This document shows positions 1-64,000 of a stretch of DNA of 64,000 bases, in pieces. This DNA comes from Phormidesmis priestleyi BC1401 (GTDB lineage: Bacteria; Cyanobacteriota; Cyanobacteriia; Leptolyngbyales; Leptolyngbyaceae). Where the stretch lies: positions 1 to 64,000 of the forward strand of contig NZ_LXYR01000006.1 in assembly GCF_001650195.1 (NCBI RefSeq), written 5' to 3'. Positions within the stretch are counted from its first letter, which is position 1. Each line of letters starts with the position of its first letter. The translations under genes and the position numbers were made by a program. The notes beneath the pieces are model-generated. The model did no database searches and was not told the DNA's origin. It saw only the letters and a program-made list of their open reading frames with translations.

Positions 1-249
1 TTAAGTGCTATTATGACTTCCAAACTATGCAATTGTCTTGGTTCTGGCGGAAAAGTTCGCTTCACTTTCGCGTCGCTCTCCTTCACCGCTTAATGAACAT
101 AACACTAGAACGAATAAGGTGTCAAGCAGAAAATTGGATTTTCAGAGCGAATTCCTGAAAACCGCCGAGCCAGGAACTTTACAAGGTATAGGCACTATTC
201 CACCTTGCCTTTTTGCACTCGCCGCAATGCTTGCTTTATTCGATCGATC

Positions 250-412
250 CTTGCCTTAACTGAAGCCGCAGGATGCCAGTTAATCTACTCACCAGACCTC
301 AATCGAATTGAGAAATGTTGGGCGTTTGAAAAGCCAGCCTCACAGAGGGTTATTTACAGCGGCAAGTTTACAGAGTGCGATGGGAGACGTTCTCATGTGG
401 GCAGCGTCCTAG
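250..412 (+). pseudogene. IS630-type transposase C-terminal remnant
   Basis: This is the decayed 3' end of an IS630-family DDE transposase. One frame reads EAAGCQLIYSPDLNRIEKCW, which resembles the conserved C-terminal block of IS630 enzymes (usually YSPDLNPIEKCW, containing the last catalytic acidic residue). After that tryptophan the family-like sequence continues in another frame, with SLQSAMGDVLMWAAS followed by a TAG stop at 410-412. So at least one frameshift lies near 330. Upstream of 250 I cannot follow the protein, and no intact catalytic core or inverted repeats are visible, so it cannot be mobile on its own. Identification rests on motif recognition. Confidence 0.6.
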
Positions 413-436
413 CCTTAGACTGAATACAAGCCATAC

Positions 437-1420
437 TTATTTGAGCCACTCGATCTGCTGGGCTAAGGGAGGCAGTTGGGCGTGTCGCTGTCCGATCTCA
501 TGAGCGTGAGCGCAAACCAGCCCAATCGGAGTGCTTAACATATCTGCCAGCGTTCCTTTCCGTTGTAATGTCCGAACTGTGGCGATCGGAAGTTCTTTTA
601 ATAACCAGCGCGACAGACGATAGCCATATTGCTGAAGACTGAGGTCACGCGCCAAACCCACTCCATGCAGTTCGTGAAGATATCGGCTTGATCGCCCATA
701 TCTCTGCCATTGGCTGCGAAGCTCTGCCCACGTAGCGCGATGACGGTGACGCACGATCGCTTGCTCTGCACACCGCAGCCGCCAGGATGTCTCGCGCAAA
801 ATTCGCCAGCAGAGATCTGCGTCGCCGCCCGTCGTCAAATAAGGACGAAACAATCCCACCTGCTCAAACACTTGATATCGGACTGCTAAGTTTGCAGTCT
901 GCCCGTAGGCGCAAAACGGATGCGCCAATGTGTGTTTCTGCGAAAGCGTTTCCTGACGATCGGCATAGTCCTCTAACAAAGTGTCACCAGGAAGCGCTCT
1001 GATTTCTCCTGCCACCAACCCCACGACAGACTCTTCAAACGGCGCAATTAAGTCTTCTAACCAGTTCGGTTTTGGGCGACAATCGGCATCGGTAAACGCC
1101 AAAATTTCCCCCGTCGCAGCTCGAATTCCTACGTTACGAGCCGCATAAGAACTTTGAATGTGAGGCTCACTCAACGCATGAACGGTAAAGCCTGCTTGAC
1201 TTGCAGACTTGAGAATCTCAAACGTACGATCGTCACTTCCGTTATCAATCAAGCAATATTCGACTCGATCTCTCGGATATGTCTGCATTCTCAGACAGCC
1301 GAGCAAATCAAGTAAATCTGCCTCACCGTTATAGACAGGCACAATCACCGAAATTTTTGGCAAACGTTGTTTTTCAGCGTGATCCGATCGCATATCTGAG
1401 TCAGTCAAAATAATAGACAC
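437..1420 (-). CDS. Glycosyltransferase family 2 protein
   Basis: Probable sugar transferase for exopolysaccharide, lipopolysaccharide or a glycoconjugate, using a nucleotide-sugar donor. The 327-residue protein has a GT-A fold signature: SVIVPVYNG at residues 24-32, DNGSDD at 59-64, the metal-binding DADC at 111-114 and the acceptor-side GGDADLCWRI at 198-207. No membrane segment is evident, so it is likely cytoplasmic or membrane-peripheral. The first methionine is used; Met10 is an alternative, since the fold begins near residue 22. It is transcribed away from the next gene. A UDP-GlcNAc 2-epimerase gene on the same strand about 430 bp upstream makes a surface-polysaccharide role plausible. 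Acceptor and sugar are not predictable. Confidence 0.85.
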   Translation of the reverse strand: MSIILTDSDMRSDHAEKQRLPKISVIVPVYNGEADLLDLLGCLRMQTYPRDRVEYCLIDNGSDDRTFEILKSASQAGFTVHALSEPHIQSSYAARNVGIRAATGEILAFTDADCRPKPNWLEDLIAPFEESVVGLVAGEIRALPGDTLLEDYADRQETLSQKHTLAHPFCAYGQTANLAVRYQVFEQVGLFRPYLTTGGDADLCWRILRETSWRLRCAEQAIVRHRHRATWAELRSQWQRYGRSSRYLHELHGVGLARDLSLQQYGYRLSRWLLKELPIATVRTLQRKGTLADMLSTPIGLVCAHAHEIGQRHAQLPPLAQQIEWLK

Positions 1421-1577
1421 AAGATTAATGTGCCTAAGATCTTAGCTTGAATAAATCGTCAATCTCTCTACTCTGTACTTTTCAAATTTGCAAATTTAAG
1501 ATAGGAATGGTTATAGAAGTCGTTTTAATAACGCGGCTTTTTGAGTTTCTGATCACCTTGTTTACTCAGGAAAGCTT

Positions 1578-1850
1578 GTGGCAGACAACACGGACAAAAG
1601 CAAAGAGGGGTTTCTATACCCGATCGGACGTTACCGGGGCGAATTTACGCCAGAGCATCTAGCCTTCAACGCTAACTTGCAAGAATTTGCTCAACGCGTG
1701 TCGCTGCTCTGTGGGTTAGAAACCGGAGGCAAAATTCCGCCAGGAGAAGCATATAAAGAAATCAAGAACCTCTGGCAACAGCTCAGAGAATCTAAAAAGA
1801 GTCTGCTTGATCAAGCCAAAATTGATCCTCCAGACGTGCCAGAAGAATGA
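1578..1850 (+). CDS. Small conserved cyanobacterial protein (DUF7219-like)
   Basis: A 90-residue soluble protein of unknown function that I recognise as a type widespread in cyanobacteria, probably DUF7219. It starts at a GTG. It has a YPIGRYRGEFTP block at residues 14-25 and a helical middle, with KEIKNLWQQLRESKKSLL near 61-78, then an acidic end. No signal peptide or membrane segment is present. The gene converges with wecB, with only 2 bp between the two stop codons, so no separate terminator fits between them. The coding call is firm; function is unknown. Confidence 0.75.
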   Translation: MADNTDKSKEGFLYPIGRYRGEFTPEHLAFNANLQEFAQRVSLLCGLETGGKIPPGEAYKEIKNLWQQLRESKKSLLDQAKIDPPDVPEE

Positions 1851-1852
1851 AT

Positions 1853-2965
1853 TTACCTAGATAGATACTTCTCGACGATCTGCACAATTCGATCGGATGC
1901 AAAACCATCTCCAAACGGACTGGCTGCGTTTGCCATGGCTTGATAAGCGGCTGGATTGCTCAACAGGTTTGAAGTTTCTCTAAAAATGTCATCGGGTCGA
2001 GTACCAATCAGTTTGGCGGTTCCAGCGGTGACTGCTTCGGGGCGCTCGGTGGTTTCTCGCAGCACAAGAACGGGTTTTCCCAAGCTCGGCGCTTCTTCTT
2101 GAATGCCCCCTGAGTCAGTCAATAGCAAACAACAGCGCTGCATCGCCCCGACTAACTCGGTGTAATTGAGCGGCTCGGTGAGAAAGACTCGCGGATGACT
2201 GCCCAACACAGCAGTCAATGGATCACGAACGGTAGGATTGCGGTGCAGCGGCAGCAGTAGGGCAACATCATCAAATTTATTTAGCACCTCTAAAAAGCCT
2301 TGGGCGATATCGTTAAGCGGTTCGCCCCAATTTTCTCGTCGATGCACTGTGGCTAAAATCGTGCGATATTGGCTCCAATCTAGCCCCAGAATTTCACAGG
2401 TGGGCTGACGTTCTGCCACTTTAAGTAGGGCATCAATGACCGTGTTGCCCGTTTGATGCACTTCACCAAGGACGCTCGATCGCCGCAAATGCTCAACTGA
2501 CACTGAAGTCGGCGCAAAGTGAAGCTGAGTCACCTGAGAAATCAGCCGCCGATTGGCTTCTTCGGGATAGGGATTCAACAAATCCTCGGTTCGTAGCCCT
2601 GCTTCGACGTGCCCAACTGGAATTTTTTGATAAAAAGCCGCGATCGCTGCCGCTAGTGCAGTGGTTGTATCGCCTTGTACCAGAACCATCTTGGGCTGAA
2701 TTTTTTGAAACAACTCTTCCAATCCCCGCATTGCCCAGCAGGTGATATCGGTCAACGTCTGTTTCGGCTGCATGATTGCCAGATCATGGTTAGGCGTGAG
2801 GTCAAATAGCTGCATCACCTGATCAACCATTTCGCGATGTTGACCCGTCAAAACAATTTGAGTGTCAAACATCGAAGACTGCTGAAATGCCTGAATGACC
2901 GGAGCCATCTTAATCGCTTCGGGGCGAGTGCCAACAATGATGCAAATGGGAATAGGATTCAGCAT
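1853..2965 (-). CDS. wecB: UDP-N-acetylglucosamine 2-epimerase (non-hydrolyzing)
   Basis: Interconverts UDP-GlcNAc and UDP-ManNAc in the cytoplasm, supplying ManNAc-type sugars for surface polysaccharides. The start chosen, ATG at 2965, gives a 370-residue protein, the usual family length, beginning MLNPIPICIIVGTRPEA. The longer frame back to 3022 adds 19 basic residues with no family counterpart. Visible motifs are GTRPEA near the N-terminus, QGDTTTALA, HVEAGLRT, and SGGIQEEAPSLGKPVLVLR in the nucleotide-binding C-terminal domain. It converges with the small gene ending at 1850. A glycosyltransferase lies further downstream on the same strand. Confidence 0.93.
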   Translation of the reverse strand: MLNPIPICIIVGTRPEAIKMAPVIQAFQQSSMFDTQIVLTGQHREMVDQVMQLFDLTPNHDLAIMQPKQTLTDITCWAMRGLEELFQKIQPKMVLVQGDTTTALAAAIAAFYQKIPVGHVEAGLRTEDLLNPYPEEANRRLISQVTQLHFAPTSVSVEHLRRSSVLGEVHQTGNTVIDALLKVAERQPTCEILGLDWSQYRTILATVHRRENWGEPLNDIAQGFLEVLNKFDDVALLLPLHRNPTVRDPLTAVLGSHPRVFLTEPLNYTELVGAMQRCCLLLTDSGGIQEEAPSLGKPVLVLRETTERPEAVTAGTAKLIGTRPDDIFRETSNLLSNPAAYQAMANAASPFGDGFASDRIVQIVEKYLSR

Positions 2966-3299
2966 GAGATTTTTTCGGGTCGCATAACAGAAAGGCGAGG
3001 GTGAACGTTTTGATCTAGTCATCCTCTAACTTATGAACCATAGAGCCAGAAGCCGGGCTAATCAAGCTTTTTGAAACTTGTCTCTACCGTTCGAGTCGGT
3101 TGCCTTTCTAATCCTAATGGCGATCGAAAGTTCTGTTTGACGATCGAGTCAAGAAACCCAGTGTATCTCAGCCGTTTGATCAATAAAAAACCAGCTTAGG
3201 CTGGTTGGGTAGGACTATTTCACCGATGACTGATCAGGTTTACAAAGTGCGGTTATTAATTGCAACCGTCTTGCTCTGCTAATCGACTAAATATTGGGT
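2966..3299. other. Intergenic region upstream of wecB
   Basis: No ORF with family character is visible. The stretch holds the wecB 5' region and, at 3185-3206, a hairpin with a U-run on the minus strand that serves the small membrane-protein gene at 3300-3674. Confidence 0.6.
3185..3206 (-). terminator. Rho-independent terminator, minus strand
   Basis: Arms AACCAGC (3189-3195) and GCTGGTT (3200-3206) form a 7-bp stem with loop TTAG. On the minus strand it is followed by a run of Us (As at 3185-3190 on the plus strand). It lies about 95 bp past the stop of the minus-strand membrane-protein gene. Confidence 0.7.
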
Positions 3300-3674
3300 T
3301 TAAGAATTGATCGCACAGGTCAGTGGACAAGCCGCATAGACGGAGGTATTAAGAGGATCAGCTTGACCATTAAGCCAGCGCAACCACTCAACTTCTTGGG
3401 GGTGAATGCCGTTGGTAGTCATGAATGCAGCAGCCATCATAATGCCGATCGCATGAACTCCAATTAGCCCAACTGCAATCAATAAAACGGCACTAAATGG
3501 CATGATGGCGTGTAAGGTAACTGCTGTTAACGCGCCGACCGAAACGACTAAAACAAGCGCCGGAAAACCAACCACAATCATGCAAACCGTTAGGGTAAAA
3601 GTCCAGATCAAAAAGCTTTTGAGAGCGACTAAGAAATAGAGATTTTTGAAAGACTGACTTTGAATCAGTGTCAT
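3300..3674 (-). CDS. Small hydrophobic membrane protein, unknown function
   Basis: A 124-residue protein, not recognised. Residues about 12-95 are almost wholly hydrophobic and can form three transmembrane helices (roughly 15-40, 42-62 and 64-86). A short soluble tail follows, EVEWLRWLNGQADPL and then two cysteines (CPLTC near residues 117-121). It starts at ATG with a possible ribosome site AGGAGAGAAAATC just upstream. The gene is monocistronic: it has its own terminator and a long upstream gap. It is more likely real than a shadow because of the terminator and the coherent membrane topology. Confidence 0.65.
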   Translation of the reverse strand: MTLIQSQSFKNLYFLVALKSFLIWTFTLTVCMIVVGFPALVLVVSVGALTAVTLHAIMPFSAVLLIAVGLIGVHAIGIMMAAAFMTTNGIHPQEVEWLRWLNGQADPLNTSVYAACPLTCAINS

Positions 3675-4259
3675 GATTTTCTCTCCTAGAGCTAAGGGTT
3701 TATTGATAGTTTTGAAAGAGCTTTGTAGCGATCCCCGCGAATCGCTGATGTGAGTTTCAGTATAGGGAAAGCAATCTTAGGAGTGGGTAGATGTTTATTA
3801 AAGTTTACAAATTTGACCTTAACTTTCTAATCTTAAGGAATTCTGTAGAGGTGACTCGATCACCGCCCTTACCTTTCAATCAAAAAGCTTAGAATCTATG
3901 TGCTGAGGATGCTTCAGCTTATTTTTAGCGATAGAAATTCAGGGTTTAATGATTGAAATATCGCTAAACTACTTCATTTTTCTACTGGAACTTAACGAAT
4001 CTTGAACCATTCACCGCTACTTCTCAGAATTCAAACCCAAGGCAGACAGGGGAGTTTGATAGTCAGAAGGCTGAAATCGAAGGTGCGATCGGTTGAGTTA
4101 TCTTTCGAGTAGTTCAAGTTAATTTGAGAGCGCTGAAGACGAGGTTGCAAGGCTCTAATCGCTTTAGCATTTGACCCTTCAAATCAAAAATTTCTCTACC
4201 TGGAGGCACATTTCAATCTAGAAAGCCAACATTCAGCTCTAAAGATGGCTCAAACATCC
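3675..4259. other. 585-bp intergenic region without recognised genes
   Basis: AT-rich spacer between two minus-strand genes. I saw no ORF with coding character, no RNA-gene signature and no strong hairpin. It presumably contains the promoter of the 3300-3674 gene and the 3' untranslated end of the permease operon. Confidence 0.5.
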
Positions 4260-5021
4260 TCAATAGTTGTAGGGATTCTTCGGCTCTGGAATTGACTTCA
4301 AAGACTTCGCTTGAAGCGTTAATTGACGCTTGTTATCCAACGTTTCTGTTAGCATCTGTCCTTCAACTTCTAGCCAACCGTCGGGTGAATAAGACTTACG
4401 ATCGCCCGTCGTCAACTTCACAGGCAAACTCACGGGGTAAGCATCCGCCGCGCAGCACGTAATCACAAATCGAGTCAGCAGCAAGTATTGCTCTGGCAAA
4501 TTAGGTGGATAGACAACAAATCCTTGAACTTTCGCCTTTTGCCCGGTGTAAGCATCCGGTTCGGGGTAAACCTGAAGTGTCCGAATCCAGTCGATTAAGG
4601 TTTTATCTTCAGTGCGAGTCGAAGCTCGAAAAGACTGCGGTTTTACCCGCGTTAACGTGATCGCATCTGTGACACCTCGATCGAGTGCGGTCTGACTTGC
4701 AAACGCACGCGGCGTAATCAACAATCCGGCGATCGCGACTGTTAACAGCAGTAAACTTCCCAACCCTGGCGGAAACAAGGTCATGTGCTGAATCGGCGCA
4801 GAGGGCTGACGACTTCGGCTCGATCGCAGCAAAAACAGCCCTTTCAGTCCGCTCACGAATAACAGAAAAATCCCTGCCGCCACAGTCAACCCAATGTAGT
4901 TGGGATGGATCAGCAAAAAGAGCTTCTCAGACAGCCAATAATAGAGCAGCAAAACGCCCCAAGCGGCGATCGCCACCACATCTAACCAAGGCAGAAATGA
5001 GCGGATAGAGGTACGAGCCAT
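4260..5021 (-). CDS. TIGR03943-family putative permease subunit (DUF1980-like)
   Basis: Membrane partner of the permease encoded just upstream. The 253-residue protein has two N-terminal membrane segments (about 12-30 and 38-60), an Arg/Ser linker, a third hydrophobic segment at about 83-105, and a C-terminal soluble domain. That domain contains the family block FVITCCAADAYPV, whose paired cysteines could bind metal or form a disulfide. Only 6 bp separate it from the upstream permease stop, so the two form an operon. This pairing recurs in many bacteria; the transported substrate is not established. No family-specific residue is missing by eye. Confidence 0.8.
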   Translation of the reverse strand: MARTSIRSFLPWLDVVAIAAWGVLLLYYWLSEKLFLLIHPNYIGLTVAAGIFLLFVSGLKGLFLLRSSRSRQPSAPIQHMTLFPPGLGSLLLLTVAIAGLLITPRAFASQTALDRGVTDAITLTRVKPQSFRASTRTEDKTLIDWIRTLQVYPEPDAYTGQKAKVQGFVVYPPNLPEQYLLLTRFVITCCAADAYPVSLPVKLTTGDRKSYSPDGWLEVEGQMLTETLDNKRQLTLQAKSLKSIPEPKNPYNY

Positions 5022-5027
5022 GAATGG

Positions 5028-6032
5028 TTAACTAATGTACAAATTGATGAATAGCGTCAAAATAAACGTTAACTGCGCCGCTAAAGCAAATAGATAGAAG
5101 ATTGCTCTCGGCTTAAAAACCGACAGCATCAGCCCTACACCTTTCAAGTCAATCATTGGACCAAAAACCAAAAAGGCGACGAGAGAACCACTCGTAAACG
5201 TCGAAGCAAATGAGAGCGCAAAAAACGAATCCACCGTCGAGCAAATCGAGACCACTCCTGCCAACAGTATCATCGCCAAAATCGACGTGATCGGACTTTG
5301 ACCCAAACTGAGAATCAGATCACGAGGCACAAAAACTTGCACGAGAGCCGCGATCGCGCTTCCTAAAATCAACACGGCTCCCAGCTCGCGCATTTCCTGC
5401 ACCGTGTTCTCAAGCAGCAGTCTTAAGCGAAAGCTCATGGGCTTCGACACCGTTGCCATCATCGCTGCCTGTAGCTCAGACGGGTCTGTGATAAGTGGTT
5501 TAGCCGATTGCCCCAGAAAATAAGTGCCCGATTGCAGCAGAGACGGAGTTGAGTCAGCCGATTGACTTCGCATCGTAATTGCGGAGGCAACTCCAGGCTG
5601 AAGCAACGGGCGCAGATCGGTCTGGACACTGAAAATAAACCCAATGATTGTCGCGATCGCCAGTGAGAAACCCACCCGCAAAAACACGATTTCTGGCTGA
5701 TCTCGAAAGGCTGTCCAGGTTGCCCAAAACACGATCGGGTTAATCGTCGGTGCGGCAAGGAGAAACCCGATCGCCACCGAGACTGGGGCACCTTGCATCA
5801 GCAGCCGCCTTGCTACAGGCACATTTCCACACTCACACACCGGAAACAAAAAACCGATACAGCTTCCGGTGAACGCTCCCAGCAGGGGGTTTTTGGGTAA
5901 AATTGCCAGCAATCGCCGCTCATCAACAAAAAATTGCAGCAGACCAGAAAACAACACCCCTAACAATAAAAAGGGAATTGCCTCCACCAGCAAACTTAAA
6001 AAGAGGGTGAACGCACTGTTGAGTTGAGTCAT
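5028..6032 (-). CDS. COG0701/DUF318-family permease (YraQ-like)
   Basis: Integral inner-membrane permease of 334 residues with about eight helices. The signature PVCECGNVPVARRL near residues 64-77 and AAPTINPIVFWATW near 88-101 are typical of the YraQ/COG0701 family. The second half repeats the pattern with SICSTVDSFFALSFAS near 260-275. A charged central loop (about 145-200) separates the halves. It is first in a two-gene operon with the TIGR03943 protein. Relatives include the methylarsenite exporter ArsP, so a thiol- or metal-related substrate is possible but unproven. Start is the ATG at 6032. Confidence 0.82.
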   Translation of the reverse strand: MTQLNSAFTLFLSLLVEAIPFLLLGVLFSGLLQFFVDERRLLAILPKNPLLGAFTGSCIGFLFPVCECGNVPVARRLLMQGAPVSVAIGFLLAAPTINPIVFWATWTAFRDQPEIVFLRVGFSLAIATIIGFIFSVQTDLRPLLQPGVASAITMRSQSADSTPSLLQSGTYFLGQSAKPLITDPSELQAAMMATVSKPMSFRLRLLLENTVQEMRELGAVLILGSAIAALVQVFVPRDLILSLGQSPITSILAMILLAGVVSICSTVDSFFALSFASTFTSGSLVAFLVFGPMIDLKGVGLMLSVFKPRAIFYLFALAAQLTFILTLFINLYIS

Positions 6033-6501
6033 TCAGCAAAAGAGTTCCAGGGTGAGGAGTCTGATTCCAAGCCGCCACTACGAGGAATATCTAGGGGATC
6101 TTAGCAGCAATATCAATTGATTAGAAGTTGAATTAAGCAGAAGATTAGACCTCCTGCGCGAAACTTTGCCCTCACCCTAGCCCTCTCCCCAAGGAGAGGG
6201 AACAAGAGGTTTTAGCTCTTCTCCCTAGGGAGAAGGGTTGGGGAGGGCTTGCCCCACTTCGTGAGGAGGGCTGTCCAGATTCACGCAGGAGGTCTATTGT
6301 TGGTAGGATTAACAGCCTAACCGATTCTTGATGTCTATCTATTGATGGCGCATCGTTCTGCCATCTCCCTCCTTCGATCGATGACAGTTGACTTATTTCC
6401 CAGAAATGTGAGAAAAGCAGTAACCTGATGAGAGTTTTTGATTAAAGATTTGTAAACTTATAGCAGGCATTTATCCATGCCACATTTTTTGAGGAGTCCC
6501 T
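6033..6501. other. Divergent intergenic region with a MITE-like element
   Basis: This 469-bp gap separates the leftward permease operon from rightward cruF and should contain both promoters. The middle is filled by the inverted-repeat element at 6147-6295. A good ribosome site GAGGAG lies about 8 bases before the cruF ATG. Nothing else coding is visible. Confidence 0.6.
6147..6295. repeat. MITE-like inverted-repeat element, copy 1
   Basis: A 149-bp element with 16-bp terminal inverted repeats (AGACCTCCTGCGCGAA on the left, reverse complement AGACCTCCTGCGTGAA on the right, one mismatch). It is flanked by TA on both sides (6146-6147 and 6295-6296). Inside are nested palindromes around CCTCTCC and GGAGAGG. 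A near-identical copy lies inverted at 15082-15233 and a shorter relative at 55071-55158. It has no coding capacity, so it looks like a non-autonomous element or a structured repeat. Confidence 0.8.
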
Positions 6502-7434
6502 ATGAAGCAACTGATGGCGATTGAGCGCTTCTGCCTAACTGGTCATACAGTGGCATTGGCATTTGGGCTGGCAGGGTTACTGTTAGTGTTGCCCAACCCC
6601 GATTTCATTTTGGCACTGCCGTCGTTTGGTCAGTCAGCGTTTGGTTTGAGCATGTCAGGCGGAGGGGTCGTTTATATTCTGCTGGGTGCGATCACGATGG
6701 CAGTCTACGCTTATCGAGTTCTCGGCTTGCAGCGAGCGCTGACGTTTATGATTCCGGCGATCGTGCTCTCGCTCGGCAGTGAATTGTTAGGCACGAGTAC
6801 GGGGTTCCCATTTGGCGAATATGGCTATCTGAGCGGGTTAGGCTACAAAATTGCGGGGTTAGTGCCCTTCACCATTCCTCTCTCGTGGTTCTATTTGGGG
6901 CTAGCTTGCTATGTGTTGGCACGCGCCGGGTTAGAAAGCATCAGGCTCCCGGTTTGGGCGCGGCTGGTAGGTGCGATCGCTGTCGGCTCTCTCATGCTCA
7001 CCGCTTGGGATTTTGTCCTTGACCCGGCGATGAGCCAAACCCCCTATCCGTTTTGGGAGTTTAAGCAGCTCGGTGCCTTTTTTGGAATGCCCTACCGCAA
7101 CTTGTCAGGCTGGTTTGGGACGGGAGCAGTATTTATGACTGTGGCATCTCTATTTTGGGGGAAAGCACCGCTCAATCTTAGCCGTGACCAACTCACCGTT
7201 CCTCTCGCGGTCTATCTGATCAATTTTGCGTTTGGAGCCGTGATCACCGTCGCTCAACTAGATGCACGATTCTGGATTCCTACTGCATTGAGTGCCTTTT
7301 TAGGAGTCGTTCCGGCGATCGCTCTCTGGTGGATTGCAAAACCCAACGCAACGATGGCTCAGTTAGAAACCGTCTTGCAGGTCAGAGAATTAGAGGAGCC
7401 TCCGATCGTTCCGGTTGGCGTTTCTGAAAAATAA
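6502..7434 (+). CDS. cruF: Carotenoid 1',2'-hydratase CruF
   Basis: Adds water to the acyclic psi end of gamma-carotene-type intermediates to give the 1'-hydroxyl group, a step in myxol glycoside synthesis in the membrane. The 310-residue protein belongs to the DUF422 carotenoid family. It has seven or eight hydrophobic helices and the conserved polar blocks FPFGEYGY (near 95-102), WDFVLDPAM (near 172-180) and YRNLSGWFGTG (near 199-209), rich in the Asp, Glu and Trp residues typical of the family. The ATG has a strong GAGGAG ribosome site. cruG follows 31 bp downstream, the usual cyanobacterial partner, which strongly supports the assignment. Confidence 0.9.
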   Translation: MKQLMAIERFCLTGHTVALAFGLAGLLLVLPNPDFILALPSFGQSAFGLSMSGGGVVYILLGAITMAVYAYRVLGLQRALTFMIPAIVLSLGSELLGTSTGFPFGEYGYLSGLGYKIAGLVPFTIPLSWFYLGLACYVLARAGLESIRLPVWARLVGAIAVGSLMLTAWDFVLDPAMSQTPYPFWEFKQLGAFFGMPYRNLSGWFGTGAVFMTVASLFWGKAPLNLSRDQLTVPLAVYLINFAFGAVITVAQLDARFWIPTALSAFLGVVPAIALWWIAKPNATMAQLETVLQVRELEEPPIVPVGVSEK

Positions 7435-7465
7435 CGATCAATATCACTGATAAAGGTTTAGAGGG

Positions 7466-8698
7466 TTGACGAGTTTGCTGCAATTAGGAATGGATTTGGG
7501 GTTGGTCAGCACTCAGGACGTGTTTCGCCAAGACATTGGGTTTTTAGTCTTGTTGCTGATCCAGGTGCCAGCCGTGGCAATTTTGCTTTCGAGATTGCTC
7601 AAAGGACCCACTCGTCATCCTCCTCTCGACCCTCGATCGGCGGCTCCCGATTCATTCGGTGTCGTCAGTGTTGTGGTCCCAACGTTGAATGAAGCCGATC
7701 GCATTAAACCTTGTTTAGAGGGGCTGAGCCGCCAAAGCTATGAAGTCCGAGAGATCATCGTGGTAGATAGCCACTCTCAGGACAGCACTCCTGAATTAGT
7801 GAAAATGGCTCAAAAAACTGATCCTCGATTTCGGCTGATCAATGACGATCCGCTTCCGTCAGGATGGGTCGGTCGCCCCTGGGCACTGCATTCTGGCTTT
7901 TTGGCAAGCTCCGATCGCAGCGAGTGGATCTTAGGGATTGATGCCGACACTCAACCCCACCCCGGTTTGGTCGCGAGTCTGATCGAGACGGCTTGTTCTG
8001 AAAACTATGATCTGATTTCGCTGTCTCCACAATTTATCCTCAAATATCCCGGTGAGCTTTGGCTTCAGCCTGCTTTGCTGATGACTCTGGTCTATCGATT
8101 TGGGGCGGCTGGAGAGAAAGATAATCCTCCAGAGCGAGTTATGGCAAACGGTCAGTGTTTCTTTTGCCGTCGATCGCTCCTCGTTCAATTAAACGGCTAC
8201 ACCAGCGCTCGCGGCTCGTTTTGTGATGATGTCACTCTGGCTCGATTTGCTGCCGCCAGCGGTGCCAAGGTCGGCTTTATGGATGGGGCAAAGATTCTGA
8301 GAGTGCGAATGTATGAGGGCATGGCAGAAACCTGGAAAGAATGGGGGCGATCGCTCGATCTCAAAGATGCCGCTTCTAAAGGTCAAATCTGGGGCGATTT
8401 GTGGTTTTTGCTCTCAGTTCAGGGGTTGCCGTTGCCAATGTTGCTGCTGTCAGCCCTGCTTGTCGGGGGCGGCAACATGACGCTTCCGGCGCTGATCGCG
8501 TTGGGACTGAATGGCTTTTTGGTCGCGATTCGGATCGCATTGAACTGGGCGATCTCACCATCTTATGATCGATCTCAAGCCAAGTCTGCCTGGATGTTTT
8601 GGCTGTCTCCGCTCGCGGACCCGATCGCCGTTCTGCGGATCTTTCTGTCTTCGACTCAACAGCCGACCCAGTGGCGCGGACGAACTTATGGAGAATAA
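7466..8698 (+). CDS. cruG: Carotenoid 2'-O-glycosyltransferase CruG
   Basis: Transfers a sugar to the 2'-hydroxyl of myxol-type carotenoids. The 410-residue GT2 protein has an N-terminal membrane segment (about 24-44), the GT-A domain with VVPTLNEADRI (near 70-80), DSHSQDS (near 97-103) and GIDADTQPHPG (near 155-165), and three C-terminal hydrophobic helices. It sits 31 bp after cruF in the same operon. The frame begins at a TTG. Met9 (ATG at 7490) is a possible start but has AGGA too close to it, so the TTG is kept with moderate certainty. The particular sugar (fucose, rhamnose or other) cannot be read from sequence. Confidence 0.85.
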   Translation: MTSLLQLGMDLGLVSTQDVFRQDIGFLVLLLIQVPAVAILLSRLLKGPTRHPPLDPRSAAPDSFGVVSVVVPTLNEADRIKPCLEGLSRQSYEVREIIVVDSHSQDSTPELVKMAQKTDPRFRLINDDPLPSGWVGRPWALHSGFLASSDRSEWILGIDADTQPHPGLVASLIETACSENYDLISLSPQFILKYPGELWLQPALLMTLVYRFGAAGEKDNPPERVMANGQCFFCRRSLLVQLNGYTSARGSFCDDVTLARFAAASGAKVGFMDGAKILRVRMYEGMAETWKEWGRSLDLKDAASKGQIWGDLWFLLSVQGLPLPMLLLSALLVGGGNMTLPALIALGLNGFLVAIRIALNWAISPSYDRSQAKSAWMFWLSPLADPIAVLRIFLSSTQQPTQWRGRTYGE

Positions 8699-8827
8699 TT
8701 TCTGTCGAAATTGTTTCAGATTGTTTCAACCCGTTTGTCTTTAGGAGAGAAGCGTTTCCACTCATAGTAGAGTGGGTGTCATTAGGCTGGGTGAGTTCAA
8801 GTTTGATAGAAAAAGGAAAGAACACTC

Positions 8828-9187
8828 ATGGTTCAGCGTGGTTCTAAAGTTCGCGTTCTTCGCAAAGAGTCCTATTGGTTTCAAGATCTCGGCACGGTTG
8901 CCTCCATCGATCAAAGTGGCATTAAATATCCTGTGATTGTCCGCTTTGAAAAGGTCGCCTACTCCGGGGTTAACACCAATAACTTTGCACTCAGTGAATT
9001 GATCGAAGTCGAAGCACCCAAGAAGAAGCCCTCAGCAACGATGCCGGGTGGAAAGAGCACTCCGATCGACCCGATTTCTCGTAAAACGGGAAGTGGAGTC
9101 TCAGGAAGACAAAGCGACAAAGCCGAAATACCAGGTGGCAGCGCTGTGGTAGAAGGAGATGCTAATCAAGGAACTGAAGCCCGCTAG
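8828..9187 (+). CDS. psaE: Photosystem I subunit IV PsaE, extended C-terminus
   Basis: Stromal subunit of photosystem I that helps dock ferredoxin and supports cyclic electron flow. Residues 1-65 match the SH3-like PsaE fold very closely: [37 protein letters not shown] and [14 protein letters not shown]. Typical cyanobacterial PsaE ends at about 70-75 residues; this one has 119. The extra tail of about 50 residues is rich in Gly, Ser, Pro, Lys and Asp and looks disordered. No frameshift explains it. The ribosome site is AAAGGAAAG, and a long-loop terminator at 9224-9284 ends the transcript. The gene appears monocistronic. Confidence 0.95.
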
Positions 9188-9223
9188 AGTCTTCAAGTTC
9201 TCAAACGGCAAACTCTGATCATT

Positions 9224-9284
9224 AAACCTTAGACTAAAGACCAAGGGTGCATTGCATCGATTGTTCCATGTCTAAGGTTTTTTT
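9224..9284 (+). terminator. psaE terminator abutting mutM
   Basis: Arms AAACCTTAGAC (9224-9234) and GTCTAAGGTTT (9270-9280) pair perfectly over 11 bp around a 35-nt loop, followed by an uninterrupted T-run to 9284. The next base is the G of the mutM GTG start, so the terminator occupies the mutM translation-initiation region. The loop is longer than usual for an intrinsic terminator. Confidence 0.65.
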
Positions 9285-10115
9285 GTGCCAGAACTTCCTG
9301 AAGTTGAAACCGTCCGATTAGGGCTGAATCAAGTCACCTTAAATCAACCGATTCAGGGCGGAGATGTGCTACTCGATCGGACGGTTGCCTATCCAGTCTC
9401 TTCGATCGACTTCCTCATGGGATTGAACGGAACCTCGATCGTGCAATGGCATCGCTACGGGAAATATCTGCTGGCAGAGTTGAGTGACGGATGGCTCGGT
9501 GTGCATTTAAGAATGACGGGACAGCTTTTATGGCTCAACCAAACCGATCCGCTGCACAAGCACACGCGAGTTCGACTGTTTTTTGCGGACGATCGAGAGC
9601 TACGGTTTGTCGATCAGCGCACGTTTGGACAAATGTGGCGGGTGCCGAGCGATCGCGATCCCAAAACCATCATCACAGGGCTGCAAAGACTGGGACCCGA
9701 ACCTTTCTCAGCCGAGTTTTCGGATAGTTATTTGACTCAACAACTCAAAAATCGTCGCCGTCCGATCAAAACCGCTTTATTAGATCAGTCCCTGGTGGCA
9801 GGAGTCGGCAATATCTACGCAGACGAAGCCCTTTTCCTGACTGGGATTCGTCCTGAAACGCTGTGTGCCGATTTGAATCCAGCAAAAATTCAGCAGCTAC
9901 GATCGAACGTGATTCGCGTACTGCGAGACAGCATCAACGCCAGAGGCACGACCTTCAGCGATTTTCGAGATGTGTCAGGCGTGAATGGCAACTATGGCGG
10001 TATTGCCTGGGTGTATGCCCGCGATGGAGAAGCCTGTCGAACCTGCGAAACAGTCATTCAGCGATTAAAATTAGCCGGACGATCGTCCCATTTTTGCCCT
10101 AACTGCCAACGCTGA
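9285..10115 (+). CDS. mutM: Formamidopyrimidine-DNA glycosylase MutM/Fpg
   Basis: Base-excision repair enzyme that removes 8-oxoguanine and formamidopyrimidines and cleaves the strand with its N-terminal proline. The 276-residue protein starts PELPEVETV after the initiator, giving catalytic Pro2 and Glu3. That requirement fixes the GTG at 9285 as the start. The helix-two-turn-helix region contains DQSLVAGVGNIYADEALF, and the C-terminal zinc finger has CRTC and CPNC (near 249-252 and 271-274). No Shine-Dalgarno sequence is possible in the T-run just upstream. The stop shares one base with the ATG of the next gene. Confidence 0.94.
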   Translation: MPELPEVETVRLGLNQVTLNQPIQGGDVLLDRTVAYPVSSIDFLMGLNGTSIVQWHRYGKYLLAELSDGWLGVHLRMTGQLLWLNQTDPLHKHTRVRLFFADDRELRFVDQRTFGQMWRVPSDRDPKTIITGLQRLGPEPFSAEFSDSYLTQQLKNRRRPIKTALLDQSLVAGVGNIYADEALFLTGIRPETLCADLNPAKIQQLRSNVIRVLRDSINARGTTFSDFRDVSGVNGNYGGIAWVYARDGEACRTCETVIQRLKLAGRSSHFCPNCQR

Positions 10116-10345
10116 TGACTCCAGGTTTTGTCCTTCTCACGATCGTGATTATCTTAGGTTCGCTGCTCGTTTTGGCTCCGATCGTGGCTGATTATTACTA
10201 CGCTTGCCGCAAATTAGAGCAGACTGCGGACACTTCAGAAATGATTAGCAAACCGATCGCTGGGGGCTATCGCTATGTGTGTTGGTCTACGGGCACCGCT
10301 ATGATTGCAGCCGCGATCGTCCTTCTATTTCGGCTCGAATGGTGA
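10115..10345 (+). CDS. Small two-helix membrane protein, unknown
   Basis: A 76-residue protein with two hydrophobic segments (about 4-26 and 53-72) joined by a soluble loop containing YYYACRKLEQTAD. Its ATG overlaps the mutM stop by one base (TGATG), so it is probably translated by coupling in the same transcript. I do not recognise the family. The arrangement and topology suggest a real gene rather than a chance frame. Confidence 0.6.
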   Translation: MTPGFVLLTIVIILGSLLVLAPIVADYYYACRKLEQTADTSEMISKPIAGGYRYVCWSTGTAMIAAAIVLLFRLEW

Positions 10346-10428
10346 ACCGCGATCGCAACTCATTCAACTACAAATTGTCGAAGTTGGGATAATCTTGTTG
10401 AGTGAGTGGCGTAGAGGAGTGAAACCGT

Positions 10429-11658
10429 ATGTTGAGTTGGGATCAAAGTTCCAGCATTGCCCTGATGCAGCGAGAACGGGCATGGGTTGAGATCGATTTG
10501 ACGGCACTCACCCACAACATTCAGCAAATTCGGACTCTACTATCCCCTAAAACCGATCTGATGGCAGTCGTCAAAGCCGATGCCTATGGTCACGGATCTG
10601 TCACTGTCGCCCAAACCGTTTTGCAGGCAGGCGCAACGTGGCTAGGGGTTGCCACCATTCCTGAAGGCATCGAGCTTCGAGAGGCAGGAGTCGAGGCTCC
10701 GATTTTAATCATGGGCGCGACTCACACTGCCGAGCAAATTCGCGCGATCGCCCACTGGAATCTTCAACCCACTCTTTGCACGCCCAAACAAGCCCTCGTC
10801 TTTTCTGAAGCAATGGGCAACTCTTCGCATCGCCAGCCGCTTCCCGTCCACATCAAATTAGACACCGGAATGTCGCGGTTAGGAACTCCCTGGCAAAACG
10901 CGGTTGAATTTGTGCAGCTTGTTCAAAGATTGCCGAACTTGGCAATCGCCAGCATTTATTCTCATCTAGCCACTGCTGACGATCCTGATCCCACGATTCT
11001 GCGTCAGCAGCAGCACCGCTATGAGCAAGCCGTTCAAGCCTGCGGGTTTTCGACCAATTCAGAAAATTCTCCCAAGTTTCACCTTGCCAACTCCGCCGCC
11101 ACACTAACGGATGCCAATTTGCACTACGACCTGGTGAGAACTGGACTGGTGATTTATGGACTCTACCCGGCTGGGCATTTGTCCGATCGCATAGCCCTTA
11201 AACCTGTAATGCAAGTCAAGGCGCGAATCAGCCAAGTCAAAACCATCCAACCGGGCACAGGCGTAAGCTATGGCTATCAATTTGTTGCAGATCGAGAAAC
11301 TCAAATTGCGGTGATTGGCATCGGCTATGCAGACGGAGTGCCTCGTAATCTTTCCAACAAACTAACCGTCTTAGTGAGAGGGCAACGAGTTCCTCAGATC
11401 GGCGCGATCACAATGGATCAAATTATGCTGGATGTCAGCACTATTCCCGCTCTGCAAGAAGGAGAAGTCGTCACTTTGCTCGGACAAGACGGCAACCAGC
11501 AAATCTTAGCCGATGATTGGGCAACCACTCTGGGCACCATCTCTTGGGAGATTTTGTGCAGCTTTAAGCATCGCCTGCCTCGTGTCTCTGTTGGCAAACC
11601 TTACGGAGACCGTCGATCGGTATCTAGAACCTGGCATTCTTCCAATTTGCAAGCCTAG
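10429..11658 (+). CDS. alr: Alanine racemase
   Basis: PLP enzyme converting L- to D-alanine for peptidoglycan. The 409-residue protein has the PLP-lysine motif AVVKADAYGHG with Lys49, the substrate-side KLDTGMSRLG near 141-150, the second catalytic base in GTGVSYGYQF near 280-289, and a C-terminal beta domain with ITMDQIMLDV. A ribosome site AGAGGAG precedes the ATG by about 9 bases. It has an N-terminal extension of about 12 residues compared with many alr proteins, so Met13 is an alternative start. It appears to be transcribed alone. Confidence 0.93.
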   Translation: MLSWDQSSSIALMQRERAWVEIDLTALTHNIQQIRTLLSPKTDLMAVVKADAYGHGSVTVAQTVLQAGATWLGVATIPEGIELREAGVEAPILIMGATHTAEQIRAIAHWNLQPTLCTPKQALVFSEAMGNSSHRQPLPVHIKLDTGMSRLGTPWQNAVEFVQLVQRLPNLAIASIYSHLATADDPDPTILRQQQHRYEQAVQACGFSTNSENSPKFHLANSAATLTDANLHYDLVRTGLVIYGLYPAGHLSDRIALKPVMQVKARISQVKTIQPGTGVSYGYQFVADRETQIAVIGIGYADGVPRNLSNKLTVLVRGQRVPQIGAITMDQIMLDVSTIPALQEGEVVTLLGQDGNQQILADDWATTLGTISWEILCSFKHRLPRVSVGKPYGDRRSVSRTWHSSNLQA

Positions 11659-12173
11659 CCGATCTAGTTCGATCTTCGTCTACACGATAAAGTAAACTTT
11701 GTCACGTTGCCTCGGTTTCGCTCACCCGCACCCTCTTGTACTTTCGTCCCTAGTGCATGGCATAGTGCTATGAGTAAGTCAAATCGGAGATCTTGCAATT
11801 GATGAAGGAAGTGCTGGTTAAGAGGAAGGATAGTGACGGTCAACCATCTACTTGGCGGCTGCAACGGGCGATCGGGAAGCCTTTCTGTGCCAAAAGCAAC
11901 TCAGGGATTTGCAGGCTAATAACACGCCAGTCAGGATATTCAAGACTTGAGAGATTCGTTGCCTACCTGGTTAGGAAATCTCACCTCGACTTATCGTTCA
12001 ACCTCCTGGAGTCAGTATTTTGTTGAAGTTCTTGAGATTTTTGACTAACTTCCTTAACTAACTTCTCATAACGTTTCGCCTCATGACGCTCTCTTAAAAT
12101 AAGTTCAATCACACCCTTGACAAGCTCAAAGCTTTCTAAGCATTTCTCTTCAGAGAGTTCATGTAATCAATAG
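11659..12173. other. Decayed intergenic stretch upstream of the dead IS
   Basis: No intact gene is recognised. A 66-codon minus-strand frame (11664-11864) encodes a helical stretch with LRFDLLIALCHALGTKVQEG, and another minus-strand frame near 11981-12171 encodes a charged coiled-coil-like piece. Neither has clear start context or known homology. They look like leftovers of genes broken before or by the insertion at 12174. Confidence 0.4.
11981..12171 (-). pseudogene. Coiled-coil ORF fragment, unknown
   Basis: An open minus-strand frame ending at TGA (11981-11983) encodes a highly charged helix, including VIELILRERHEAKRYEKLV and VSQKSQELQQNT. The frame opens right beside the left end of the IS without an ATG; the only plausible internal start is a GTG at 12112. 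It may be the tail of a gene cut by the insertion. The sequence across the IS does not continue it on the same strand, so origin and function are unknown. Confidence 0.3.
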
Positions 12174-12212
12174 TTCGGACAGTTTTGACAGGAAAGCTAT
12201 CCATCCGATAGG

Positions 12213-13539
12213 GTGCCAATATCAACAAAGCACCGGATGAATAGCGATGGAAGCCATTGTACAGAGCCTACTGACCAAAGTGGGCGTTTTCGCAAACCGC
12301 AAGTGACGTTTTTGGTGACGTTGTTCTCGACGATTCTGGTAGTCTGCGGCAAAGTCAACTTCACGAACTTGAGTCGGTACAGTGAACTAAATGAGAAGAC
12401 GTACCGCCGACACTTTGAGAAAGCGTTTGAGTTTCTCCCCTTCACCGTTGAATTGGTGACGATGGCAACTGCCCCCAGCAGTCGGTTGCTGTGCGTCATG
12501 GACTGCTCGTTTCTCCCTGAAAGTGGGAAAGCCACGGCGGGGATTGACCACTTTTGGAATGGCTGTGCCAGTCGGGTGGAGAAAGGGTTAGAGGTGTCGG
12601 TGATTGGAGTTGTGGAAGTGTATACGCCACGGCGCATACACTATCCGCCCAGCAAACGCTGACCCACACCGAGTTGCCCGCCGAGATTAGTCGGATGGAT
12701 CAATATCTTTACCATCTCGAACAGGTGCGTCCGCATCTGCCGTCGCGAGTTCAGCACTTGGCAGTCGATGGAGCCTACGCAAAGGAACGCTTTGTCACGG
12801 GTACGGTGCAGTTGAAGTTGCAGGTGATCAGCAAACTGCGCTGTGATGCCAATCTCCGCTTTCTCTACACCGGAGTCCAAAAGCCCCGAGTTCGCAAGCG
12901 CAAGTATGACGGGAAAGTCGATTTCCAAGACTGCTCGCGCTTCACCTTTGTGGGAACCGTGCAACCGAACATTGACCTTTATAGCTACCGCCACATAGGT
13001 TAGGACAGGGACATTTTGGCAGCACGCGAAGCACACTACCAAAAATGTCCTAAGCAAAGTGGCGATGGCTATACATAGCGGTCGTCTGGTCAATGGCGCT
13101 CAAACGTCCGATCCGCTTGGCGTATCTGCTCAACCATCAAGACCCCAAGCGCCCTCGATTTGTGGTGCTGTTCTCCACCGATGTCCAGCAAACGGCCCAG
13201 GACTTGTACCGACTCTACCAACTGAGGTTTCAAATCGAATTTATCTTCAGAGATGCCAAGCAATTCACGGGGCTGCAAGACTGCTAAGCGCGTGACGTAG
13301 CGAAACTGGACTTTCATCTCCATGCCTCCCTCACCGCCCTCAACCTTGCTAGAGTCGAGGCTCAATAACACGACCCTGGCGACTCGCCCTTTGTGCTCTC
13401 GATGAATAATGTCAAACGGCGGGCCCTCACCGCTCATCTGCTCGACCGCTTTATTCGCAAGTTAGACTTGGAGCCGACTCCGATTAAATCTCACCCCAAC
13501 TATCAATCCCTACTGTCCTACGGCTCTATCGCTGCCTAA
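12213..13539 (+). pseudogene. Broken DDE transposase gene
   Basis: The transposase can be pieced together from three frames. The first runs from a GTG at 12213 with RFRKPQVTFLVTLFSTILVV and the catalytic-type VMDCSFLPESGK. The second, from about 12630, carries HLAVDGAYAKERFV. The third, from about 13085, carries the C-terminal block YQLRFQIEFIFRDAKQFTGL that contains the catalytic Glu of IS4-like enzymes. The damage comprises a frameshift near 12625-12660, a roughly 95-bp palindromic insertion at 12981-13079, and two in-frame TAA codons (13285-13287 and 13366-13368), both one C-to-T change from CAA. The element cannot make a functional transposase. Confidence 0.75.
12981..13079. repeat. Palindromic insertion inside the transposase gene
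   Basis: Outer arms ATAGCTACCGCCAC (12981-12994) and GTGGCGATGGCTAT (13059-13072) pair at 12 of 14 positions. Inner arms around TTAGGACA and TGTCCTAA continue the stem. ATAGC occurs at both edges (12981-12985 and 13075-13079). Transposase-like sequence resumes directly after it, so it looks like a small hairpin element that landed in the IS. Confidence 0.6.
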
Positions 13540-13550
13540 AATTGTCCGAA

Positions 13551-13716
13551 TCATTGGAAGAGATGAGAGTTTTGATGCGCCAAAACAGCCTCGCGAAGCT
13601 TTAGATCACTACCTTGCTGAGAGCAAGTACCCGTTCGCAGCTTCAAATCTACATAACCTTGTAAGTAGGTGGGCTGAATTAAATGTAAGACGAATGAGCG
13701 AACGTAACCAGTGCTG
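13551..13716 (+). pseudogene. C-terminal fragment of an unknown protein
   Basis: Directly right of the IS, a plus-strand frame stays open for 54 codons to TGA at 13714-13716. It includes FDAPKQPREALDHYLAESKY and SRWAELNVRRMSERN. It has no start of its own within the flank, so it appears to be the tail of a gene whose front was lost or displaced by the IS. The family is not recognised. Confidence 0.35.
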
Positions 13717-13760
13717 ACCAACGATTTTATGCTTTGTGAAGAAACTGATGCATCTTACAA

Positions 13761-14294
13761 ATGATTACGCCTTCCTACTTACCAATGGGGAATAAATGCA
13801 ATTCCCGCCATAAGCTTGCCCAAGATATTCTTATTAAAGACGATGGTACTCGTCGTAAGTCATTTGACCCCTATGACTGTCAAGAAATCAAACTCTCTGT
13901 CGAACCCAGCCAACCTTTCGCGGGTAAACTTACCTCAACTGGACAACTACCCAAGTGGCAAATCGATTTTCAACCTGATTGTGAGGAAGTATCGACTTGG
14001 GACGAGGTCTTTCACATAAAGGAACGGTACGAAGAAAATATACTGAACGAAGAATTCTATAGCTGGTTGAGATACTTTGAATCTTGGTGCAAATCTGCTA
14101 GTCTCTCAGCAAGTTCTGATCAGGGATTGGTGGATGCGCTTCGTCGTTATGCAACTCACTGTGAAGACATGGGGATTGGTGACCGCGCATTCTTAAAAGC
14201 AGCAGTATTTCGGATGCTGCAATCTCAATGTCAACAAGGTAACCAAAGACTCATCGACTTGCTCAAAGACGTTATGACTGACAGAAGTAGTTAG
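13761..14294 (+). CDS. Hypothetical protein
   Basis: A 177-residue soluble protein, not recognised. The N-terminal third is beta-like (KLSVEPSQPFAGKLTSTGQL); the C-terminal half is helical, with ILNEEFYSWLRYFESWCKSA and a Gln/Asp-rich end. It has no signal peptide, membrane segment or catalytic motif I can name. It starts at ATG 13761, without an obvious ribosome site. It sits in a decayed accessory patch beside the dead IS and its base composition is more AT-rich than the core genes, so it may be acquired. Confidence 0.5.
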   Translation: MITPSYLPMGNKCNSRHKLAQDILIKDDGTRRKSFDPYDCQEIKLSVEPSQPFAGKLTSTGQLPKWQIDFQPDCEEVSTWDEVFHIKERYEENILNEEFYSWLRYFESWCKSASLSASSDQGLVDALRRYATHCEDMGIGDRAFLKAAVFRMLQSQCQQGNQRLIDLLKDVMTDRSS

Positions 14295-14380
14295 CACAAT
14301 CGCTCTGTCGCTTCAGATAATACTCTGATTTCAGGAGGCGATCGCCAATTCTCTAATTCATGTAAGCGCTTTAAGCCCAG

Positions 14381-14417
14381 AAAAAACGGACGCAAAATGA
14401 ATGAGTTTTGCGTCCGT
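14381..14417 (-). terminator. Terminator-like hairpin, minus strand
   Basis: Arms ACGGACGCAAAA (14386-14397) and TTTTGCGTCCGT (14406-14417) form a 12-bp perfect stem with an 8-nt loop. Read leftward it is followed by a U-run (plus-strand As from 14381). The nearest minus-strand gene ends at 15370, so it may stop antisense read-through from the subtilase gene. It is about 90 bp past the plus-strand gene ending at 14294 but has no T-run in that direction. Confidence 0.55.
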
Positions 14418-14465
14418 CTGCCGATTCCTCTAGAGAGGAGAACACTGTAGAGAACTATAAAACTA

Positions 14466-14506
14466 GTTGAGATTTACTTGCAATAGCACTGCAAGTAAAT
14501 CTCAAC
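14466..14506. repeat. 17-bp perfect hairpin
   Basis: Left arm GTTGAGATTTACTTGCA (14466-14482) and right arm TGCAAGTAAATCTCAAC (14490-14506) are exact inverted repeats around a 7-nt loop. There is no adjacent T-run on either strand, so it does not look like a simple terminator. It lies just upstream of the pstS-like remnant. Confidence 0.75.
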
Positions 14507-14626
14507 AAATTCTTAGAAAAATCCTGTCCACTAGATTTCGCAGAATTTTTTTACCTGCAACCTGCCGAGATTACCTGAAACAGAGACAGGAAGAGAGTAT
14601 GATGACTCAAACTTTTGACCTACTGA

Positions 14627-15076
14627 GGTTTCCCGATCACTCCCTTCAGCCGAAACCTGAAAGCAGGCGGCACCGTTGATTTCTTCTACGAAAAGGTTTT
14701 AGACAAGACTCCTTTCGGCTCGAATGTCAAAGAAGTGTCTAACACCACTTTAGCCATTCGCCAAGTTGCAACCACGCCGGGAAGCATCAGCTATGCAACC
14801 GCCTCCGAAGTCGTCAACCAAAAGATGATTCGACTTTTGGCGCTAGGAAAAGATGCTAATCAGCCCTCAATCTCCCTCTGCACCAGCGAAGACTGCACCA
14901 CAATTAACAAGGCTGCCTTTGGTGACGGCTCTTACCCTTTGACTAGACGACTGTTTGTGATTCTTAAACGTGACAGCAAAGTGGATGAACAAGCGGGAGT
15001 TGCCTACGTAAATCTGCTCTTGAGTAGTGAAGGACAAAGCCTAGTCGAGCAACGAGGATTTGTCCCTGTCCGCTAA
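14627..15076 (+). pseudogene. Phosphate-binding protein (PstS-like) C-terminal remnant
   Basis: The frame opens after a TGA at 14624-14626 and reads ITPFSRNLKAGGTVDFF, then SNTTLAIRQVATTPGSISYA, FGDGSYPLTRRLFVILKRD and LLSSEGQSLVEQRGFVPVR. These blocks match the C-terminal lobe of PstS/SphX-type periplasmic phosphate-binding proteins. The signal peptide and the whole first lobe (about 150 or more residues) are missing. An ATG at 14735 would allow a 113-residue product, but it lacks a signal peptide and half of the binding cleft. This is a truncated gene in the decayed patch. Confidence 0.75.
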
Positions 15077-15081
15077 ACAAC

Positions 15082-15233
15082 AGACCTCCTGCGTGAATCT
15101 GGACAGCCCTCCTCACGAAGTGGGGCAAGCCCTCCCCAACCCTTCTCCCCAGGGAGAAGGGAGCTAGAACCTCTTGTTCCCTCTCCCTAGGGAGAGGGCT
15201 AGGGTGAGGGCGAAGTATTCGTGCAAGAAGTCT
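15082..15233. repeat. MITE-like inverted-repeat element, copy 2 (inverted)
   Basis: This matches the 6147-6295 element in inverse orientation, including the blocks CCTCCTCACGAAGTGGGGC and CCCTCCCCAACCCTTCTCCC. The left end AGACCTCCTGCGTGAA is intact; the right end (reverse complement AGACTTCTTGCACGAA) has diverged. It starts six bases after the pstS-like stop. Confidence 0.8.
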
Positions 15234-15274
15234 AACGTAGAGAGGCTAAATTAAACGCAACTTGTGAGGGTGGA

Positions 15275-15333
15275 TTTCGGCTCTGCTCAACCCGCTAGGA
15301 GTTCTGGCTTTTGAGCGTTGAGCGGAGCCGAAA
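15275..15333. repeat. Second inverted-repeat family, copy 1
   Basis: TTTCGGCTCTGCTCAA (15275-15290) and TTGAGCGGAGCCGAAA (15318-15333) are near-perfect inverted repeats about 27 nt apart. A related pair with the same arms occurs at 54924-54974. It lies about 35 bp past the stop of the subtilase gene. Confidence 0.65.
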
Positions 15334-15369
15334 CACGTCTTACCGTTAATTCTGTCTACCTGGATATAT

Positions 15370-16998
15370 TCAGAGTGGCGAAGAAACAGTCCACCAAGCG
15401 AGTGCATAGGATTGGATAGGTTGATTAACTTTTTGTCGAAACTGTACCCGAATCTTGTAGCGTCCGGTTGTCGGAACTTGATGGAAAATGTGTTCCACGC
15501 TATCCAAGTCGCTCGTAGACGACCCAACACTTTTGCGAATGTCATTGTCTTCGACATGCATTAGATAGAGATCGAGATTGTTAAGTCCGCGATTGGTGAA
15601 TCTTTCTCCTGCATCAAACTGTCCGTTGCGATTGCGATCGTTTAACTCCACAAGCCGATCCCACGTTAGCGTTAATGCTACAAAACTACCCTGCTGCAAT
15701 GAATTCTCTAACGCGTAATCCTGAAACGTCAGATTTTCGGCACCGACCTTGCTATAGTCCCATCCGATCGCGGGCACGGGCTGGTTAGACTTCCACTCAC
15801 CAGGGCTAAATTGCTGATAAGCGCGAAACGCATTCAACTGTCCCGACCCCATCTGAATGTTGAGCGGCACTTTAGGATTTTTGTAAGCATCCGACTCTAG
15901 CCAATTTTGATTATTTTTCTCTAATACCGTGCGCGTCATTCCTAGAAATTGACCATTGCCACTGTCTTTAATTTTGTCAGCAGAATTCATCATCACAGCT
16001 TTCATCACTTCATGGCGACGGGCATCCAATCCCCACGGGATGGTGCAGCCTTTGCCGCGCTTGCAGCTAGCTCGCAGTTGGCGATCGCCAAACTCCTGCA
16101 ATAACGCTACCGTTGCCGTGACGTGCGGCGCAGCAAAACTGGTGCCGATCGAGGTGGTTTGCTTGCCTTCTAGATTTGCGACCAGCACCTTATTTCCAGG
16201 TGCCACCAGAGAGATTCCCCGTCGTCCTCCCAAATTGGTTTCGACCCCATCGTTGCGCTTTAAAATTCGCGGAGTCATATCGCCAATATTAGAAAAGTCA
16301 ACTTTGGCATACACGCCATTTAGTCGCGTTGTGAAGGCTACATTCATGCCATTGAAGTTGTCAGTCGGAATCGGAATGCCGCCTTTGCCCTGATTGCCTG
16401 CAACCGCATAGACTACATCGTGAACTCGCGCTGACCAGTCTATACACAGCGTCAGCAGCGCGTTGCCATCGAGTTTGGCATTGGGTCGAGGATCTTGCTG
16501 AAGGGCTTCCCCAAAGCTGAAATTAATCGCCCGCACATCGCCACCATTCTGCATCGCTAGATGCTGGGCAGACAGACACTCTTCCACCTGACCGCCCCGA
16601 CGGGGAACTGCCGCCGCAGAAGCGTAAAGTCTAGCGTTGGGCGCGACTCCTTTTAGAGCTTTGCTGTTGCCGATCAAAATGCTGGCAACTTGGGCGGCGT
16701 GAGTGTCTAGATTCGTGTTGGATTTAGCAGGCTGATCGCGAAAAAACGCCCGCACGATCGACACTACTTGATTGCTGCTTGCGGCTTTGTCTAAGCCAAA
16801 CTGCGCGGGTCGTCCGATTTCAACTTGCCCGATCGCGATTTTGCGTCCAGTTAAGCTGTAGGGCGGCTGTTGCAGTTTGTAAGCGTCAATGCCATCTTGG
16901 TCGATCGACGACTCGATCGCAGCACCTCGAACGCCTCCTGCCAATCCCATCCAGGTTGTGATGCCGCACGCCAGCAGCAGTGTATGAATTCGTCTCAC
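15370..16998 (-). CDS. Secreted S8-family (subtilisin-like) peptidase with atypical acidic residue
   Basis: A 542-residue exported protease-like protein. Residues 1-26 form a signal peptide (MRRIHTLLLACG... with cleavage after GVRGAA). The serine block GTSFAAPHV places Ser287, the His block DTHAAQVASIL places His100, and the oxyanion Asn lies in AVAGNQG (Asn202). At the position of the usual catalytic Asp (VAVLDTG-like) the sequence is IAIGQVEIGRP, with Glu60 instead of Asp. After residue 390 a beta-rich C-terminal domain follows. The protein may be a Glu-variant protease subfamily or have weak activity. It appears monocistronic; repeats lie beyond its 3' end. Confidence 0.82.
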   Translation of the reverse strand: MRRIHTLLLACGITTWMGLAGGVRGAAIESSIDQDGIDAYKLQQPPYSLTGRKIAIGQVEIGRPAQFGLDKAASSNQVVSIVRAFFRDQPAKSNTNLDTHAAQVASILIGNSKALKGVAPNARLYASAAAVPRRGGQVEECLSAQHLAMQNGGDVRAINFSFGEALQQDPRPNAKLDGNALLTLCIDWSARVHDVVYAVAGNQGKGGIPIPTDNFNGMNVAFTTRLNGVYAKVDFSNIGDMTPRILKRNDGVETNLGGRRGISLVAPGNKVLVANLEGKQTTSIGTSFAAPHVTATVALLQEFGDRQLRASCKRGKGCTIPWGLDARRHEVMKAVMMNSADKIKDSGNGQFLGMTRTVLEKNNQNWLESDAYKNPKVPLNIQMGSGQLNAFRAYQQFSPGEWKSNQPVPAIGWDYSKVGAENLTFQDYALENSLQQGSFVALTLTWDRLVELNDRNRNGQFDAGERFTNRGLNNLDLYLMHVEDNDIRKSVGSSTSDLDSVEHIFHQVPTTGRYKIRVQFRQKVNQPIQSYALAWWTVSSPL

Positions 16999-17158
16999 AA
17001 AATTCGCTCCTATGCCAACGTCTATCTTCTCGCGATCGGGTGAGAAACTAAGTATTTATCACTAAGATTTTGCAAAGTTTCTCTCAAAAAGTGAGGGAAA
17101 ATATTCACAATTTGTTAAACTGAATACAAATTTAAGTAGTCAAAAATTATAAGCCATC

Positions 17159-17863
17159 ATGACAACCCAGAAGTCGATCGTCATTGCTCCATCGATTTTG
17201 TCTGCCGACTTTAGCCGCCTTGGAGATGAAATCCGTGCCGTTGATGCAGCCGGAGCCGACTGGATTCACGTTGACGTGATGGATGGTCGCTTTGTCCCCA
17301 ATATTACAATCGGTCCTTTGATTGTAGAAGCGATTCGCCCGTTGACTCAAAAGCCTCTTGATGTTCACCTGATGATCGTCGAGCCAGAAAAGTTTGTCGA
17401 AGATTTTGCCAAGGCTGGCGCTGACCACATCTACGTTCACGCCGAGCACAATGCGTCTCCTCACCTACATCGCACTCTGGGGCAGATTAAAGAACTGGGC
17501 AAGAAAGCAGGTGTCGTGCTGAATCCTGGCAGTCCTTTAGAGCTAATTGAGTATGTGCTTGACTTGTGCGACCTGGTGCTGATTATGAGCGTTAACCCTG
17601 GTTTTGGTGGTCAGAGCTTTATTCCTGGTGTGTTGCCCAAAATTCGCAAGTTGCGCCAAATGTGTGATGAGCGCGGTCTCGACCCCTGGATCGAAGTCGA
17701 TGGCGGCTTGAAGGCAAACAACACCTGGCAAGTGATCGAAGCAGGTGCAAACGCGATTGTCGCAGGTTCTGCCGTCTTTAATGCACCTAATCATGATTAT
17801 GCGAAAGCGATCGCAGACATCCGCAGCAGCAAGCGTCCCTCTCCTGAACTTGCAGCCGTTTAA
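17159..17863 (+). CDS. rpe: Ribulose-phosphate 3-epimerase
   Basis: Interconverts ribulose-5-phosphate and xylulose-5-phosphate in the Calvin cycle and the pentose phosphate pathway, in the cytoplasm. The 234-residue TIM-barrel protein shows [13 protein letters not shown] (10-22), the metal-site blocks [14 protein letters not shown] (residues 38-51) and DVHLMIVEP, then [12 protein letters not shown] and the C-terminal EVDGGL with the catalytic Asp. The ATG is preceded by an AT-rich leader without a strong ribosome site. It stands alone, divergent from the subtilase. Confidence 0.95.
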
Positions 17864-17943
17864 TTCTCAAATAGCTAGACCTCCCATAACAGCGATTATG
17901 GGGTTGGTAAGCTGCTCGTTATTCATTGTTTTACACAAGTTAG

Positions 17944-18387
17944 ATGGCGGACAGCTTACTACTCGCTGAAAAGGGACCAAAGATGATTGCGAAAGATCAA
18001 ATCATGCCACTCTTACTTGAAGCATGTCCTTCGTTTACTCAAAAGTGGGCTGAATATCGCGCTTTTTATGAGTGCAAAGATTTGCTTTATGTTGAACTTG
18101 ATACATTCGTAGATCATATCGTCGAGCTACTTAAAACCAATCGAACAGATGAATTCCCGGCAGTGTTTGAGATTATTGAGAGGCTTCATCTTGAGGGCGA
18201 TGATTATGTGAGAGAGGCAACTACCATCGGGGCATTAGAAGGGATTCAGAATGTTGCGAGGAATAGCGGAACAGATACTGAAGAATTTATCCAGTATTTA
18301 AGACCGGAATCCTTAAAATGGTGGCGACAGTTGAATGAGTTCTGGACAGGAAAAATACCTTTTGTTAGCGACATCAACAAAGCCTAA
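17944..18387 (+). CDS. Hypothetical protein (DUF7674-like)
   Basis: A 147-residue, mostly helical soluble protein. I think it belongs to the DUF7674 group, but I am not certain. Recognisable features are FTQKWAEYRAFYECKDLLYV, an acidic middle (ERLHLEGDDYVREAT) and a Trp-rich end, KWWRQLNEFWTG. Met14 (ATG 17983) is an equally likely start, because residues 1-13 look unrelated. There is no catalytic motif. It begins an accessory stretch of AT-richer genes. Proteins of this shape are sometimes immunity-like, but nothing here demonstrates that. Confidence 0.6.
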   Translation: MADSLLLAEKGPKMIAKDQIMPLLLEACPSFTQKWAEYRAFYECKDLLYVELDTFVDHIVELLKTNRTDEFPAVFEIIERLHLEGDDYVREATTIGALEGIQNVARNSGTDTEEFIQYLRPESLKWWRQLNEFWTGKIPFVSDINKA

Positions 18388-18440
18388 CAAAAGGTATCGA
18401 TCAAGGTATAAATGTAAATTTCTAAACGGTTGAGGTAACT

Positions 18441-18656
18441 ATGATGACCTTATCTGATGTCCTTCCCGCTGCACGACAACTTTCTGTAACCGAGAAGCTC
18501 AAATTAATTAGAATCTTGGCAGAAGATCTAGAGATGGCGGAGGAAATTTCACCTTTAGAACCGTTCAAAGCCTACGACCTACCAACGCCTTATGATAGTT
18601 TTGGGGCTGGTGCAGTCTTGATGGAGTCACTCAAAAAATCAAATATGGGGCAGTAA
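18441..18656 (+). CDS. Small antitoxin-like protein paired with a retropepsin
   Basis: A 71-residue protein beginning MMTLSDVLPAARQLSVTEKL. The helical N-terminus (LIRILAEDLEM) resembles small cyanobacterial proteins that precede toxins or aspartyl-protease-like genes. The C-terminus is PYDSFGAGAVLMESL. The next gene begins 6 bp after its stop, so the two form a unit. The role is unknown; an antitoxin or adaptor is only a guess from size, fold and position. Confidence 0.6.
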   Translation: MMTLSDVLPAARQLSVTEKLKLIRILAEDLEMAEEISPLEPFKAYDLPTPYDSFGAGAVLMESLKKSNMGQ

Positions 18657-18662
18657 TGGCTT

Positions 18663-19067
18663 GTGCTTTTCAGCTATTCGACTACTAGCTCAACTCAAAA
18701 CGAATTTGACAGTTTGCCCAGAATTCCACTTGTGTTACGACGAGGCGATCGAAGCATTGAAACGGTTGGTTTAGTGGATAGTGGGGCTACAGTAAATGTC
18801 TTGCCTTATGAAGTTGGTCTCCAGTTGGGTGCTGTTTGGGACGAGCGCAGAGCCATCATTCGACTAACAGGTAATCTCAGTAATCAGCTAGCAATGCCTC
18901 TCTCCGCGATCGCTCAGATTGGAAAATTCACACCAACTGAATTAGTGTTTGCATGGGTAATGAGTCCGAACGCACCGCTAATTCTGGGTCAGACTAACTT
19001 TTTTCTTGAATTTGATGTTTGTTTCTATCGTTCTAGGTCAGAGTTTGAAGTCAAACCAAAAGCCTAG
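18663..19067 (+). CDS. Retropepsin-like aspartic protease domain protein
   Basis: A 134-residue protein with the aspartic-protease signature LVDSGATVNVLP (residues 36-47), the single-lobe form used by retropepsins, which work as homodimers. A hydrophobic flap region and the closing LILGQTNFFLEF (about 105-116) resemble the ILG-x-DF end of the fold. The start is a GTG at 18663; the overlapping ATG at 18656 is in another frame that stops quickly. There is no signal peptide, so it is cytoplasmic. It follows the small protein by 6 bp. Its substrate is unknown; the partner is a natural candidate. Confidence 0.75.
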   Translation: MLFSYSTTSSTQNEFDSLPRIPLVLRRGDRSIETVGLVDSGATVNVLPYEVGLQLGAVWDERRAIIRLTGNLSNQLAMPLSAIAQIGKFTPTELVFAWVMSPNAPLILGQTNFFLEFDVCFYRSRSEFEVKPKA

Positions 19068-19133
19068 ATATCCGCTACCAACTCTTATCTCTTTAGAAGC
19101 TTTTTGCGCTTAATTGTCTGCTCTTTGTTAATC

Positions 19134-19169
19134 GAAAAAAAGTAGGAGTATTGAACTTAATACTCCTAC
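19134..19169 (-). terminator. Rho-independent terminator, minus strand
   Basis: Arms GTAGGAGTATT (19142-19152) and AATACTCCTAC (19159-19169) form an 11-bp perfect stem with a 6-nt loop, followed leftward by a U-run (As 19134-19141). It ends the transcript of the minus-strand gene at 19229-19912. Confidence 0.85.
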
Positions 19170-19228
19170 AAGTCTCAGTGAATGGATAGCGTTGCAGGTT
19201 TTGAGTGATTTCAACTCTCAATGGTTGC

Positions 19229-19912
19229 TTAGTGTTGGGGGGTGTACCATTGAGTTAGATTGTTGACGGCACCCGATCGACGTTGAGCGTTAAACAAATC
19301 AACCGCAGTTTTGTTGTTGCTGTCATTGATTTTGATTTGAGCATCGATTCCATGGCGTGAAGTCGTGTTGTTCTCAGAGTTCATCTCTTTTGCAGTCTTA
19401 TTCGTATCTAATGTTGTAATCACGACAGCAGCAGCGTTGTTAAAATCACAATCTTTACCAACCACCACCGTAGAGGAGTCACGATTGTAAGAACTGGATT
19501 GACGCGATCCACTGGCTTGATTAGATGCGTTACCACGGTTGTAAGAACTTGAATTATTAGAAGAGCTAGAATCACTGCTTTGAGCTTGACCGCTACCACT
19601 TGCACCGATGATGCCAAACAGGTTAAAGCCACCGCCACCACCCTCTTTGTTGCTGCTGTTGCTCGACTGACTGCTAGCGTTTTTGCCCGAAGCCGAACTG
19701 TTGCTAGAAGCCGAGTTGTTACGAGCCTAGCTAGAGCCACCGTGATTGTTTTGAGTGTTGGAGCCTGACCCTACGTCGCTGCACTGAATCTTGCCTGCCA
19801 GTTGACCAAACAGAGCCGAGTTGTCATCTGCACGGACTGCGCTAACTGGAAGCAAAGACGTGAACAAAGCCGATGCGAGAACCAGAGAGCTAGAGAGTTT
19901 GACGAGTTTCAT
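19229..19912 (-). pseudogene. Secreted Asn/Ser-rich protein interrupted by one in-frame TAG
   Basis: Read as one frame this would be a secreted protein of about 227 residues. It starts at ATG 19912 with ribosome site AAGGAG and the signal peptide MKLVKLSSSLVLASALFTSL, cleaved after VSAVRA. The mature part has a Ser/Asn/Gly-rich linker and then GKDCDFNNAAAVVITTLD and NLTQWYTPQH at the end. A single TAG at 19727-19729 interrupts it after NHGGSSS, yet the frame stays open and of the same character for the remaining 166 codons. A strong terminator follows. It may be a recent nonsense mutation, a base-calling error, or a read-through codon. Function is unknown; the protein is probably surface or extracellular. 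Confidence 0.65.
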
Positions 19913-19960
19913 TGTATTTCTCCTTGTGAGTGTGGTTGTGAGGCGTGAACCTCTTACATT

Positions 19961-20038
19961 CACTCGGTAGGGACGGCTCGATCGGGTTATGCACCCCCTC
20001 AAAAATCACTTTCCGAGTCCCGCACCACTCGGTAGGGA
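19961..20038. promoter_or_regulatory. Direct repeats in the divergent promoter region
   Basis: CACTCGGTAGGGA occurs at 19961-19973 and again at 20026-20038, 65 bp apart, with an inverted partial CCGAGT between them. The repeats sit between the leader of the Asn/Ser-rich gene and tldD, so they could be operator sites. No regulator is identified. Confidence 0.4.
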
Positions 20039-20069
20039 ATTCCGCCTTACCCGTCTCGGTACATCCCGT

Positions 20070-20075
20070 TACAAT
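20070..20075 (+). promoter_or_regulatory. Candidate -10 element for tldD
   Basis: TACAAT at 20070-20075 fits a cyanobacterial -10 box about 43 bp before the tldD ATG. A matching -35 is not convincing. Confidence 0.35.
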
Positions 20076-20117
20076 AGATAAATCACCGTCTCAACAGTCC
20101 TAGCAGAGAGGCTTTTC

Positions 20118-21590
20118 ATGCAATCCCCCACCCTATTGATCTCAAAAGAACTGCCCCGGTTGACCTATCAGTCAACGCCCGATCGTTTCGATGAAACCTG
20201 GGAGGCTCCGCTATCCACTCTTTTGGGCTTGGGACGTGCGGCAGGTGCCGACTTTATTGAGTTTTTTCTAGAGCGAGTTAACTATATTAGCTGCATGGCA
20301 GAAGACGACGCGATTACTAGCATTTCGCCGCGTCTCTCGACGGGTGCCGGGGTGCGAGTGTTTCGTGGCAAAGCCGATTGCTATGTCAGCACCAATGATT
20401 TATCGTTTGGTGGTCTCAAAGCTGCCCTTGAGAAAGGCTTGTCGATTATGGGGTTGCAGCTTCCTGCCCCTAATTCTTATGTGCCAGAAATTAACCTGGA
20501 GTTGCTGAGAGATTACGCGGTCAAAAAAGGCAAAGAATCGTGGTTGGCAGACTGTAGCTCAATGCGCGAAATGGGCGATGTCTTATTAGCCGCAAATGGT
20601 GAATTGGCGACTCAGGCGAAGTTTGTGCAGTCTCGTCGTGCCGTCTATTTTCGAGATTGGCAAGAGGTTTTGGTGGCTTCTAGCGATGGCACGTTTGCGC
20701 GAGACATCCGGTTAGCGCAGTCCGTAGGCTATAGCCTGTTGTGTGCAGATGGTGAGCAACGATCGTCGATCAACAAGCGCGTCGGCAGCACTAGCGAACC
20801 TGGGTTCTTGAGAACCTGGACGTATGCCAAAGATGCTGAAGAAGTCGCGGATTCTGCCTCCAAAATGCTCTACGCCGACTATGTGGAGTCGGGTAACTAT
20901 CCCGTGGTGATGGCAAATGAGTTTGGGGGGGTAATCTTCCACGAAGCCTGTGGTCACTTGCTGGAGACGACGCAAATCGAGCGCAAGACTACACCGTTTG
21001 CTGAGAAGAAAGGCGAGAAGATTGCTCACGAAAATCTCACCGCTTGGGATGAAGGCATGACGAGCGGTGTGTTTGGCACGATCGACATGGACGATGAAGG
21101 AATGCCCGCTCAACGGACGCTCTTAATTGAGAATGGAATTCTGAAAAACTTCATCGCTGATCGAGCCGGATCAGTTCGCACAGGCAACCCTCGCACGGGC
21201 AGCGGTCGTCGTCAAGGCTACACCTATGCGGCAGCGAGTCGGATGCGGAACACATACATTGCACCGGGTAACTATTCGGTTGATGAGTTGTTTGCGTCGA
21301 TCGAGAAGGGCATCTATTGCAAAAAGATGGGCGGCGGTAGCGTTGGCTCGACGGGGCAGTTTAACTTTGCCGTAGACGAAGCCTATTTGATCGAGAATGG
21401 CAAACTCACGAAGCCTCTCAAAGGCGCGACTCTGATTGGTGAAGCGACCGAAATCATGAATAAGATTTCGATGTGCTCAAACGATTTGGGGCTGGCGGCT
21501 GGGTTCTGTGGATCTGTTAGCGGCAGCATTTACGTCACCGTTGGACAACCTCATATCAAGGTTGATTCCATTACGGTTGGTGGACGATAA
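20118..21590 (+). CDS. tldD: TldD-type metalloprotease subunit
   Basis: Catalytic subunit of the TldD/TldE heterodimer, a cytoplasmic zinc peptidase that trims unfolded peptides and, in some bacteria, ribosomally made peptide natural products. In the 490-residue protein the zinc motif HEACGH is at 275-280. The N-terminal [19 protein letters not shown] and C-terminal [19 protein letters not shown] and RDxxGS-like blocks are family hallmarks. It is followed about 97 bp later by tldE, separated by a 10-bp hairpin. A peptide natural-product precursor was not seen in the neighbourhood. Confidence 0.93.
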
Positions 21591-21630
21591 TTTTTGCGTT
21601 TAATGCGTTGTGTGCGTTGACGTTGGGGGA

Positions 21631-21653
21631 GACGTTTCGGTGAAACGTCTCTA
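21631..21653. repeat. Perfect 10-bp hairpin between tldD and tldE
   Basis: GAGACGTTTC and GAAACGTCTC form a perfect stem with loop GGT, followed by TACGGG. Similar GAGACGTT...CGTCTCTAC palindromes are common dispersed repeats in cyanobacteria, and a degenerate version lies inside the element at 45202-45318. It could modulate expression between the two subunits. Confidence 0.65.
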
Positions 21654-21686
21654 CGGGATTTTGAAACATTACGAAATGGATTTCTT

Positions 21687-23027
21687 ATGCCTAAAATTGA
21701 TGACATTGCGGCTTCGGCAAGAGAAACGGCTCAAAAGTTGGGCATCAAAAAATATGATGTGTATGGGTCAGCGATCGACGAAACCAGCGTTCAGGTCGAT
21801 CTCGGTGAACCTCAGCAAATGAAAGCGTCTCAGAGATCGAGCGTCACCGTTCGCGTTTGGAATGATGACAACTCGGTTGGGGTGACTTCAACGACGGATG
21901 TTGACCCGATCGGGCTAGAACTCGCATTAAAGACGGCTCACGAAGCCAGTTTCTTTGGCGTGAAGGAAAACGTGCCTGAATTTAGTCCTGAAGCGACGGC
22001 TCCCACGGCTGCCCATTCTGACGTTAAGACTCCTCAAGCGCCCGTTTCTAAACTGCTAGAAACATTGGTTGAGGCAGAGAAAGAACTATTGGCGGCACAT
22101 CCTGCGATTAAGGGCGTTCCGTATAACGGATTGGCGCAGAGAGATATCGATCGTTTCTATCTCAACAGCGATGGGGCAGTCCGCAATGAAGGTCATTCGT
22201 TTGCTTCGCTCTATCTCTACACCAAAACTGAAGAAGAAGGTAGAAAGCCCCGCAGTGCTGGCGCGTTTCGAGTCAGTCACGGGTTAGACGAGTTAGACAT
22301 CAACGGCTGTCTCAAAGAAGCGGCTGAGAAAACGATTAGTCATCTCAATTACGACAAGATAAAAACGGGCAAATATCGCGTCGTGTTCTCTCCTGAAGCG
22401 ATTCTCAGTTTGATTGGGGCGTTTTCTAATTTGTTTAATGCTCAGAGCATTCTCGATAAGCAAAGTCTCTCAACCCCCGAATCGTTGGGCACTCAGATTG
22501 CATCGCCGCTGCTCTCTCTCTGCGATGATGCCCTGCACCCCCAAAATGTGGGCGCTGGCACCTTTGACGGGGAAGGCACTCCGACTCGTCGCGTTCCGCT
22601 CATCACGAATGGCGTTTTGTCGGGCTTTTTGCACAGTGCTGGAACTGCCAAACGGCTCAACACTCAGCCCACCGGACACGCCCATATGGGGTCTAAGGTC
22701 ACGGTCAGTCCTCACTTCTATCACATTTTTCCAGGCGAATCTGCCGAGCAAGAATACAGCTTAGACACGGCAGAGAATGTGATTTTGATTGATGACTTGA
22801 GCGCTCTCCATGCGGGAGTTCAAGCGACACAAGGCTCGTTTTCACTGCCGTTTGACGGTTGGTTGGTGCAAAATGGCAAACGCACCAGCGTTGAATCGGC
22901 AACGGTTGCGGGTGACATTCGCGAACTGCTGAAATCGATTATTTATGTCGAGAAAGATCTAGAGTTTACCGGATCTGGGGTTGCCCCTAGAGTTTGGGTA
23001 GATGAATTATCGATTACGGGTGAATAA
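21687..23027 (+). CDS. tldE: TldE/PmbA-type subunit
   Basis: Non-catalytic partner of TldD. The 446-residue protein has the family layout: an N-terminal helical and beta domain with RSSVTVRVWNDDNSVGVTSTTD, and a C-terminal domain with GVLSGFLHSAGTAKRLN, GQ-like loops and FDGWLVQNGKRTSVESATV. It lacks the HExxxH zinc motif found in TldD, as expected for TldE. The start is the ATG at 21687. Codon style matches tldD. The pair is probably co-transcribed despite the hairpin between them. Confidence 0.9.
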   Translation: MPKIDDIAASARETAQKLGIKKYDVYGSAIDETSVQVDLGEPQQMKASQRSSVTVRVWNDDNSVGVTSTTDVDPIGLELALKTAHEASFFGVKENVPEFSPEATAPTAAHSDVKTPQAPVSKLLETLVEAEKELLAAHPAIKGVPYNGLAQRDIDRFYLNSDGAVRNEGHSFASLYLYTKTEEEGRKPRSAGAFRVSHGLDELDINGCLKEAAEKTISHLNYDKIKTGKYRVVFSPEAILSLIGAFSNLFNAQSILDKQSLSTPESLGTQIASPLLSLCDDALHPQNVGAGTFDGEGTPTRRVPLITNGVLSGFLHSAGTAKRLNTQPTGHAHMGSKVTVSPHFYHIFPGESAEQEYSLDTAENVILIDDLSALHAGVQATQGSFSLPFDGWLVQNGKRTSVESATVAGDIRELLKSIIYVEKDLEFTGSGVAPRVWVDELSITGE

Positions 23028-23099
23028 CTGACGATCGACAGTTCTATTCCAAAAAAGACAGAGAATAATTAGCGAGTTTGAAGCGCAACTCTGAAACAA

Positions 23100-23340
23100 C
23101 CAGATTGATGAAGCCCATAATTTCAGCCTAAATCTCTAATTTGGGATCTTAGGCTGAAATCCCAGCATTCTTGAGTCGAAAACAGCCTAAACCTTTCCGC
23201 CTATTCAACCAAATTAGGGTGCTATACAGAAAATCTGTCAGCCTAAACATTCAAAATCGGAGAATAGGCAGGAGGTTTCCGCCTACTCCCTCTAAATCGG
23301 GATCTTAGACAGAAAGTTTCAGTCTAATAAGTAGTTAGCC
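23100..23340. repeat. Cluster of degenerate repeats
   Basis: This gene-free stretch is built from related pieces: CAGCCTAAA, TCTAATTTGGGATCTTAG and GGCTGAAA at the left, and CTCTAAATCGGGATCTTAG with ACAGAAA at the right. Several pieces form inverted pairs such as TTTCAGCCTAA with TTAGGCTGAAA. At least two diverged direct copies are about 150 bp apart. It is not a CRISPR, because unit and spacer lengths are irregular. Confidence 0.55.
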
Positions 23341-23368
23341 AGGCTTATAAAGTTGAGAGCAGTCTTCA

Positions 23369-24115
23369 ATGAATAATGATGAGTTGGAAGTACCAATGAT
23401 CTCACCTATATTGGCTGCTCAGGCAGGCGTAATACCCTTAAAGCCCAAACCAGAGAAAGCAGCTCGTTTTGCTGTTGGCTCACCAAATGGACTCACCTCA
23501 AATTCTTGGAGGATTTGGGCAAGCAAGCATGGTGATGTTTATATTGCGTGTCGAGATAACTTCAAAGAAGCAAAAGTTAGTCTTCATGCGTCAGGGCGGT
23601 GGCGAATGGGGTTTACAACTGAAGCTATTTCTAAGAACTCTCATTTGCTTCCCAGTGATCAGAACCGAGCTTGGGAGGTTTGGGATCAACCACCAATTTC
23701 CCTGCCCAATACTGTCATTGCTTTTCAACTCGTTTTTCCTACATCTGAATTGGCAGTTCGACCAGAACAGCGAATCCCCAAAGAATGGAAAGATGTAATT
23801 TTTATTGAAGCCGCACCTCCTGGAAAGCTTACGATTTTGACTCTCTTTGTGACTGTTGGAGATATGGTACTAACTCATGAATGTGAACCAAGCTTCTGCT
23901 TAGCCTCTTTAGATATCGGTGGTGGTCGGTATGCACAACTAATAGCTCACGGTGATCCTGAAAATGACTTGCCACAATTGCTTGAGCAAAGTGTGGCTGA
24001 AGCTCAGAAACAAGCCAAAATTTCAGGGATAACTATTCCTGATGGTGCATATGGTTATTTCTTTGGAAAACGGGAGAATGGTTCACGCTTTCTCTTCGGT
24101 GCTTGCATCAATTGA
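23369..24115 (+). CDS. Hypothetical protein, orphan accessory gene
   Basis: A 248-residue soluble protein, function unknown. A conserved-looking core, SWRIWASKHGDVYIACRD, with SLHASGRWRMGF follows an N-terminal linker. The C-terminal third has DIGGGRYAQLIAHG, a helix DLPQLLEQSVAEAQKQAK and GYFFGKRENGSRFLFGACIN. It has no signal peptide or known catalytic triad. It is AT-richer than the core genes, has no operon partner, and has an attC-like hairpin 32 bp past the stop, so it looks like a mobile or cassette-like gene. The start ATG at 23369 gives the longest frame; Met10 is an alternative. Confidence 0.6.
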   Translation: MNNDELEVPMISPILAAQAGVIPLKPKPEKAARFAVGSPNGLTSNSWRIWASKHGDVYIACRDNFKEAKVSLHASGRWRMGFTTEAISKNSHLLPSDQNRAWEVWDQPPISLPNTVIAFQLVFPTSELAVRPEQRIPKEWKDVIFIEAAPPGKLTILTLFVTVGDMVLTHECEPSFCLASLDIGGGRYAQLIAHGDPENDLPQLLEQSVAEAQKQAKISGITIPDGAYGYFFGKRENGSRFLFGACIN

Positions 24116-24514
24116 GTAAGTTCAGATCAATCATCCTTAACGCTGGCTAACACTGCATGGCAGCGGACAGTCGAAAGTCGTTGGTGCTGAGTTCGAGTTA
24201 ATCTGCTGCCGCTGCATTTTGCCGTTATCTGCCTCGCTTCATTGTGAATGCGGTTCTAAGTGAATCGTTAATCTTTCCACTTGACAGCAAGAACGATCGA
24301 AACGCTAGCAGCCGATGACCACGATCGCCATGTCGCTCTGTCCTCAATGGGGATGTAACCGTAAGCTTACTTATTGGACTTAATGAGTCAATTATCTTTA
24401 TCCAGCAGAAAACCAAAAAAGCTGAGTATCTATTGATACGCCATTTCTCTATCGGAACAGAGCAGGGTAAGCTAGATCGTACACTGTACTTGCTTTGAGG
24501 GGGAGATAAAGCCT
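24116..24514. other. Intergenic region before mntA
   Basis: It holds the attC-like hairpin at 24148-24227 and, near the right end, GGGGGAG as a ribosome site about 10 bases before the mntA ATG. Frames inside are not gene-like. Confidence 0.5.
24148..24227. repeat. attC-like imperfect hairpin
   Basis: An 80-bp imperfect palindrome bounded by TAAC (24148-24151) and GTTA (24224-24227), with inner arms GGCAGCGG and CCGCTGC. Size, boundaries and the inner arms recall integron attC sites and related solitary repeats. R-box agreement is only partial (GGCTAAC against RYYYAAC, and GTTATCT against GTTRRRY), so this is a resemblance rather than an identification. Confidence 0.4.
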
Positions 24515-24808
24515 ATGAAAACATTAGAGGAAATCAAGCAGTGGCTTAGGCAACATAAGTCATTATTGCAAGAACGTTACAAAGTTCGGGAATTAGGGGT
24601 TTTTGGCTCCTATGTCAGGCAGGAGCAGACGGAAGCCAGCGATGTGGATGTGCTGGTAGAGTTTTCGGAGACACCGAGCCTATTGAAGTTTGTCAATTTA
24701 GAAAACTATCTCAGTGACAATCTGGGTGTCAAAGTCGATTTGGTACACAAGTCTGGGCTAAAGCCACGCATTGGAGAGCGGATTTTGGCAGAGGTCGTTT
24801 ACCTGTGA
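24515..24808 (+). CDS. mntA: MntA-type nucleotidyltransferase antitoxin
   Basis: Antitoxin of a HepT/MntA system. MNT-domain proteins of this type add AMP to the HepT toxin and inactivate it. The 97-residue protein carries the diagnostic GSX10DXD motif exactly: Gly31-Ser32, ten residues, then Asp43-Val-Asp45. The fold continues with [21 protein letters not shown]. It has a good ribosome site (GGGGGAG). Its stop overlaps the GTG of hepT (GTGA), so the two are translationally coupled. Length is normal for the family. Confidence 0.9.
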
Positions 24809-25161
24809 CCAAACGGCAAGTTGAGGACTATTTACAAGACATTTTGGATGCTGTAGCTGCGATCGAGCAGTTTACAACAGGCGTTGAGTTTGAAGTTTTC
24901 TCGCAGAATTTAGAGAAAGTGTTTGCGGTTTCAAGGGCGATCGAAATTATTGGTGAAGCGGTAAAGCGCATTCCAGACTTGGTGAGAAGTCAATATCCTG
25001 ATATTCCCTGGCGAGACATTGCCGGAATGCGAGATAAACTGATTCATGATTATTTCAATACGGATGTAGAAATTATCTGGAAAGCAGTTAAGGAAGATGT
25101 CCCTCAGTTGAAAATATTAATTTCTAAAGTTTTAGAAGATGTGACTAAGAAGCCAGAGTAA
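24805..25161 (+). CDS. hepT: HepT-like ribonuclease toxin (DUF86)
   Basis: HEPN-superfamily RNase, the toxin partner of MntA. The RX4HXY catalytic motif is intact: Arg76, His81 and Tyr83 in RDKLIHDY. The 118-residue all-helical protein also has the family block [13 protein letters not shown] (47-59) and WRDIAGMRD (69-77). The start is a GTG in a 4-bp overlap with mntA. Motif integrity suggests an active toxin kept in check by AMPylation on its Tyr. Whether it acts in phage defence, stress or DNA maintenance is not visible here. Confidence 0.9.
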
Positions 25162-25284
25162 TGGAGATCTCCAACGAGCAAATCATACAGAACATTGCCA
25201 ATGCTCAAATTCAGAGAAATTAGCGGAGATTAGTTTTGATTTTGGATATGAGTTGCCGATTCTCTGTACGCCCAATGAACTTCT

Positions 25285-25491
25285 TTGAGATTAACTACGT
25301 TTCAGGATGAGATTGTAGAAGAGATTTACAGAATTCGTGAAGAGTACTCTCGTTCATTCAGTCATGACTTGAGAGCCATCTTTACTGATTTACAAAATGT
25401 TGGAGGCTTTCGCGAGATCTTGATGAGGATTCAAAGGATATTAGTCGCCGCTCAACTTAACCGTTATGTCGGACATCTTCACCATCGATAG
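25285..25491 (+). CDS. Small protein, possibly truncated antitoxin-like
   Basis: A 68-residue frame with a TTG start, beginning LTTFQDEIVEEIYRIREEY. This resembles a family of small cyanobacterial proteins with FQDEIVEE-IRxIRE and a following D-L-x-x-I-F-x-D-L block, here DLRAIFTDLQ. The usual polar tail after that block is replaced by unrelated sequence from NVGGF, suggesting a decayed copy. It follows hepT by about 120 bp. Function is unknown. Confidence 0.4.
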   Translation: MRLTTFQDEIVEEIYRIREEYSRSFSHDLRAIFTDLQNVGGFREILMRIQRILVAAQLNRYVGHLHHR

Positions 25492-25615
25492 ATTCAGCCG
25501 TCACACATCCGATCGGGTAAACTAAAGGCATTGATTAGACTAAGTTAGTCTATGACCATCGCAACTGAAGCCACTCAGCTTTGATGAGTTTTTCGCCCAT
25601 TTAATGTTTAGCTGA

Positions 25616-26857
25616 TCAAAATACGGCTTCTCTTGCGATCGCTTTCCCTGCGATGAAGCCTGTCGTCCAAGCACTTTGGAAGTTAAATCCACCTGTGACT
25701 CCATCAATGTCTAACACTTCACCCGCTAAATAAAGTCCCGGACAGCAGCGGCTCTCCATTGTTTTGAAGTTGACTTCTTTGAGATTCACGCCGCCACAGG
25801 TGACAAATTCCTCTTTGAAAACTCCTTTCCCGTTGACAAGATATTTCCCCTGCGTGAGTTCTTGAATCAACAGATTCAGCGTTTTATTGGGAAGTTCTGC
25901 CCAACGGGTTTCTTTTTGAATGCCAACTGCCGCCGTGAGTTTTTCCCACAACCGACGAGGCAATAGCACCGGGCAACTGGAGACGATCGCGCGTCTCGGC
26001 AACTGCGATTTCACCGCCAGCAATTCTTGTCGCAGCGCCTCCGGGTTCTGTTTCGGCAACCAGTTAACCGTCAATGTCGCCTGATAACGATGCTCATGCA
26101 AAACTCTGGCACCCCAGGCGGACAGCTTCAACACCGCCGGACCGCTTAAACCCCAATGTGTCACTAACAGCGCTCCTGTCTGCTCTAGTTTGGTGTCGCC
26201 CACCTGCAACCGTAGCCGCACCGGATCGACCGCAATTCCTGACAACTCATCTAAGCGATCGTCCGTCACATTAAACGTAAACAGAGAAGGGGCGGTCGGC
26301 TCGATCGAGTGTCCCAACTCTTTTGCAATTTGATAGCCTTGGGGACTGTTGCCCGTCGCAATTAGGATTCGATCGGCATTGAGAATATCGCCCGATCGCA
26401 ACTCAATCTCAAATGTGTCATCGTGCTTCACCACCGATTTAACGTTGGCTCCCAGACAAACATTAATTCCAGCGTCTTGAGCTTGCTGAATCAGGCAGTG
26501 AGCGATCGTGGCAGAATTGTCCGTAATCGGAAACATTCGCCCGTCTGCTTCAGTTTTGAGCTTGACGTTGCGAACATTAAACCATTCAACCGTATCTTGT
26601 GCCTGAAACTGACTAAAGGCACCCCGCAAGGCTTTGCCTCCTCTGGGATAGTTCTGCACGAGAATGGCTGGGTCAAAACAGGCATGGGTGACATTGCAGC
26701 GTCCGCCCCCCGATATGAGAACTTTTGTGAGCGGTTGACGACTTGCTTCGAGCAGGGTGACATCAGCAGCACGATTGGTTTGGGCACAGGCGATCGCGCT
26801 AAAAAAACCAGCCGCTCCCCCACCAATGACGACAACTTTAAGAGTTTGAAAAGACAA
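25616..26857 (-). CDS. BaiN/HI0933-family FAD-dependent oxidoreductase
   Basis: A 413-residue flavoprotein of the BaiN/YhiN (HI0933) family. The FAD-binding Rossmann motif is VVIGGGAAGFFSAIACA (about 9-25), followed by the family block KVLISGGGRCNVTHA (about 45-59). Late in the protein are EFVTCGGVNLKEVNF and GLYLAGEVLDIDGVTGGFNFQSAW, the signature C-terminal FAD contacts. Cytoplasmic. Physiological substrate is not established for cyanobacterial members. It is transcribed alone; 99 bp separate its start from the stop of the small gene upstream. Confidence 0.88.
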   Translation of the reverse strand: MSFQTLKVVVIGGGAAGFFSAIACAQTNRAADVTLLEASRQPLTKVLISGGGRCNVTHACFDPAILVQNYPRGGKALRGAFSQFQAQDTVEWFNVRNVKLKTEADGRMFPITDNSATIAHCLIQQAQDAGINVCLGANVKSVVKHDDTFEIELRSGDILNADRILIATGNSPQGYQIAKELGHSIEPTAPSLFTFNVTDDRLDELSGIAVDPVRLRLQVGDTKLEQTGALLVTHWGLSGPAVLKLSAWGARVLHEHRYQATLTVNWLPKQNPEALRQELLAVKSQLPRRAIVSSCPVLLPRRLWEKLTAAVGIQKETRWAELPNKTLNLLIQELTQGKYLVNGKGVFKEEFVTCGGVNLKEVNFKTMESRCCPGLYLAGEVLDIDGVTGGFNFQSAWTTGFIAGKAIAREAVF

Positions 26858-26956
26858 GGAAATTGTACTAAAAACGGCAGAATCTCTATTCTAGCGAGTC
26901 CGGTTGCATTCATTGAAGACCCGTCGATCGCTATCTCAAACGGTGTTGAAAGTGCT

Positions 26957-27175
26957 TTAAGCCTTCCGTCCCGGTTTGCAGTCTGCGAAGTCGATCGTGT
27001 GGGAGTCAATGTAGTCCGCAATCGCCATTTCGACAATGGCTTCAACTGGGTAACTAATCTCAGTCGCACGATCGAGAATAGCGTTTCTGATTCGCTCTGG
27101 TAACCGCTCTAGAATTGCTTGACCATCGGCGGATGACAACTGCTCGTAGCTTTGGTTGTGAGTAGTTGATTGCAT
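26957..27175 (-). CDS. Small conserved protein, unknown function
   Basis: A 72-residue soluble protein with a helical core, LPERIRNAILDRATEI and PVEAIVEMAIADYIDSH. The pattern recalls small ribbon-helix-helix-like or cyanobacterial conserved proteins, but I cannot name it. It starts at ATG with CGGAGAG as ribosome site. The start lies 50 bp from the bioB stop on the same strand, so it may be co-transcribed with bioB. Confidence 0.6.
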   Translation of the reverse strand: MQSTTHNQSYEQLSSADGQAILERLPERIRNAILDRATEISYPVEAIVEMAIADYIDSHTIDFADCKPGRKA

Positions 27176-27225
27176 TGATTTAGCTCTCCGTTGGAATTTG
27201 AGCGTTGTAAGGCGGCTCTTGGCAA

Positions 27226-28176
27226 CTAAAGCGGTTTAGGGATCATGCCTAGACGCTCGAGCAACCGTTCATCCTGCGATCGTTCTGGGTTCGGAGTCGT
27301 CAGCAACACTGCCCCGGTAAAGATTGAATTCGCACCCGCTAAAAAGCACAGCGCTTGTAATTCGTCGCTCATCTCTAGCCGTCCGGCTGATAGTCGCACC
27401 ATCGCCTGGGGAAACAGAATCCGAGTCGTGGCAACCATGCGAACTAGCTCGATCGAGTCGATCCGAGATGCACTCTCAAGCGGAGTTCCGACTACTGGAA
27501 CCAAACAATTAATCGGCACCGATTCGGGTGGCGGATTTAAGTTTGACAGCGCTTCGAGCAGATCTAACCGATCTTGAACTGATTCACCGAGTCCGACAAT
27601 GCCACCACAGCAGACCGAAATTCCGGCTTCGCTAACGGCTCGGATTGTTTCTAAGCGATCGTGATAGGTGCGAGTCGTCACAATCTTCTCGTAGTAGCTG
27701 GGTGACGTGTCGAGATTATGGTTGTATGCCGTCAGTCCTGCTTCTTTAAGCTGTTTTGCCTGATGGGGCTTGAGCATTCCCAACGTGCAGCAGACTTCGA
27801 GATCCAGCGCGGCAACCTGACGCACCATATCCAGGACTCGATCGAACTGTGCGCCATCTCGCACTTCTCGCCACGCCGCTCCCATACAAAAGCGCGTCGA
27901 TCCGGCGGCTTTTGCAACCTGAGCTTCTGCCACCACGCTTTCAAGATCCATTAGAGGTTCTGGCTTCAAATCGGTTTGGTGATGCACACTCTGAGAACAG
28001 TAGCCGCAATCTTCGGGGCAAGCCCCCGTTTTGATGCTGCTGAGCGTACACATCTGCACCGCGCGCGGATCGTGATGCTCTCGATGCACTCGCTGCGCCT
28101 CAAACAGCAAATCGGGCAAAGGCTGATGATAAATTTTGGCGATGGCAGCGATCGAAGAAGTCAACATAGCGTTCAA
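27226..28176 (-). CDS. bioB: Biotin synthase
   Basis: Radical-SAM enzyme that inserts sulfur into dethiobiotin in the last step of biotin synthesis. In the 316-residue protein the 4Fe-4S SAM cluster motif is CPEDCGYC (Cys53, Cys57, Cys60). The YNHNLDTS block and the RLSAGR motif (Arg of the 2Fe-2S cluster) near the C-terminus are present. Cytoplasmic. It is divergent from the biotin transporter gene bioY with about 106 bp between them, which suggests shared biotin-responsive control. The start Met1 or Met4 is uncertain. Confidence 0.95.
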
Positions 28177-28262
28177 ACGTTAAGAAAGATTCAGAACTCT
28201 TAGCTATTCAGATTAGCAGTCTGCCAGCGTCTAGAGAATGCAAAAATTCTGAACCTGACCCG

Positions 28263-28281
28263 GTGATACAATTTCTATCAC
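28263..28281. promoter_or_regulatory. Palindrome overlapping the bioY -10 box
   Basis: GTGATA and TATCAC form a perfect 6-bp inverted repeat with a 7-nt spacer, ending one base before the bioY ATG. The TACAAT inside (28267-28272) fits a -10 box, which would give a nearly leaderless transcript. The palindrome could be an operator for a biotin regulator; it does not match the BirA or BioR consensus that I know. Confidence 0.5.
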
Positions 28282-28282
28282 T

Positions 28283-28906
28283 ATGCCACGGTTAACTTCT
28301 TCCTCTCAACTGACTCGACCTACTGTCACGCTCACTGAAATGCTGTGGGCGTTGACGGGGTTGTTGCTGACGATCGGGGGCACCCTGCTCAAAGCTTCAA
28401 TCACTGACGTGCCCTGGACTTGGACCCCGCAAACGGTGCCGCTGCATTTTTTGGGCGTGAGCTATCAGATCGGAGCTGTGCTGTTAGTCGGCTGTCTGGG
28501 CGGAAAAAACGCGGCGGTCATTTCCCAAATTGCTTATTTGTTGTTGGGGTTAGCCGGGTTTGAAATCTTTAATGACGGAGGCGGAATTCACTATTTTAGT
28601 AAGCCGAGTTTTGGCTATTTGCTGGGCTTTATTCCTGGCGCATGGCTGTGTGGATATCTCGCATTCAAAACGCCTCCTCGACCAGAATCTCTCGCGTTTA
28701 GCTGTTTCTGCGGGCTGTTCGTCATTCATCTCACCGGGATCTTCTATCTATTTTTGTCCTACGGGTTGAAGTGGGCGAATGCAGATTCTCTATCATTGTG
28801 GGATGCTTTAAAAACTTATTCTCTCACGCCGTTGCCCGGACAATTTGCGGTCGTCTGCGCTGTCACGGTGCTGGCGTTTGTGATGCGTCGTTTAATGTTT
28901 TATTAA
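28283..28906 (+). CDS. bioY: Biotin transporter substrate-binding subunit BioY
   Basis: Membrane S-component for biotin uptake (ECF-type or solitary). The 207-residue protein has about six helices, an N-terminal soluble lead, and the family pattern VPLHFLGVSYQIGAVLLVG, then AVISQIAYLLLGLAGFEIF, GYLLGFIPGAWLCGYLAF and the closing PLPGQFAVV. It is divergent from bioB. lspA begins 20 bp after its stop, so bioY and lspA probably share a transcript. The ATG is used; no ribosome site is evident, consistent with a very short leader. Confidence 0.88.
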   Translation: MPRLTSSSQLTRPTVTLTEMLWALTGLLLTIGGTLLKASITDVPWTWTPQTVPLHFLGVSYQIGAVLLVGCLGGKNAAVISQIAYLLLGLAGFEIFNDGGGIHYFSKPSFGYLLGFIPGAWLCGYLAFKTPPRPESLAFSCFCGLFVIHLTGIFYLFLSYGLKWANADSLSLWDALKTYSLTPLPGQFAVVCAVTVLAFVMRRLMFY

Positions 28907-28925
28907 TCCTCGATCTCTCTTCTGA

Positions 28926-29405
28926 ATGCTCAAAAACCGTTTTTTCTGGCTGGCTGCGATCGTAGGTCTGATCCTCGATCGCCTCACAAAACTTTGGGTT
29001 GTGAAGACAATGGTGCTGTCTCAGTCCATTCCTCTTTTGTCAGGTGTTTTTCACATCACTTATGTGGTCAACAAGGGAGCCGCGTTTAGTCTCTTTCAGG
29101 GCAGCGTGTGGTTACGTTGGCTCTCTCTCGCGGTCAGCCTTGGCTTGATGGCAATGGCATGGTTTGGTCCTCGGTTTGAGCGGTGGGAGCAGTTGGGCTA
29201 CGGGTTTATTTTGAGTGGGGCGCTAGGGAATGGCATCGATCGCTTTGTGCTTGGTCACGTCATCGATTTTCTCGACGTTCGGCTGATCAACTTCCCCGTC
29301 TTCAATCTGGCAGATGCCTTTATTAACGTTGGCATTTTTTGTTTGCTCATTGCTGCTTTTCGTAGACCGCCTGATGACCGCGATCAAGCCTCAGTCAAAA
29401 GTTGA
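28926..29405 (+). CDS. lspA: Lipoprotein signal peptidase (signal peptidase II)
   Basis: Inner-membrane aspartyl protease that cleaves prolipoprotein signal peptides. The 159-residue protein has four hydrophobic segments and the family blocks VVNKGAAFSLF (47-57), GALGNGIDRF with VIDF (98-115) and FNLADAFI (126-133), which hold the catalytic aspartates. It follows bioY by about 20 bp. Its 3' end overlaps by 15 bp the convergent glycosyltransferase gene. A lipoprotein substrate is encoded in this window at 52621-53820. Confidence 0.93.
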   Translation: MLKNRFFWLAAIVGLILDRLTKLWVVKTMVLSQSIPLLSGVFHITYVVNKGAAFSLFQGSVWLRWLSLAVSLGLMAMAWFGPRFERWEQLGYGFILSGALGNGIDRFVLGHVIDFLDVRLINFPVFNLADAFINVGIFCLLIAAFRRPPDDRDQASVKS

Positions 29406-31085
29406 AACCTCCCTAGTTTCTCGATGGGCGCTTACCATTGGCTTAGATTGCGATCGGGGATTGCGAGTCACCAAAATCCAGTCCTCTTGCATCTCTAGCA
29501 CTTGAGTTTGTTTAGGAGGCAGATAGCCCTGTGCTGAAGCTTTCAATAGTTGGTAAGGGTGGGGATCAGTCTTCCAGCGCTGCTGCAGCTCGTCTTCAGC
29601 CGCCGGAATGATGACACGATCGCTATAAAAATTCAGCGAGGGGCGGAAATCAGGATAGGACGTGTAAATCACCTGACCACGAAGCGTATGGCGTTGAATC
29701 ATTGCTGCTACAGGCTTAACCGGATAGGTTTCGGCTAACTCCCAAACCCAGTGGCTCGACATCATCAGCACTACTAGAGTGAGATAAGTTCCCCAAATCA
29801 GCACTGAGATAAACTGAATATCTTGCCGCAGAATCAAAATCGCGGTGACGGTGATCGTGAGCGCCAAGGTCGAGGAAATAAGCTGAAGGTCTGGCTGTGG
29901 GGCAAAGAAGGTGAAATAGGCGCTCAAGCCCCACACCACAAACCCAAACATCGCAAACACGGCAAACCAGATTCGAGCATGAACGATCGGGCGCGGCTGC
30001 CGAATTCCCATCATTAAGGGATTCCACATGCGGCTGAGTTGGGCACCTACCATCAGGGACAGCGCTGGGTAGATGGGCAAAACATACCAAGGCAGTTTGG
30101 TCTGCATGGCTGAAATGACGAGCAAATAAACTCCGCTCCAGACGATCACTAACCGCGCCCAGCTTAAGCCCCGATTTTCCCAAGCTAGACGCAACCCGTG
30201 GGGCACAAACAGCAGCCACGGAAAGCCATATTTCAGAATTTCCCACAGATAATACCAAACGGGACCGTCATTATTGCCGACCGTTCCCCAAACCCTCACC
30301 AGGGACTGATTGAATAAGTGGGCATTGACAAACTGTTGGTGATAGTGCGACCACTGAGCGCCATACCACAATCCTACGGGAGTCGCCCCGATCGCCATAC
30401 CCAACCAGAGATAGCGACTGGTCAACAGGCGAGGCGTATCCCAGATCAAAAATAGTCCCCCGATCGCGGCTAGCAATATCCCCAAGATGCCTTTAGTTAG
30501 GCAGATTAGCCCAAACCCAATGCCGACCCCTAAGCCCCAGCGTAAATCTCGCCGAGATCGCAGCAAACACGCCATCATCAGCAAAAAGAAACACAGCACG
30601 GCTCCGTCGAGCATCGCCATGCGTCCCTGTCGCGCTACGGGTAGCCAAGTGAGATATACCAATGCCGAAAAAATGGCTGCCGTGCGTCGAAAAAAAACTT
30701 CTCGCCCAACCCAGTAGAGCAGGGGCACAGAACAAGCGGTGAGCATCGCCCCTGGCAGCCGGGAGGTCAACTCGCTTACGCCTGCGATCGAGTAGATCAA
30801 TGCCACTAACCAGTGCATCAGCGGCGGTTTGTTGAAATAGGGGTTTCCGCTTAGGTCTTTGGGATAGAGCCAATTTTGAGACAGAAAGGGCGATCGCCAC
30901 ATTTCACGAGCCACTTGAGCGACGATGCCTTCATCCCAATCTCTGAGAGGCAAGTCTCCGAGATTCACCCCAAATAACACCATCGCTGCAACCAATAAGC
31001 CTAGAAGCCAGCCGCGATCAACCCACGCTTCAAAGCGAGATTGTCCCATCCCAAATCGGTGACTCGTAGAAATCTCTTGACCCAT
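29391..31085 (-). CDS. GT39/ArnT-type membrane glycosyltransferase
   Basis: Integral-membrane glycosyltransferase of the PMT/ArnT class that moves a sugar from a polyprenyl-phosphate carrier to lipid or protein on the periplasmic side. The 564-residue protein has about ten helices. The catalytic acidic pair lies in RDWDEGIVAQVARE near 48-61, followed by FNKPPLMHWLVAL near 83-95, both family hallmarks. The C-terminal quarter is soluble. It overlaps lspA convergently by 15 bp and appears to be transcribed alone. Acceptor unknown. Confidence 0.85.
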   Translation of the reverse strand: MGQEISTSHRFGMGQSRFEAWVDRGWLLGLLVAAMVLFGVNLGDLPLRDWDEGIVAQVAREMWRSPFLSQNWLYPKDLSGNPYFNKPPLMHWLVALIYSIAGVSELTSRLPGAMLTACSVPLLYWVGREVFFRRTAAIFSALVYLTWLPVARQGRMAMLDGAVLCFFLLMMACLLRSRRDLRWGLGVGIGFGLICLTKGILGILLAAIGGLFLIWDTPRLLTSRYLWLGMAIGATPVGLWYGAQWSHYHQQFVNAHLFNQSLVRVWGTVGNNDGPVWYYLWEILKYGFPWLLFVPHGLRLAWENRGLSWARLVIVWSGVYLLVISAMQTKLPWYVLPIYPALSLMVGAQLSRMWNPLMMGIRQPRPIVHARIWFAVFAMFGFVVWGLSAYFTFFAPQPDLQLISSTLALTITVTAILILRQDIQFISVLIWGTYLTLVVLMMSSHWVWELAETYPVKPVAAMIQRHTLRGQVIYTSYPDFRPSLNFYSDRVIIPAAEDELQQRWKTDPHPYQLLKASAQGYLPPKQTQVLEMQEDWILVTRNPRSQSKPMVSAHRETREVSTFD

Positions 31086-31234
31086 ATTTAGCCTTTTACC
31101 ACACTCTAGGACGACCTCATTTTCCTCTTAAATCTGCTGCTGAGAGAAAGAATTGGGCGCATTGGAACAGTGTGAGGGAAATTTTCATGTCCAATCATAA
31201 GTCATGGCTCAGAGATTGGCGCTTTGTAGCAAGG

Positions 31235-31711
31235 TTAGTCGTCTCCGTCGTCTAGGCGGATAAATGGGCTGTCTTCTAACATTTTGATTAATCCGAGGGT
31301 GATTAAGGTCATAACGGTTCCTGAGACAGCAAGCTGCCACCAGCCACAGCCTGAAGCGATGCCTAGGGCAGCCGTCACCCAAGTCGCGGCGGCAGAGGTA
31401 AGTCCTTTAACTTTGGGGTTAGAGCTATCGGAACGCGACTGATGTAAGATTTCCCCGGCTCCTAAAAAGCCGACTCCGGTAGCGACTCCTTGAATTGCAC
31501 GGCTGGCTGCATCGCCCGAATGAACGTTAGCGTGTAAGGGAATTAAGACAAACAGTGCGGCTCCAAGGCTTACTAGCATATGAGTTCTCAAGCCTGCTGG
31601 TTTGTGTCGCCGTTGGCGGTTCCACCCGATCGCACCGCCCACCATAAGCGCTAAACCCAACCGCAATATGATTCCTACCCAGTTATTGGGATCGATTGAA
31701 TAAGACTCCAT
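31235..31711 (-). CDS. MgtC/SapB family membrane protein
   Basis: A 158-residue inner-membrane protein with four helices. The N-terminal half carries the family block LRLGLALMVGGAIGWNRQRRHKPAGLR, and later GVATGVGFLGAGEILH and GLTSAAATWVTAALGIASG. In other bacteria MgtC proteins affect magnesium homeostasis and F-type ATP synthase. This is the short form without the C-terminal ACT-like domain; it ends with an acidic tail, IRLDDGDD. It is monocistronic. Confidence 0.9.
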   Translation of the reverse strand: MESYSIDPNNWVGIILRLGLALMVGGAIGWNRQRRHKPAGLRTHMLVSLGAALFVLIPLHANVHSGDAASRAIQGVATGVGFLGAGEILHQSRSDSSNPKVKGLTSAAATWVTAALGIASGCGWWQLAVSGTVMTLITLGLIKMLEDSPFIRLDDGDD

Positions 31712-32121
31712 TGATGATTTGGATTGAGTTTGCGCAGATGCCTCAAGAGGCTAAAAGGTAGTTTTTTAGATTAGCTGATCCAAGACATTTCTATTTACAT
31801 CTTTTCAGAAGCACAGTTCTGGGTTTATTTAAGTATATGAAGTAGCAGTTTTATCAGGAATCTATAGAGCTAAGAAAACATTCAACCTTGCTTCAACGAT
31901 TTCTCTCCGTACTTCATCCAACCACAAAATGTCTTTTATCTAACTTATTTTGAGAGTGAGAATAAACTTAATACAAAGAAGTAGGGATACTACCCAAAAT
32001 ATGGGTAGACCTGCTGATGACCTTGATCCCCTCTTAAGATCTACGCTTATAAAGGTGACCAGAGTGATCGAAGTTCCCTTGGTTTTTGTTTCGTTTTCTA
32101 ATCAAAAGTGAGTTGAAAATC
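31712..32121. other. 410-bp intergenic region
   Basis: AT-rich DNA between the MgtC promoter and the zinc-ribbon gene. GGGATACTACCC and ACCCAAAATATGGGT are short inverted pairs around 31985-32012. No coding frame or RNA gene is evident. Confidence 0.45.
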
Positions 32122-32298
32122 ATGCCTGAATGTCCTTGTTGTGCAGAAAAACTGCTGCGTCATGTTCGGCACGGAGCAATCTACTGGTTTTGCTCTCACT
32201 GCTGGCAAGAAATGCCGGATTTAGCGTCAGCAATGGTCGATCGCCCTAAAGATCTCTCTCCAAAAGAGAAAGCGTTAATCGCAGGGGTCGATCGCTAG
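32122..32298 (+). CDS. Small zinc-ribbon protein
   Basis: A 58-residue protein beginning MPECPCCAEKLLRHVRHG and continuing YWFCSHCWQEMP. The pairs CPCC and CSHC can form a zinc ribbon. The ATG at 32122 is preferred over the upstream TTG at 32086, because the extra 12 residues do not resemble the rest. The family occurs in cyanobacteria with no known function. No operon partner is close. Confidence 0.65.
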   Translation: MPECPCCAEKLLRHVRHGAIYWFCSHCWQEMPDLASAMVDRPKDLSPKEKALIAGVDR

Positions 32299-32472
32299 AA
32301 AACTTGTTTTTCAAAAAGATTTCTGGCTTGACGAACGAAAAGCCTACTCTTCTGGCAACCAGACACGATCGCGGGGAAGCTCTCTTCATATGCTCCTCCC
32401 CACACCAATCAGAATTATGATGTAGAGTCTGTGTCTGTCTAGCTGAAAGTTGCCGTTCGTCGAGCTAAAACT

Positions 32473-33690
32473 ATGATGAATTATGATGTGGTGGTGTGTG
32501 GAGCCGGACCCGCTGGGGCGATGGCAGCCGCAGAGGCAGCTCAAGCGGGGCTGAAAGTCGCACTATTAGAAAAGCAGTTTCTGCCTCGCCACAAAACCTG
32601 CGGGGGCGGAATGCCGATGGTGATGCAAGAGGTCTTGCGAGATTTAGCACCCGACGCATTCGTTGAGTCACAAGTCACTCACATGCGCCACACGTGGAAT
32701 TTTGAGGATGCCTATCTTGCACCGATCAATCCCCTTGGTGTTGATAGACCGCTTTCGCTGTGGATGGTGCAGCGATCGCGATTTGATTATGCTCTGGCAC
32801 AACGAGCCGTTCGCTGTGGGGCAGAATTGCGAGATGGGCTGGCAGTCCGCTCACTCGAAGTTGAGCCAGACGGCATCAAAATCTCGGCTCAAGGCATCAA
32901 AACAGGCAGCGAGTTTGTCGCCAAAGCCAGATATGTGATTGGTGCAGACGGTGCTAATGGGGTGACGGTCAACTCGACCAAACTGCGACAAAATCGCGCG
33001 ATCGCCCTGGCAATGGAACTTGAGCATCCTCACCGCTGGGGCGACGGACACGCTGATCTGCGTCCCGATGTGGCTCATCTAGAATATGGAGCGACCAAGC
33101 GCGGTTACGCCTGGATTTTTCCCAAAGCCGACCACTTGAACATTGGCGCAGGGGTCTTTCGTCCCGATCGCAAAGATGCTCGAAACAATCGGACTCTTCG
33201 AGCCGAACTCCAGCAAACCATCTTTCAATATGTTGAAGCGATGGGATTGTCGATCGATCGCGACCAAGCCCGCTTTCACGCTCACCCCTTGCCGACTTGG
33301 AATGGCAAAGAACCGCTTCATGAAGGACGCATTCTGTTAGTGGGAGATGCCGCCGGATTAATCAATCCCTTATTTGGGGATGGCATTCTTCACGCTGTGA
33401 AGAGTGGCGCGATCGCGGCGCAGTGCTTAGTAGACGAAACCGCAGACCACTACACCGATCTCATCCACGCCGAATTTGCCGCCAATTTTGATGCCGCGTT
33501 GACGCTCGCTCAAGTCTTCTATCAGTGGACGGGCGCTTGCTATAAATATGGCGTTAAATCTGAAAGAGCCACTCGGATAGCAACTCAACTTCTCTATGGA
33601 GATCTATTATTTACAGATATGGCGGGTCGAGCGATGCGAAAATTGAAGCGATCGGTGGGGGCAACCTTTTTTCCAGCTTTCAACTCGTAA
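32473..33690 (+). CDS. Geranylgeranyl reductase family FAD oxidoreductase
   Basis: A 405-residue flavoprotein related to ChlP-type geranylgeranyl reductase. It has VVCGAGPAGAMAAAEAAQAG (about 7-26), the substrate-side block KTCGGGMP (about 43-50), and a second FAD motif GRILLVGDAAGLINPLFGDGI (about 290-310). Members reduce isoprenoid chains for chlorophyll, tocopherol or archaeal-type lipids. Whether this is ChlP itself or a paralog cannot be told; it diverges from ChlP in the early blocks as I remember them. It stands alone, in the cytoplasm or at the thylakoid membrane. Confidence 0.82.
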   Translation: MMNYDVVVCGAGPAGAMAAAEAAQAGLKVALLEKQFLPRHKTCGGGMPMVMQEVLRDLAPDAFVESQVTHMRHTWNFEDAYLAPINPLGVDRPLSLWMVQRSRFDYALAQRAVRCGAELRDGLAVRSLEVEPDGIKISAQGIKTGSEFVAKARYVIGADGANGVTVNSTKLRQNRAIALAMELEHPHRWGDGHADLRPDVAHLEYGATKRGYAWIFPKADHLNIGAGVFRPDRKDARNNRTLRAELQQTIFQYVEAMGLSIDRDQARFHAHPLPTWNGKEPLHEGRILLVGDAAGLINPLFGDGILHAVKSGAIAAQCLVDETADHYTDLIHAEFAANFDAALTLAQVFYQWTGACYKYGVKSERATRIATQLLYGDLLFTDMAGRAMRKLKRSVGATFFPAFNS

Positions 33691-33942
33691 CCAATTCTTC
33701 ATAAAAAACTTCGGTTAGTCTACCGATTTCAACCCAAAATTCTTAAACTGGTAGAGAGAGCCTGTGTTTTAACAGTTTTTAGGGTTGTTGGTTCGATGAG
33801 CGGGCGATCGTGAGAACAGTGAACGATACGCTAGAAGGCTCTCGCTGATTCGGTAGGTTTCTTTCTACGATCGGCGGTGTGGGATAACCTATAGGTTTAC
33901 AGCACACCCTTTTGTATACACGTCAAGAGGAAAGACAGAATT

Positions 33943-34743
33943 ATGGGATTATTTGACCGAATCAGCCGAGTCGCTAGAGCCAATCTCAATGATCTTGTGA
34001 GCAAGGCTGAAGACCCAGAAAAGATTCTGGAACAGGCTGTGATCGATATGCAGGAAGATCTGGTGCAGTTGCGTCAGGCAGTCGCAAGCGCGATCGCCAG
34101 CCAAAAACGCAGTGAGCAGCAATACAATCAGGCGCAGACGCAATCGAACAACTGGCAGCAAAAAGCTCAGCTTGCCTTGCAAAAAGGCGACGAAAACCTT
34201 GCTCGTGAAGCGTTGCTCCGCAAGAAAACTTACGCCGACACCTCCACCACGCTCAAGTCTCAACTCGACCAGCAATTCACCCAAGTTGACACGCTCAAAC
34301 GCAGTCTAATTGCTTTAGAAGGCAAGATCTCTGAAGCGAAAACGAAGAAAGATATGCTGCGGGCACGGGCAAGTGCCGCCAAAGCTCAAGAGCAGTTGCA
34401 AAACACTGTGGGCAACCTCGGCACAGGCAGCGCAATGGCAGCCTTTGAGCGGATGGAGGAAAAAGTCTTGCAGCTAGAAGCCCGATCGCAAGCGGCGGCT
34501 GAGTTGGCAGGTGCCGATTTAGAAAGCCAATTTGCAGCGCTAGAGTCAGGAGATGTCGATCTTGAACTCGAAGCGATGAAGGCTCAGATGCTGGCTCCAA
34601 GCACGTCTCAAAACCAGGCTCAGTTGCCCGGAACTGCTCCGGCTGCAACCAGTCCTCAAGCTAAGACAACCACCTCTCCTCAAGATCAACAAGCCGTTGA
34701 TGCCGAACTAGAAGACTTGAAAAAGCAGTTAGATCAGCTTTAA
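33943..34743 (+). CDS. vipp1: Vipp1/IM30, PspA-family membrane-remodelling protein
   Basis: ESCRT-III-like protein that forms rings and rods on membranes and maintains thylakoids. The 266-residue protein starts MGLFDRISRVARANLNDLV, the amphipathic helix of Vipp1/PspA, and continues with long coiled-coil helices (about 25-215). After a Pro/Gln/Thr-rich linker a C-terminal helix, AVDAELEDLKKQLDQL, is present. That extra helix distinguishes Vipp1 from PspA. A ribosome site AAGAGGAAAG precedes the ATG, and a terminator lies about 27 bp past the stop, so the gene is monocistronic. Confidence 0.92.
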   Translation: MGLFDRISRVARANLNDLVSKAEDPEKILEQAVIDMQEDLVQLRQAVASAIASQKRSEQQYNQAQTQSNNWQQKAQLALQKGDENLAREALLRKKTYADTSTTLKSQLDQQFTQVDTLKRSLIALEGKISEAKTKKDMLRARASAAKAQEQLQNTVGNLGTGSAMAAFERMEEKVLQLEARSQAAAELAGADLESQFAALESGDVDLELEAMKAQMLAPSTSQNQAQLPGTAPAATSPQAKTTTSPQDQQAVDAELEDLKKQLDQL

Positions 34744-34769
34744 GACTCGGCGTGAAATTCTGCATTCAG

Positions 34770-34803
34770 ATTCCCGGCTTCTTCAAAAGGTCGGGAATTT
34801 TTG
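34770..34803 (+). terminator. vipp1 terminator
   Basis: ATTCCCG (34770-34776) and CGGGAAT (34792-34798) form a stem with a 15-nt loop, in which CTT and AAG can extend pairing, followed by TTTTT. It lies just past the vipp1 stop. Confidence 0.8.
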
Positions 34804-34881
34804 CTTTTGCGAGGTTTCTGTCAGAAGTAGCCAGCCTGAGGCTTTAGAATTGTGAGCGGATGTTAATAACAGCAGTGTAAT

Positions 34882-35211
34882 ATGAGCAGCGTTCGTGTCA
34901 TTGGAGATAGCGACTTTGAGACAGAAGTTTTGAAAGCCGATCAGCCTGTGCTCGTCTATTTTTGGGCTTCGTGGTGTGGTCCCTGTCGGTTAACGGCTCC
35001 TCTGGTCGAGGGCATTGCGTCGAGCTATCACGATCGCTTAAAGGTGATCAAGATGGAAGTCGATCCGAACCCTGAAACGGTCTCAATGTGCAAAGTTGAA
35101 GGGGTGCCTGCGTTTAGATTTTTTGAAGGCGGCGAAGTGAAGAAAGCGAGTGAAGGGGCAATCAGCAAGCAAAAACTAGAGGATTTTGTGTTGTCTCAGC
35201 TTTCGGCATAA
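34882..35211 (+). CDS. Thioredoxin family protein
   Basis: A 109-residue thioredoxin-fold disulfide reductase, cytoplasmic. The redox motif WCGPC is at 31-35, followed by the cis-proline loop VEGVPAFRFF near 74-83. The first strand reads PVLVYFWASW. Length is typical. It lies 138 bp after vipp1 behind a terminator and 78 bp before an aminotransferase gene on the same strand. Target proteins cannot be predicted; cyanobacteria have several thioredoxin types and this one is close to, but not clearly, the m type. Confidence 0.88.
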   Translation: MSSVRVIGDSDFETEVLKADQPVLVYFWASWCGPCRLTAPLVEGIASSYHDRLKVIKMEVDPNPETVSMCKVEGVPAFRFFEGGEVKKASEGAISKQKLEDFVLSQLSA

Positions 35212-35289
35212 GGTAACGCAAACTCTCTGTCCAAAGCGGTACACTTTAGATCTCGTTTCTGTCGTCTCAACGCTGACCCGCGATCGCCG

Positions 35290-36453
35290 ATGCAATTTGC
35301 CACTCGTTTAGAACCGCTACAAGCCAACGTCTTTGCTGACATGGATCGGGCAAAAACAAAAGCCAAAGCCGCTGGGCGGGATGTCATTGATCTGTCTCTA
35401 GGATCGTCCGATCTGCCCACTCAGCCCCATGTGCTAGCCGCGATCGCTCAGTCGCTCCACGATCCCAGCACTCACGGATACCTCCTATTTCACGGCACTC
35501 AAGCATTTCGTCAAGCGGCAGCTAGTTGGTATACCCAAAAGTTTGGCATTGCTGTCGATTCAGAAACGGAGGTCTTGCCGCTCATCGGTTCTCAAGAAGG
35601 GACTGCCCATCTGCCCCTGGCGATCTTGAATCCGGGTGATTTTGCGCTGCTGCTCGATCCGGGCTATCCGTCTCATGCAGGGGGCGTTCATCTAGCCAGT
35701 GGTCAGATTTACCGGATGCCGTTAAAAGCAGAAAACGGATTTTTGCCCGTATTGCAAGATATTCCCCCTCACGTTTTGGCGCAGTCACGAATGATGGTGT
35801 TGAGCTATCCCCACAATCCGACGACCGCGATCGCGCCCCTCTCGTTCTTTAGAGAAGCCGTTGCTTTTTGTCAGCAGCACGATCTGGTTTTGGTGCACGA
35901 CTTTCCTTATGTGGATCTGGTGTTTAGTGAGACGGGAGTGCCATCGATTTTGCAGGCTGACCCCGATAAAAGCGTCTCGATCGAGTTCTTCACGCTTTCT
36001 AAGTCCTACAATATGGGTGGTTTTCGGGTCGGGTATGCGATCGGCAATGCAGATCTGATTCGAGCGCTTCGTCAAGTCAAAGCGGCAGTGGATTTTAATC
36101 AATATCAGGGCATTTTGAACGGGGCGATCGCTGCCCTCACTGGATCTAAGGCAGGCACTCAAGCCGCAATTGAAACGTTTCGCCATCGTCGAGACATCTT
36201 TATCGCTGCCCTGGCGCAAATTGGATGGCACGTTCCTATGCCCAAAACCGCGCTCTATGTTTGGGCAAAGCTCCCCGAACCCTGGACGACCCACTCGATT
36301 AAGTTCTGCACAGACCTGGTAGAAGCCACCGGAGTTGCCGCCTCCCCCGGTGCAGGGTTTGGCAAATCGGGTGAAGGCTATGTTCGATTTGCGCTAGTTC
36401 ATCCACCAGAGATTCTAGAAACTGCTGTCAGTCGAATCGCTCAATTCCTATAA
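35290..36453 (+). CDS. PLP-dependent class I/II aminotransferase (DapL-like)
   Basis: A 387-residue fold-type I aminotransferase resembling LL-diaminopimelate aminotransferase and aspartate aminotransferases. Lys238 in LSKSYNMGGFRVGY is the PLP Schiff-base lysine. Asn176 in SYPHNPTTA, Asp204 in VHDFPYVDL and a C-terminal Arg in EGYVRFAL complete the cofactor and carboxylate sites. A lysine/peptidoglycan-precursor role is possible, but cyanobacterial genomes often have several paralogs, so exact substrate is open. The start ATG at 35290 fits the family length. Confidence 0.82.
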   Translation: MQFATRLEPLQANVFADMDRAKTKAKAAGRDVIDLSLGSSDLPTQPHVLAAIAQSLHDPSTHGYLLFHGTQAFRQAAASWYTQKFGIAVDSETEVLPLIGSQEGTAHLPLAILNPGDFALLLDPGYPSHAGGVHLASGQIYRMPLKAENGFLPVLQDIPPHVLAQSRMMVLSYPHNPTTAIAPLSFFREAVAFCQQHDLVLVHDFPYVDLVFSETGVPSILQADPDKSVSIEFFTLSKSYNMGGFRVGYAIGNADLIRALRQVKAAVDFNQYQGILNGAIAALTGSKAGTQAAIETFRHRRDIFIAALAQIGWHVPMPKTALYVWAKLPEPWTTHSIKFCTDLVEATGVAASPGAGFGKSGEGYVRFALVHPPEILETAVSRIAQFL

Positions 36454-36664
36454 TTTTTCTAGTCAACAAAATGATAATCGCAAAAACTTTACGCGTTCTT
36501 GATGCTAGGTGAGAAAGCTTAACTAGAACCTCGCACTGATTCAGCAAAGTCACTCGTAAATTGGACAGTATGAGGTAGCCGAACCTACACGGCTCTCAAA
36601 AAAACTGCCGGACTGGAATGTCCCAGGGTTGCCCCCGCATCTAACTTCATAACAACGGCGCGAA

Positions 36665-37600
36665 ATGGCAAAAAAACTTCCTGAACTTGCAGTGACTGCC
36701 GTGATCGTAGCGGCAAGCGCAATGATGGGTGCTCCTGCCTTTGCAGGCACTCTGTCGAGTGCCACGATCGGCGGCACTAACCCAACCGACTATCTGATCT
36801 ACGACTCCAACACCACCAACACGTTCGAGGTTGCCAAGACTCCAGCAAACTTGGCAAAGGTTTTGGGGGGTAATAGAGCTAACCCCACAGGCAACGTCGA
36901 ACTTGCAGCAAGCAGTGAAAAGTCTGGCTTCGATTTCACTAAAAACACCAGTTTGACGGGCACGATCGGGGGCAAAGCTATCACACTCAGCAGCCTGACC
37001 AAAGACGACTGGAATAGTGTCTATAAGGGCAGCACGTTTGGTCAATATTGGTTTAGTCAAACACTGGCTCAAAACGGGTTTGGTAGCTTGGTGGGCACGA
37101 ATGACGGGTTGCAGGTGTTCAACATCTTCAAAACCTATGGAGGCTTTGAGCGCTTTAGTGATCCCAACATCTCCTATGTAAATCAGAATGACACAACGGG
37201 TGAGATTCAAGTCGGTTTGGCAGGTCATCTAAATGCCAATTCTCTGGTCACAAAATCATTGGATGCCTACCTAGCGGACTTGACCGGAAACTCGGCACAA
37301 ACTCAACAGAACAAAGCTAAAATCACTGGCTTAAAAAACCAGTTAGGAGCCAGCACCGTTCAAGCCAGCGAAGTCTTTAAGTACACCTACAATGGGGTGA
37401 CTGACTACGGCTACGGTTTTTCTGCAACAAAATCTAATCTGGTTGAGAAGGGTGATGGCATCTCACACAGTGGAAACTATGAGATCAAACTTCAGGGAGT
37501 CGTTCCGAAAAAGCGCGTTCCTGAACCGTCTGCGCTGATGGGCTTGGCAGGGCTAGGGATCTTGCTGACAGTCAAGCGCAAGTTGCTCAGAAGAGCATAG
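36665..37600 (+). CDS. PEP-CTERM sorting domain protein (NF038130-like)
   Basis: A 311-residue exported protein. The signal peptide is residues 1-27, with cleavage after APAFA. The C-terminal PEP-CTERM tail has VPEPSALMGLAGLGILLTV followed by KRKLLRRA. Such tails direct processing by an exosortase to the outer surface or into the biofilm matrix. The middle is beta-rich and Asn/Thr-rich, with DYLIYDSNTTNTFEV near the N-terminus. A matching exosortase gene is not in this window. A perfect 20-bp terminator follows. No strong ribosome site is visible before the ATG. Confidence 0.88.
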   Translation: MAKKLPELAVTAVIVAASAMMGAPAFAGTLSSATIGGTNPTDYLIYDSNTTNTFEVAKTPANLAKVLGGNRANPTGNVELAASSEKSGFDFTKNTSLTGTIGGKAITLSSLTKDDWNSVYKGSTFGQYWFSQTLAQNGFGSLVGTNDGLQVFNIFKTYGGFERFSDPNISYVNQNDTTGEIQVGLAGHLNANSLVTKSLDAYLADLTGNSAQTQQNKAKITGLKNQLGASTVQASEVFKYTYNGVTDYGYGFSATKSNLVEKGDGISHSGNYEIKLQGVVPKKRVPEPSALMGLAGLGILLTVKRKLLRRA

Positions 37601-37615
37601 AACGTTGAGCCATTC

Positions 37616-37660
37616 ACAACAAGCAAAATGGGGGCGAATAGCCCCCATTTTGCTTGTTGT
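37616..37660 (+). terminator. Perfect 20-bp terminator hairpin
   Basis: Left arm 37616-37635 (core CAAAATGGGGGC) and right arm 37641-37660 (core GCCCCCATTTTG) pair at all 20 positions with loop GAATA. It sits between convergent genes (PEP-CTERM gene and the 37708-38052 minus gene) and may serve both. Confidence 0.85.
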
Positions 37661-37707
37661 TTAATCGATCAGTTAAAACGAGAACTTTTTCTTTGGTTAC
37701 GGTGCTT

Positions 37708-38052
37708 TTATCTCATCTGCTTGCAAACATCCTCTCTTCGAGCATAGGTGCAATCAAAATAATCCAACGCCTTGCGAGCAGATTCAAAGGTGGCTGAGCG
37801 ATAGGACGAGCCATTGGGATAGTCTTTTGAATCCCAAACCTTTAACGTGTACGCAGTGTTGTTGTCGTTTGACCACACTTCATACTCATAGCGATACGAT
37901 CGCCCCGTGCTTTTATCATAGTAGCCACCGCTACCACTGTTAGCCATGAAATCTGCGCGTGCTATGCAAGGAAAAGCTAGCAGAGACGCTAAGGTCAAAA
38001 TCGCTAATAGAGTAGTCTTTACACCTATCATCTTCACTGGTTTGTAAGTCAA
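37708..38052 (-). CDS. Small secreted protein, unknown
   Basis: A 114-residue exported protein with a signal peptide (hydrophobic IGVKTTLLAILTLASLLAF, then CIARA) and a mature domain rich in Tyr, Ser and Asn. It includes YYDKSTGRSYRYEYEVWSND and DYPNGSSYRSATFES. A few cysteines at the end (DCTYARREDVC) may form a disulfide in the periplasm. Met8 (ATG 38031) is an alternative start. I do not recognise the family. Confidence 0.6.
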   Translation of the reverse strand: MTYKPVKMIGVKTTLLAILTLASLLAFPCIARADFMANSGSGGYYDKSTGRSYRYEYEVWSNDNNTAYTLKVWDSKDYPNGSSYRSATFESARKALDYFDCTYARREDVCKQMR

Positions 38053-38427
38053 ATTTACTTTTCAGGTATAGCACTTATCCGTTCTTTTTCTAGCAATGTT
38101 TTTACGCAATTATACGCAAAAACATCAACAAGTAAAGTAAGAGTATGTTCAGTGATTTTCGCTTAAAGCCCGTGCTTTATTTTACAAAAGATATCTTCTC
38201 TATCTCAATCAGCATTGCTTGAAATCGATATCAATCACCTATAGAAACGGTAGGAAAAGGCTCCTTTGAAAGTTATAATTTCTTAACAACATCAGACGTA
38301 CTCACATTCAGTCAAAAATTTACGTCCATTCGTTGCTTAAGGCTTTTACGAAAGCTGTTAATCGCTTAAAAGCTGTGATCAAATTCCGATTTAAGTCCCT
38401 GTTTCTTCTGTTTGCAGGAGGATTGCT
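38053..38427. other. 375-bp divergent intergenic region
   Basis: AT-rich region holding the promoter of the small secreted gene and that of devBCA. The ribosome site AGGAGG lies at 38417-38422. I searched for an NtcA box (GTA-N8-TAC) by eye and found none. No other gene is evident. Confidence 0.45.
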
Positions 38428-39585
38428 TTGAGCGATAAACCACTGATGAAACCGTCTGGAATTCGGGCTGTTGCGATCGGGTCAGCGATCGCTGTTGCGC
38501 TCGGAGGGTTCGGCATTTTTTCCTATTTCATGCTGCGTTCCCCATCTCAGTCATCGGTCGCCAGCCCTTCATCAACGCCCGATGAAGTAGCCGACGCGGT
38601 TTCTGCCCTGGGTCGATTAGAGCCAGAGGGCGGAGTCATGAAGATTGCTGCCCCGTCTTCGGGGTTTGGCAGTGCGCGAGTTGAAAGGCTGCTCGTGAAA
38701 GAAGGCTCGATCGTCAAACCCAAACAGCCGATCGCCGTGATGGATAATTTTGATTCGCTCTATGCAACCACGCTGCAAGCAGAAGCGCAGGTTAGAGAAG
38801 CTCGATCGAGGTTATCTCAGGTGCAATCAGGAGCCAAAACGGGGGATGTGAATGCCCAACGCGCCAATGTTTTGAAAGCCAATGCAGAGTTGCCCAAAGC
38901 CGAAGCCGAAATCTTGAAAGCAGATGCAGAGCTTAAAAATGCACAATGGGAATATGAACGCTATCAAAAGCTATTTAAAGATGGCGCAGTTTCAGAATTA
39001 GATCTGCAAAATCGGCAATTAGTCTACGAAACCAAAGCCAAGGTGAGAGAGCAAGCCAAGCAAGGGTCAGAGCAAGCCAAGCTTGAGCTAGAAGGTGCCA
39101 AGCAGGTGTTAAGCAGTGTGTCTGAAGTGCGCCCAACCGATGTGCAGCAAGCGGTTGCCCAAGTGCAGGTCGCAGACGCAAACTTGCAAAAGGCAAAAGC
39201 TGAGTTAGACAAAGCGGTGGTGCGTGCCCCGATCGAGGGTCAGGTGCTAAAAATTCACGCCGATCCGGGTGAAATCGTTGGCAGTGATGGCATTTTAGAA
39301 CTCGGTAAAACTGGACAAATGTATGTCGTTGCTGAGGTTGACGAAAACTATATTAACCGCATCAAACCTGGACAAAAAGCCAAAATCACGAGCTACGCTT
39401 TTCCGGGAGAACTGACGGGAACCGTCGATAAAGTCGGTTTACAAATCCGCAAAAACGAAGTTTTAAACACCGATCCCGTTGATAAAACGGACACTCGAAT
39501 TGTGGAAGTCAAAGTTCGTTTAGACAACAGCCAAGCAGTCGCGGGGCTGACTAATCTACAAGTTAAAGTCGCGATCGTACCTTAA
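38428..39585 (+). CDS. devB: DevB-type membrane fusion protein of an ABC exporter
   Basis: Periplasmic adaptor of a DevBCA exporter. The 385-residue protein has a membrane anchor (about 13-35), a biotinyl-lipoyl-like start near IAAPSSGFGSARVERLLVK, a long coiled-coil hairpin (about 120-250, with many KAxAEL repeats) and the return block VVRAPIEGQVLKIHADPGEIV. It begins at a TTG with ribosome site AGGAGG. The gene overlaps devC by one base. In heterocyst formers DevBCA exports glycolipids; in other cyanobacteria the cargo is unknown. Confidence 0.9.
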   Translation: MSDKPLMKPSGIRAVAIGSAIAVALGGFGIFSYFMLRSPSQSSVASPSSTPDEVADAVSALGRLEPEGGVMKIAAPSSGFGSARVERLLVKEGSIVKPKQPIAVMDNFDSLYATTLQAEAQVREARSRLSQVQSGAKTGDVNAQRANVLKANAELPKAEAEILKADAELKNAQWEYERYQKLFKDGAVSELDLQNRQLVYETKAKVREQAKQGSEQAKLELEGAKQVLSSVSEVRPTDVQQAVAQVQVADANLQKAKAELDKAVVRAPIEGQVLKIHADPGEIVGSDGILELGKTGQMYVVAEVDENYINRIKPGQKAKITSYAFPGELTGTVDKVGLQIRKNEVLNTDPVDKTDTRIVEVKVRLDNSQAVAGLTNLQVKVAIVP

Positions 39586-40823
39586 TGTTTGCTATCCCTC
39601 TCGCGTGGTTACAGCTTAAGCGTGAAACCGTTCGTCTGCTCGTAGCACTTGCAGGCATTGGGTTTGCAGTGATCTTGATGTTTTTGCAACTGGGCTTTCA
39701 AGCGGCGCTGTTTGAAAGTGCCGTGACTCTTCATCAAAAGTTAGAAGGCGATATTTTCCTGATCAGCCCTCAATCGACCTCGCTGACTTCGATGAAAAGC
39801 TTTCCCGATCGCCGACTATATCAGTCGCTAGGGTTTGCCGGAGTTGACGCAATCAGCCCTATTTATTTGGGGTTAGGCATTTGGAAAAATCCTTATTGGG
39901 AGGGTCCGCCCGCCTCGCAGACTCGCAGCATTCTTGTCATTGGCATGGTGCCTGGAGATAAAGTTTTCGCGCTGCCAGAAGTCGCAGAGAATCAGTCACA
40001 ACTTCGGCTCACCGATGTGGTTTTGTTCGATCGAGCTTCTCGCGAGGAATTCGGTCCGATTTCTAAGAAGTTTGAGGCACTTAAAGCGACTGGAGGCTTG
40101 GTTAAAAGCGAGATCGAAAGCCGTCGCGTCAAAGTCGGTGGGCTGTTCAGTTTAGGGGCATCGTTTGGAGCAGACGGCAATTTAATCACCAGCGATCTCA
40201 ACTTTCGGCGCATCTTTTCCAAGCGCGGAGAGGGAATGATTGATGTCGGTCTAATTAAGCTCAAACCAGGAGTTGACCTTGAGAAAACCTTGGCTCGGTT
40301 TAGGCAAAATCTACCCGGCACGTCGAGAACCGACCCGAAGAAAACGACTGACCAAACCAAAGAAGATTTTGTGGTCGGAGATGTCAGAGTTCTTTCTAAA
40401 AAAGCATTTATCGCGTTCGAGCAAAACTATTGGAAAGAAAGCACCGCGATCGGGTTTATTTTCACGCTGGGAACGGCAATCGGGTTCGTCGTCGGAACGG
40501 TGATCGTCTATCAAATTCTCTATACTGATGTGACCGATCACCTCGCTGAATATGCCACTCTCAAAGCGATGGGCTATAAAAATCGCTATCTGCTGTCTGT
40601 CGTGTTTCAAGAAGCGATTATTCTAGCGGTGATGGGCTACATTCCTGGTTATATTTTGTGTCTCGGATTGTATAACGTCACTCGCAGTGCTACTGCTTTG
40701 CCCATCTCGATGACGCTCGATCGAGGAATCTTAGTGCTTTGTTTAGCGATTTTAATGTGTGTGATTTCTGGAGCCGTTGCCGTTCGCAAAGTTCAAGATG
40801 CTGATCCAGCAGACATCTTTTAG
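39585..40823 (+). CDS. devC: DevC-type ABC exporter permease
   Basis: Membrane subunit of the same exporter. The 412-residue FtsX/MacB-type permease has a first helix at about 16-38, a large periplasmic domain and three C-terminal helices (about 285-310, 335-355, 380-400). The cytoplasmic-side block AEYATLKAMGYKNRYLLSVV is typical of DevC. Its ATG shares one base with the devB stop, giving tight coupling. The ATP-binding gene devA follows 11 bp later. Confidence 0.9.
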   Translation: MFAIPLAWLQLKRETVRLLVALAGIGFAVILMFLQLGFQAALFESAVTLHQKLEGDIFLISPQSTSLTSMKSFPDRRLYQSLGFAGVDAISPIYLGLGIWKNPYWEGPPASQTRSILVIGMVPGDKVFALPEVAENQSQLRLTDVVLFDRASREEFGPISKKFEALKATGGLVKSEIESRRVKVGGLFSLGASFGADGNLITSDLNFRRIFSKRGEGMIDVGLIKLKPGVDLEKTLARFRQNLPGTSRTDPKKTTDQTKEDFVVGDVRVLSKKAFIAFEQNYWKESTAIGFIFTLGTAIGFVVGTVIVYQILYTDVTDHLAEYATLKAMGYKNRYLLSVVFQEAIILAVMGYIPGYILCLGLYNVTRSATALPISMTLDRGILVLCLAILMCVISGAVAVRKVQDADPADIF

Positions 40824-40834
40824 CATTATCTTTT

Positions 40835-41527
40835 ATGTTGCAACCGATTATCACGATCGAGAACGTCAGTCATTATTTTGGGGCAGGGCGACTCCGCAAG
40901 CAGATCTTGTTTGACGTAACCACGATCGTTGAGCCTGGAGAAGTCGTCATCATGACAGGTCCGTCTGGCTCAGGCAAAACCACACTGCTGACGCTGATTG
41001 GGGCGCTGCGATCCACTCAAGAAGGCAGCCTCAAAGTCTTGGGTCAAGAGCTGCGGGGAGGCTCAGAAAGCAAATTAGTCGAACTGCGGCGCAACATCGG
41101 CTATATCTTTCAGGCACACAATTTGCTCAACTCGCTGCGGGCTTGGCAAAACGTGCAGATGTCGATCGAGCTACACTCTGATATTCCTGCTAGCGAGTCA
41201 CGCGATCGCGCCGAGGCAATGCTTGAAGCCGTTGGACTTGCAGATTGGGCAACCCAATATCCGAATGAGCTATCGGGCGGACAAAAACAGCGCGTCGCGA
41301 TCGCCCGCGCTTTGGTCTGTAACCCCAAACTCGTTTTAGCCGACGAACCGACTGCCGCCCTTGACAAAAAATCGGGGCGCGATGTGGTCGAAATTATGCA
41401 TGATTTAGCAAAAAAACAGGGTTCTGCGATCGTGCTCGTCACCCACGACAACCGAATTTTAGATCTCGCCGATCGCATCATTCACATGGAGGATGGTCGT
41501 CTGTCGTCTTTGGATGCGTCTGCATAA
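40835..41527 (+). CDS. devA: DevA-type ABC exporter ATP-binding protein
   Basis: Nucleotide-binding subunit (230 residues). Walker A is GPSGSGKTT (about 47-55), the ABC signature is LSGGQKQR (about 147-154) and Walker B is LVLADEPTAALD (about 167-178), with the switch His in LVTHDNR. It is third in the devBCA operon, 11 bp after devC. A terminator hairpin follows. All ATPase motifs are intact. Confidence 0.93.
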   Translation: MLQPIITIENVSHYFGAGRLRKQILFDVTTIVEPGEVVIMTGPSGSGKTTLLTLIGALRSTQEGSLKVLGQELRGGSESKLVELRRNIGYIFQAHNLLNSLRAWQNVQMSIELHSDIPASESRDRAEAMLEAVGLADWATQYPNELSGGQKQRVAIARALVCNPKLVLADEPTAALDKKSGRDVVEIMHDLAKKQGSAIVLVTHDNRILDLADRIIHMEDGRLSSLDASA

Positions 41528-41533
41528 TCAAAA

Positions 41534-41573
41534 ACAAATCAGGGTCTTCTCGGTCGAGAAGACCCTGATTTGT
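41534..41573 (+). terminator. devBCA terminator hairpin
   Basis: Left arm ACAAATCAGGGTCTTCTC (41534-41551) and right arm GAGAAGACCCTGATTTGT (41556-41573) form an 18-bp perfect stem with loop GGTC. It lies between the devA stop and a convergent gene. The following T-run is short, so termination could be bidirectional. Confidence 0.75.
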
Positions 41574-41609
41574 AAAAGCACGAGAGGCAAATCGGAACCA
41601 AAAACCAGG

Positions 41610-42296
41610 TCAGAGCCACTTTCTAGACCGTTTTGGCATCGATAGCCCGTGCGAAGCGTGAAAATCTTCTTGAACGCGCTGAGTCAGACGACGGGAGACT
41701 TGGCGCACCACTTGGCGAAGGACTCGATCGCCCGTTCTCTGGATGATCGGCTCAGGCAACGCCTGAATGAACCGCGGAAACTGAATCGTTACCGTCAAGT
41801 CTAGCTGCCACTGAACTTGAGTCATCTTGTCCGAGGCAGATCCCGTCTTGGTTGCGGGGTGAGTTCCTTCTACTAGCTCTAGCGCCGCCCGAAAATCGAC
41901 CTCATAGCTAGGCGTTGAGTAACCCGGAACAGGAACGGTTTCGATGCGATAAACACCATCATTTTGGGGTAAAAGATCTAAGCCAACTTTAGGTTCTACC
42001 TCATACCCAAAGGCACCAAAACTGCCAACAGTCAGCGCATAGCTGTTGCGCCCGATCGAGTCTACCTGCATTGGGTGGGCACAGCGATGAAACCAGTCAG
42101 AGTGCGCGTCTAGATAGCTAGAAACGGTAGGCAAATCAGCATACATATCCATGCTGTCTACAAAGTGGCTGCAAAACTGGGTTGGCTCAGTCACACTTTG
42201 AGTTGCGTCTAGGGAGGTCGAGTTGAGATCTGACAGGTGGGGCAGTCGTGTGTGGGCGGTTTGAATAAATTGATGGTCGGTCGGTTGGGACTGCAT
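41610..42296 (-). CDS. DUF1997 family protein
   Basis: A 228-residue cyanobacterial/plastid-type protein with a DUF1997 domain and no known reaction. The start at ATG 42296 (MQSQPTDHQF) is preferred over the frame back to 42377, whose 27 residues look unrelated. Recognisable blocks are DSMDMYADLPTVSSYLDAH, GSFGAFGYEVEPKVGLDLL and, near the end, QVSRRLTQRVQEDFH. It is convergent with devBCA. Probably soluble. Confidence 0.75.
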   Translation of the reverse strand: MQSQPTDHQFIQTAHTRLPHLSDLNSTSLDATQSVTEPTQFCSHFVDSMDMYADLPTVSSYLDAHSDWFHRCAHPMQVDSIGRNSYALTVGSFGAFGYEVEPKVGLDLLPQNDGVYRIETVPVPGYSTPSYEVDFRAALELVEGTHPATKTGSASDKMTQVQWQLDLTVTIQFPRFIQALPEPIIQRTGDRVLRQVVRQVSRRLTQRVQEDFHASHGLSMPKRSRKWL

Positions 42297-42724
42297 GCAC
42301 ACTTCTCTTGCGTTAGTTGCCTTATGTCTATTTACAAAGTTCCCTGAGATATTCAATCCTTCACGACAAACGAGCATCTCCCCTGAAAATTTACAGAATC
42401 TAAATCTTCTGGTTAAAACATACGGTTATCTCGGATACCTATTCTGACCAACATTAAGAGTTTTTTCAGTTGCCAAATTACAAATTCAGTAGTTTCTACA
42501 AGTCCTCTCAGTAGATTACAGATTCGTTAACCGTCCATACAGCAACATTGCGTAATGTATCCTAGAATCCATATCAAGCACAAGGGATGATCGAAGTCAC
42601 ACATTCATTTCTCAGCGAATTTAACAATCGTCCTCTAGAGTCTTACCTTTACCAGATGTCAAGATAGCGAGAAAGTTGCTAAAGATCCAGTAGCAAACGT
42701 TACTAAATTATAGAGAAAGTTTTC
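42297..42724. other. 428-bp intergenic region
   Basis: AT-rich divergent region between the DUF1997 gene and the SDR gene, expected to contain both promoters. No ORF or hairpin of note is visible. Confidence 0.45.
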
Positions 42725-43384
42725 ATGAAAGCATTTGTCGCAGGGGCAACCGGAGAAACAGGACGAAGAATCGTTCAACAGCTAGTCGATCGAGGCATTC
42801 CTGTTCGAGCGTTTGTGCGAGATATTCAAGCTGCACAAACGACGCTGCCGACGGGCATTGAGTTGGTGACAGGCGATCTGATGAACGTCGAGAGTTTAAA
42901 GATGGCGATTGGAGACAGCACAGTGCTGTTTTCTGCCACGGGTGCCCGTCCTAGCTTTGATCCCACAGGTCCTTATAAAGTGGACTATGAAGGAACCAAA
43001 AATCTTGTCGATGCCTCCAAAGCGACGGGAATTGAGCAGTTTGTGATGGTGTCTTCTTTGTGTACCTCAAAGTTTTTCCATCCCCTCAATTTGTTTTGGC
43101 TAATTTTGGTGTGGAAAAAGCAGGGTGAAGACTATCTTCGGAACAGCGGATTGACTTACACGATCGTGCGTCCTGGTGGTCTAAAGAATGAAGATAATGC
43201 TGACTCGATCGTCATGTCGTCTCAAGACACGCTCTCTGAGGGCAGCATTCCCCGCACCAAGGTGGCACAGGTTTGTGTAGAAGCCGTCTTTCAGCCCAGT
43301 GCGCGCAACAAAATTGTAGAAATTGTCGCGACACCCGATGCAGCAGAGAAGCCGCTTGAGGCACTGTTTGCAGCAGTGGCTTAG
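42725..43384 (+). CDS. NAD(P)-binding SDR-family protein
   Basis: A 219-residue atypical short-chain dehydrogenase/reductase. The N-terminal nucleotide motif is GATGETGRRIVQ (residues 7-18). The fold includes ELVTGDLMNVESL, VDYEGTKNLVDASK and TIVRPGGLKNED. It resembles the cyanobacterial/plant NAD(P)H-binding proteins related to Tic62 and Ycf39. The classical YxxxK pair is not evident, so it may bind the cofactor as a sensor or chaperone. Start ATG; it is convergent with the CsoR-type gene. Confidence 0.8.
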   Translation: MKAFVAGATGETGRRIVQQLVDRGIPVRAFVRDIQAAQTTLPTGIELVTGDLMNVESLKMAIGDSTVLFSATGARPSFDPTGPYKVDYEGTKNLVDASKATGIEQFVMVSSLCTSKFFHPLNLFWLILVWKKQGEDYLRNSGLTYTIVRPGGLKNEDNADSIVMSSQDTLSEGSIPRTKVAQVCVEAVFQPSARNKIVEIVATPDAAEKPLEALFAAVA

Positions 43385-43415
43385 AGATTTAGAACCCAGT
43401 GCCAGCCTCCGATCG

Positions 43416-43778
43416 TTAAATCAAAAACCGATCGAGGGCTGCTTTCAATTCTTCAATTTCATTTTCGATATTGCCTTCTTTGGCAGCACGAGCGATGCAC
43501 TGAGTCAGGTGTTCGTCGAGAATCATCCGAGCTACGCGATCGAGCGCACCTCGAACCGCCGCAATCTGCACCAGCACATCAGGACACGGACGATCGCTCT
43601 GCACCATTGTCTTGATGCCTCGGATGTGCCCCTCAATCCGAGAAAGGCGATTCACGACTTTACGCTGTGACTCCTCAGTGTGAACGTGGGGATGAACAGA
43701 AGAGCCATGATCGTGAGGATGATCAGCGTCAGAGTGGCTGTCTAGCTCTGGAGTGCGGGGACGATCGGAAGTTGTCAT
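43416..43778 (-). CDS. CsoR/RcnR-family metal sensor (InrS-like)
   Basis: A 120-residue four-helix DNA-binding repressor. Candidate metal ligands are Cys65, His90 and Cys94. These spacings (25 and 4) equal those of the nickel sensor InrS of Synechocystis. The N-terminus is His/Asp-rich (DHPHDHGSSVHPHVH), as in InrS. So nickel-responsive control of an efflux pump is likely, although no efflux gene is adjacent. The target promoter is not in view. Copper sensing cannot be excluded. Confidence 0.85.
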   Translation of the reverse strand: MTTSDRPRTPELDSHSDADHPHDHGSSVHPHVHTEESQRKVVNRLSRIEGHIRGIKTMVQSDRPCPDVLVQIAAVRGALDRVARMILDEHLTQCIARAAKEGNIENEIEELKAALDRFLI

Positions 43779-43974
43779 AACAAGTCGCCTCTGAAGCGGT
43801 TTTCTAAGGGTATTTACGATCTTAGACTACAGACTGGGGTTTCCAGAAGAACTGGTTTGTTAACCACACGGATTCGGCGGAAATTGGCAAAATAGACTTA
43901 ACTGTGGTTAACAGAACGATCGTGGTGATGGCGCGATCGTTCCTCAGCTTGATCGAACGTTATGAGTTGATGCT

Positions 43975-45174
43975 ATGCAATTTCACAAGTCTCCTAAATT
44001 TCTTCGTCGAGCGATTGCAGCGGTGCTGTCAATTTTTTTGATCGGGGTGACGATCGCTTATCCTCTCCCGTCTCAAGCTGCTCCTCTATTAGGATTAGCC
44101 AATCCTCCTCAGACCACAGAAGCCGCCGTGCCGCCTAAAGCGATTCAGCAAGGCAGCTTTGTTGCAGAGGCAGTCAAACTGATGGGAACCGCTGTCGTTC
44201 GCATTGACACAGAACGGACGGTGACTCGACGAGCGACTGTTGATCCCATCTATGAAGATCCGACCTTTCGGCGCTTTTTTGGAGACGAGGCAATTCCTCA
44301 AGCTCCCAGAGAAGAACGACTGCGGGGTCAAGGGTCGGGCTTTTTGATCGATCAGAGTGGGGTGATTTTGACCAACTCTCACGTCATCAACGGTGCTGAT
44401 AAAGTGACCGTAACGCTCAAAGACGGGCGCACCTTTGAAGGCAAGGTGCGAGGCTTTGATGAAGTGACCGATCTCGCAGTCGTCAAAATCGACGGCACTA
44501 ATCTGCCCGTTGCGCCTCTGGCTGACTCGGATCAAGTGCAGGTAGGCGACTGGGCGATCGCGGTGGGCAATCCGCTCGGTTTAGACAACACCGTGACATT
44601 GGGGATCGTCAGCACCTTGAAGCGATCGAGCGCTCAGGTTGGCATTCCTGACAAACGGATTGACTTTATTCAAACCGATGCCGCAATCAATCCTGGAAAT
44701 TCTGGGGGACCGTTGTTGAACGATCGAGGCGAAGTGATCGGGATCAATACCGCTATTCGAGCAGACGCGATGGGGATTGGGTTTGCGATTCCGATTAACA
44801 AAGCAAAATCTATCAAAGATCAACTGGCACGAGGCGAAACGATTCCGCATCCCTATCTGGGTGTGCAGATGACAACGCTGACTCCAGAAATTGCCCAGCA
44901 AAACAACAGCGATCCCAATTCGGCGTTTGTAGTGCCCGAAGTGAATGGGGTGATTGTGATTCGGGTGTTGCCCAACACGCCTGCGGCGGTGGCGGGTCTG
45001 CGGCGCGGCGATGTGATTACTCAGATCGATGGGCAAGCGGTCACAAAGGCTGAACAACTTCAAGGGGTTGTCGAAAATAGTCGGTTGGGGCAGACGCTCA
45101 AAGTTCAACTGCGACGGGGCGATCAAACTCAGCAGCTTTCGGTGAAGACGGCTGAGTTGAAGAATGCTGGCTAG
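43975..45174 (+). CDS. HtrA/Deg-family serine protease (HhoA-like)
   Basis: Envelope quality-control protease, periplasmic or thylakoid-lumen. The 399-residue protein has a signal-anchor (about 10-36) and a chymotrypsin-fold domain with His136, Asp166 and Ser243 (GNSGGPLLN), and one PDZ domain (about 290-390). One PDZ fits the HhoA/HhoB/HtrA group of cyanobacteria; which of the three cannot be assigned firmly. It is transcribed alone. Confidence 0.9.
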   Translation: MQFHKSPKFLRRAIAAVLSIFLIGVTIAYPLPSQAAPLLGLANPPQTTEAAVPPKAIQQGSFVAEAVKLMGTAVVRIDTERTVTRRATVDPIYEDPTFRRFFGDEAIPQAPREERLRGQGSGFLIDQSGVILTNSHVINGADKVTVTLKDGRTFEGKVRGFDEVTDLAVVKIDGTNLPVAPLADSDQVQVGDWAIAVGNPLGLDNTVTLGIVSTLKRSSAQVGIPDKRIDFIQTDAAINPGNSGGPLLNDRGEVIGINTAIRADAMGIGFAIPINKAKSIKDQLARGETIPHPYLGVQMTTLTPEIAQQNNSDPNSAFVVPEVNGVIVIRVLPNTPAAVAGLRRGDVITQIDGQAVTKAEQLQGVVENSRLGQTLKVQLRRGDQTQQLSVKTAELKNAG

Positions 45175-45201
45175 GGAATTTTGAGGCAAATTCTCAAGAA
45201 G

Positions 45202-45318
45202 GTCATACCAATTTTATTTCTGAACGCGGCAGATGGTGGGTCACGGCGAAAGCGGTGAGACGTTCCACCAAAACGGCTCTACAGCATCGGGTAAATTCGT
45301 TGTTCAATTTGGTATGAC
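45202..45318. repeat. MITE-like inverted-repeat element in the argF upstream region
   Basis: Termini GTCATACCAATTT (45202-45214) and AATTTGGTATGAC (45306-45318) are inverted repeats (11 of 13 positions). The interior contains GAGACGTTCC and CGGCTCTAC, a diverged version of the palindrome between tldD and tldE. The 117-bp element lies in the 303-bp gap between the HtrA gene and argF. Otherwise that gap has no gene. Confidence 0.6.
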
Positions 45319-45477
45319 TTTAGAAAACTCGAAACTTTTGCACTAGGTTAACCCTTTTAGATTTGATAGGGTTTTATGATACTGGCTTGTGTCGATGTAG
45401 ATTCAGATGTTTCTGACCTGCTGAGGTGCAGAAGGTTTTTTGCTTTCAGTTGTTTAGGCGCAGCGATCGAGGATTAA

Positions 45478-46413
45478 ATGGGTGGATTAAAGGGACGGGA
45501 TTTGTTGACGCTAGCAGACCTCAGCGCAGAGGAGATCGCAGCCCTGCTTGACCTGGCGGCACAAATGAAAGCCGGGAAGGTGAACTCGATCGCGACTGTC
45601 AACGGTCACGTTCCGGTGCTGGGGCTGCTGTTTTATAAAGCGTCTACCCGCACCCGCGTTAGCTTTACGGTGGCGATGGCTCAACTGGGCGGGCAGGTGA
45701 TCGATCTGGCAGTCAGTTCTACTCAGGTGGGTCGGGGTGAACCGATTACGGATACGGCACGGGTGCTCGATCGCTATGTCGATATTTTGGCGATTCGCAC
45801 GTTTGATCAGCAAGACCTCGAAACCTTTGCTCAATATGCAGACATTCCAATCATCAATGCCTTGACTGATTTAGAGCATCCCTGTCAAATTCTGGCGGAT
45901 TTGCAGACGGTTCAAGAGACGTTTGGCAAACTTTCAGGTCTGACGCTGACCTATTTAGGAGATGGCAATAATATTGCTCATTCTCTGTTGTTGGGGTGTG
46001 CGCTCGTCGGCATAAATATTCGCATTGCATCACCAACCGACTATCAGCCTAGCGAGGCGATCGTGCAGCAAGCCAAAACGATCGCCGCCGGACGCTCTGA
46101 GGTGATTTTGACGAATGACGCGATCGCGGCTGCCAAAGGTGCCCAGGTTCTCTACACCGACGTGTGGGCAAGCATGGGGCAAGAAGACCTCGCCGATGCT
46201 CGGATTCCGATCTTTCAGCCTTATCAGGTGAATGAAACACTGATGAACTATGCCGACAAAGACGCGATCGTGCTGCACTGTCTCCCGGCGCATCGAGGCG
46301 AAGAGATCACGGATGGCGTGATGGAGGGTGCTCAATCTAAAATTTGGGATCAGGCAGAAAACCGGATGCACGCTCAAAAAGCTCTGATGGCAAGCCTATT
46401 AGGACTGGTTTAA
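45478..46413 (+). CDS. argF: Ornithine carbamoyltransferase
   Basis: Makes citrulline from ornithine and carbamoyl phosphate in arginine synthesis. The 311-residue protein has the carbamoyl-phosphate motif STRTR (56-60), HPCQ (near 136-139) and the ornithine-side HCLPAHRGEEI (near 263-273). It starts at ATG 45478. It is transcribed alone, downstream of a repeat element. Confidence 0.95.
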   Translation: MGGLKGRDLLTLADLSAEEIAALLDLAAQMKAGKVNSIATVNGHVPVLGLLFYKASTRTRVSFTVAMAQLGGQVIDLAVSSTQVGRGEPITDTARVLDRYVDILAIRTFDQQDLETFAQYADIPIINALTDLEHPCQILADLQTVQETFGKLSGLTLTYLGDGNNIAHSLLLGCALVGINIRIASPTDYQPSEAIVQQAKTIAAGRSEVILTNDAIAAAKGAQVLYTDVWASMGQEDLADARIPIFQPYQVNETLMNYADKDAIVLHCLPAHRGEEITDGVMEGAQSKIWDQAENRMHAQKALMASLLGLV

Positions 46414-46549
46414 TGAAGTATCGGTCGATCGGGCTTCGGAGCCAGAACCTACGGACAACGCTAGCAGAGAATTTTATTTCACACTAGTCTCCTAGCCCTT
46501 ATATTTCTTCTCAACAAGCGTTTCAATAGAGCGATTAGATTAACTAACC

Positions 46550-49117
46550 ATGCTGCACTCTCATCTCGATGCTGACAACAACAGCCACAAATCTTTTGAA
46601 CTGCCGGGGGCGCGTCCTCACTATGTGCCCGATCGTCCGGGGCAAGTTGAGCATATTTTTCTCGATTTAACGCTTGATGTCCCTAATCAGAGCTACAAAG
46701 GAACGTGCGTGACGAGGTTGAATCCAATTCGCGACGGCATTGATCGCTTGACGCTTGATGGTGTCAATCTCGATATTCAGTCCGTTAAAGTTGCAAATGT
46801 CGAGCAACCCTTTGACTATGACGGCGAACAGCTTCACATTCGTCTCAAGCAGCCGACGAAAATCGGATCTGTGATTGAACTGGCGATCGCCTACCAGGTC
46901 GAAAAACCGCAGCGAGGCATTTATTTCGTCGCGCCTGACAAACACTATCCCGCTAAACCTATCCAGGTTTGGACTCAAGGCGAAGACGAAGATTCTCGCT
47001 TCTGGTTTCCCTGTTTTGACTATCCAGGGCAGCTTGCCACCTCTGAGATCCGGGTCAATGTGCCGCAGCCGCTGATGGCGATCTCAAATGGTGAACTGAT
47101 TGGCACCGAAACGAAGGGCGATCGTAAAGTCTATCACTGGCTGCAAAAGCAGGTTCACCCCAGCTATTTGGTGACGTTGGCGATCGGCGACTTTGCCGAA
47201 TTAAAAGATGAGTGGCAAGGCAAGCCCGTCACCTATTACGTTGAGAAAGGGCGTGAGGAGCAAGCTCGTCTCAGCATGGGCAAAACGCCCCGAATGATTG
47301 AGTTTTTTAGCCAAAAATATGGCTATCCCTATCCGTATCCTAAATATGCTCAAGTCTGCGTCGATGACTTCATCTTCGGCGGTATGGAGAACACCTCAAC
47401 GACGCTGTTGACCGATCGCTGTTTGCTCGATGAACGAGCCGCGATCGACAACCGCAGCACCGAATCTCTAGTCGCTCACGAATTGGCGCATCAATGGTTT
47501 GGCGATTTAGTGGTGATCAAGCACTGGTCACACGCCTGGATTAAAGAAGGCATGGCATCGTACGCAGAAGTGCTGTGGTTTGAGCAAGAATATGGCTTGG
47601 ACGATGCCGCTTATTACCTGTTGGGTGAAGCTCGCAGCTATTTAGATGAAGATGCGTCTCGCTATCGTCGCCCCCTCGTGACTCACGTTTATCGAGAAGC
47701 GATCGAGCTTTACGATCGCCACATTTACGAGAAGGGAGCCTGCGTCTATCACATGATTCGGGCTGAGTTGGGTGACGATTTGTTTTGGAAATCGATCGCG
47801 ACGTTTCTGGTTGACAATGCCCATAAAACGGTCGAAACGGTGGATTTGCTGAGAGCGATTGAAAAATCCACCGGACGCAATCTGATGTTCTTATTCGATC
47901 AATATGTTTATCGAGGCGGACATCCTGACTATAAAGTGGCGTATGCGTGGGACGGAGACAGCAATCTCGCTAAAGTTACCGTCACTCAAACTCAAGTCGG
48001 CGAGACCAATCCAAAAGAATTGTTTGATTTGAAGATTCCGATCGGCTTTGGCTTCGCAGACAGTGGAGTGAAATCATTTACGGTTCGGGTTCACGATCGG
48101 GAGCAAAGTTTCTACTTCCCGCTTGAACAAAAACCGGATTTTGTCAGTTTCGATGTTGGCAATCATCATCTCAAAACCGTGGTGTTGGAGTACCCAATGC
48201 CAGAACTCAAAGCCCAACTTCAGCACGATCCCGATCCGATTTCTCGCCTCTATGCTGTGGAATCGATCGCCAAAAAGGGCGGACTAGAAGCCGTCAAAAC
48301 CTTATCTGAAGCGCTGCAAAAAGACGGTTTTTGGGCGGTCAGGGCTGAAATCTGCCGAAATCTAGCCAGCGTCAAGCTCGATCAAGCGATCGCAGGTGTC
48401 CTACTGGGACTCAAAGATCCAGAAGCGCGAGTGCGACGAGCCACGGTTGAAGCCTTGGCACACGTCAAAACCCCTGAAAGCTATGAAGCGCTCAAGTATG
48501 TGGTTGAAAAAGGCGATGCCAGCTATTACGTCGAAGCGTCTGCTCTGCGAAGCTTGGGCAAAGTCGCGACATCTGGATCGGGCGATTCCAACGAGGAAGA
48601 AGTGCTGAAGCTGCTGAAAAGCGTTCTCAAAGAGCGGCAGGGCTGGAACGAAGTCGTGCGATCGGGCGCGATCGGTGCTCTCAGTCACTTAAAAACGTCT
48701 GAATCTGCCTTAAATCTGATATTGGAAACCACGACGATCGGAGTTTCACAACCGCTTCGTCTGGCAGCAATTCGTGCGCTTGGAGCCATCTCTAGCGGAC
48801 AAACCAACGTCAACTTAGAGCGGATTTTAGAGCGATTGCAGGAACTGTCGAGAGAAACATTCTTTTTGACTCAGGTGGCAGTTGTCATTGCCTTGGGACA
48901 GATGGAAACGACGAAAGCGATCGGCATTCTGCAATCACTCGCTGATCAAACCCCCGATGGACGAGTGCGCCGCATTGCAGAAGAATCAGTTCAGACCGTG
49001 CAGAAGAGGGTGGGTTCTGACAAAGCAGTCAAGCAACTGCGCGAGGAAGTTGATCAGCTTAAAAAAGATAATCAGGAGCTAAAAAGCCGTCTAGAAAGTT
49101 TGGAGGCGAAGGCTTGA
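46550..49117 (+). CDS. M1-family aminopeptidase with HEAT-like C-terminal repeats
   Basis: A zinc aminopeptidase of 855 residues. The substrate-binding GGMEN is at 277-281, the zinc motif HELAH at 310-314 and the third ligand Glu333 in WIKEGMASYAE. After the M1 core (about 1-560) the protein carries HEAT/PBS-type helical repeats (about 565-810, for example AVRAEICRNLASVKLDQA and RVRRATVEALAHVK) and a short coiled coil at the end (EVDQLKKDNQELKSRLESL). Long tails of this kind occur in cyanobacterial and some other M1 enzymes. Cytoplasmic; role likely peptide turnover. Confidence 0.9.
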   Translation: MLHSHLDADNNSHKSFELPGARPHYVPDRPGQVEHIFLDLTLDVPNQSYKGTCVTRLNPIRDGIDRLTLDGVNLDIQSVKVANVEQPFDYDGEQLHIRLKQPTKIGSVIELAIAYQVEKPQRGIYFVAPDKHYPAKPIQVWTQGEDEDSRFWFPCFDYPGQLATSEIRVNVPQPLMAISNGELIGTETKGDRKVYHWLQKQVHPSYLVTLAIGDFAELKDEWQGKPVTYYVEKGREEQARLSMGKTPRMIEFFSQKYGYPYPYPKYAQVCVDDFIFGGMENTSTTLLTDRCLLDERAAIDNRSTESLVAHELAHQWFGDLVVIKHWSHAWIKEGMASYAEVLWFEQEYGLDDAAYYLLGEARSYLDEDASRYRRPLVTHVYREAIELYDRHIYEKGACVYHMIRAELGDDLFWKSIATFLVDNAHKTVETVDLLRAIEKSTGRNLMFLFDQYVYRGGHPDYKVAYAWDGDSNLAKVTVTQTQVGETNPKELFDLKIPIGFGFADSGVKSFTVRVHDREQSFYFPLEQKPDFVSFDVGNHHLKTVVLEYPMPELKAQLQHDPDPISRLYAVESIAKKGGLEAVKTLSEALQKDGFWAVRAEICRNLASVKLDQAIAGVLLGLKDPEARVRRATVEALAHVKTPESYEALKYVVEKGDASYYVEASALRSLGKVATSGSGDSNEEEVLKLLKSVLKERQGWNEVVRSGAIGALSHLKTSESALNLILETTTIGVSQPLRLAAIRALGAISSGQTNVNLERILERLQELSRETFFLTQVAVVIALGQMETTKAIGILQSLADQTPDGRVRRIAEESVQTVQKRVGSDKAVKQLREEVDQLKKDNQELKSRLESLEAKA

Positions 49118-49220
49118 CCCCTTTGTCACGTCAGCTTCATAGATCTATGTTCTTTAGGATACAACTTGTACCTAACGCTACATAAGCAATATTCTATGTC
49201 TGATAAATTCACAGTTCAGT

Positions 49221-51218
49221 ATGTCTTCAGATATAGGTGTGAGGCTGATGTTTAGCAAGTCCAAAATTTGGAAGTCTCTGTTGCTGTCTCCGATCGCGTG
49301 GGCAGTTTTCTACAGTGCCAATTCTCAGGTCAGTCGAGCAGAATCGGCTCCAAAACCCCTTAAACTCGCTGTTGCTGATTCTCTAACCGTTTCAACCCTC
49401 GCAAAGCCTGATTTAAAAAGCCTCGAACCTTCTTCTAAAACCCTTGCTGCCAATCCTTTAGCCCCGTTGGCGGTTGAGAAGCCAAATGAGATCGCGTCGC
49501 AGTCTCCGGTCAACACCGTCACAGACTCAACTGTCAGCCTGGATGCAGTCAACGGAGTCGCTGATCTAAATGCCCCTGAAACCGAGGCTGACCAAGCTTT
49601 ATCGCAAGTCACGTCGGTGTCTCAATTAACAGACGTTAGACCGACAGATTGGGCATTTCAGGCGCTTCAATCTCTGGTCGAGCGCTATGGCTGCATTGTG
49701 GGCTATCCTGACAAGACCTATCGCGGCAACCGAGCGCTGACTCGCTATGAATTTGCGGCAGGGCTGAACGCGTGTCTCGATCGCGTCAACGAGTTAATCG
49801 CCGCTTCCACCGCAGATCTCGTCAAAAAAGAAGACCTGGCAACGCTGCAAAAGCTGCAAGAAGAGTTTGCGGTTGAATTAGCCACCTTGCGCGGTCGGGT
49901 CGATGCCCTCGAAGCGCGAACCACCACCCTTGAAAAACAGCAGTTCTCAACGACCACCAAGCTATTTGGCAACGTCTGGATCAACGTTACGGGCGCAACT
50001 GCTGGCAAAGGAGTCAAGTTTGAAGGTCCGCCTGGCAGCGAAGGGAATGCCCTCGGACGGTTCTTTGCAACCCGCGACCTCGCCGGACGACCGACCGTCC
50101 TGACGGCTCAAGATCCCAGCATCACCACGAGCTTTCTGACCTGGTTGACTCTCTCAACGTCCTTCAGTGGCAAAGACCAGTTGGTGACGCAGTTGGCGGC
50201 TGGAAATGGCATTTCTCCCTATAACCAATATGCGTCGGCTGGCTTTTTTAATGCGTCGGGCGTTCCCTTCTTTGACCAAACAGGCGGTGTCAACAACGGG
50301 GTTCCTGATGTGGTGATTCACGACCTCTTCTACACATTTCCGCTCAATGACGCGGTAAAAATCACAGTCGGTCCTCGCATTAACTGGTATCGTCACTTTG
50401 ACGCTAACCGCTTCAACTTTGTCTTCAACTCAGGTGCCAGTTTTGACACCTCAAACAGCACTCAATCCAACTCGATCGATCGCGGATCAGGTGCTGTCGT
50501 TGAAGTGACTCTCAGCAAGCAGTTCCGCCTGGTAGTTGGCTATCTGGGCGAGAATACTGAATTCTTACCCTCACAGTTTGGCTACAACACGTCGAGCAAC
50601 CCGCAGTTTGGGTTATTTGGCGGCACCAACACTGCCTCAGCCGAACTCACCTTCTCGCCCACGAGCAACATTAACCTGCGTTTGCAGTACAACCGCACTC
50701 GCATTCAGGCATACGGTGGGCAGGTCGGGGGCGCGATCGGAGAACCGATTCCCTATGGATATTTAGATGCAGGTCCTGGCTTCTCAAATGGCGTAGTAGG
50801 CGGCGGTCTGAAATATGCCACAGCCGATATGTTTGGGATTAACGCTGATTGGATGCTCACCCCAGGGTTTGGTGTGTTTGGGCGCTACAGTTTCGCCAAT
50901 ACAAGGCTAAACCCGATCGACCAAACAGTCAGAACTCAATCGTTCCAGGTCGGGGTCGGTTTCCCTGACTTCGGCAAGAAAGGCGCACTGGGCACCCTGA
51001 CGTTCTTGATGCCCATGGATATCACCAAAGGGCGCACCTATTTTGCATCTGGAGGGGGCGATGGCGGCACCCAATATGAGCTAGAAGCCTCTTACTTCTA
51101 TCCGCTCAGTCAGAACATTGCATTGGTGCCTACGTTCTACGCCATCTTTAACGCCAACAACTTCGACAGCAATCCTACTGTTTTTGTAGGCAGCTTACGG
51201 ACGCAGTTTAATTTCTAA
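49221..51218 (+). CDS. SLH-domain iron uptake porin
   Basis: Outer-membrane porin of 665 residues in the cyanobacterial SLH/OprB class. It has a signal peptide (about 10-40), an Ala/Ser-rich linker, and an SLH domain with DVRPTDWAFQALQSLVERYG, GYPDKTYRGNRALTRYEFA (about 136-190) that binds peptidoglycan. A coiled coil (about 195-240) and a C-terminal beta-barrel ending in QFNF follow. The terminal Phe fits the outer-membrane insertion signal. Met10 (ATG 49248) is a likely alternative start. Its stop overlaps by 4 bp the end of a convergent gene. Confidence 0.9.
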   Translation: MSSDIGVRLMFSKSKIWKSLLLSPIAWAVFYSANSQVSRAESAPKPLKLAVADSLTVSTLAKPDLKSLEPSSKTLAANPLAPLAVEKPNEIASQSPVNTVTDSTVSLDAVNGVADLNAPETEADQALSQVTSVSQLTDVRPTDWAFQALQSLVERYGCIVGYPDKTYRGNRALTRYEFAAGLNACLDRVNELIAASTADLVKKEDLATLQKLQEEFAVELATLRGRVDALEARTTTLEKQQFSTTTKLFGNVWINVTGATAGKGVKFEGPPGSEGNALGRFFATRDLAGRPTVLTAQDPSITTSFLTWLTLSTSFSGKDQLVTQLAAGNGISPYNQYASAGFFNASGVPFFDQTGGVNNGVPDVVIHDLFYTFPLNDAVKITVGPRINWYRHFDANRFNFVFNSGASFDTSNSTQSNSIDRGSGAVVEVTLSKQFRLVVGYLGENTEFLPSQFGYNTSSNPQFGLFGGTNTASAELTFSPTSNINLRLQYNRTRIQAYGGQVGGAIGEPIPYGYLDAGPGFSNGVVGGGLKYATADMFGINADWMLTPGFGVFGRYSFANTRLNPIDQTVRTQSFQVGVGFPDFGKKGALGTLTFLMPMDITKGRTYFASGGGDGGTQYELEASYFYPLSQNIALVPTFYAIFNANNFDSNPTVFVGSLRTQFNF

Positions 51219-52390
51219 CTGAGTCGGCTAGGCGACAACTGCTCAATGATCTCGTCAGTTTTTCCAGTCATGTGGGTGGCGAATCGTTGGGCGATCGGCG
51301 GCACGATCGCGAGTGGGTTGCTAAATCCTGAAAAGAGGTGAATGCCTTCAACTGAGGGAATGGCACCCACAAGCGGGAGGCTGTCACGACTAAAGGCAAT
51401 GGTGCAATGGTGCCAGGTGCCAGGGAGACTTCCAAGGGCGGGTAAGACGATGCTGATTTTGGCTCGCAGGTCGGCTTCGCTTTGAATAGGGTCGATCGTC
51501 GCGTTGGGATCGGTCAGAGTGCGACTCGTTTGCCCGATCCGGATTCTGCCATCTAAAAACTGAACGGCTCCGGCATCTAAAATCGCAGGCGCAGGTTCAT
51601 GTCCCGGTTCGTTCCACAGGTCTGCAACTACAGGCTGAGTCGCGGCAGATTCTAGCTGAAACCGCTCTGCTTCGGCTGGCATGACTAAAGTGCTCAACTT
51701 CAAATCGACAGGCGGCGTTTCGATAATCTCAGCATGGGTGAAGTATTGCTTGACCCAAATCCCAGATTCTTGCAGCAGTTGGCGGGTGATTCCCCCAGCA
51801 CAAATAGCAATGTTAGCGGCGTGTAAGGTGCCGATCGCCGTAGTTACTCCCGCGATCCGACTGGCACTTGCTTTCACAAACCCGGTCACCTGAGCGATTT
51901 TGAGGTCACCTCCCAAGCGCTGCATGGCTCGACAATATGCCTGAGTCGTCAGTTCTGCATCAATGTGACCGTGCCGAACCGTGAGTGCCCCCGCGATCGC
52001 TGTCGGATTCAACAACGGTTCTAACTCACACGCTTCTCTAACACTCAGCAAGCGAGGTGGAGTTGCAAAACTGGTATAGCGCTGTGCCAAAGTTTGCGGA
52101 TCGCTGTGCGCGGCGATCGTCAGCAGCAAATCTAGTTCTCGAAACTGCGTGTCTGCGTCTAACTCGTCTGACAGAATGCGGTGGCGATCGATGCCCTCTG
52201 CGCAGAGTTGACGGGTTAGCTCAGTTGTGCCCGACCAGTAAGCAATGCCGCCATAGCTATAGCGGGTGGCTCCCTTTAAGGAGTCGTGCTGCTCTAACAG
52301 CAAGGTTGAAAAGCCTTGTTTTGCCAGTTCGTAAGCAAGTGCAGCCCCTGTGATTCCAGCCCCGATCACAATCCAGTCATACGTTGTCAT
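51215..52390 (-). CDS. FAD-dependent amine/D-amino-acid oxidase family protein
   Basis: A 391-residue DAO-type flavoenzyme. The Rossmann motif VIGAGITGAALAYELA (about 7-22) and the contact block GGIAYWSGTTEL follow the glycine oxidase/sarcosine oxidase pattern. Near the C-terminus HLFSGFSNPLAIVPPIAQRFA resembles the family's closing FAD loop. Substrate unknown. It is convergent with the porin gene, with a 4-bp stop overlap, and divergent from the BMP lipoprotein gene. Confidence 0.82.
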   Translation of the reverse strand: MTTYDWIVIGAGITGAALAYELAKQGFSTLLLEQHDSLKGATRYSYGGIAYWSGTTELTRQLCAEGIDRHRILSDELDADTQFRELDLLLTIAAHSDPQTLAQRYTSFATPPRLLSVREACELEPLLNPTAIAGALTVRHGHIDAELTTQAYCRAMQRLGGDLKIAQVTGFVKASASRIAGVTTAIGTLHAANIAICAGGITRQLLQESGIWVKQYFTHAEIIETPPVDLKLSTLVMPAEAERFQLESAATQPVVADLWNEPGHEPAPAILDAGAVQFLDGRIRIGQTSRTLTDPNATIDPIQSEADLRAKISIVLPALGSLPGTWHHCTIAFSRDSLPLVGAIPSVEGIHLFSGFSNPLAIVPPIAQRFATHMTGKTDEIIEQLSPSRLS

Positions 52391-52620
52391 AAGAGTTCAA
52401 GACTTGAGACTATGGGCAGTCTAAAGGATGAATGGAGCGATCGACGGTCGATCGCTAACATTTTTTTAAAAGAGGGCTGTCTCACACAAGTCACTTCCTC
52501 TAACCGTGATTTATAATACAAAATCACCCTAAAGAGGGATGCTTCAATCGAATTCTGGAACCCGACTGACATAATTCGTATACTTTACGTTTACAAGCAA
52601 CTCAGTTTAAGGAGAAACCC

Positions 52621-53820
52621 TTGAGTCATCAACCCCTTTCATCGCTATCGCGTCGTCAAGTGATTCGAGGCTTATTAGCGGCGGGTGCCTTTGGCGCAAC
52701 ATCGCGACTTTGGACGGGCTGCACCCCTGCTAAACCTACGGCTAACAGTGGCGGTGCTTCTCCGGCTGCTTCGTCAGCCTCGGCAAAAGAATTAGTCATG
52801 GGCTTCATCTATGTTGGACCCAAAGATGATTTTGGCTATAACCAGGCTCACTTTCAAGGAAAGGAGGGGCTGGCAAAAGTTGCGGGTGTGAAAACGATCG
52901 ACCAGGCAAGCGTTCCTGAAACCACTGAGGTGCAGGAAGTGATGCGGAACATGATCGAGCAAGACAAAGCAAATGTCTTGTTTCCAACCTCGTTTGGTTA
53001 TTTTGACCCCCATGTGCTCAAAGTTGCGGCTGAATATCCAGAGGTGCAGTTCTTCCACTGTGGCGGTATGTATATTGAAGGCAAGCATCCTAAGAATGTC
53101 GGCAGCTATTTCGGCTATATCGACGAGATGCAATACATTTCGGGAATTGTTGCCGCCCACACCAGCAAGACAGGCAAGTTAGGATTTGTCGCCGCAAAAC
53201 CAATTCCACAAGTTCTGCGAAATATTAACAGCTTCACGCTGGGCGCACGCAGCATAAAACCCACCATCACCACGCAAGTCGTCTTCACGGGTGATTGGTC
53301 AGTTCCGGTGAAAGAAGCAGAAGCCACTAACAGCATGGTCGATCAGGGAATTGATGTGATTACGTGCCACGTAGATAGCCCCAAAGTCGTGATCGAAACG
53401 GCAGAACGGCGAGGCGTTTACACAGGTGGCTACCACGCAGACCAGATTTCGCTGGCTCCAAAAGGCTATTTAACCGGGGCAGAGTGGGATTGGACAAGCG
53501 TTTACACCAACTATGCCAAGATGATTCAAGAAGGCAAGACTCTAATGAATGGGGGAATTCCTCATCTTCTGCGCGGGGGGCTAAGGGATGGTTTTGTCAA
53601 GCTATCTGCCTATGGTCCTGCGGTTAGTGAGGCAGCGAAGAAAGATGCAGAAGCCGCAAAAGCTCAACTCATGGCTGGCACTTTAACGATCTATAAAGGC
53701 GAACTGAAGGACAACGCAGGCAAGGTGTTGCTGGCACCTGGAAAGGAATATGCTCAAAAAGCTGGCGAACTTGAGGCGATGAATTGGCTGGTAGACGGAG
53801 TGATTGGTAAAACCGCCTAG
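52621..53820 (+). CDS. BMP-family ABC transporter lipoprotein
   Basis: Periplasmic substrate-binding lipoprotein of the BMP/PnrA (Med) family, which usually binds purine nucleosides. The 399-residue protein has a twin-arginine signal (SRRQVIRG) ending in a lipobox with Cys34 (LWTGC), so it is exported by Tat and acylated. The binding domain shows DDFGYNQAHFQGKEGL, FPTSFGYFDPHV and DQGIDVITCHVDSP. It starts at TTG after a TAAGGAGAAACCC leader. No permease or ATPase gene is adjacent, so partners lie elsewhere. Confidence 0.88.
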   Translation: MSHQPLSSLSRRQVIRGLLAAGAFGATSRLWTGCTPAKPTANSGGASPAASSASAKELVMGFIYVGPKDDFGYNQAHFQGKEGLAKVAGVKTIDQASVPETTEVQEVMRNMIEQDKANVLFPTSFGYFDPHVLKVAAEYPEVQFFHCGGMYIEGKHPKNVGSYFGYIDEMQYISGIVAAHTSKTGKLGFVAAKPIPQVLRNINSFTLGARSIKPTITTQVVFTGDWSVPVKEAEATNSMVDQGIDVITCHVDSPKVVIETAERRGVYTGGYHADQISLAPKGYLTGAEWDWTSVYTNYAKMIQEGKTLMNGGIPHLLRGGLRDGFVKLSAYGPAVSEAAKKDAEAAKAQLMAGTLTIYKGELKDNAGKVLLAPGKEYAQKAGELEAMNWLVDGVIGKTA

Positions 53821-53964
53821 ACGAGATTTTGGGTTTTGGATTTGTAGAGGTTGCGGTTTTATAAGGGTCAAACAACTCTAGAATTATTGAACCAAAATTT
53901 GCACTTGGTTTTCTCAATTAACAGTCAATCCAAAATCCAAGATCGCTAAGGAGTTCCACTCACG

Positions 53965-54894
53965 ATGACCCTTCCTCACACGGGTTTCGGCACACTATTG
54001 CAGACGCACGATCGCTTCATTTCAGTCATCCGACTCGCTTGGTTTAAGCGATCGTTCCTTTTCAAGTCATCTCTAGCCGCGTTAGTCGCGATCGCGCTTA
54101 CGATGGCGCAACCCTCTCGTGCTCTGCAAGCCAAGATTACGCCTGCATCTCCTCAGTTGGGTGACACGCTCTCTGTTATGGTTCAGTCGAGCAGCAATCC
54201 CACGGTGACGATGGGCGCTAAAACCTACTCGACGTTTGATCAGGGGAACAATCAGTTTCGGGCACTCTTGCCGACTACTCCGCTCGATCGTCCGGGTAAG
54301 CTGCCGCTGCGAGTCAACGACGGGCAAACCGTGCAAGAACTAACGGTGAACTTAAAGCCGCGATCGTTCCCGACTCAGAGCATCTGGCTGCCTCCGGGCA
54401 AAGGGGATAACGGAACTGATTTGGAGTTCGATCGGGTTGATGCCTTTAAGCAAATTGTCAGCCCCCAAAAGTTTTGGCAAGGAAAATTACTGCGTCCGAA
54501 TGCAGGTGAAATCACGACAGGCTACGGCGTGCGGCGCTACTACAACGGCGAGTTTGCCAAAGATTATTATCATCGTGGTGTCGATTATGCTGGGAACTAC
54601 GGTTCTGCGGTGATCGCTCCGGCGGCTGGGCGGGTTGCTCTAATTGGTCGTGAGTCAGAGGGATTCAAGATTCACGGCAACTGCATTGGGATCGATCACG
54701 GACAGGGAGTGTCGAGCATTTTTCTCCATCTCAGCCGCATTAACGTCAAAGAGGGAGAGATGGTCAAAGCGGGGCAACCGATCGGTGCTCTAGGGGGCAC
54801 TGGTGCAGCAACTGGACCTCACCTACACTGGGGCTTATATGTGCAGGGACTGGCAGTTGATCCGACTCCTTGGAGATACGACGGTTTTCAATAG
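53965..54894 (+). CDS. M23-family (LytM) peptidoglycan metallopeptidase
   Basis: Exported zinc endopeptidase of 309 residues. The N-terminal hydrophobic segment (about 33-54) is a signal or anchor. The LytM domain carries HRGVDYAG (first zinc ligands) and ATGPHLHWGLYV (His ligands near 283-285), with the typical GVRRYYNGEFAKDYYHRGVD lead-in. The role is cell-wall remodelling. The start at 53965 gives a leader of about 30 extra residues; a start nearer 54055 is possible. Confidence 0.88.
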   Translation: MTLPHTGFGTLLQTHDRFISVIRLAWFKRSFLFKSSLAALVAIALTMAQPSRALQAKITPASPQLGDTLSVMVQSSSNPTVTMGAKTYSTFDQGNNQFRALLPTTPLDRPGKLPLRVNDGQTVQELTVNLKPRSFPTQSIWLPPGKGDNGTDLEFDRVDAFKQIVSPQKFWQGKLLRPNAGEITTGYGVRRYYNGEFAKDYYHRGVDYAGNYGSAVIAPAAGRVALIGRESEGFKIHGNCIGIDHGQGVSSIFLHLSRINVKEGEMVKAGQPIGALGGTGAATGPHLHWGLYVQGLAVDPTPWRYDGFQ

Positions 54895-54923
54895 TCAGCA
54901 AACGGGATTGACGGTAAGAGGCG

Positions 54924-54974
54924 CTTCGGCTTTGCTCAAAGTCAGAACTCTCAGCAGGTCGAGCGGAGCCGAAA
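54924..54974. repeat. Second inverted-repeat family, copy 2
   Basis: CTTCGGCTTTGCTCAA (54924-54939) and the complementary CGAGCGGAGCCGAAA (about 54960-54974) match the arms of the repeat at 15275-15333. It lies 30 bp past the stop of the M23 gene. Confidence 0.6.
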
Positions 54975-55070
54975 CTCGCTCCCACAGGTTGACTTTAATT
55001 GTGCTTGTCTCCTCAACAGGGTGGCGAACGATTTTTGGCGTTGCTGAATCGATCTATGAAGCACAGATTT

Positions 55071-55158
55071 TACCCTCACCCTAGCCCTCTCCCGAAAGGA
55101 GAGGGGACAAGAGTTCTGGCTCTCTTCTCCTTGAGGAGAAGGGTTGGGAATGAGGGTA
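55071..55158. repeat. MITE-like repeat, short copy
   Basis: An 88-bp version of the 6147-6295 element with perfect 8-bp ends TACCCTCA and TGAGGGTA. It shares the CCTAGCCCTCTCC and GAGAAGGGTTGGG blocks but lacks the outer AGACCTCCTGC ends. Confidence 0.7.
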
Positions 55159-55295
55159 GTTCATATCTGCATTTGGCAACGCAAGATCTTTATATGCCTA
55201 AAGACGATCGCCGCCTCTCACCTGAGATAGATTGTCTCTCCCTCGACTTTTCACTACATTTGCAGAGGAAGTTTATTAAAAAAGTTGAGGTAATT

Positions 55296-55778
55296 ATGGG
55301 ACTTGAAGATATTATTAAAAACGTTAAAGAGGCATTGCCCAATATCACGCCAACTCCGCCTGGGTTAAAGCGAGAATCTTCGGTGTATGATCTCAAATCT
55401 CGTCTAGAGTGGGGCGAACCTGCACTGACGATTTTGGACGTTCGTCCTCGTGAACTGTTTAATGACAGCCATGTGATGGGCGCGATGGACTTCCCACTCA
55501 CTGAGTTAGTCACCCTTGCCAAAGGCAGTCTGGAGCCAGAACGTGATATTTATCTTTATGGCGCAAATGACCAGGAGACTGCACAGGCGGCTGCTACACT
55601 GCGAGAAGCAGGGTTTCGCTCGGTTGCCGAGTTAAAAGGTGGATTGACCGAGTGGAAGGCGGTCGGTGGCTCAACTGAAGGTACAGTCGATGCTCGTGAA
55701 GAGCCGGGAGAGCACGCCTATAACGTAGTGTCTCAGGTGAAACACCACATGGACACTCAAAAGATCGATTTTGAATAA
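55296..55778 (+). CDS. Rhodanese-like domain protein without the catalytic Cys
   Basis: A 160-residue soluble protein. The start at ATG 55296 (MGLEDIIKNV) is chosen because residues before it are repeat-derived. The rhodanese fold shows LTILDVRPRELFNDSHVMGAM and, at the active-site loop, IYLYGANDQETA where the family has a Cys after the tyrosine; here it is Gly. So sulfurtransfer is unlikely, and a binding or regulatory role is inferred. A terminator follows. Confidence 0.82.
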   Translation: MGLEDIIKNVKEALPNITPTPPGLKRESSVYDLKSRLEWGEPALTILDVRPRELFNDSHVMGAMDFPLTELVTLAKGSLEPERDIYLYGANDQETAQAAATLREAGFRSVAELKGGLTEWKAVGGSTEGTVDAREEPGEHAYNVVSQVKHHMDTQKIDFE

Positions 55779-55802
55779 TCCGATTTCAAATCTCTGTGAG
55801 CG

Positions 55803-55840
55803 GGTAATGGATTAGGACGAGTATCCATTACCTGTTTTTT
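55803..55840 (+). terminator. Terminator after the rhodanese-like gene
   Basis: GGTAATGGAT (55803-55812) and ATCCATTACC (55823-55832) form a 10-bp perfect stem with a 10-nt loop, followed by a T-run (TGTTTTTTA). Confidence 0.85.
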
Positions 55841-55856
55841 ATAAATTAATTCTGTT

Positions 55857-56522
55857 ATGTGTGGAAGATTTAGTCAAAGTCTTGCCGGAGACGCGATCGC
55901 CCAAGCCTTTCAACTTGCCGAGGTTCCTGACTGGCAGCCTCGCTATAACATTGCACCCACGCAAACCATTCCCGCGATCATGGCAACTGAAAAAAGCGAT
56001 CGTCATTTCAAACCGCTGCGATGGGGGTTAATTCCGTCGTGGTCAAAAGATCCGGCGATCGGAGTAAAGATGATCAACGCTCGATCGGAAACCGTGGCTG
56101 AAAAACCTTCGTTCCGGTCTGCCTTCAAGCGACATCGCTGTCTGATTCTTGCCGATGGCTTTTATGAGTGGTGCAAGCAGTCGGGCAAGAAGCAGCCTTT
56201 CTACTTCCAATTACAGGATGGCAGTCCGTTTGCGTTTGCGGGCCTGTGGGAGCGCTGGCAGGCTCTAGAAGGCGACGTATTAGAAACCTGTACGATCTTA
56301 ACAACAGAGGCAAATCAGCTAGTGGCTCAAGTGCACGATCGGATGCCCGTCATCTTGCCTACAGACCACTATGATCAATGGCTCGATCCCACTCCTCAGC
56401 CCTCAGAACCGCTACAGGCGCTTTTGCGTCCCTACGATGCCGATCGCATGTCCGCTTACCCCGTTAGTGTGAGCGTCAACAGCCCGTGGAACGATGTTCC
56501 AGAGTGCGTCACTCCGATTTAA
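55857..56522 (+). CDS. SOS response-associated peptidase (SRAP, YedK/HMCES)
   Basis: Forms a protective covalent bond to abasic sites in single-stranded DNA through Cys2. The 221-residue protein starts MCGRFSQS, giving Cys2 after Met removal. It has NARSETVAEKPSFRSAF (74-90), Glu104 in GFYEW and the HDRMPVIL block (about 160) with the conserved His. All functional residues are present. It follows a strong terminator and is transcribed alone. Confidence 0.92.
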   Translation: MCGRFSQSLAGDAIAQAFQLAEVPDWQPRYNIAPTQTIPAIMATEKSDRHFKPLRWGLIPSWSKDPAIGVKMINARSETVAEKPSFRSAFKRHRCLILADGFYEWCKQSGKKQPFYFQLQDGSPFAFAGLWERWQALEGDVLETCTILTTEANQLVAQVHDRMPVILPTDHYDQWLDPTPQPSEPLQALLRPYDADRMSAYPVSVSVNSPWNDVPECVTPI

Positions 56523-56532
56523 AGGTGAAGGA

Positions 56533-57390
56533 CTATTGATTAGGAGAACTGGCTTCGCGAGGCGCTAATAGATTGACGCTCATCTCATGAACAGCATTGG
56601 GTAACGTCGCAAAACGAGGATCGGGAGGAAACGCCATTTCTTCAATCTCACCCAGTTCTCCCAGCTTTTTTGACTGTCCATCGTTAAACGACACCATGAC
56701 TCCTCCAGCATTCCCCGCCCGAACGACGACTTTCTGGTTAGCAGCCCAAGTGCGCTGAGTCCCTTCTGAAAGAACGCCTTCAAACTCAGTTTTGCCGTCT
56801 GCCACGACTCGAACCCAAGACTGTGACGTTAGCATTAACCCAACTCGAACCGCCTTCTGTGCCCCTGGCAGTTTTGGTGCCAAATTTGACTTTTCTACAG
56901 CTTGTAAGGGGTTTATGGGACCGATCGTAGTCGGAGCTATTGGCTGCACGTTCATCTCTGCATTCGCCAGTTCAGGCTGCCTGAGTGAGCGATTGAGGAA
57001 ATAAGACAGCCCGTTAACGGCAGAAATAATTAACAGCACATACAGCAGATATAGATGCACTGGACGCAACTGTGCTCCTGGTAGACTGCGCCAAGACGGG
57101 CGAACGTCAGGAAGCCGATAGAGGGTTGGGAATGCGCTCGCAAACTTGACCCCATCTAAGCCGATCGCGTCCGCATATTGACGAATAAAACTTTGAATAT
57201 AAACAGACTCAGGCAAGTTTTCTATTTTGCCTTGCTCGATCGCTCGCAGCAAACGGGGCTGAATTCGAGTCTGGCTGGCAACTTGTTCTATAGAGATTTC
57301 TTGCTGCTGTCTCAGCTCACACAACTGCAACCCCATTTCTGCTAGCCGTTCTGCTTGTTCTCGATTTTTTGGGAGGGTTGGCTTATTCAT
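56533..57390 (-). CDS. RodZ-like helix-turn-helix membrane protein
   Basis: A 285-residue bitopic protein. The N-terminal HTH_25 domain (about 15-85, with LRQQQEISIEQVASQTRI) is followed by a basic linker, one transmembrane helix (about 113-133, LYLLYVLLIISAVNGLSYFL) and a periplasmic DUF4115-like domain with SWVRVVADGKTEFEG. This is the RodZ layout, and RodZ links MreB to the wall-synthesis machinery. It lies downstream of the pseudouridine synthase gene with an ATGA overlap. Confidence 0.88.
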   Translation of the reverse strand: MNKPTLPKNREQAERLAEMGLQLCELRQQQEISIEQVASQTRIQPRLLRAIEQGKIENLPESVYIQSFIRQYADAIGLDGVKFASAFPTLYRLPDVRPSWRSLPGAQLRPVHLYLLYVLLIISAVNGLSYFLNRSLRQPELANAEMNVQPIAPTTIGPINPLQAVEKSNLAPKLPGAQKAVRVGLMLTSQSWVRVVADGKTEFEGVLSEGTQRTWAANQKVVVRAGNAGGVMVSFNDGQSKKLGELGEIEEMAFPPDPRFATLPNAVHEMSVNLLAPREASSPNQ

Positions 57391-58178
57391 CGGCTATGCT
57401 CCTGGATCTCTGCTGGCGACTTAACATTTATCAGATCGATTGGGTCTTTCAGACTACGAATCTCAAAGCTCTCTAAAGGGCGATAACCGCCGCTTGACAT
57501 GGCAGACTTGCCGGGGATATCGAGATGGATAGAGCCAATCGCGGTGCGGTGAAGCTGAAGGACGGGATGCCCTAATTGGTCTGCCACTCTTCTAATTTGT
57601 CGATTTCTCCCTTCTCTGAGAATGACTTCTAAGAGTGCTTTTGCTGCTGTGCGATCAATGACTTTGACTTGAGCGGGTAAAGTCTTTTGACCCTCTAACC
57701 AAACTCCCTGCCGCCACTGCTTTAGCGTTTGCTCTAAAGGAACGCCCTCAACCCAAACCCAATAGGTTTTAGGAATATGGTGGCGAGGGTGAGTCAGATA
57801 GTAGGTTAGGTCACCATCGTTTGTTAAGAGCAGCGCTCCAGTTGATTCTACATCTAAGCGACCCACCGGGTGAAGCCCTTGACCATGACTAATTTTTTGA
57901 GGAAGCAGATCTAAGACGGTGGAACGGTTTTGGGGGTCGTCACACGTCGAAACAACGCCCGCAGGTTTATTAAGCAACAGATAGAGCAATTGAGGGCGGG
58001 CGATCGGCTTCACAATTCTACCGTCTACTTCTAGCTCGTCAAGAGCGGGGTTCGTCTTTTGCCCCAACTGTGCTACTTCTCCATTGAGACGAACGCGACC
58101 CTCTAGGATCATTTGTTCAGCCTGACGACGGGAAGCAATGCCCCACTGAGAAAGAATTTTTTGCACTCGTTCATGCAT
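57387..58178 (-). CDS. RsuA/RluB-family pseudouridine synthase
   Basis: Modifies uridine in rRNA. The start ATG at 58178 (MHERVQKILSQWG) gives a 263-residue protein of normal size; the frame back to 58283 adds 35 unlikely residues. It has an S4 RNA-binding domain (about 1-60) and a catalytic domain with GRLDVESTGALLLTNDGDL, where the Asp in GRLD is catalytic, and GRNRQIRR. Its stop overlaps the rodZ start (ATGA), so the two are coupled. Exact target site not known. Confidence 0.9.
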   Translation of the reverse strand: MHERVQKILSQWGIASRRQAEQMILEGRVRLNGEVAQLGQKTNPALDELEVDGRIVKPIARPQLLYLLLNKPAGVVSTCDDPQNRSTVLDLLPQKISHGQGLHPVGRLDVESTGALLLTNDGDLTYYLTHPRHHIPKTYWVWVEGVPLEQTLKQWRQGVWLEGQKTLPAQVKVIDRTAAKALLEVILREGRNRQIRRVADQLGHPVLQLHRTAIGSIHLDIPGKSAMSSGGYRPLESFEIRSLKDPIDLINVKSPAEIQEHSR

Positions 58179-58304
58179 GGCATAAGCGCCTAATACATCC
58201 TTGATTTTTCGGAACTCAACAGTTTCTACGGAATGAATTTCTGTATAAATACTAATATGTATATCGATCGCATCATGTAGCACTTAGCTCAATCTACTAC
58301 AAAG

Positions 58305-59651
58305 TTAAGCCTTTTTGCTTAGATCTTCTATCTCAGAATACGGTAGCCGAATCTGTAACCAGGCTCCTCCCAGGTCGGGATCATTACTTGCTATCACTGC
58401 GCCTTGATGCGCTTCGACAATTTGCCGCACGATCGCGAGTCCTAATCCGCTTCCACTGCTTAGTTGGATAGGCTGAGTGGCAGTGGCGAAATCTCGTTGT
58501 TCTGCGCTGCGAGATCGAGAGAGATCAGCTCGATAGAACCGCTCAAAAACGTGAGGTAACGCCGTTTCGGGAAAGCCCTGCCCTGCATCGATGATATCAA
58601 GCTGAATCTGTTGAGACAGTTTGCCCGATTGGGTAAATGAATGATTTTGAAGACTCACCTTAACTCGAATGGATGATTCAACAGGGCTGTATTTGATCCC
58701 ATTATCAAATAGGTTAAGCAGCACTCGATGCAGTCGAGGCTCATCGGCTTGAATGAGCAACTGAGCAGGACCGCCATAATCGAGTTTAAGATGCTTTTGA
58801 CTCGCCAGCGGCTCTAAACTTAGCCAGGCAGAATGGATCAGCTCGACTAGATCGATCGGCTTTAAACTCAGCCGCTGACCTGGGTTGACCTCTAGCTGAC
58901 TGAGATCCAACAATTCTTGAACGAGCGTGCTTAACCGAATCGCCTCTGTCAGCAGGCGATCGACCCAATTGCGAGTGGGCGGTTCTAGTCGCGATTGCAG
59001 CGTTTCTGCCACTAATCGAATCGAGGTGAGCGGCGTTTTTAGTTCGTGAGCGACATCCGATGTCCAGCGATCGCGCTGTTGTGCCAAGGTCAACGCTTCC
59101 TGGCGATCTTCTAAAAACACGCCCACATTATCGCCCGTCAAAGGAAACGCGTAGCCCCGAATCGGAGTCGTGCGCTGGTCTGATAAGTTAGCGGCATCCA
59201 CTGAGGTGGGGTAAAACATCCACTCGCGCTGAGACGGCTTTTCGGTTTCTCGTGCTTGCTCGATTAAAAAATCTAGCTCATAGGAGCGCACCAGCTCTAA
59301 AAGCAGTCGCGGCTGAAGCGTGTCGCAGTTTGAAATGCCCAGCAGGTGACAGGCTTGCGAGTTGCACAGCGTCAACTGATTGTCTTCGTCAACCTGCAAA
59401 TAGCCCACAGGAGCACAGTTGACAATCTGTTTCCAGGTTTCTGATTGACGCTCTAGGTCTTGGTTGACCTGCCGATAATTGGCGATCGCTGCCGTTATTT
59501 GAGACGAGATCGAAAACGGGGTTGCCGCCTCGGTCACGTCTAGACTGCGGGTAATCTGCTTGAGTTGCAAACTCAGTCGTGCTCGATACCAAGCTAAATG
59601 CATCAGTCCGATCGCGAGTCCCGCGAGAAACCACAAAAGGTTCACAGGCAA
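58305..59651 (-). CDS. sphS: Sensor histidine kinase (SphS-like)
   Basis: A 448-residue kinase: an N-terminal membrane segment (about 3-22), a PAS domain (about 70-135, PVGYLQVDEDNQLTLCNSQA), HisKA with the phosphoacceptor in AHELKTPLTSIRL (about 203-215) and a HATPase domain with NLFDNGIKYS (N box) and GSGLGLAIV. The pairing and layout resemble SphS of the cyanobacterial phosphate system, although an orthologous relation is inferred. It lies 86 bp downstream of its response regulator, same strand. Confidence 0.8.
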   Translation of the reverse strand: MPVNLLWFLAGLAIGLMHLAWYRARLSLQLKQITRSLDVTEAATPFSISSQITAAIANYRQVNQDLERQSETWKQIVNCAPVGYLQVDEDNQLTLCNSQACHLLGISNCDTLQPRLLLELVRSYELDFLIEQARETEKPSQREWMFYPTSVDAANLSDQRTTPIRGYAFPLTGDNVGVFLEDRQEALTLAQQRDRWTSDVAHELKTPLTSIRLVAETLQSRLEPPTRNWVDRLLTEAIRLSTLVQELLDLSQLEVNPGQRLSLKPIDLVELIHSAWLSLEPLASQKHLKLDYGGPAQLLIQADEPRLHRVLLNLFDNGIKYSPVESSIRVKVSLQNHSFTQSGKLSQQIQLDIIDAGQGFPETALPHVFERFYRADLSRSRSAEQRDFATATQPIQLSSGSGLGLAIVRQIVEAHQGAVIASNDPDLGGAWLQIRLPYSEIEDLSKKA

Positions 59652-59736
59652 AAAAGAATGAAAAATAGAAGATCAAAGACTGAAAACAGGTGACGATTTG
59701 CAATCTCTAATTTCGACCTTTCAATTTTCGCGCATT

Positions 59737-60543
59737 CTAGCCAAAGCGGTAGCCAAAGCCTCTCACGGTGACTAAATATTCAGGGTTGCTGGGATCGATT
59801 TCCAACTTCTCTCGCAGCCAGCGAATATGCACATCAACCGTTTTGCTGTCCCCGATAAAGTCAGGTCCCCAGATCTTTTCAAGAAGCTGATCTCGTGACC
59901 AAACGCGCTTTGTGTGTCCCACAAACAACTCTAGCAGCTTAAATTCTTTGGGTGAGAAGTTGACTTCTTCTCCGCGCACCGTGACGCGACACTCTTGCGG
60001 GAAAACAACGATATCTTGAAACTTTAGAGTAGGCGCTTGGCTAGAGGTGTGAAACTGCTGATGTCGTCGCAAAAGTGCTCGACACCGGGCGACGAGTTCT
60101 CGCATCCCAAAGGGTTTGGTCAGATAATCATCGGCACCGACTTCTAAGCCGACGACCCGATCGGTCTCTGTGCCTTTTGCACTGAGCATAAGAATGGGAA
60201 TGCTGTTGCCGTCTCGACGCACCAGCCGACAGAGATCAAGCCCGTTAATATAAGGCAGCATCAGATCTAAGATAATCAGATCGAGCTTGCTAGAATCGGA
60301 CGGGTTGGGAAATCTTGAGGGTGATTGGCTGCTTTTGCCAGTGGCGTGTTGAATGGTCTCTAAAGCACTGCGACCATCGGCGGCGGTCAGCACTTCATAC
60401 CCTTCTTCGCTCAGGGTCAGAGCGATCGTGTCTCGAATCAAGTCTTCATCTTCAACAATGAGAACTCTGCCCAATTTCATACTGGGTTGAGCGTTCTTAG
60501 ATTCTGCCGTTGACGCAATTGGCATCATAAGTGCTGGAGGCAA
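59737..60543 (-). CDS. sphR: OmpR/PhoB-family response regulator (SphR-like)
   Basis: A 268-residue response regulator. The receiver has the acidic pair in VEDEDL and the phosphorylation Asp in LIILDLMLPYINGLDL; Lys lies in TKPFGMREL. The C-terminal winged helix shows VWSRDQLLEKIWGPDF and TVDVHIRWLREKLE. A Ser/Pro-rich insertion of about 15 residues (GKSSQSPSRFPNPS) lies before the phosphorylation strand. It pairs with the kinase gene that follows and probably controls phosphate genes. The true start may be Met22. Confidence 0.82.
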   Translation of the reverse strand: MPPALMMPIASTAESKNAQPSMKLGRVLIVEDEDLIRDTIALTLSEEGYEVLTAADGRSALETIQHATGKSSQSPSRFPNPSDSSKLDLIILDLMLPYINGLDLCRLVRRDGNSIPILMLSAKGTETDRVVGLEVGADDYLTKPFGMRELVARCRALLRRHQQFHTSSQAPTLKFQDIVVFPQECRVTVRGEEVNFSPKEFKLLELFVGHTKRVWSRDQLLEKIWGPDFIGDSKTVDVHIRWLREKLEIDPSNPEYLVTVRGFGYRFG

Positions 60544-60609
60544 ACTTTTTTCACAAGAATTCTAGCATTAATCTCGCTGCCAGTATGAATGGATACAAGT
60601 CTTTCTTGC

Positions 60610-60841
60610 TCAGAGAGTGTCGCCTCCAAAAAGAGATAGCCAAAGAGGGATGATCAACAAAAGTCCGATGGTGCTTAGAGCGATGCGGCTGGAGGCAGGA
60701 TCTCGATCGAGGGTGTATTCTTTTGCCAGAATTAAGCTTGCAACGGCGCTGGGCATTCCTGCCATTAAGACGAGCGCGACAGGCGGGGATCACCAGAAAT
60801 TCTTCTAAAGAAAAGCCCTTAAAGATGCCTCCGGAAGCGTT
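60610..60841 (-). pseudogene. AEC-family transporter remnant
   Basis: Reading leftward, one frame gives FKGFSLEEFLVIP, then another gives VALVLMAGMPSAVASLILAK and YTLDRDPASSRIALSTIGLL, ending at TGA (60610-60612). These are the C-terminal helices of auxin-efflux-carrier (AEC) transporters. About three quarters of the gene is gone and the remaining part is frameshifted. It lies between sphR and ftn2 and may mark a deletion. Confidence 0.6.
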
Positions 60842-60927
60842 AATGGTTCAACTTTAAAGCTTCTTGAACAAACCTACTGCCAGAGACTGCAATCAGCTTT
60901 ACGATCGCGCCAATCCAATGATTGAAC

Positions 60928-63153
60928 CTAAAGAACCTGCCAGTCTTTAATGCGCCACTGATTATCTTGCAGCACCAGCGAATATCGAACTTGTAGATTT
61001 TCAGTTTTGGTGTCTGCAAGCTGTTCGCCTTCGTAATATTGGGTGGTTTCAGCGATCGCTGCACTGGCAGTCGCCTGAGTCGCATCGGTCGGGCTGACCT
61101 CAACCGTGTCTACTTTTACCGTGTGTTCATATCGTTTGTACCAGTTTTCCCGCTTTGCATCGTCGGCATTTTTGCGCCACTCTGCGAGTTTGGGTTCGGC
61201 TAACACTTGCGTCAGTTTCTCAATGGTGTGAGATTGCCCCATCGCGTCTTTCTTCGCGTCTAGCCAAAACTCTAGAACTCGTTGAGCCGTCGCTTGATTC
61301 ATCTCGCCAGAGAGCGGATTTGTAGCCGTCTGACTAGGGATGTCAATCACAGGCTGGTCAAGCTGCACCAAGAGCTGATCATCTGTGGATCTGGACGTGA
61401 GAAACTTCAGCGATCGCAACAACAAAAAGCCCACTGCCCCAACCGCAAAAATTCCTAGCAGCAGCAGAGGCAGAGGCAGCCCCCGACGACGCTTGACTTT
61501 TGCAGTCTGACCACTTCCGCGACGAGGCGGCAAGTCGTCTGCATCTGGGACGCGATGACCATTATCGAGATTGCCACGCTGACGATCGCTGCTCGATCGT
61601 CCTTGCCCATTTTCAGGAGTCTGTAGGCTGCCTTCGGGCGAGAGGTTGGCGATGCGTTCGGCGTTGGGCATTGCGACGACATTAGCAGCGACGGCTCCGG
61701 CTGCCAGCGTTGCCGTAGTGGTGCGAGATGAGGGATCGCCCGTCGTCTCATACACTTGGGCAGATCGGACAGGTCGCCCGTTAGACGCTGAGATTGCAGA
61801 AGGTTGAGCGGCAGCGATCGTTTGAGCAGCAACGCTTCGGCGGTTCCAATGACGTTGAGCCGCCCATTCTGCTGAGTCAGATCCGGCGGGCAATTCTTCG
61901 AGATATTCTTGAACTTGCTCGTTGGCAAAATAGTCTTTGAGCGAGACGCGCTGCTTTGACAAATCGCGGAAGTGCGGAAACACCTCATCTTGCAGCCAGC
62001 GTTCGGCATAGAGACACAGCCCTGGCAATAGATCGGGTGCCCCTTGTGAATGTTCGCGAATAAAGACGAGCGGTTCGTATTCTTGGCTGAGTTCCAACGC
62101 ACGACTCGCTTCTTCGGTTTGCCCCAACAGCAGAGCGCAGACCGCCTGTTCGAGATGCACATCTTGCCGACTGCCCAACCGCATCAACATTGCCTTAGCG
62201 CGACGAATCAGCGCAGGCTGCTGTTCGGCAAACCCGCGTGCCATCAGTGCATAGACGGCGAGATAAGTCGCCACTGCTGACGGACGACGCGCCTCTTCTT
62301 CAAATAACGTCTGCTGTTCTTCGGCGGTGAGATAGCCGCGCAACTGCTGAATGAATCTCAGGAAGTCATCAATGCTCAATCCAGACTGATCGTTGCTCGC
62401 ACCATCAATGCCGCCTCGCTCTCGCAGCATATCTTGCAGCAGTCTCAAGCCGTTTTGCCGCTCGATCGAGTCTTCGTCAGGCAACGCCAAGAGTTCTAAA
62501 ATTCGATAGGGGCGCAGTTTGTAGAGATCAGACTGAATCTCGCCCCGAACGCTAGTGAATAGCCCTTCTCTCAGCAGCAATTCTTGTCCCGTTTCCAAAG
62601 CCTCTGCCGCATTCTCATACTGTCCCTGCTGCCACTGTTCGCGACCTAGCTCAAGACACGACAGCGCCACGGTCAAGACAATATCTGACAAAACAATTCT
62701 GGGATCGCCAAAGCGTCCATCTTTCAGATTCGCGTTGCCGCTGCTTAAATAAGGACGACCTAATTTGAGGACTAGCTCATATTCGCCCAATTCTTGCAAG
62801 ATCAGCAGGGCACCAATGAGTTGCTTTTCTTGAATCTCAATGCTGGGCGATCGAGTGTCTGGGTCAGAGATCGTGCCATTCTGCGCTAACTCTGGCTGAC
62901 TTAGTTCTGGCTCATAAGCAGTTGCCAAAAAGCCTGCATCATAACTTTGGCGTTGTTCTGGCTTCGACAGCACCGAATAGGCTTCATCAAGCAACTGACA
63001 ACGCGCCGCGATCGCCGCTTCAGAATATTCACGGCGAGGAAGTTGCAGGGTGCGATCGCGATGCGCCTGCTTTAATTGGTCGGCAGTAGCCTGGATGGGT
63101 AAACCCAGAATCCGATAATAATCGAGCGGAATACGCACGGTTGACTTCCCCAT
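60928..63153 (-). CDS. ftn2: Cell division protein Ftn2/ZipN (ARC6-like)
   Basis: Divisome organiser that tethers FtsZ to the membrane in cyanobacteria, homologous to plastid ARC6. The start ATG at 63153 (MGKSTVRIPLDYYRI) gives 741 residues. It has a degenerate J-domain (about 8-72, LDYYRILGLPIQATADQLKQ), a long helical region, a transmembrane helix near 585-610 (PLPLLLLGIFAVGAVGFLLL) and a C-terminal DUF4101/IMS domain ending in WRIKDWQVL. The upstream 14 residues of the longer frame lack family character. Confidence 0.88.
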   Translation of the reverse strand: MGKSTVRIPLDYYRILGLPIQATADQLKQAHRDRTLQLPRREYSEAAIAARCQLLDEAYSVLSKPEQRQSYDAGFLATAYEPELSQPELAQNGTISDPDTRSPSIEIQEKQLIGALLILQELGEYELVLKLGRPYLSSGNANLKDGRFGDPRIVLSDIVLTVALSCLELGREQWQQGQYENAAEALETGQELLLREGLFTSVRGEIQSDLYKLRPYRILELLALPDEDSIERQNGLRLLQDMLRERGGIDGASNDQSGLSIDDFLRFIQQLRGYLTAEEQQTLFEEEARRPSAVATYLAVYALMARGFAEQQPALIRRAKAMLMRLGSRQDVHLEQAVCALLLGQTEEASRALELSQEYEPLVFIREHSQGAPDLLPGLCLYAERWLQDEVFPHFRDLSKQRVSLKDYFANEQVQEYLEELPAGSDSAEWAAQRHWNRRSVAAQTIAAAQPSAISASNGRPVRSAQVYETTGDPSSRTTTATLAAGAVAANVVAMPNAERIANLSPEGSLQTPENGQGRSSSDRQRGNLDNGHRVPDADDLPPRRGSGQTAKVKRRRGLPLPLLLLGIFAVGAVGFLLLRSLKFLTSRSTDDQLLVQLDQPVIDIPSQTATNPLSGEMNQATAQRVLEFWLDAKKDAMGQSHTIEKLTQVLAEPKLAEWRKNADDAKRENWYKRYEHTVKVDTVEVSPTDATQATASAAIAETTQYYEGEQLADTKTENLQVRYSLVLQDNQWRIKDWQVL

Positions 63154-63537
63154 CGGTGAGCAATAAATAGTGGCGAAAACCAGGACAACAATCAATTGAG
63201 TGCCATCATACCCTGTAGATGCAAAGTCAGCAGATCACATTCGGGAACTCAGACGTGAGCATTCTCCCTGATCAGCGCTTCTTGAACTTTATGGATTTAA
63301 GATTCAGACGACTTATAATCTGATCCTTGACCTAACAGAACGGTATTCTAAACTAAATTATTAGGGTTGAACTCTGTATTGCGCTCGATCGTCAAGTTCA
63401 TTTTTCTAAGCGCCTAGCATAGAGCGTTAGAGTAGAGAGCAACTATTAACGATTTTAAAGAAAGCGTGCTTTACGATCGGGTTCACCGTTCAGATCATCA
63501 TCCAGTTTGGGTATTGCAGCGAGGTGTCTAAAAGCGC
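63154..63537. other. 384-bp divergent intergenic region
   Basis: Region between ftn2 and pdhA, AT-rich in the middle. It should hold both promoters. No gene or strong hairpin is visible. Confidence 0.45.
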
Positions 63538-64000
63538 ATGGTACAGGAAAGAACGTTCCCGACAATTCAATCTGCTTCTGCCCAAGTCACCCAAGAAGAA
63601 GGGCTGCGCCTCTATAGAGACATGATCTTAGGGCGCTTTTTTGAAGACAAGTGCGCCGAAATGTATTATCGGGGCAAAATGTTTGGCTTTGTTCACCTCT
63701 ACAACGGTCAAGAGGCGGTCTCAACCGGAGTCATTCAAGCAATGCGCCCCGGTCAAGACTATGTGTGCAGCACCTACCGCGATCACGTTCATGCGCTCAG
63801 TGCTGGCGTGCCTGCCCGCAATGTGATGGCAGAACTGTTTGGCAAAGCGACGGGTTGCAGCAAAGGTCGCGGCGGCTCGATGCATTTATTTTCAGCAGAG
63901 CATAAACTATTAGGCGGCTTTGCCTTTATTGGGGAAGGCATTCCGGTCGCACTAGGAGCTGCATTTCAGTCAAAATATCGTCGCGAAGCACTGGGCGATG
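63538..64000 (+). CDS. pdhA: Pyruvate dehydrogenase E1 alpha subunit, 5' part
   Basis: Thiamine-diphosphate-dependent alpha subunit of pyruvate dehydrogenase, making acetyl-CoA. The window holds about the first 154 residues from ATG 63538 ([17 protein letters not shown]). Visible blocks are [34 protein letters not shown] and, near the edge, [14 protein letters not shown] and [17 protein letters not shown]. The gene runs past the end of the sequence, so the rest is missing only because of the window boundary. Confidence 0.93.

What the first reader, a model, noticed from the sequence alone, without database searches (positions are those of the whole stretch)
18441..19067. Small protein plus retropepsin-like protease as a two-gene unit
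A 71-residue helix-rich protein precedes by 6 bp a 134-residue single-lobe aspartic protease-like protein with DSGATVNVLP. Stand-alone cytoplasmic retropepsins in bacteria are poorly understood. The tight pairing suggests that the small protein is substrate, inhibitor or antitoxin.
Basis: partly seen in the sequence, partly recalled or inferred. Interest (0 to 1): 0.55.

Follow-up and report, generated by a model that had tools for sequence, protein, structure and literature searches.

The report
Protease-based candidate toxin-antitoxin gene pair
A small gene and an HIV-protease-like gene sit side by side as a two-gene unit that is scattered through cyanobacteria, and the pattern in which the two genes decay suggests that the protease is harmful unless its small partner is present.

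Summary
Gene A (18441-18656, 71 aa) is followed after 6 bp by gene B (18663-19067, 134 aa, GTG start), a retropepsin-like aspartic protease.

The pairing is real. All 54 full-length B frames in 78 loci of the GTDB collection have an intact A upstream. In 386 cyanobacterial-phylum genomes 97 of 99 full-length B frames do; the two exceptions also lost the 5' end of B. The reverse is common: 13 intact A genes precede a broken B, and 38 have no B hit. Flanking genes are not conserved.

The catalytic Asp and Gly are invariant in 120 of 120 distinct full-length B sequences. The model of B is a retropepsin closest to Rickettsia APRc (Z 13.8).

I read it as a type-II-like toxin-antitoxin module with a protease as toxin, confidence 0.5. 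Toxicity, cleavage and binding are untested. The pair is already catalogued, without function, as PADLOC phage defence candidate PDC-M52. I saw no paper on it, nor on a retropepsin toxin, in the searches made (some listings capped).

The parts
18441..18656 (+). Gene A, 71 aa (likely start at the second ATG, 18444): small helical protein, candidate antitoxin, PDC-M52A-like; N-terminal helical hairpin, conserved Y-x-[LV]-x-[TS]-P-Y loop, C-terminal helix
   Evidence: PDC-M52A E 6e-4; conserved L14 K19 L26 Y45 P50 L60
18657..18662 (+). 6 bp spacer between A stop and B start (same reading frame)
   Evidence: close orthologues mostly have a 3-14 bp gap, the second subfamily mostly an 8 bp overlap
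18663..19067 (+). Gene B, 134 aa, GTG start: retropepsin-like aspartic protease, candidate toxin, PDC-M52B
   Evidence: PDC-M52B E 5e-43; D39, G41, G109 invariant
18777..18806 (+). Catalytic motif DSGATVNVLP, B residues 39-48
18978..18992 (+). LILGQ, B residues 106-110: the hydrophobic-hydrophobic-Gly motif of retropepsins
   Evidence: motif name recalled

Best explanation
A and B form a mobile two-gene toxin-antitoxin-like module. B is an active retropepsin-type aspartic protease without a signal-like start by eye, so probably cytoplasmic; by analogy it works as a homodimer (inferred). It damages the host cell when free, by cutting one or more host proteins (target unknown, inferred). A is translated first, tightly coupled to B, and holds B inactive by direct binding (inferred), probably through its conserved proline/tyrosine loop and C-terminal helix. 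Loss, dilution or destruction of A, for instance during phage takeover or when the DNA is lost, would free B (inferred). Shown: the gene pairing, its order and close spacing, invariant catalytic residues, the predicted fold, dispersal without conserved neighbours, and decay that spares A. Not shown: toxicity, binding, cleavage, trigger.
For: (1) Full-length B almost never occurs without A. In the 78 GTDB-collection loci, fetched with B, 54 of 54 (counted from the list). Over all of L001-L139, 102 of 102, of which 83 frames lie in loci fetched with B and 19 in loci fetched with A, where pairing is a weaker test; loci overlap. In 386 phylum genomes, 97 of 99; in the two without A (L180, L195) the 5' end of B is missing too. 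(2) A often outlives B: 13 A genes, intact by rule (no stop, at least 61 profile positions, or read by eye for long A), precede a broken or truncated B and 38 have no B hit, of which 7 keep a short remnant of B. 51 against 2 is unlikely from gene length alone (402:213; binomial p 7e-8; p 2e-6 for 42 groups of A at 90% identity, one locus of another sample included). The GTDB set agrees: 10 of 78 loci have intact A with broken B, none intact B without A (by eye). (3) A without intact B shows no significant relaxation (median dN/dS 0.14, 40 usable of 48, against 0.10, 91 usable of 107; p 0.11). (4) B keeps its catalytic Asp and Gly in 120 of 120 distinct full-length sequences and models as a retropepsin. 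(5) It behaves as an accessory module: B matches in 77 of 386 genomes, up to 5 matches each; no shared flanks (largest shared flank family in 6 of 51 loci); on 3 plasmid records, one near HicBA. TA families recur near it: PIN 5, PemK 3, UPF0175 2, MazE 2 of 146 flank ORFs; in 99 control ORFs BrnT 1 among the families shown. (6) A has a weak Unstab_antitox-like N-terminus (14 of 41 members at E <= 1, best 0.007).
Against: No experiment. Decay that spares A could also arise if A has a job of its own, or if loss of A silences B by lost translational coupling so that B then decays unseen. Loci that fit this exist and are not in the 51:2 count: partial B without any A in 10 of 78 GTDB loci (L113, L125, L126, L128-L131, L133, L136, L139; three of them, L128, L130, L133, lie at a contig end) and both genes damaged in 3 (L097, L118, L135) (by eye); in the 386 genomes L196, L197, L199 (partial B, no A), L198, L202, L215 (both damaged). 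Some A genes called intact have changed ends (L140, L146, L159, L170, L178 at the C-terminus; L164, L173 at the N-terminus). No known TA pair or neutral operon was run as a yardstick. A is below the curated cut-off of every antitoxin model it hits, and no DNA-binding domain was recognised. Neighbourhood tables are cut at 25 families (of 135 and 77), so the TA excess is only suggestive; Uma2 does not differ (4 and 3), and PADLOC families are not clearly richer near pairs than in controls. Retropepsins are usually narrow in specificity (recalled), so a toxic protease needs a specific host target, and none is known.
Confidence: 0.5

Rival explanations
1. Regulated protease with A as substrate or pro-peptide-like switch: B is harmless and cuts A (or A carries the cleavage site); A without B is a regulator whose signal is lost.
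For: The most conserved part of A outside the hairpin is an extended Tyr/Pro loop (Y45, P50), predicted as loop at pLDDT about 73, which resembles a protease-accessible peptide. Bacterial retropepsins with one dedicated partner or substrate exist: RimB-RimK/RpsF (PMC11957791, passages).
Against: It does not explain why full-length B is not found without A while intact A without B is common, unless A has an independent benefit. Lone A genes show no significant loss of constraint, which fits either.
Confidence: 0.2
2. Anti-phage two-gene system that is not addictive: A senses infection or holds B, and B cuts phage proteins or a host death factor.
For: PADLOC-DB lists the pair as phage defence candidate PDC-M52A/B (38 of 41 A1 members hit PDC-M52A).
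Against: Candidate status is not a test. 16 neighbourhoods were not clearly richer in defence genes than controls (25 families shown each). No phage-record match and no confirmed viral-contig match.
Confidence: 0.15
3. A is a chaperone or activator needed for B to fold or dimerise, and B is an ordinary accessory protease.
For: Close spacing and order; pLDDT of B, most of all in the flap region, is higher in the A-B fused model.
Against: An activator should be lost as readily as its client; intact B without A should then be as common as intact A without B, which is not seen.
Confidence: 0.1
4. The asymmetry is an artefact of polarity, gene length and search thresholds, and the pair has no joint function beyond a shared transcript.
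For: B is about twice as long as A and lies downstream; loci broken in both genes, or with partial B and no A, exist and were not counted.
Against: Length alone gives p 7e-8; the pairing holds across two subfamilies and two phyla without shared flanks.
Confidence: 0.05

Closest known systems
PADLOC phage defence candidate PDC-M52 (A and B models)
   Same: Both proteins hit the two models
   Different: Catalogue entry shown without function; no paper in the searched library holds the name. The window's A hits only weakly over its N-terminal half (6e-4, residues 2-33)
Bacterial retropepsins: Rickettsia APRc (PDB 5c9f), Pseudomonas RimB and RloA
   Same: Single-lobe clan AA fold with D[TS]G; model matches 5c9f_A at Z 13.8, rmsd 2.2, 117 aligned
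   Different: 15% identity to 5c9f_A (the name APRc is recalled, the entry title says retropepsin-like aspartic protease from Rickettsia conorii); RimB is partnered with RimK, RloA carries signal peptides (PMC11957791, PMC12239564, passages); here the partner is a 70 aa helical protein
Prokaryotic single-domain clan AA peptidases COG3577/COG5550
   Same: About 120-residue single-domain proteases in prokaryotes (PMC2642776, passages)
   Different: No COG model was run; no partner gene is mentioned in the passages seen
Type II toxin-antitoxin systems (VapBC, MazEF, HicBA and others)
   Same: Two small adjacent genes, small partner first, patchy, on plasmids and near other TA genes, decay sparing the small partner
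   Different: B hits no known toxin family in the libraries scanned; the 2009 survey of type II systems holds no 'retropepsin', 'aspartyl' or 'COG5550' (PMC2701414, word search of main text). Its Zn-protease COG2856 pairs are the nearest protease analogy, and the survey finally prefers a repressor-cleaving role for the fused form (passages)

Membership tests
PDC-M52 (PADLOC candidate) | B matches PDC-M52B model | tested here: met
   5e-43 and 1.7e-35
PDC-M52 (PADLOC candidate) | A matches PDC-M52A model and lies next to B | tested here: met
   6.3e-4, residues 2-33; 38 of 41 A1 members at E <= 0.01, best 4.7e-12. PADLOC's own thresholds and distance rule were not applied
PDC-M52 (PADLOC candidate) | protects against phage | not testable with these tools
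   no experiment
Retropepsin-like clan AA protease | D[TS]G catalytic motif | tested here: met
   Asp and Gly invariant in 120 of 120 distinct full-length B; middle residue S or T in 118, R in 2
Retropepsin-like clan AA protease | retropepsin fold | tested here: met
   predicted model only, pLDDT 88.3, Z 13.8 to 5c9f_A
Retropepsin-like clan AA protease | Pfam curated cut-off (gag-asp_proteas or Asp_protease_2) | tested here: not met
   window B 16.5 and 16.3 bits against 28.2 and 24.3; relatives score better, best E 6e-8, 32 of 41 at E <= 0.1 for Asp_protease_2
Retropepsin-like clan AA protease | homodimer with peptidase activity | not testable with these tools
   no experiment
Type II toxin-antitoxin | adjacent, co-oriented, conserved pair | tested here: met
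   54 of 54 GTDB-collection full-length B and 97 of 99
Type II toxin-antitoxin | toxin not kept without antitoxin, antitoxin kept without toxin | tested here: met
   51 A-only against 2 B-only loci, the latter lacking the 5' end of B; no yardstick pair run, doubly damaged loci not counted
Type II toxin-antitoxin | toxicity of B and neutralisation by A | not testable with these tools
   no experiment
Type II toxin-antitoxin | antitoxin with DNA-binding domain and autoregulation (usual, not universal) | tested here: inconclusive
   no DNA-binding family recognised in A; operator not examined
Unstab_antitox PF09720 | Pfam cut-off | tested here: not met
   13.5 against 23.3 bits

The most novel reading that the evidence does not exclude
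This is the first toxin-antitoxin class whose toxin is an HIV-protease-like aspartic protease: B kills or arrests by cutting a specific host protein, and A is a dedicated proteic inhibitor that occludes the cleft or the dimer interface, making it a natural, evolving inhibitor of a retropepsin.
Probability: 0.38. Interest if true: 0.8.

Novelty: new variant of a known kind. Interest (0 to 1): 0.56.

Why it matters
Most characterised bacterial toxin-antitoxin toxins attack RNA, translation or gyrase (recalled). A protease toxin of the retropepsin fold would widen the class and give a small natural inhibitor of that fold to study. It would also give bacterial retropepsins, few of which are characterised (PMC12239564, passage), a new kind of role beside RimB and RloA, and give the unexplained catalogue entry PDC-M52 a testable mechanism: express B alone, then with A.

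Tried and rejected
Stand-alone protease: rejected, since full-length B without A was found only in two loci that also lost the 5' end of B. Apparent gaps in pairing were followed up: 14 of 16 B frames without a listed A have an A frame of 73-136 aa as read from the first start codon; three B frames with a partial A hit (L048, L049, L055) have an intact A, in L055 with a different N-terminus. Four rows flagged with a stop (L200, L203, L204, L206) proved intact; the stop was the gene's own end.

Lone A genes paired with another toxin: no recurrent partner seen; three have a separate TA-like pair nearby as read by eye from the ORFs (L146 RelE-like, L172 and L177 HicBA-like; names recalled, not scanned).

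Conserved neighbours: the window's rpe, DUF7674, tldD and tldE were sought in 237 other held loci; no hit, while B itself hits 184. Many of these loci have short flanks. TldD/TldE, known to act on the CcdA antitoxin (recalled), looks like a chance neighbour on this evidence.

Phage carriage: no match in 50,697 phage records; in viral contigs 57 pattern stretches, none confirmed.

The A-B fused model was made to look for an interface. pLDDT in the flap region of B rises from 69-79 alone to 88-92, but it rises elsewhere in B too, pTM is 0.65 against 0.82 and the coordinates cannot be read here, so no interface is claimed. VIA-align rows for the fused model cover essentially the B part (model 61-208), so the fold of A was not tested.

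Neighbourhood scan: flank ORFs up to 350 aa of 16 of 20 case loci (146 of 174) and 16 of 20 control loci (99 of 127) were scanned; larger ORFs were left out; tables show 25 families only.

PDB sequence search for B gave only two chance chalcone synthase rows (E 0.32). PHROGs: no hit for A or B at E <= 1. The phrase hit in PMC9561280 was 'protease-dependent process', not relevant.

Literature: one search listed 12 papers, one opened (PMC2642776); one search listed 25 of 5,894, one opened (PMC11957791); two searches listed 8 and 13, one opened (PMC9561280); the rest were judged by title and start of abstract.

Not done: operator search upstream of A, co-evolution analysis (too few pairs), yardstick counts on known TA pairs or ordinary operons.

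Full report
What is there. A (18441-18656) encodes 71 residues; orthologues start at its second ATG. Six bases after its TAA stop, in the same frame, B (18663-19067) starts at a GTG and encodes 134 residues with DSGATVNVLP at residues 39-48 and LILGQ at 106-110. Pfam sees both only below its cut-offs (A: Unstab_antitox 13.5 of 23.3 bits; B: gag-asp_proteas 16.5 of 28.2 and Asp_protease_2 16.3 of 24.3). NCBIfam has nothing above cut-off. PADLOC-DB holds the pair as phage defence candidate PDC-M52: B at 5e-43, A at 6e-4. So the pair is catalogued but not explained; no paper in the searched library contains the name.

B is a retropepsin by sequence and model. Across 41 aligned B proteins D39, G41, G52, W59, G70, F96, W98, G109, F113 and F117 are among the 15 invariant columns. 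In all loci held at the time, 120 distinct full-length B sequences keep the Asp and the Gly without exception. The AlphaFold model (pLDDT 88.3, pTM 0.82) matches a Rickettsia conorii retropepsin best (5c9f_A, Z 13.8, rmsd 2.2 over 117), then Ddi1 protease domains and retroviral proteases at Z 10-12. Foldseek agrees on the fold, with E about 2e-3 at best. Invariance of the catalytic residues over this divergence argues that B is an active enzyme (inference).

A is a small helical protein: helices 4-12 and 16-33, a loop 34-52, and a helix 53-68 (fused model). Its best conserved positions are L14, K19, L26 in the hairpin and Y45, P50, L60 in the loop and last helix. One group has a longer A of about 86 aa. 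In locus L055 the N-terminal part is of another kind while the last part, with the WSPYDAFEAA stretch, is kept, which hints that the C-terminal part recognises B (inference from one case).

The pair is the unit. Among the 78 loci of the GTDB collection, fetched with B, 54 of 54 full-length B frames have an intact A upstream (counted from the list). The other 24 hold partial or damaged B, or in one case (L127) a B just outside the length rule with A present: by eye, 10 have intact A with broken B (L104, L105, L108, L110, L111, L114, L117, L132, L137, L138), 10 have partial B and no A hit (L113, L125, L126, L128-L131, L133, L136, L139; L128, L130 and L133 lie at a contig end), and 3 have both damaged (L097, L118, L135). 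Over all of L001-L139 there are 102 full-length B frames, overlapping loci counted more than once, and all have A: 99 by the profile rule and three on inspection; 83 lie in loci fetched with B and 19 in loci fetched with A. Spacing is close: a 3-14 bp gap in close orthologues (one genome has A running 112 bp into B), and in the second subfamily mostly an 8 bp overlap that suggests translational coupling. Flanks are not shared: 230 flank ORFs of 51 loci form no family present in more than 6 loci, and none of four neighbours of the window's pair recurs in 237 other held loci (B itself hits 184). B occurs in cyanobacteria and in bins labelled planctomycetes, with partial matches in bins labelled Gracilibacteria and Armatimonadetes (labels are the submitters'). 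The own genome has a second intact pair (G000:C28) and an A with a stop flagged inside the match (G000:C35). Three plasmid records carry B; on Rippkaea orientalis pP880101 a 72 aa hypothetical gene overlaps it by 8 bp and HicBA and insertion sequences lie nearby.

Decay is one-sided. I searched 386 genomes of the phylum (at least 90% complete) with profiles of B and A. B matches in 77 of 386 and A in 96 of 386; both printed lists are cut at their weak end. Full-length stop-free B frames (at least 111 of 138 profile positions) number 99: 96 by the rule, plus three whose flagged stop is the gene's own end. Of these, 97 have an intact A directly upstream: 80 from the lists (one flagged stop resolved), 14 found after fetching the DNA, and 3 more. 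The two without A (L180, L195) have also lost the 5' end of B; whether they are still expressed is unknown. In the other direction 130 A frames in the printed list pass the intact rule (no stop, at least 61 profile positions): 79 precede an intact B, 13 a broken or partial B, and 38 no B hit. Three of those 13 (L203, L204, L206) turned out to precede an intact B. Three further intact A genes with broken B came from the fetched set: L205 and L216 with the long A, and L218. That leaves 13 loci with intact A and broken B (L201, L205, L207-L214, L216-L218). L202 and L215, where A also lacks its first residues, L198, where both are damaged, and L196, L197, L199, with partial B and no A, were set aside. 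Of the 38 loci without a B hit, 7 keep a visible stub of B (L141, L142, L148, L153, L156, L158, L174; L148 and L158 by eye), and a few of their A genes have changed ends. If breakage simply followed gene length (402 against 213 bases), 51 against 2 has a binomial p of 7e-8, or 2e-6 for 42 groups of A at 90% identity (the grouping includes one A-only locus, L178, from the 58-genome sample). A genes without intact B show no significant rise of dN/dS against their nearest paired relative (0.14 and 0.10, p 0.11), so A is either still useful or the losses are recent. This is the signature expected if B is harmful without A. It is not proof: loss of A may silence B and lead to the partial B loci without A that were also seen, and no yardstick pair was counted.

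How it most likely works. B is the harmful enzyme and A its inhibitor, made first from the same message. When A falls below B, B cuts a host protein and growth stops. The trigger and target are unknown. Regulation of B by cleavage of A, a non-addictive phage defence, and a chaperone role of A remain possible (see rivals). A fused A-B model raised confidence in B, most in the flap region (69-79 alone, 88-92 fused), but with a lower pTM (0.65 against 0.82), and its contacts could not be read, so the interface is open.

Neighbourhoods. In 16 loci the flank ORFs include PIN 5, PemK 3, UPF0175 2 and MazE 2 of 146, while the 16 control stretches 150 kb away show BrnT 1 of 99 among the families listed. 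PADLOC families do not separate the two sets. The pair thus looks like an item of TA-rich genome regions rather than of classical defence islands, with the caution that only 25 families per set are shown.

Comparison and novelty. The 2009 survey of type II systems (main text word search) names no aspartyl or retropepsin toxin; the Synechocystis TA survey (word search) has no 'retropepsin' and no 'peptidase', and 'protease' only in its reference list. A text search for retropepsin with bacteria and antitoxin gave no paper; those for protease toxins of TA systems and for aspartyl protease with anti-phage defence gave no listing that looked relevant by title and abstract. Bacterial retropepsins with known roles in the papers seen in passages (RimB, RloA) have other partners. 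I therefore file the fold as known, the pair as a catalogued candidate, and the TA reading as a new variant of a known kind, unproven.

Noticed in passing
19229-20002 (-): A secreted-looking Ser/Asn-rich protein frame (signal-like start MKLVKLSSSLVLASALFTSLLPVSAVRA, by eye) is split by one in-frame TAG, which ends the first part at about 19727; no Pfam hit for the first part. Broken gene or sequencing error.
   Followed up: partly
17944-18387 (+): DUF7674 protein (E 2e-26) directly upstream of the pair; not found in other held loci.
   Followed up: partly
20118-23027 (+): Adjacent TldD/TldE-type metallopeptidase genes about 1 kb downstream of the pair; TldD/E is known to act on the CcdA antitoxin (recalled), but the neighbourhood is not conserved in the held loci.
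   Followed up: partly
L055, - strand, about 1150-1490 in reverse-complement coordinates: An A protein with a different N-terminal part but the same C-terminal WSPYDAFEAA stretch next to an intact B: a possible domain swap.
   Followed up: no
L179 (G174:C120:8739-9077) and similar rows with 207-269 aa frames: Distant, longer retropepsin-like frames in cyanobacteria that match B weakly (E about 1e-9 to 1e-5); no A in the printed list lies near them by eye, and only L179 was fetched (no A). Possibly another clan AA family.
   Followed up: no
L140-L178: Many lone A genes without B; if they have a function of their own (for example protection against incoming B) it is unknown.
   Followed up: partly
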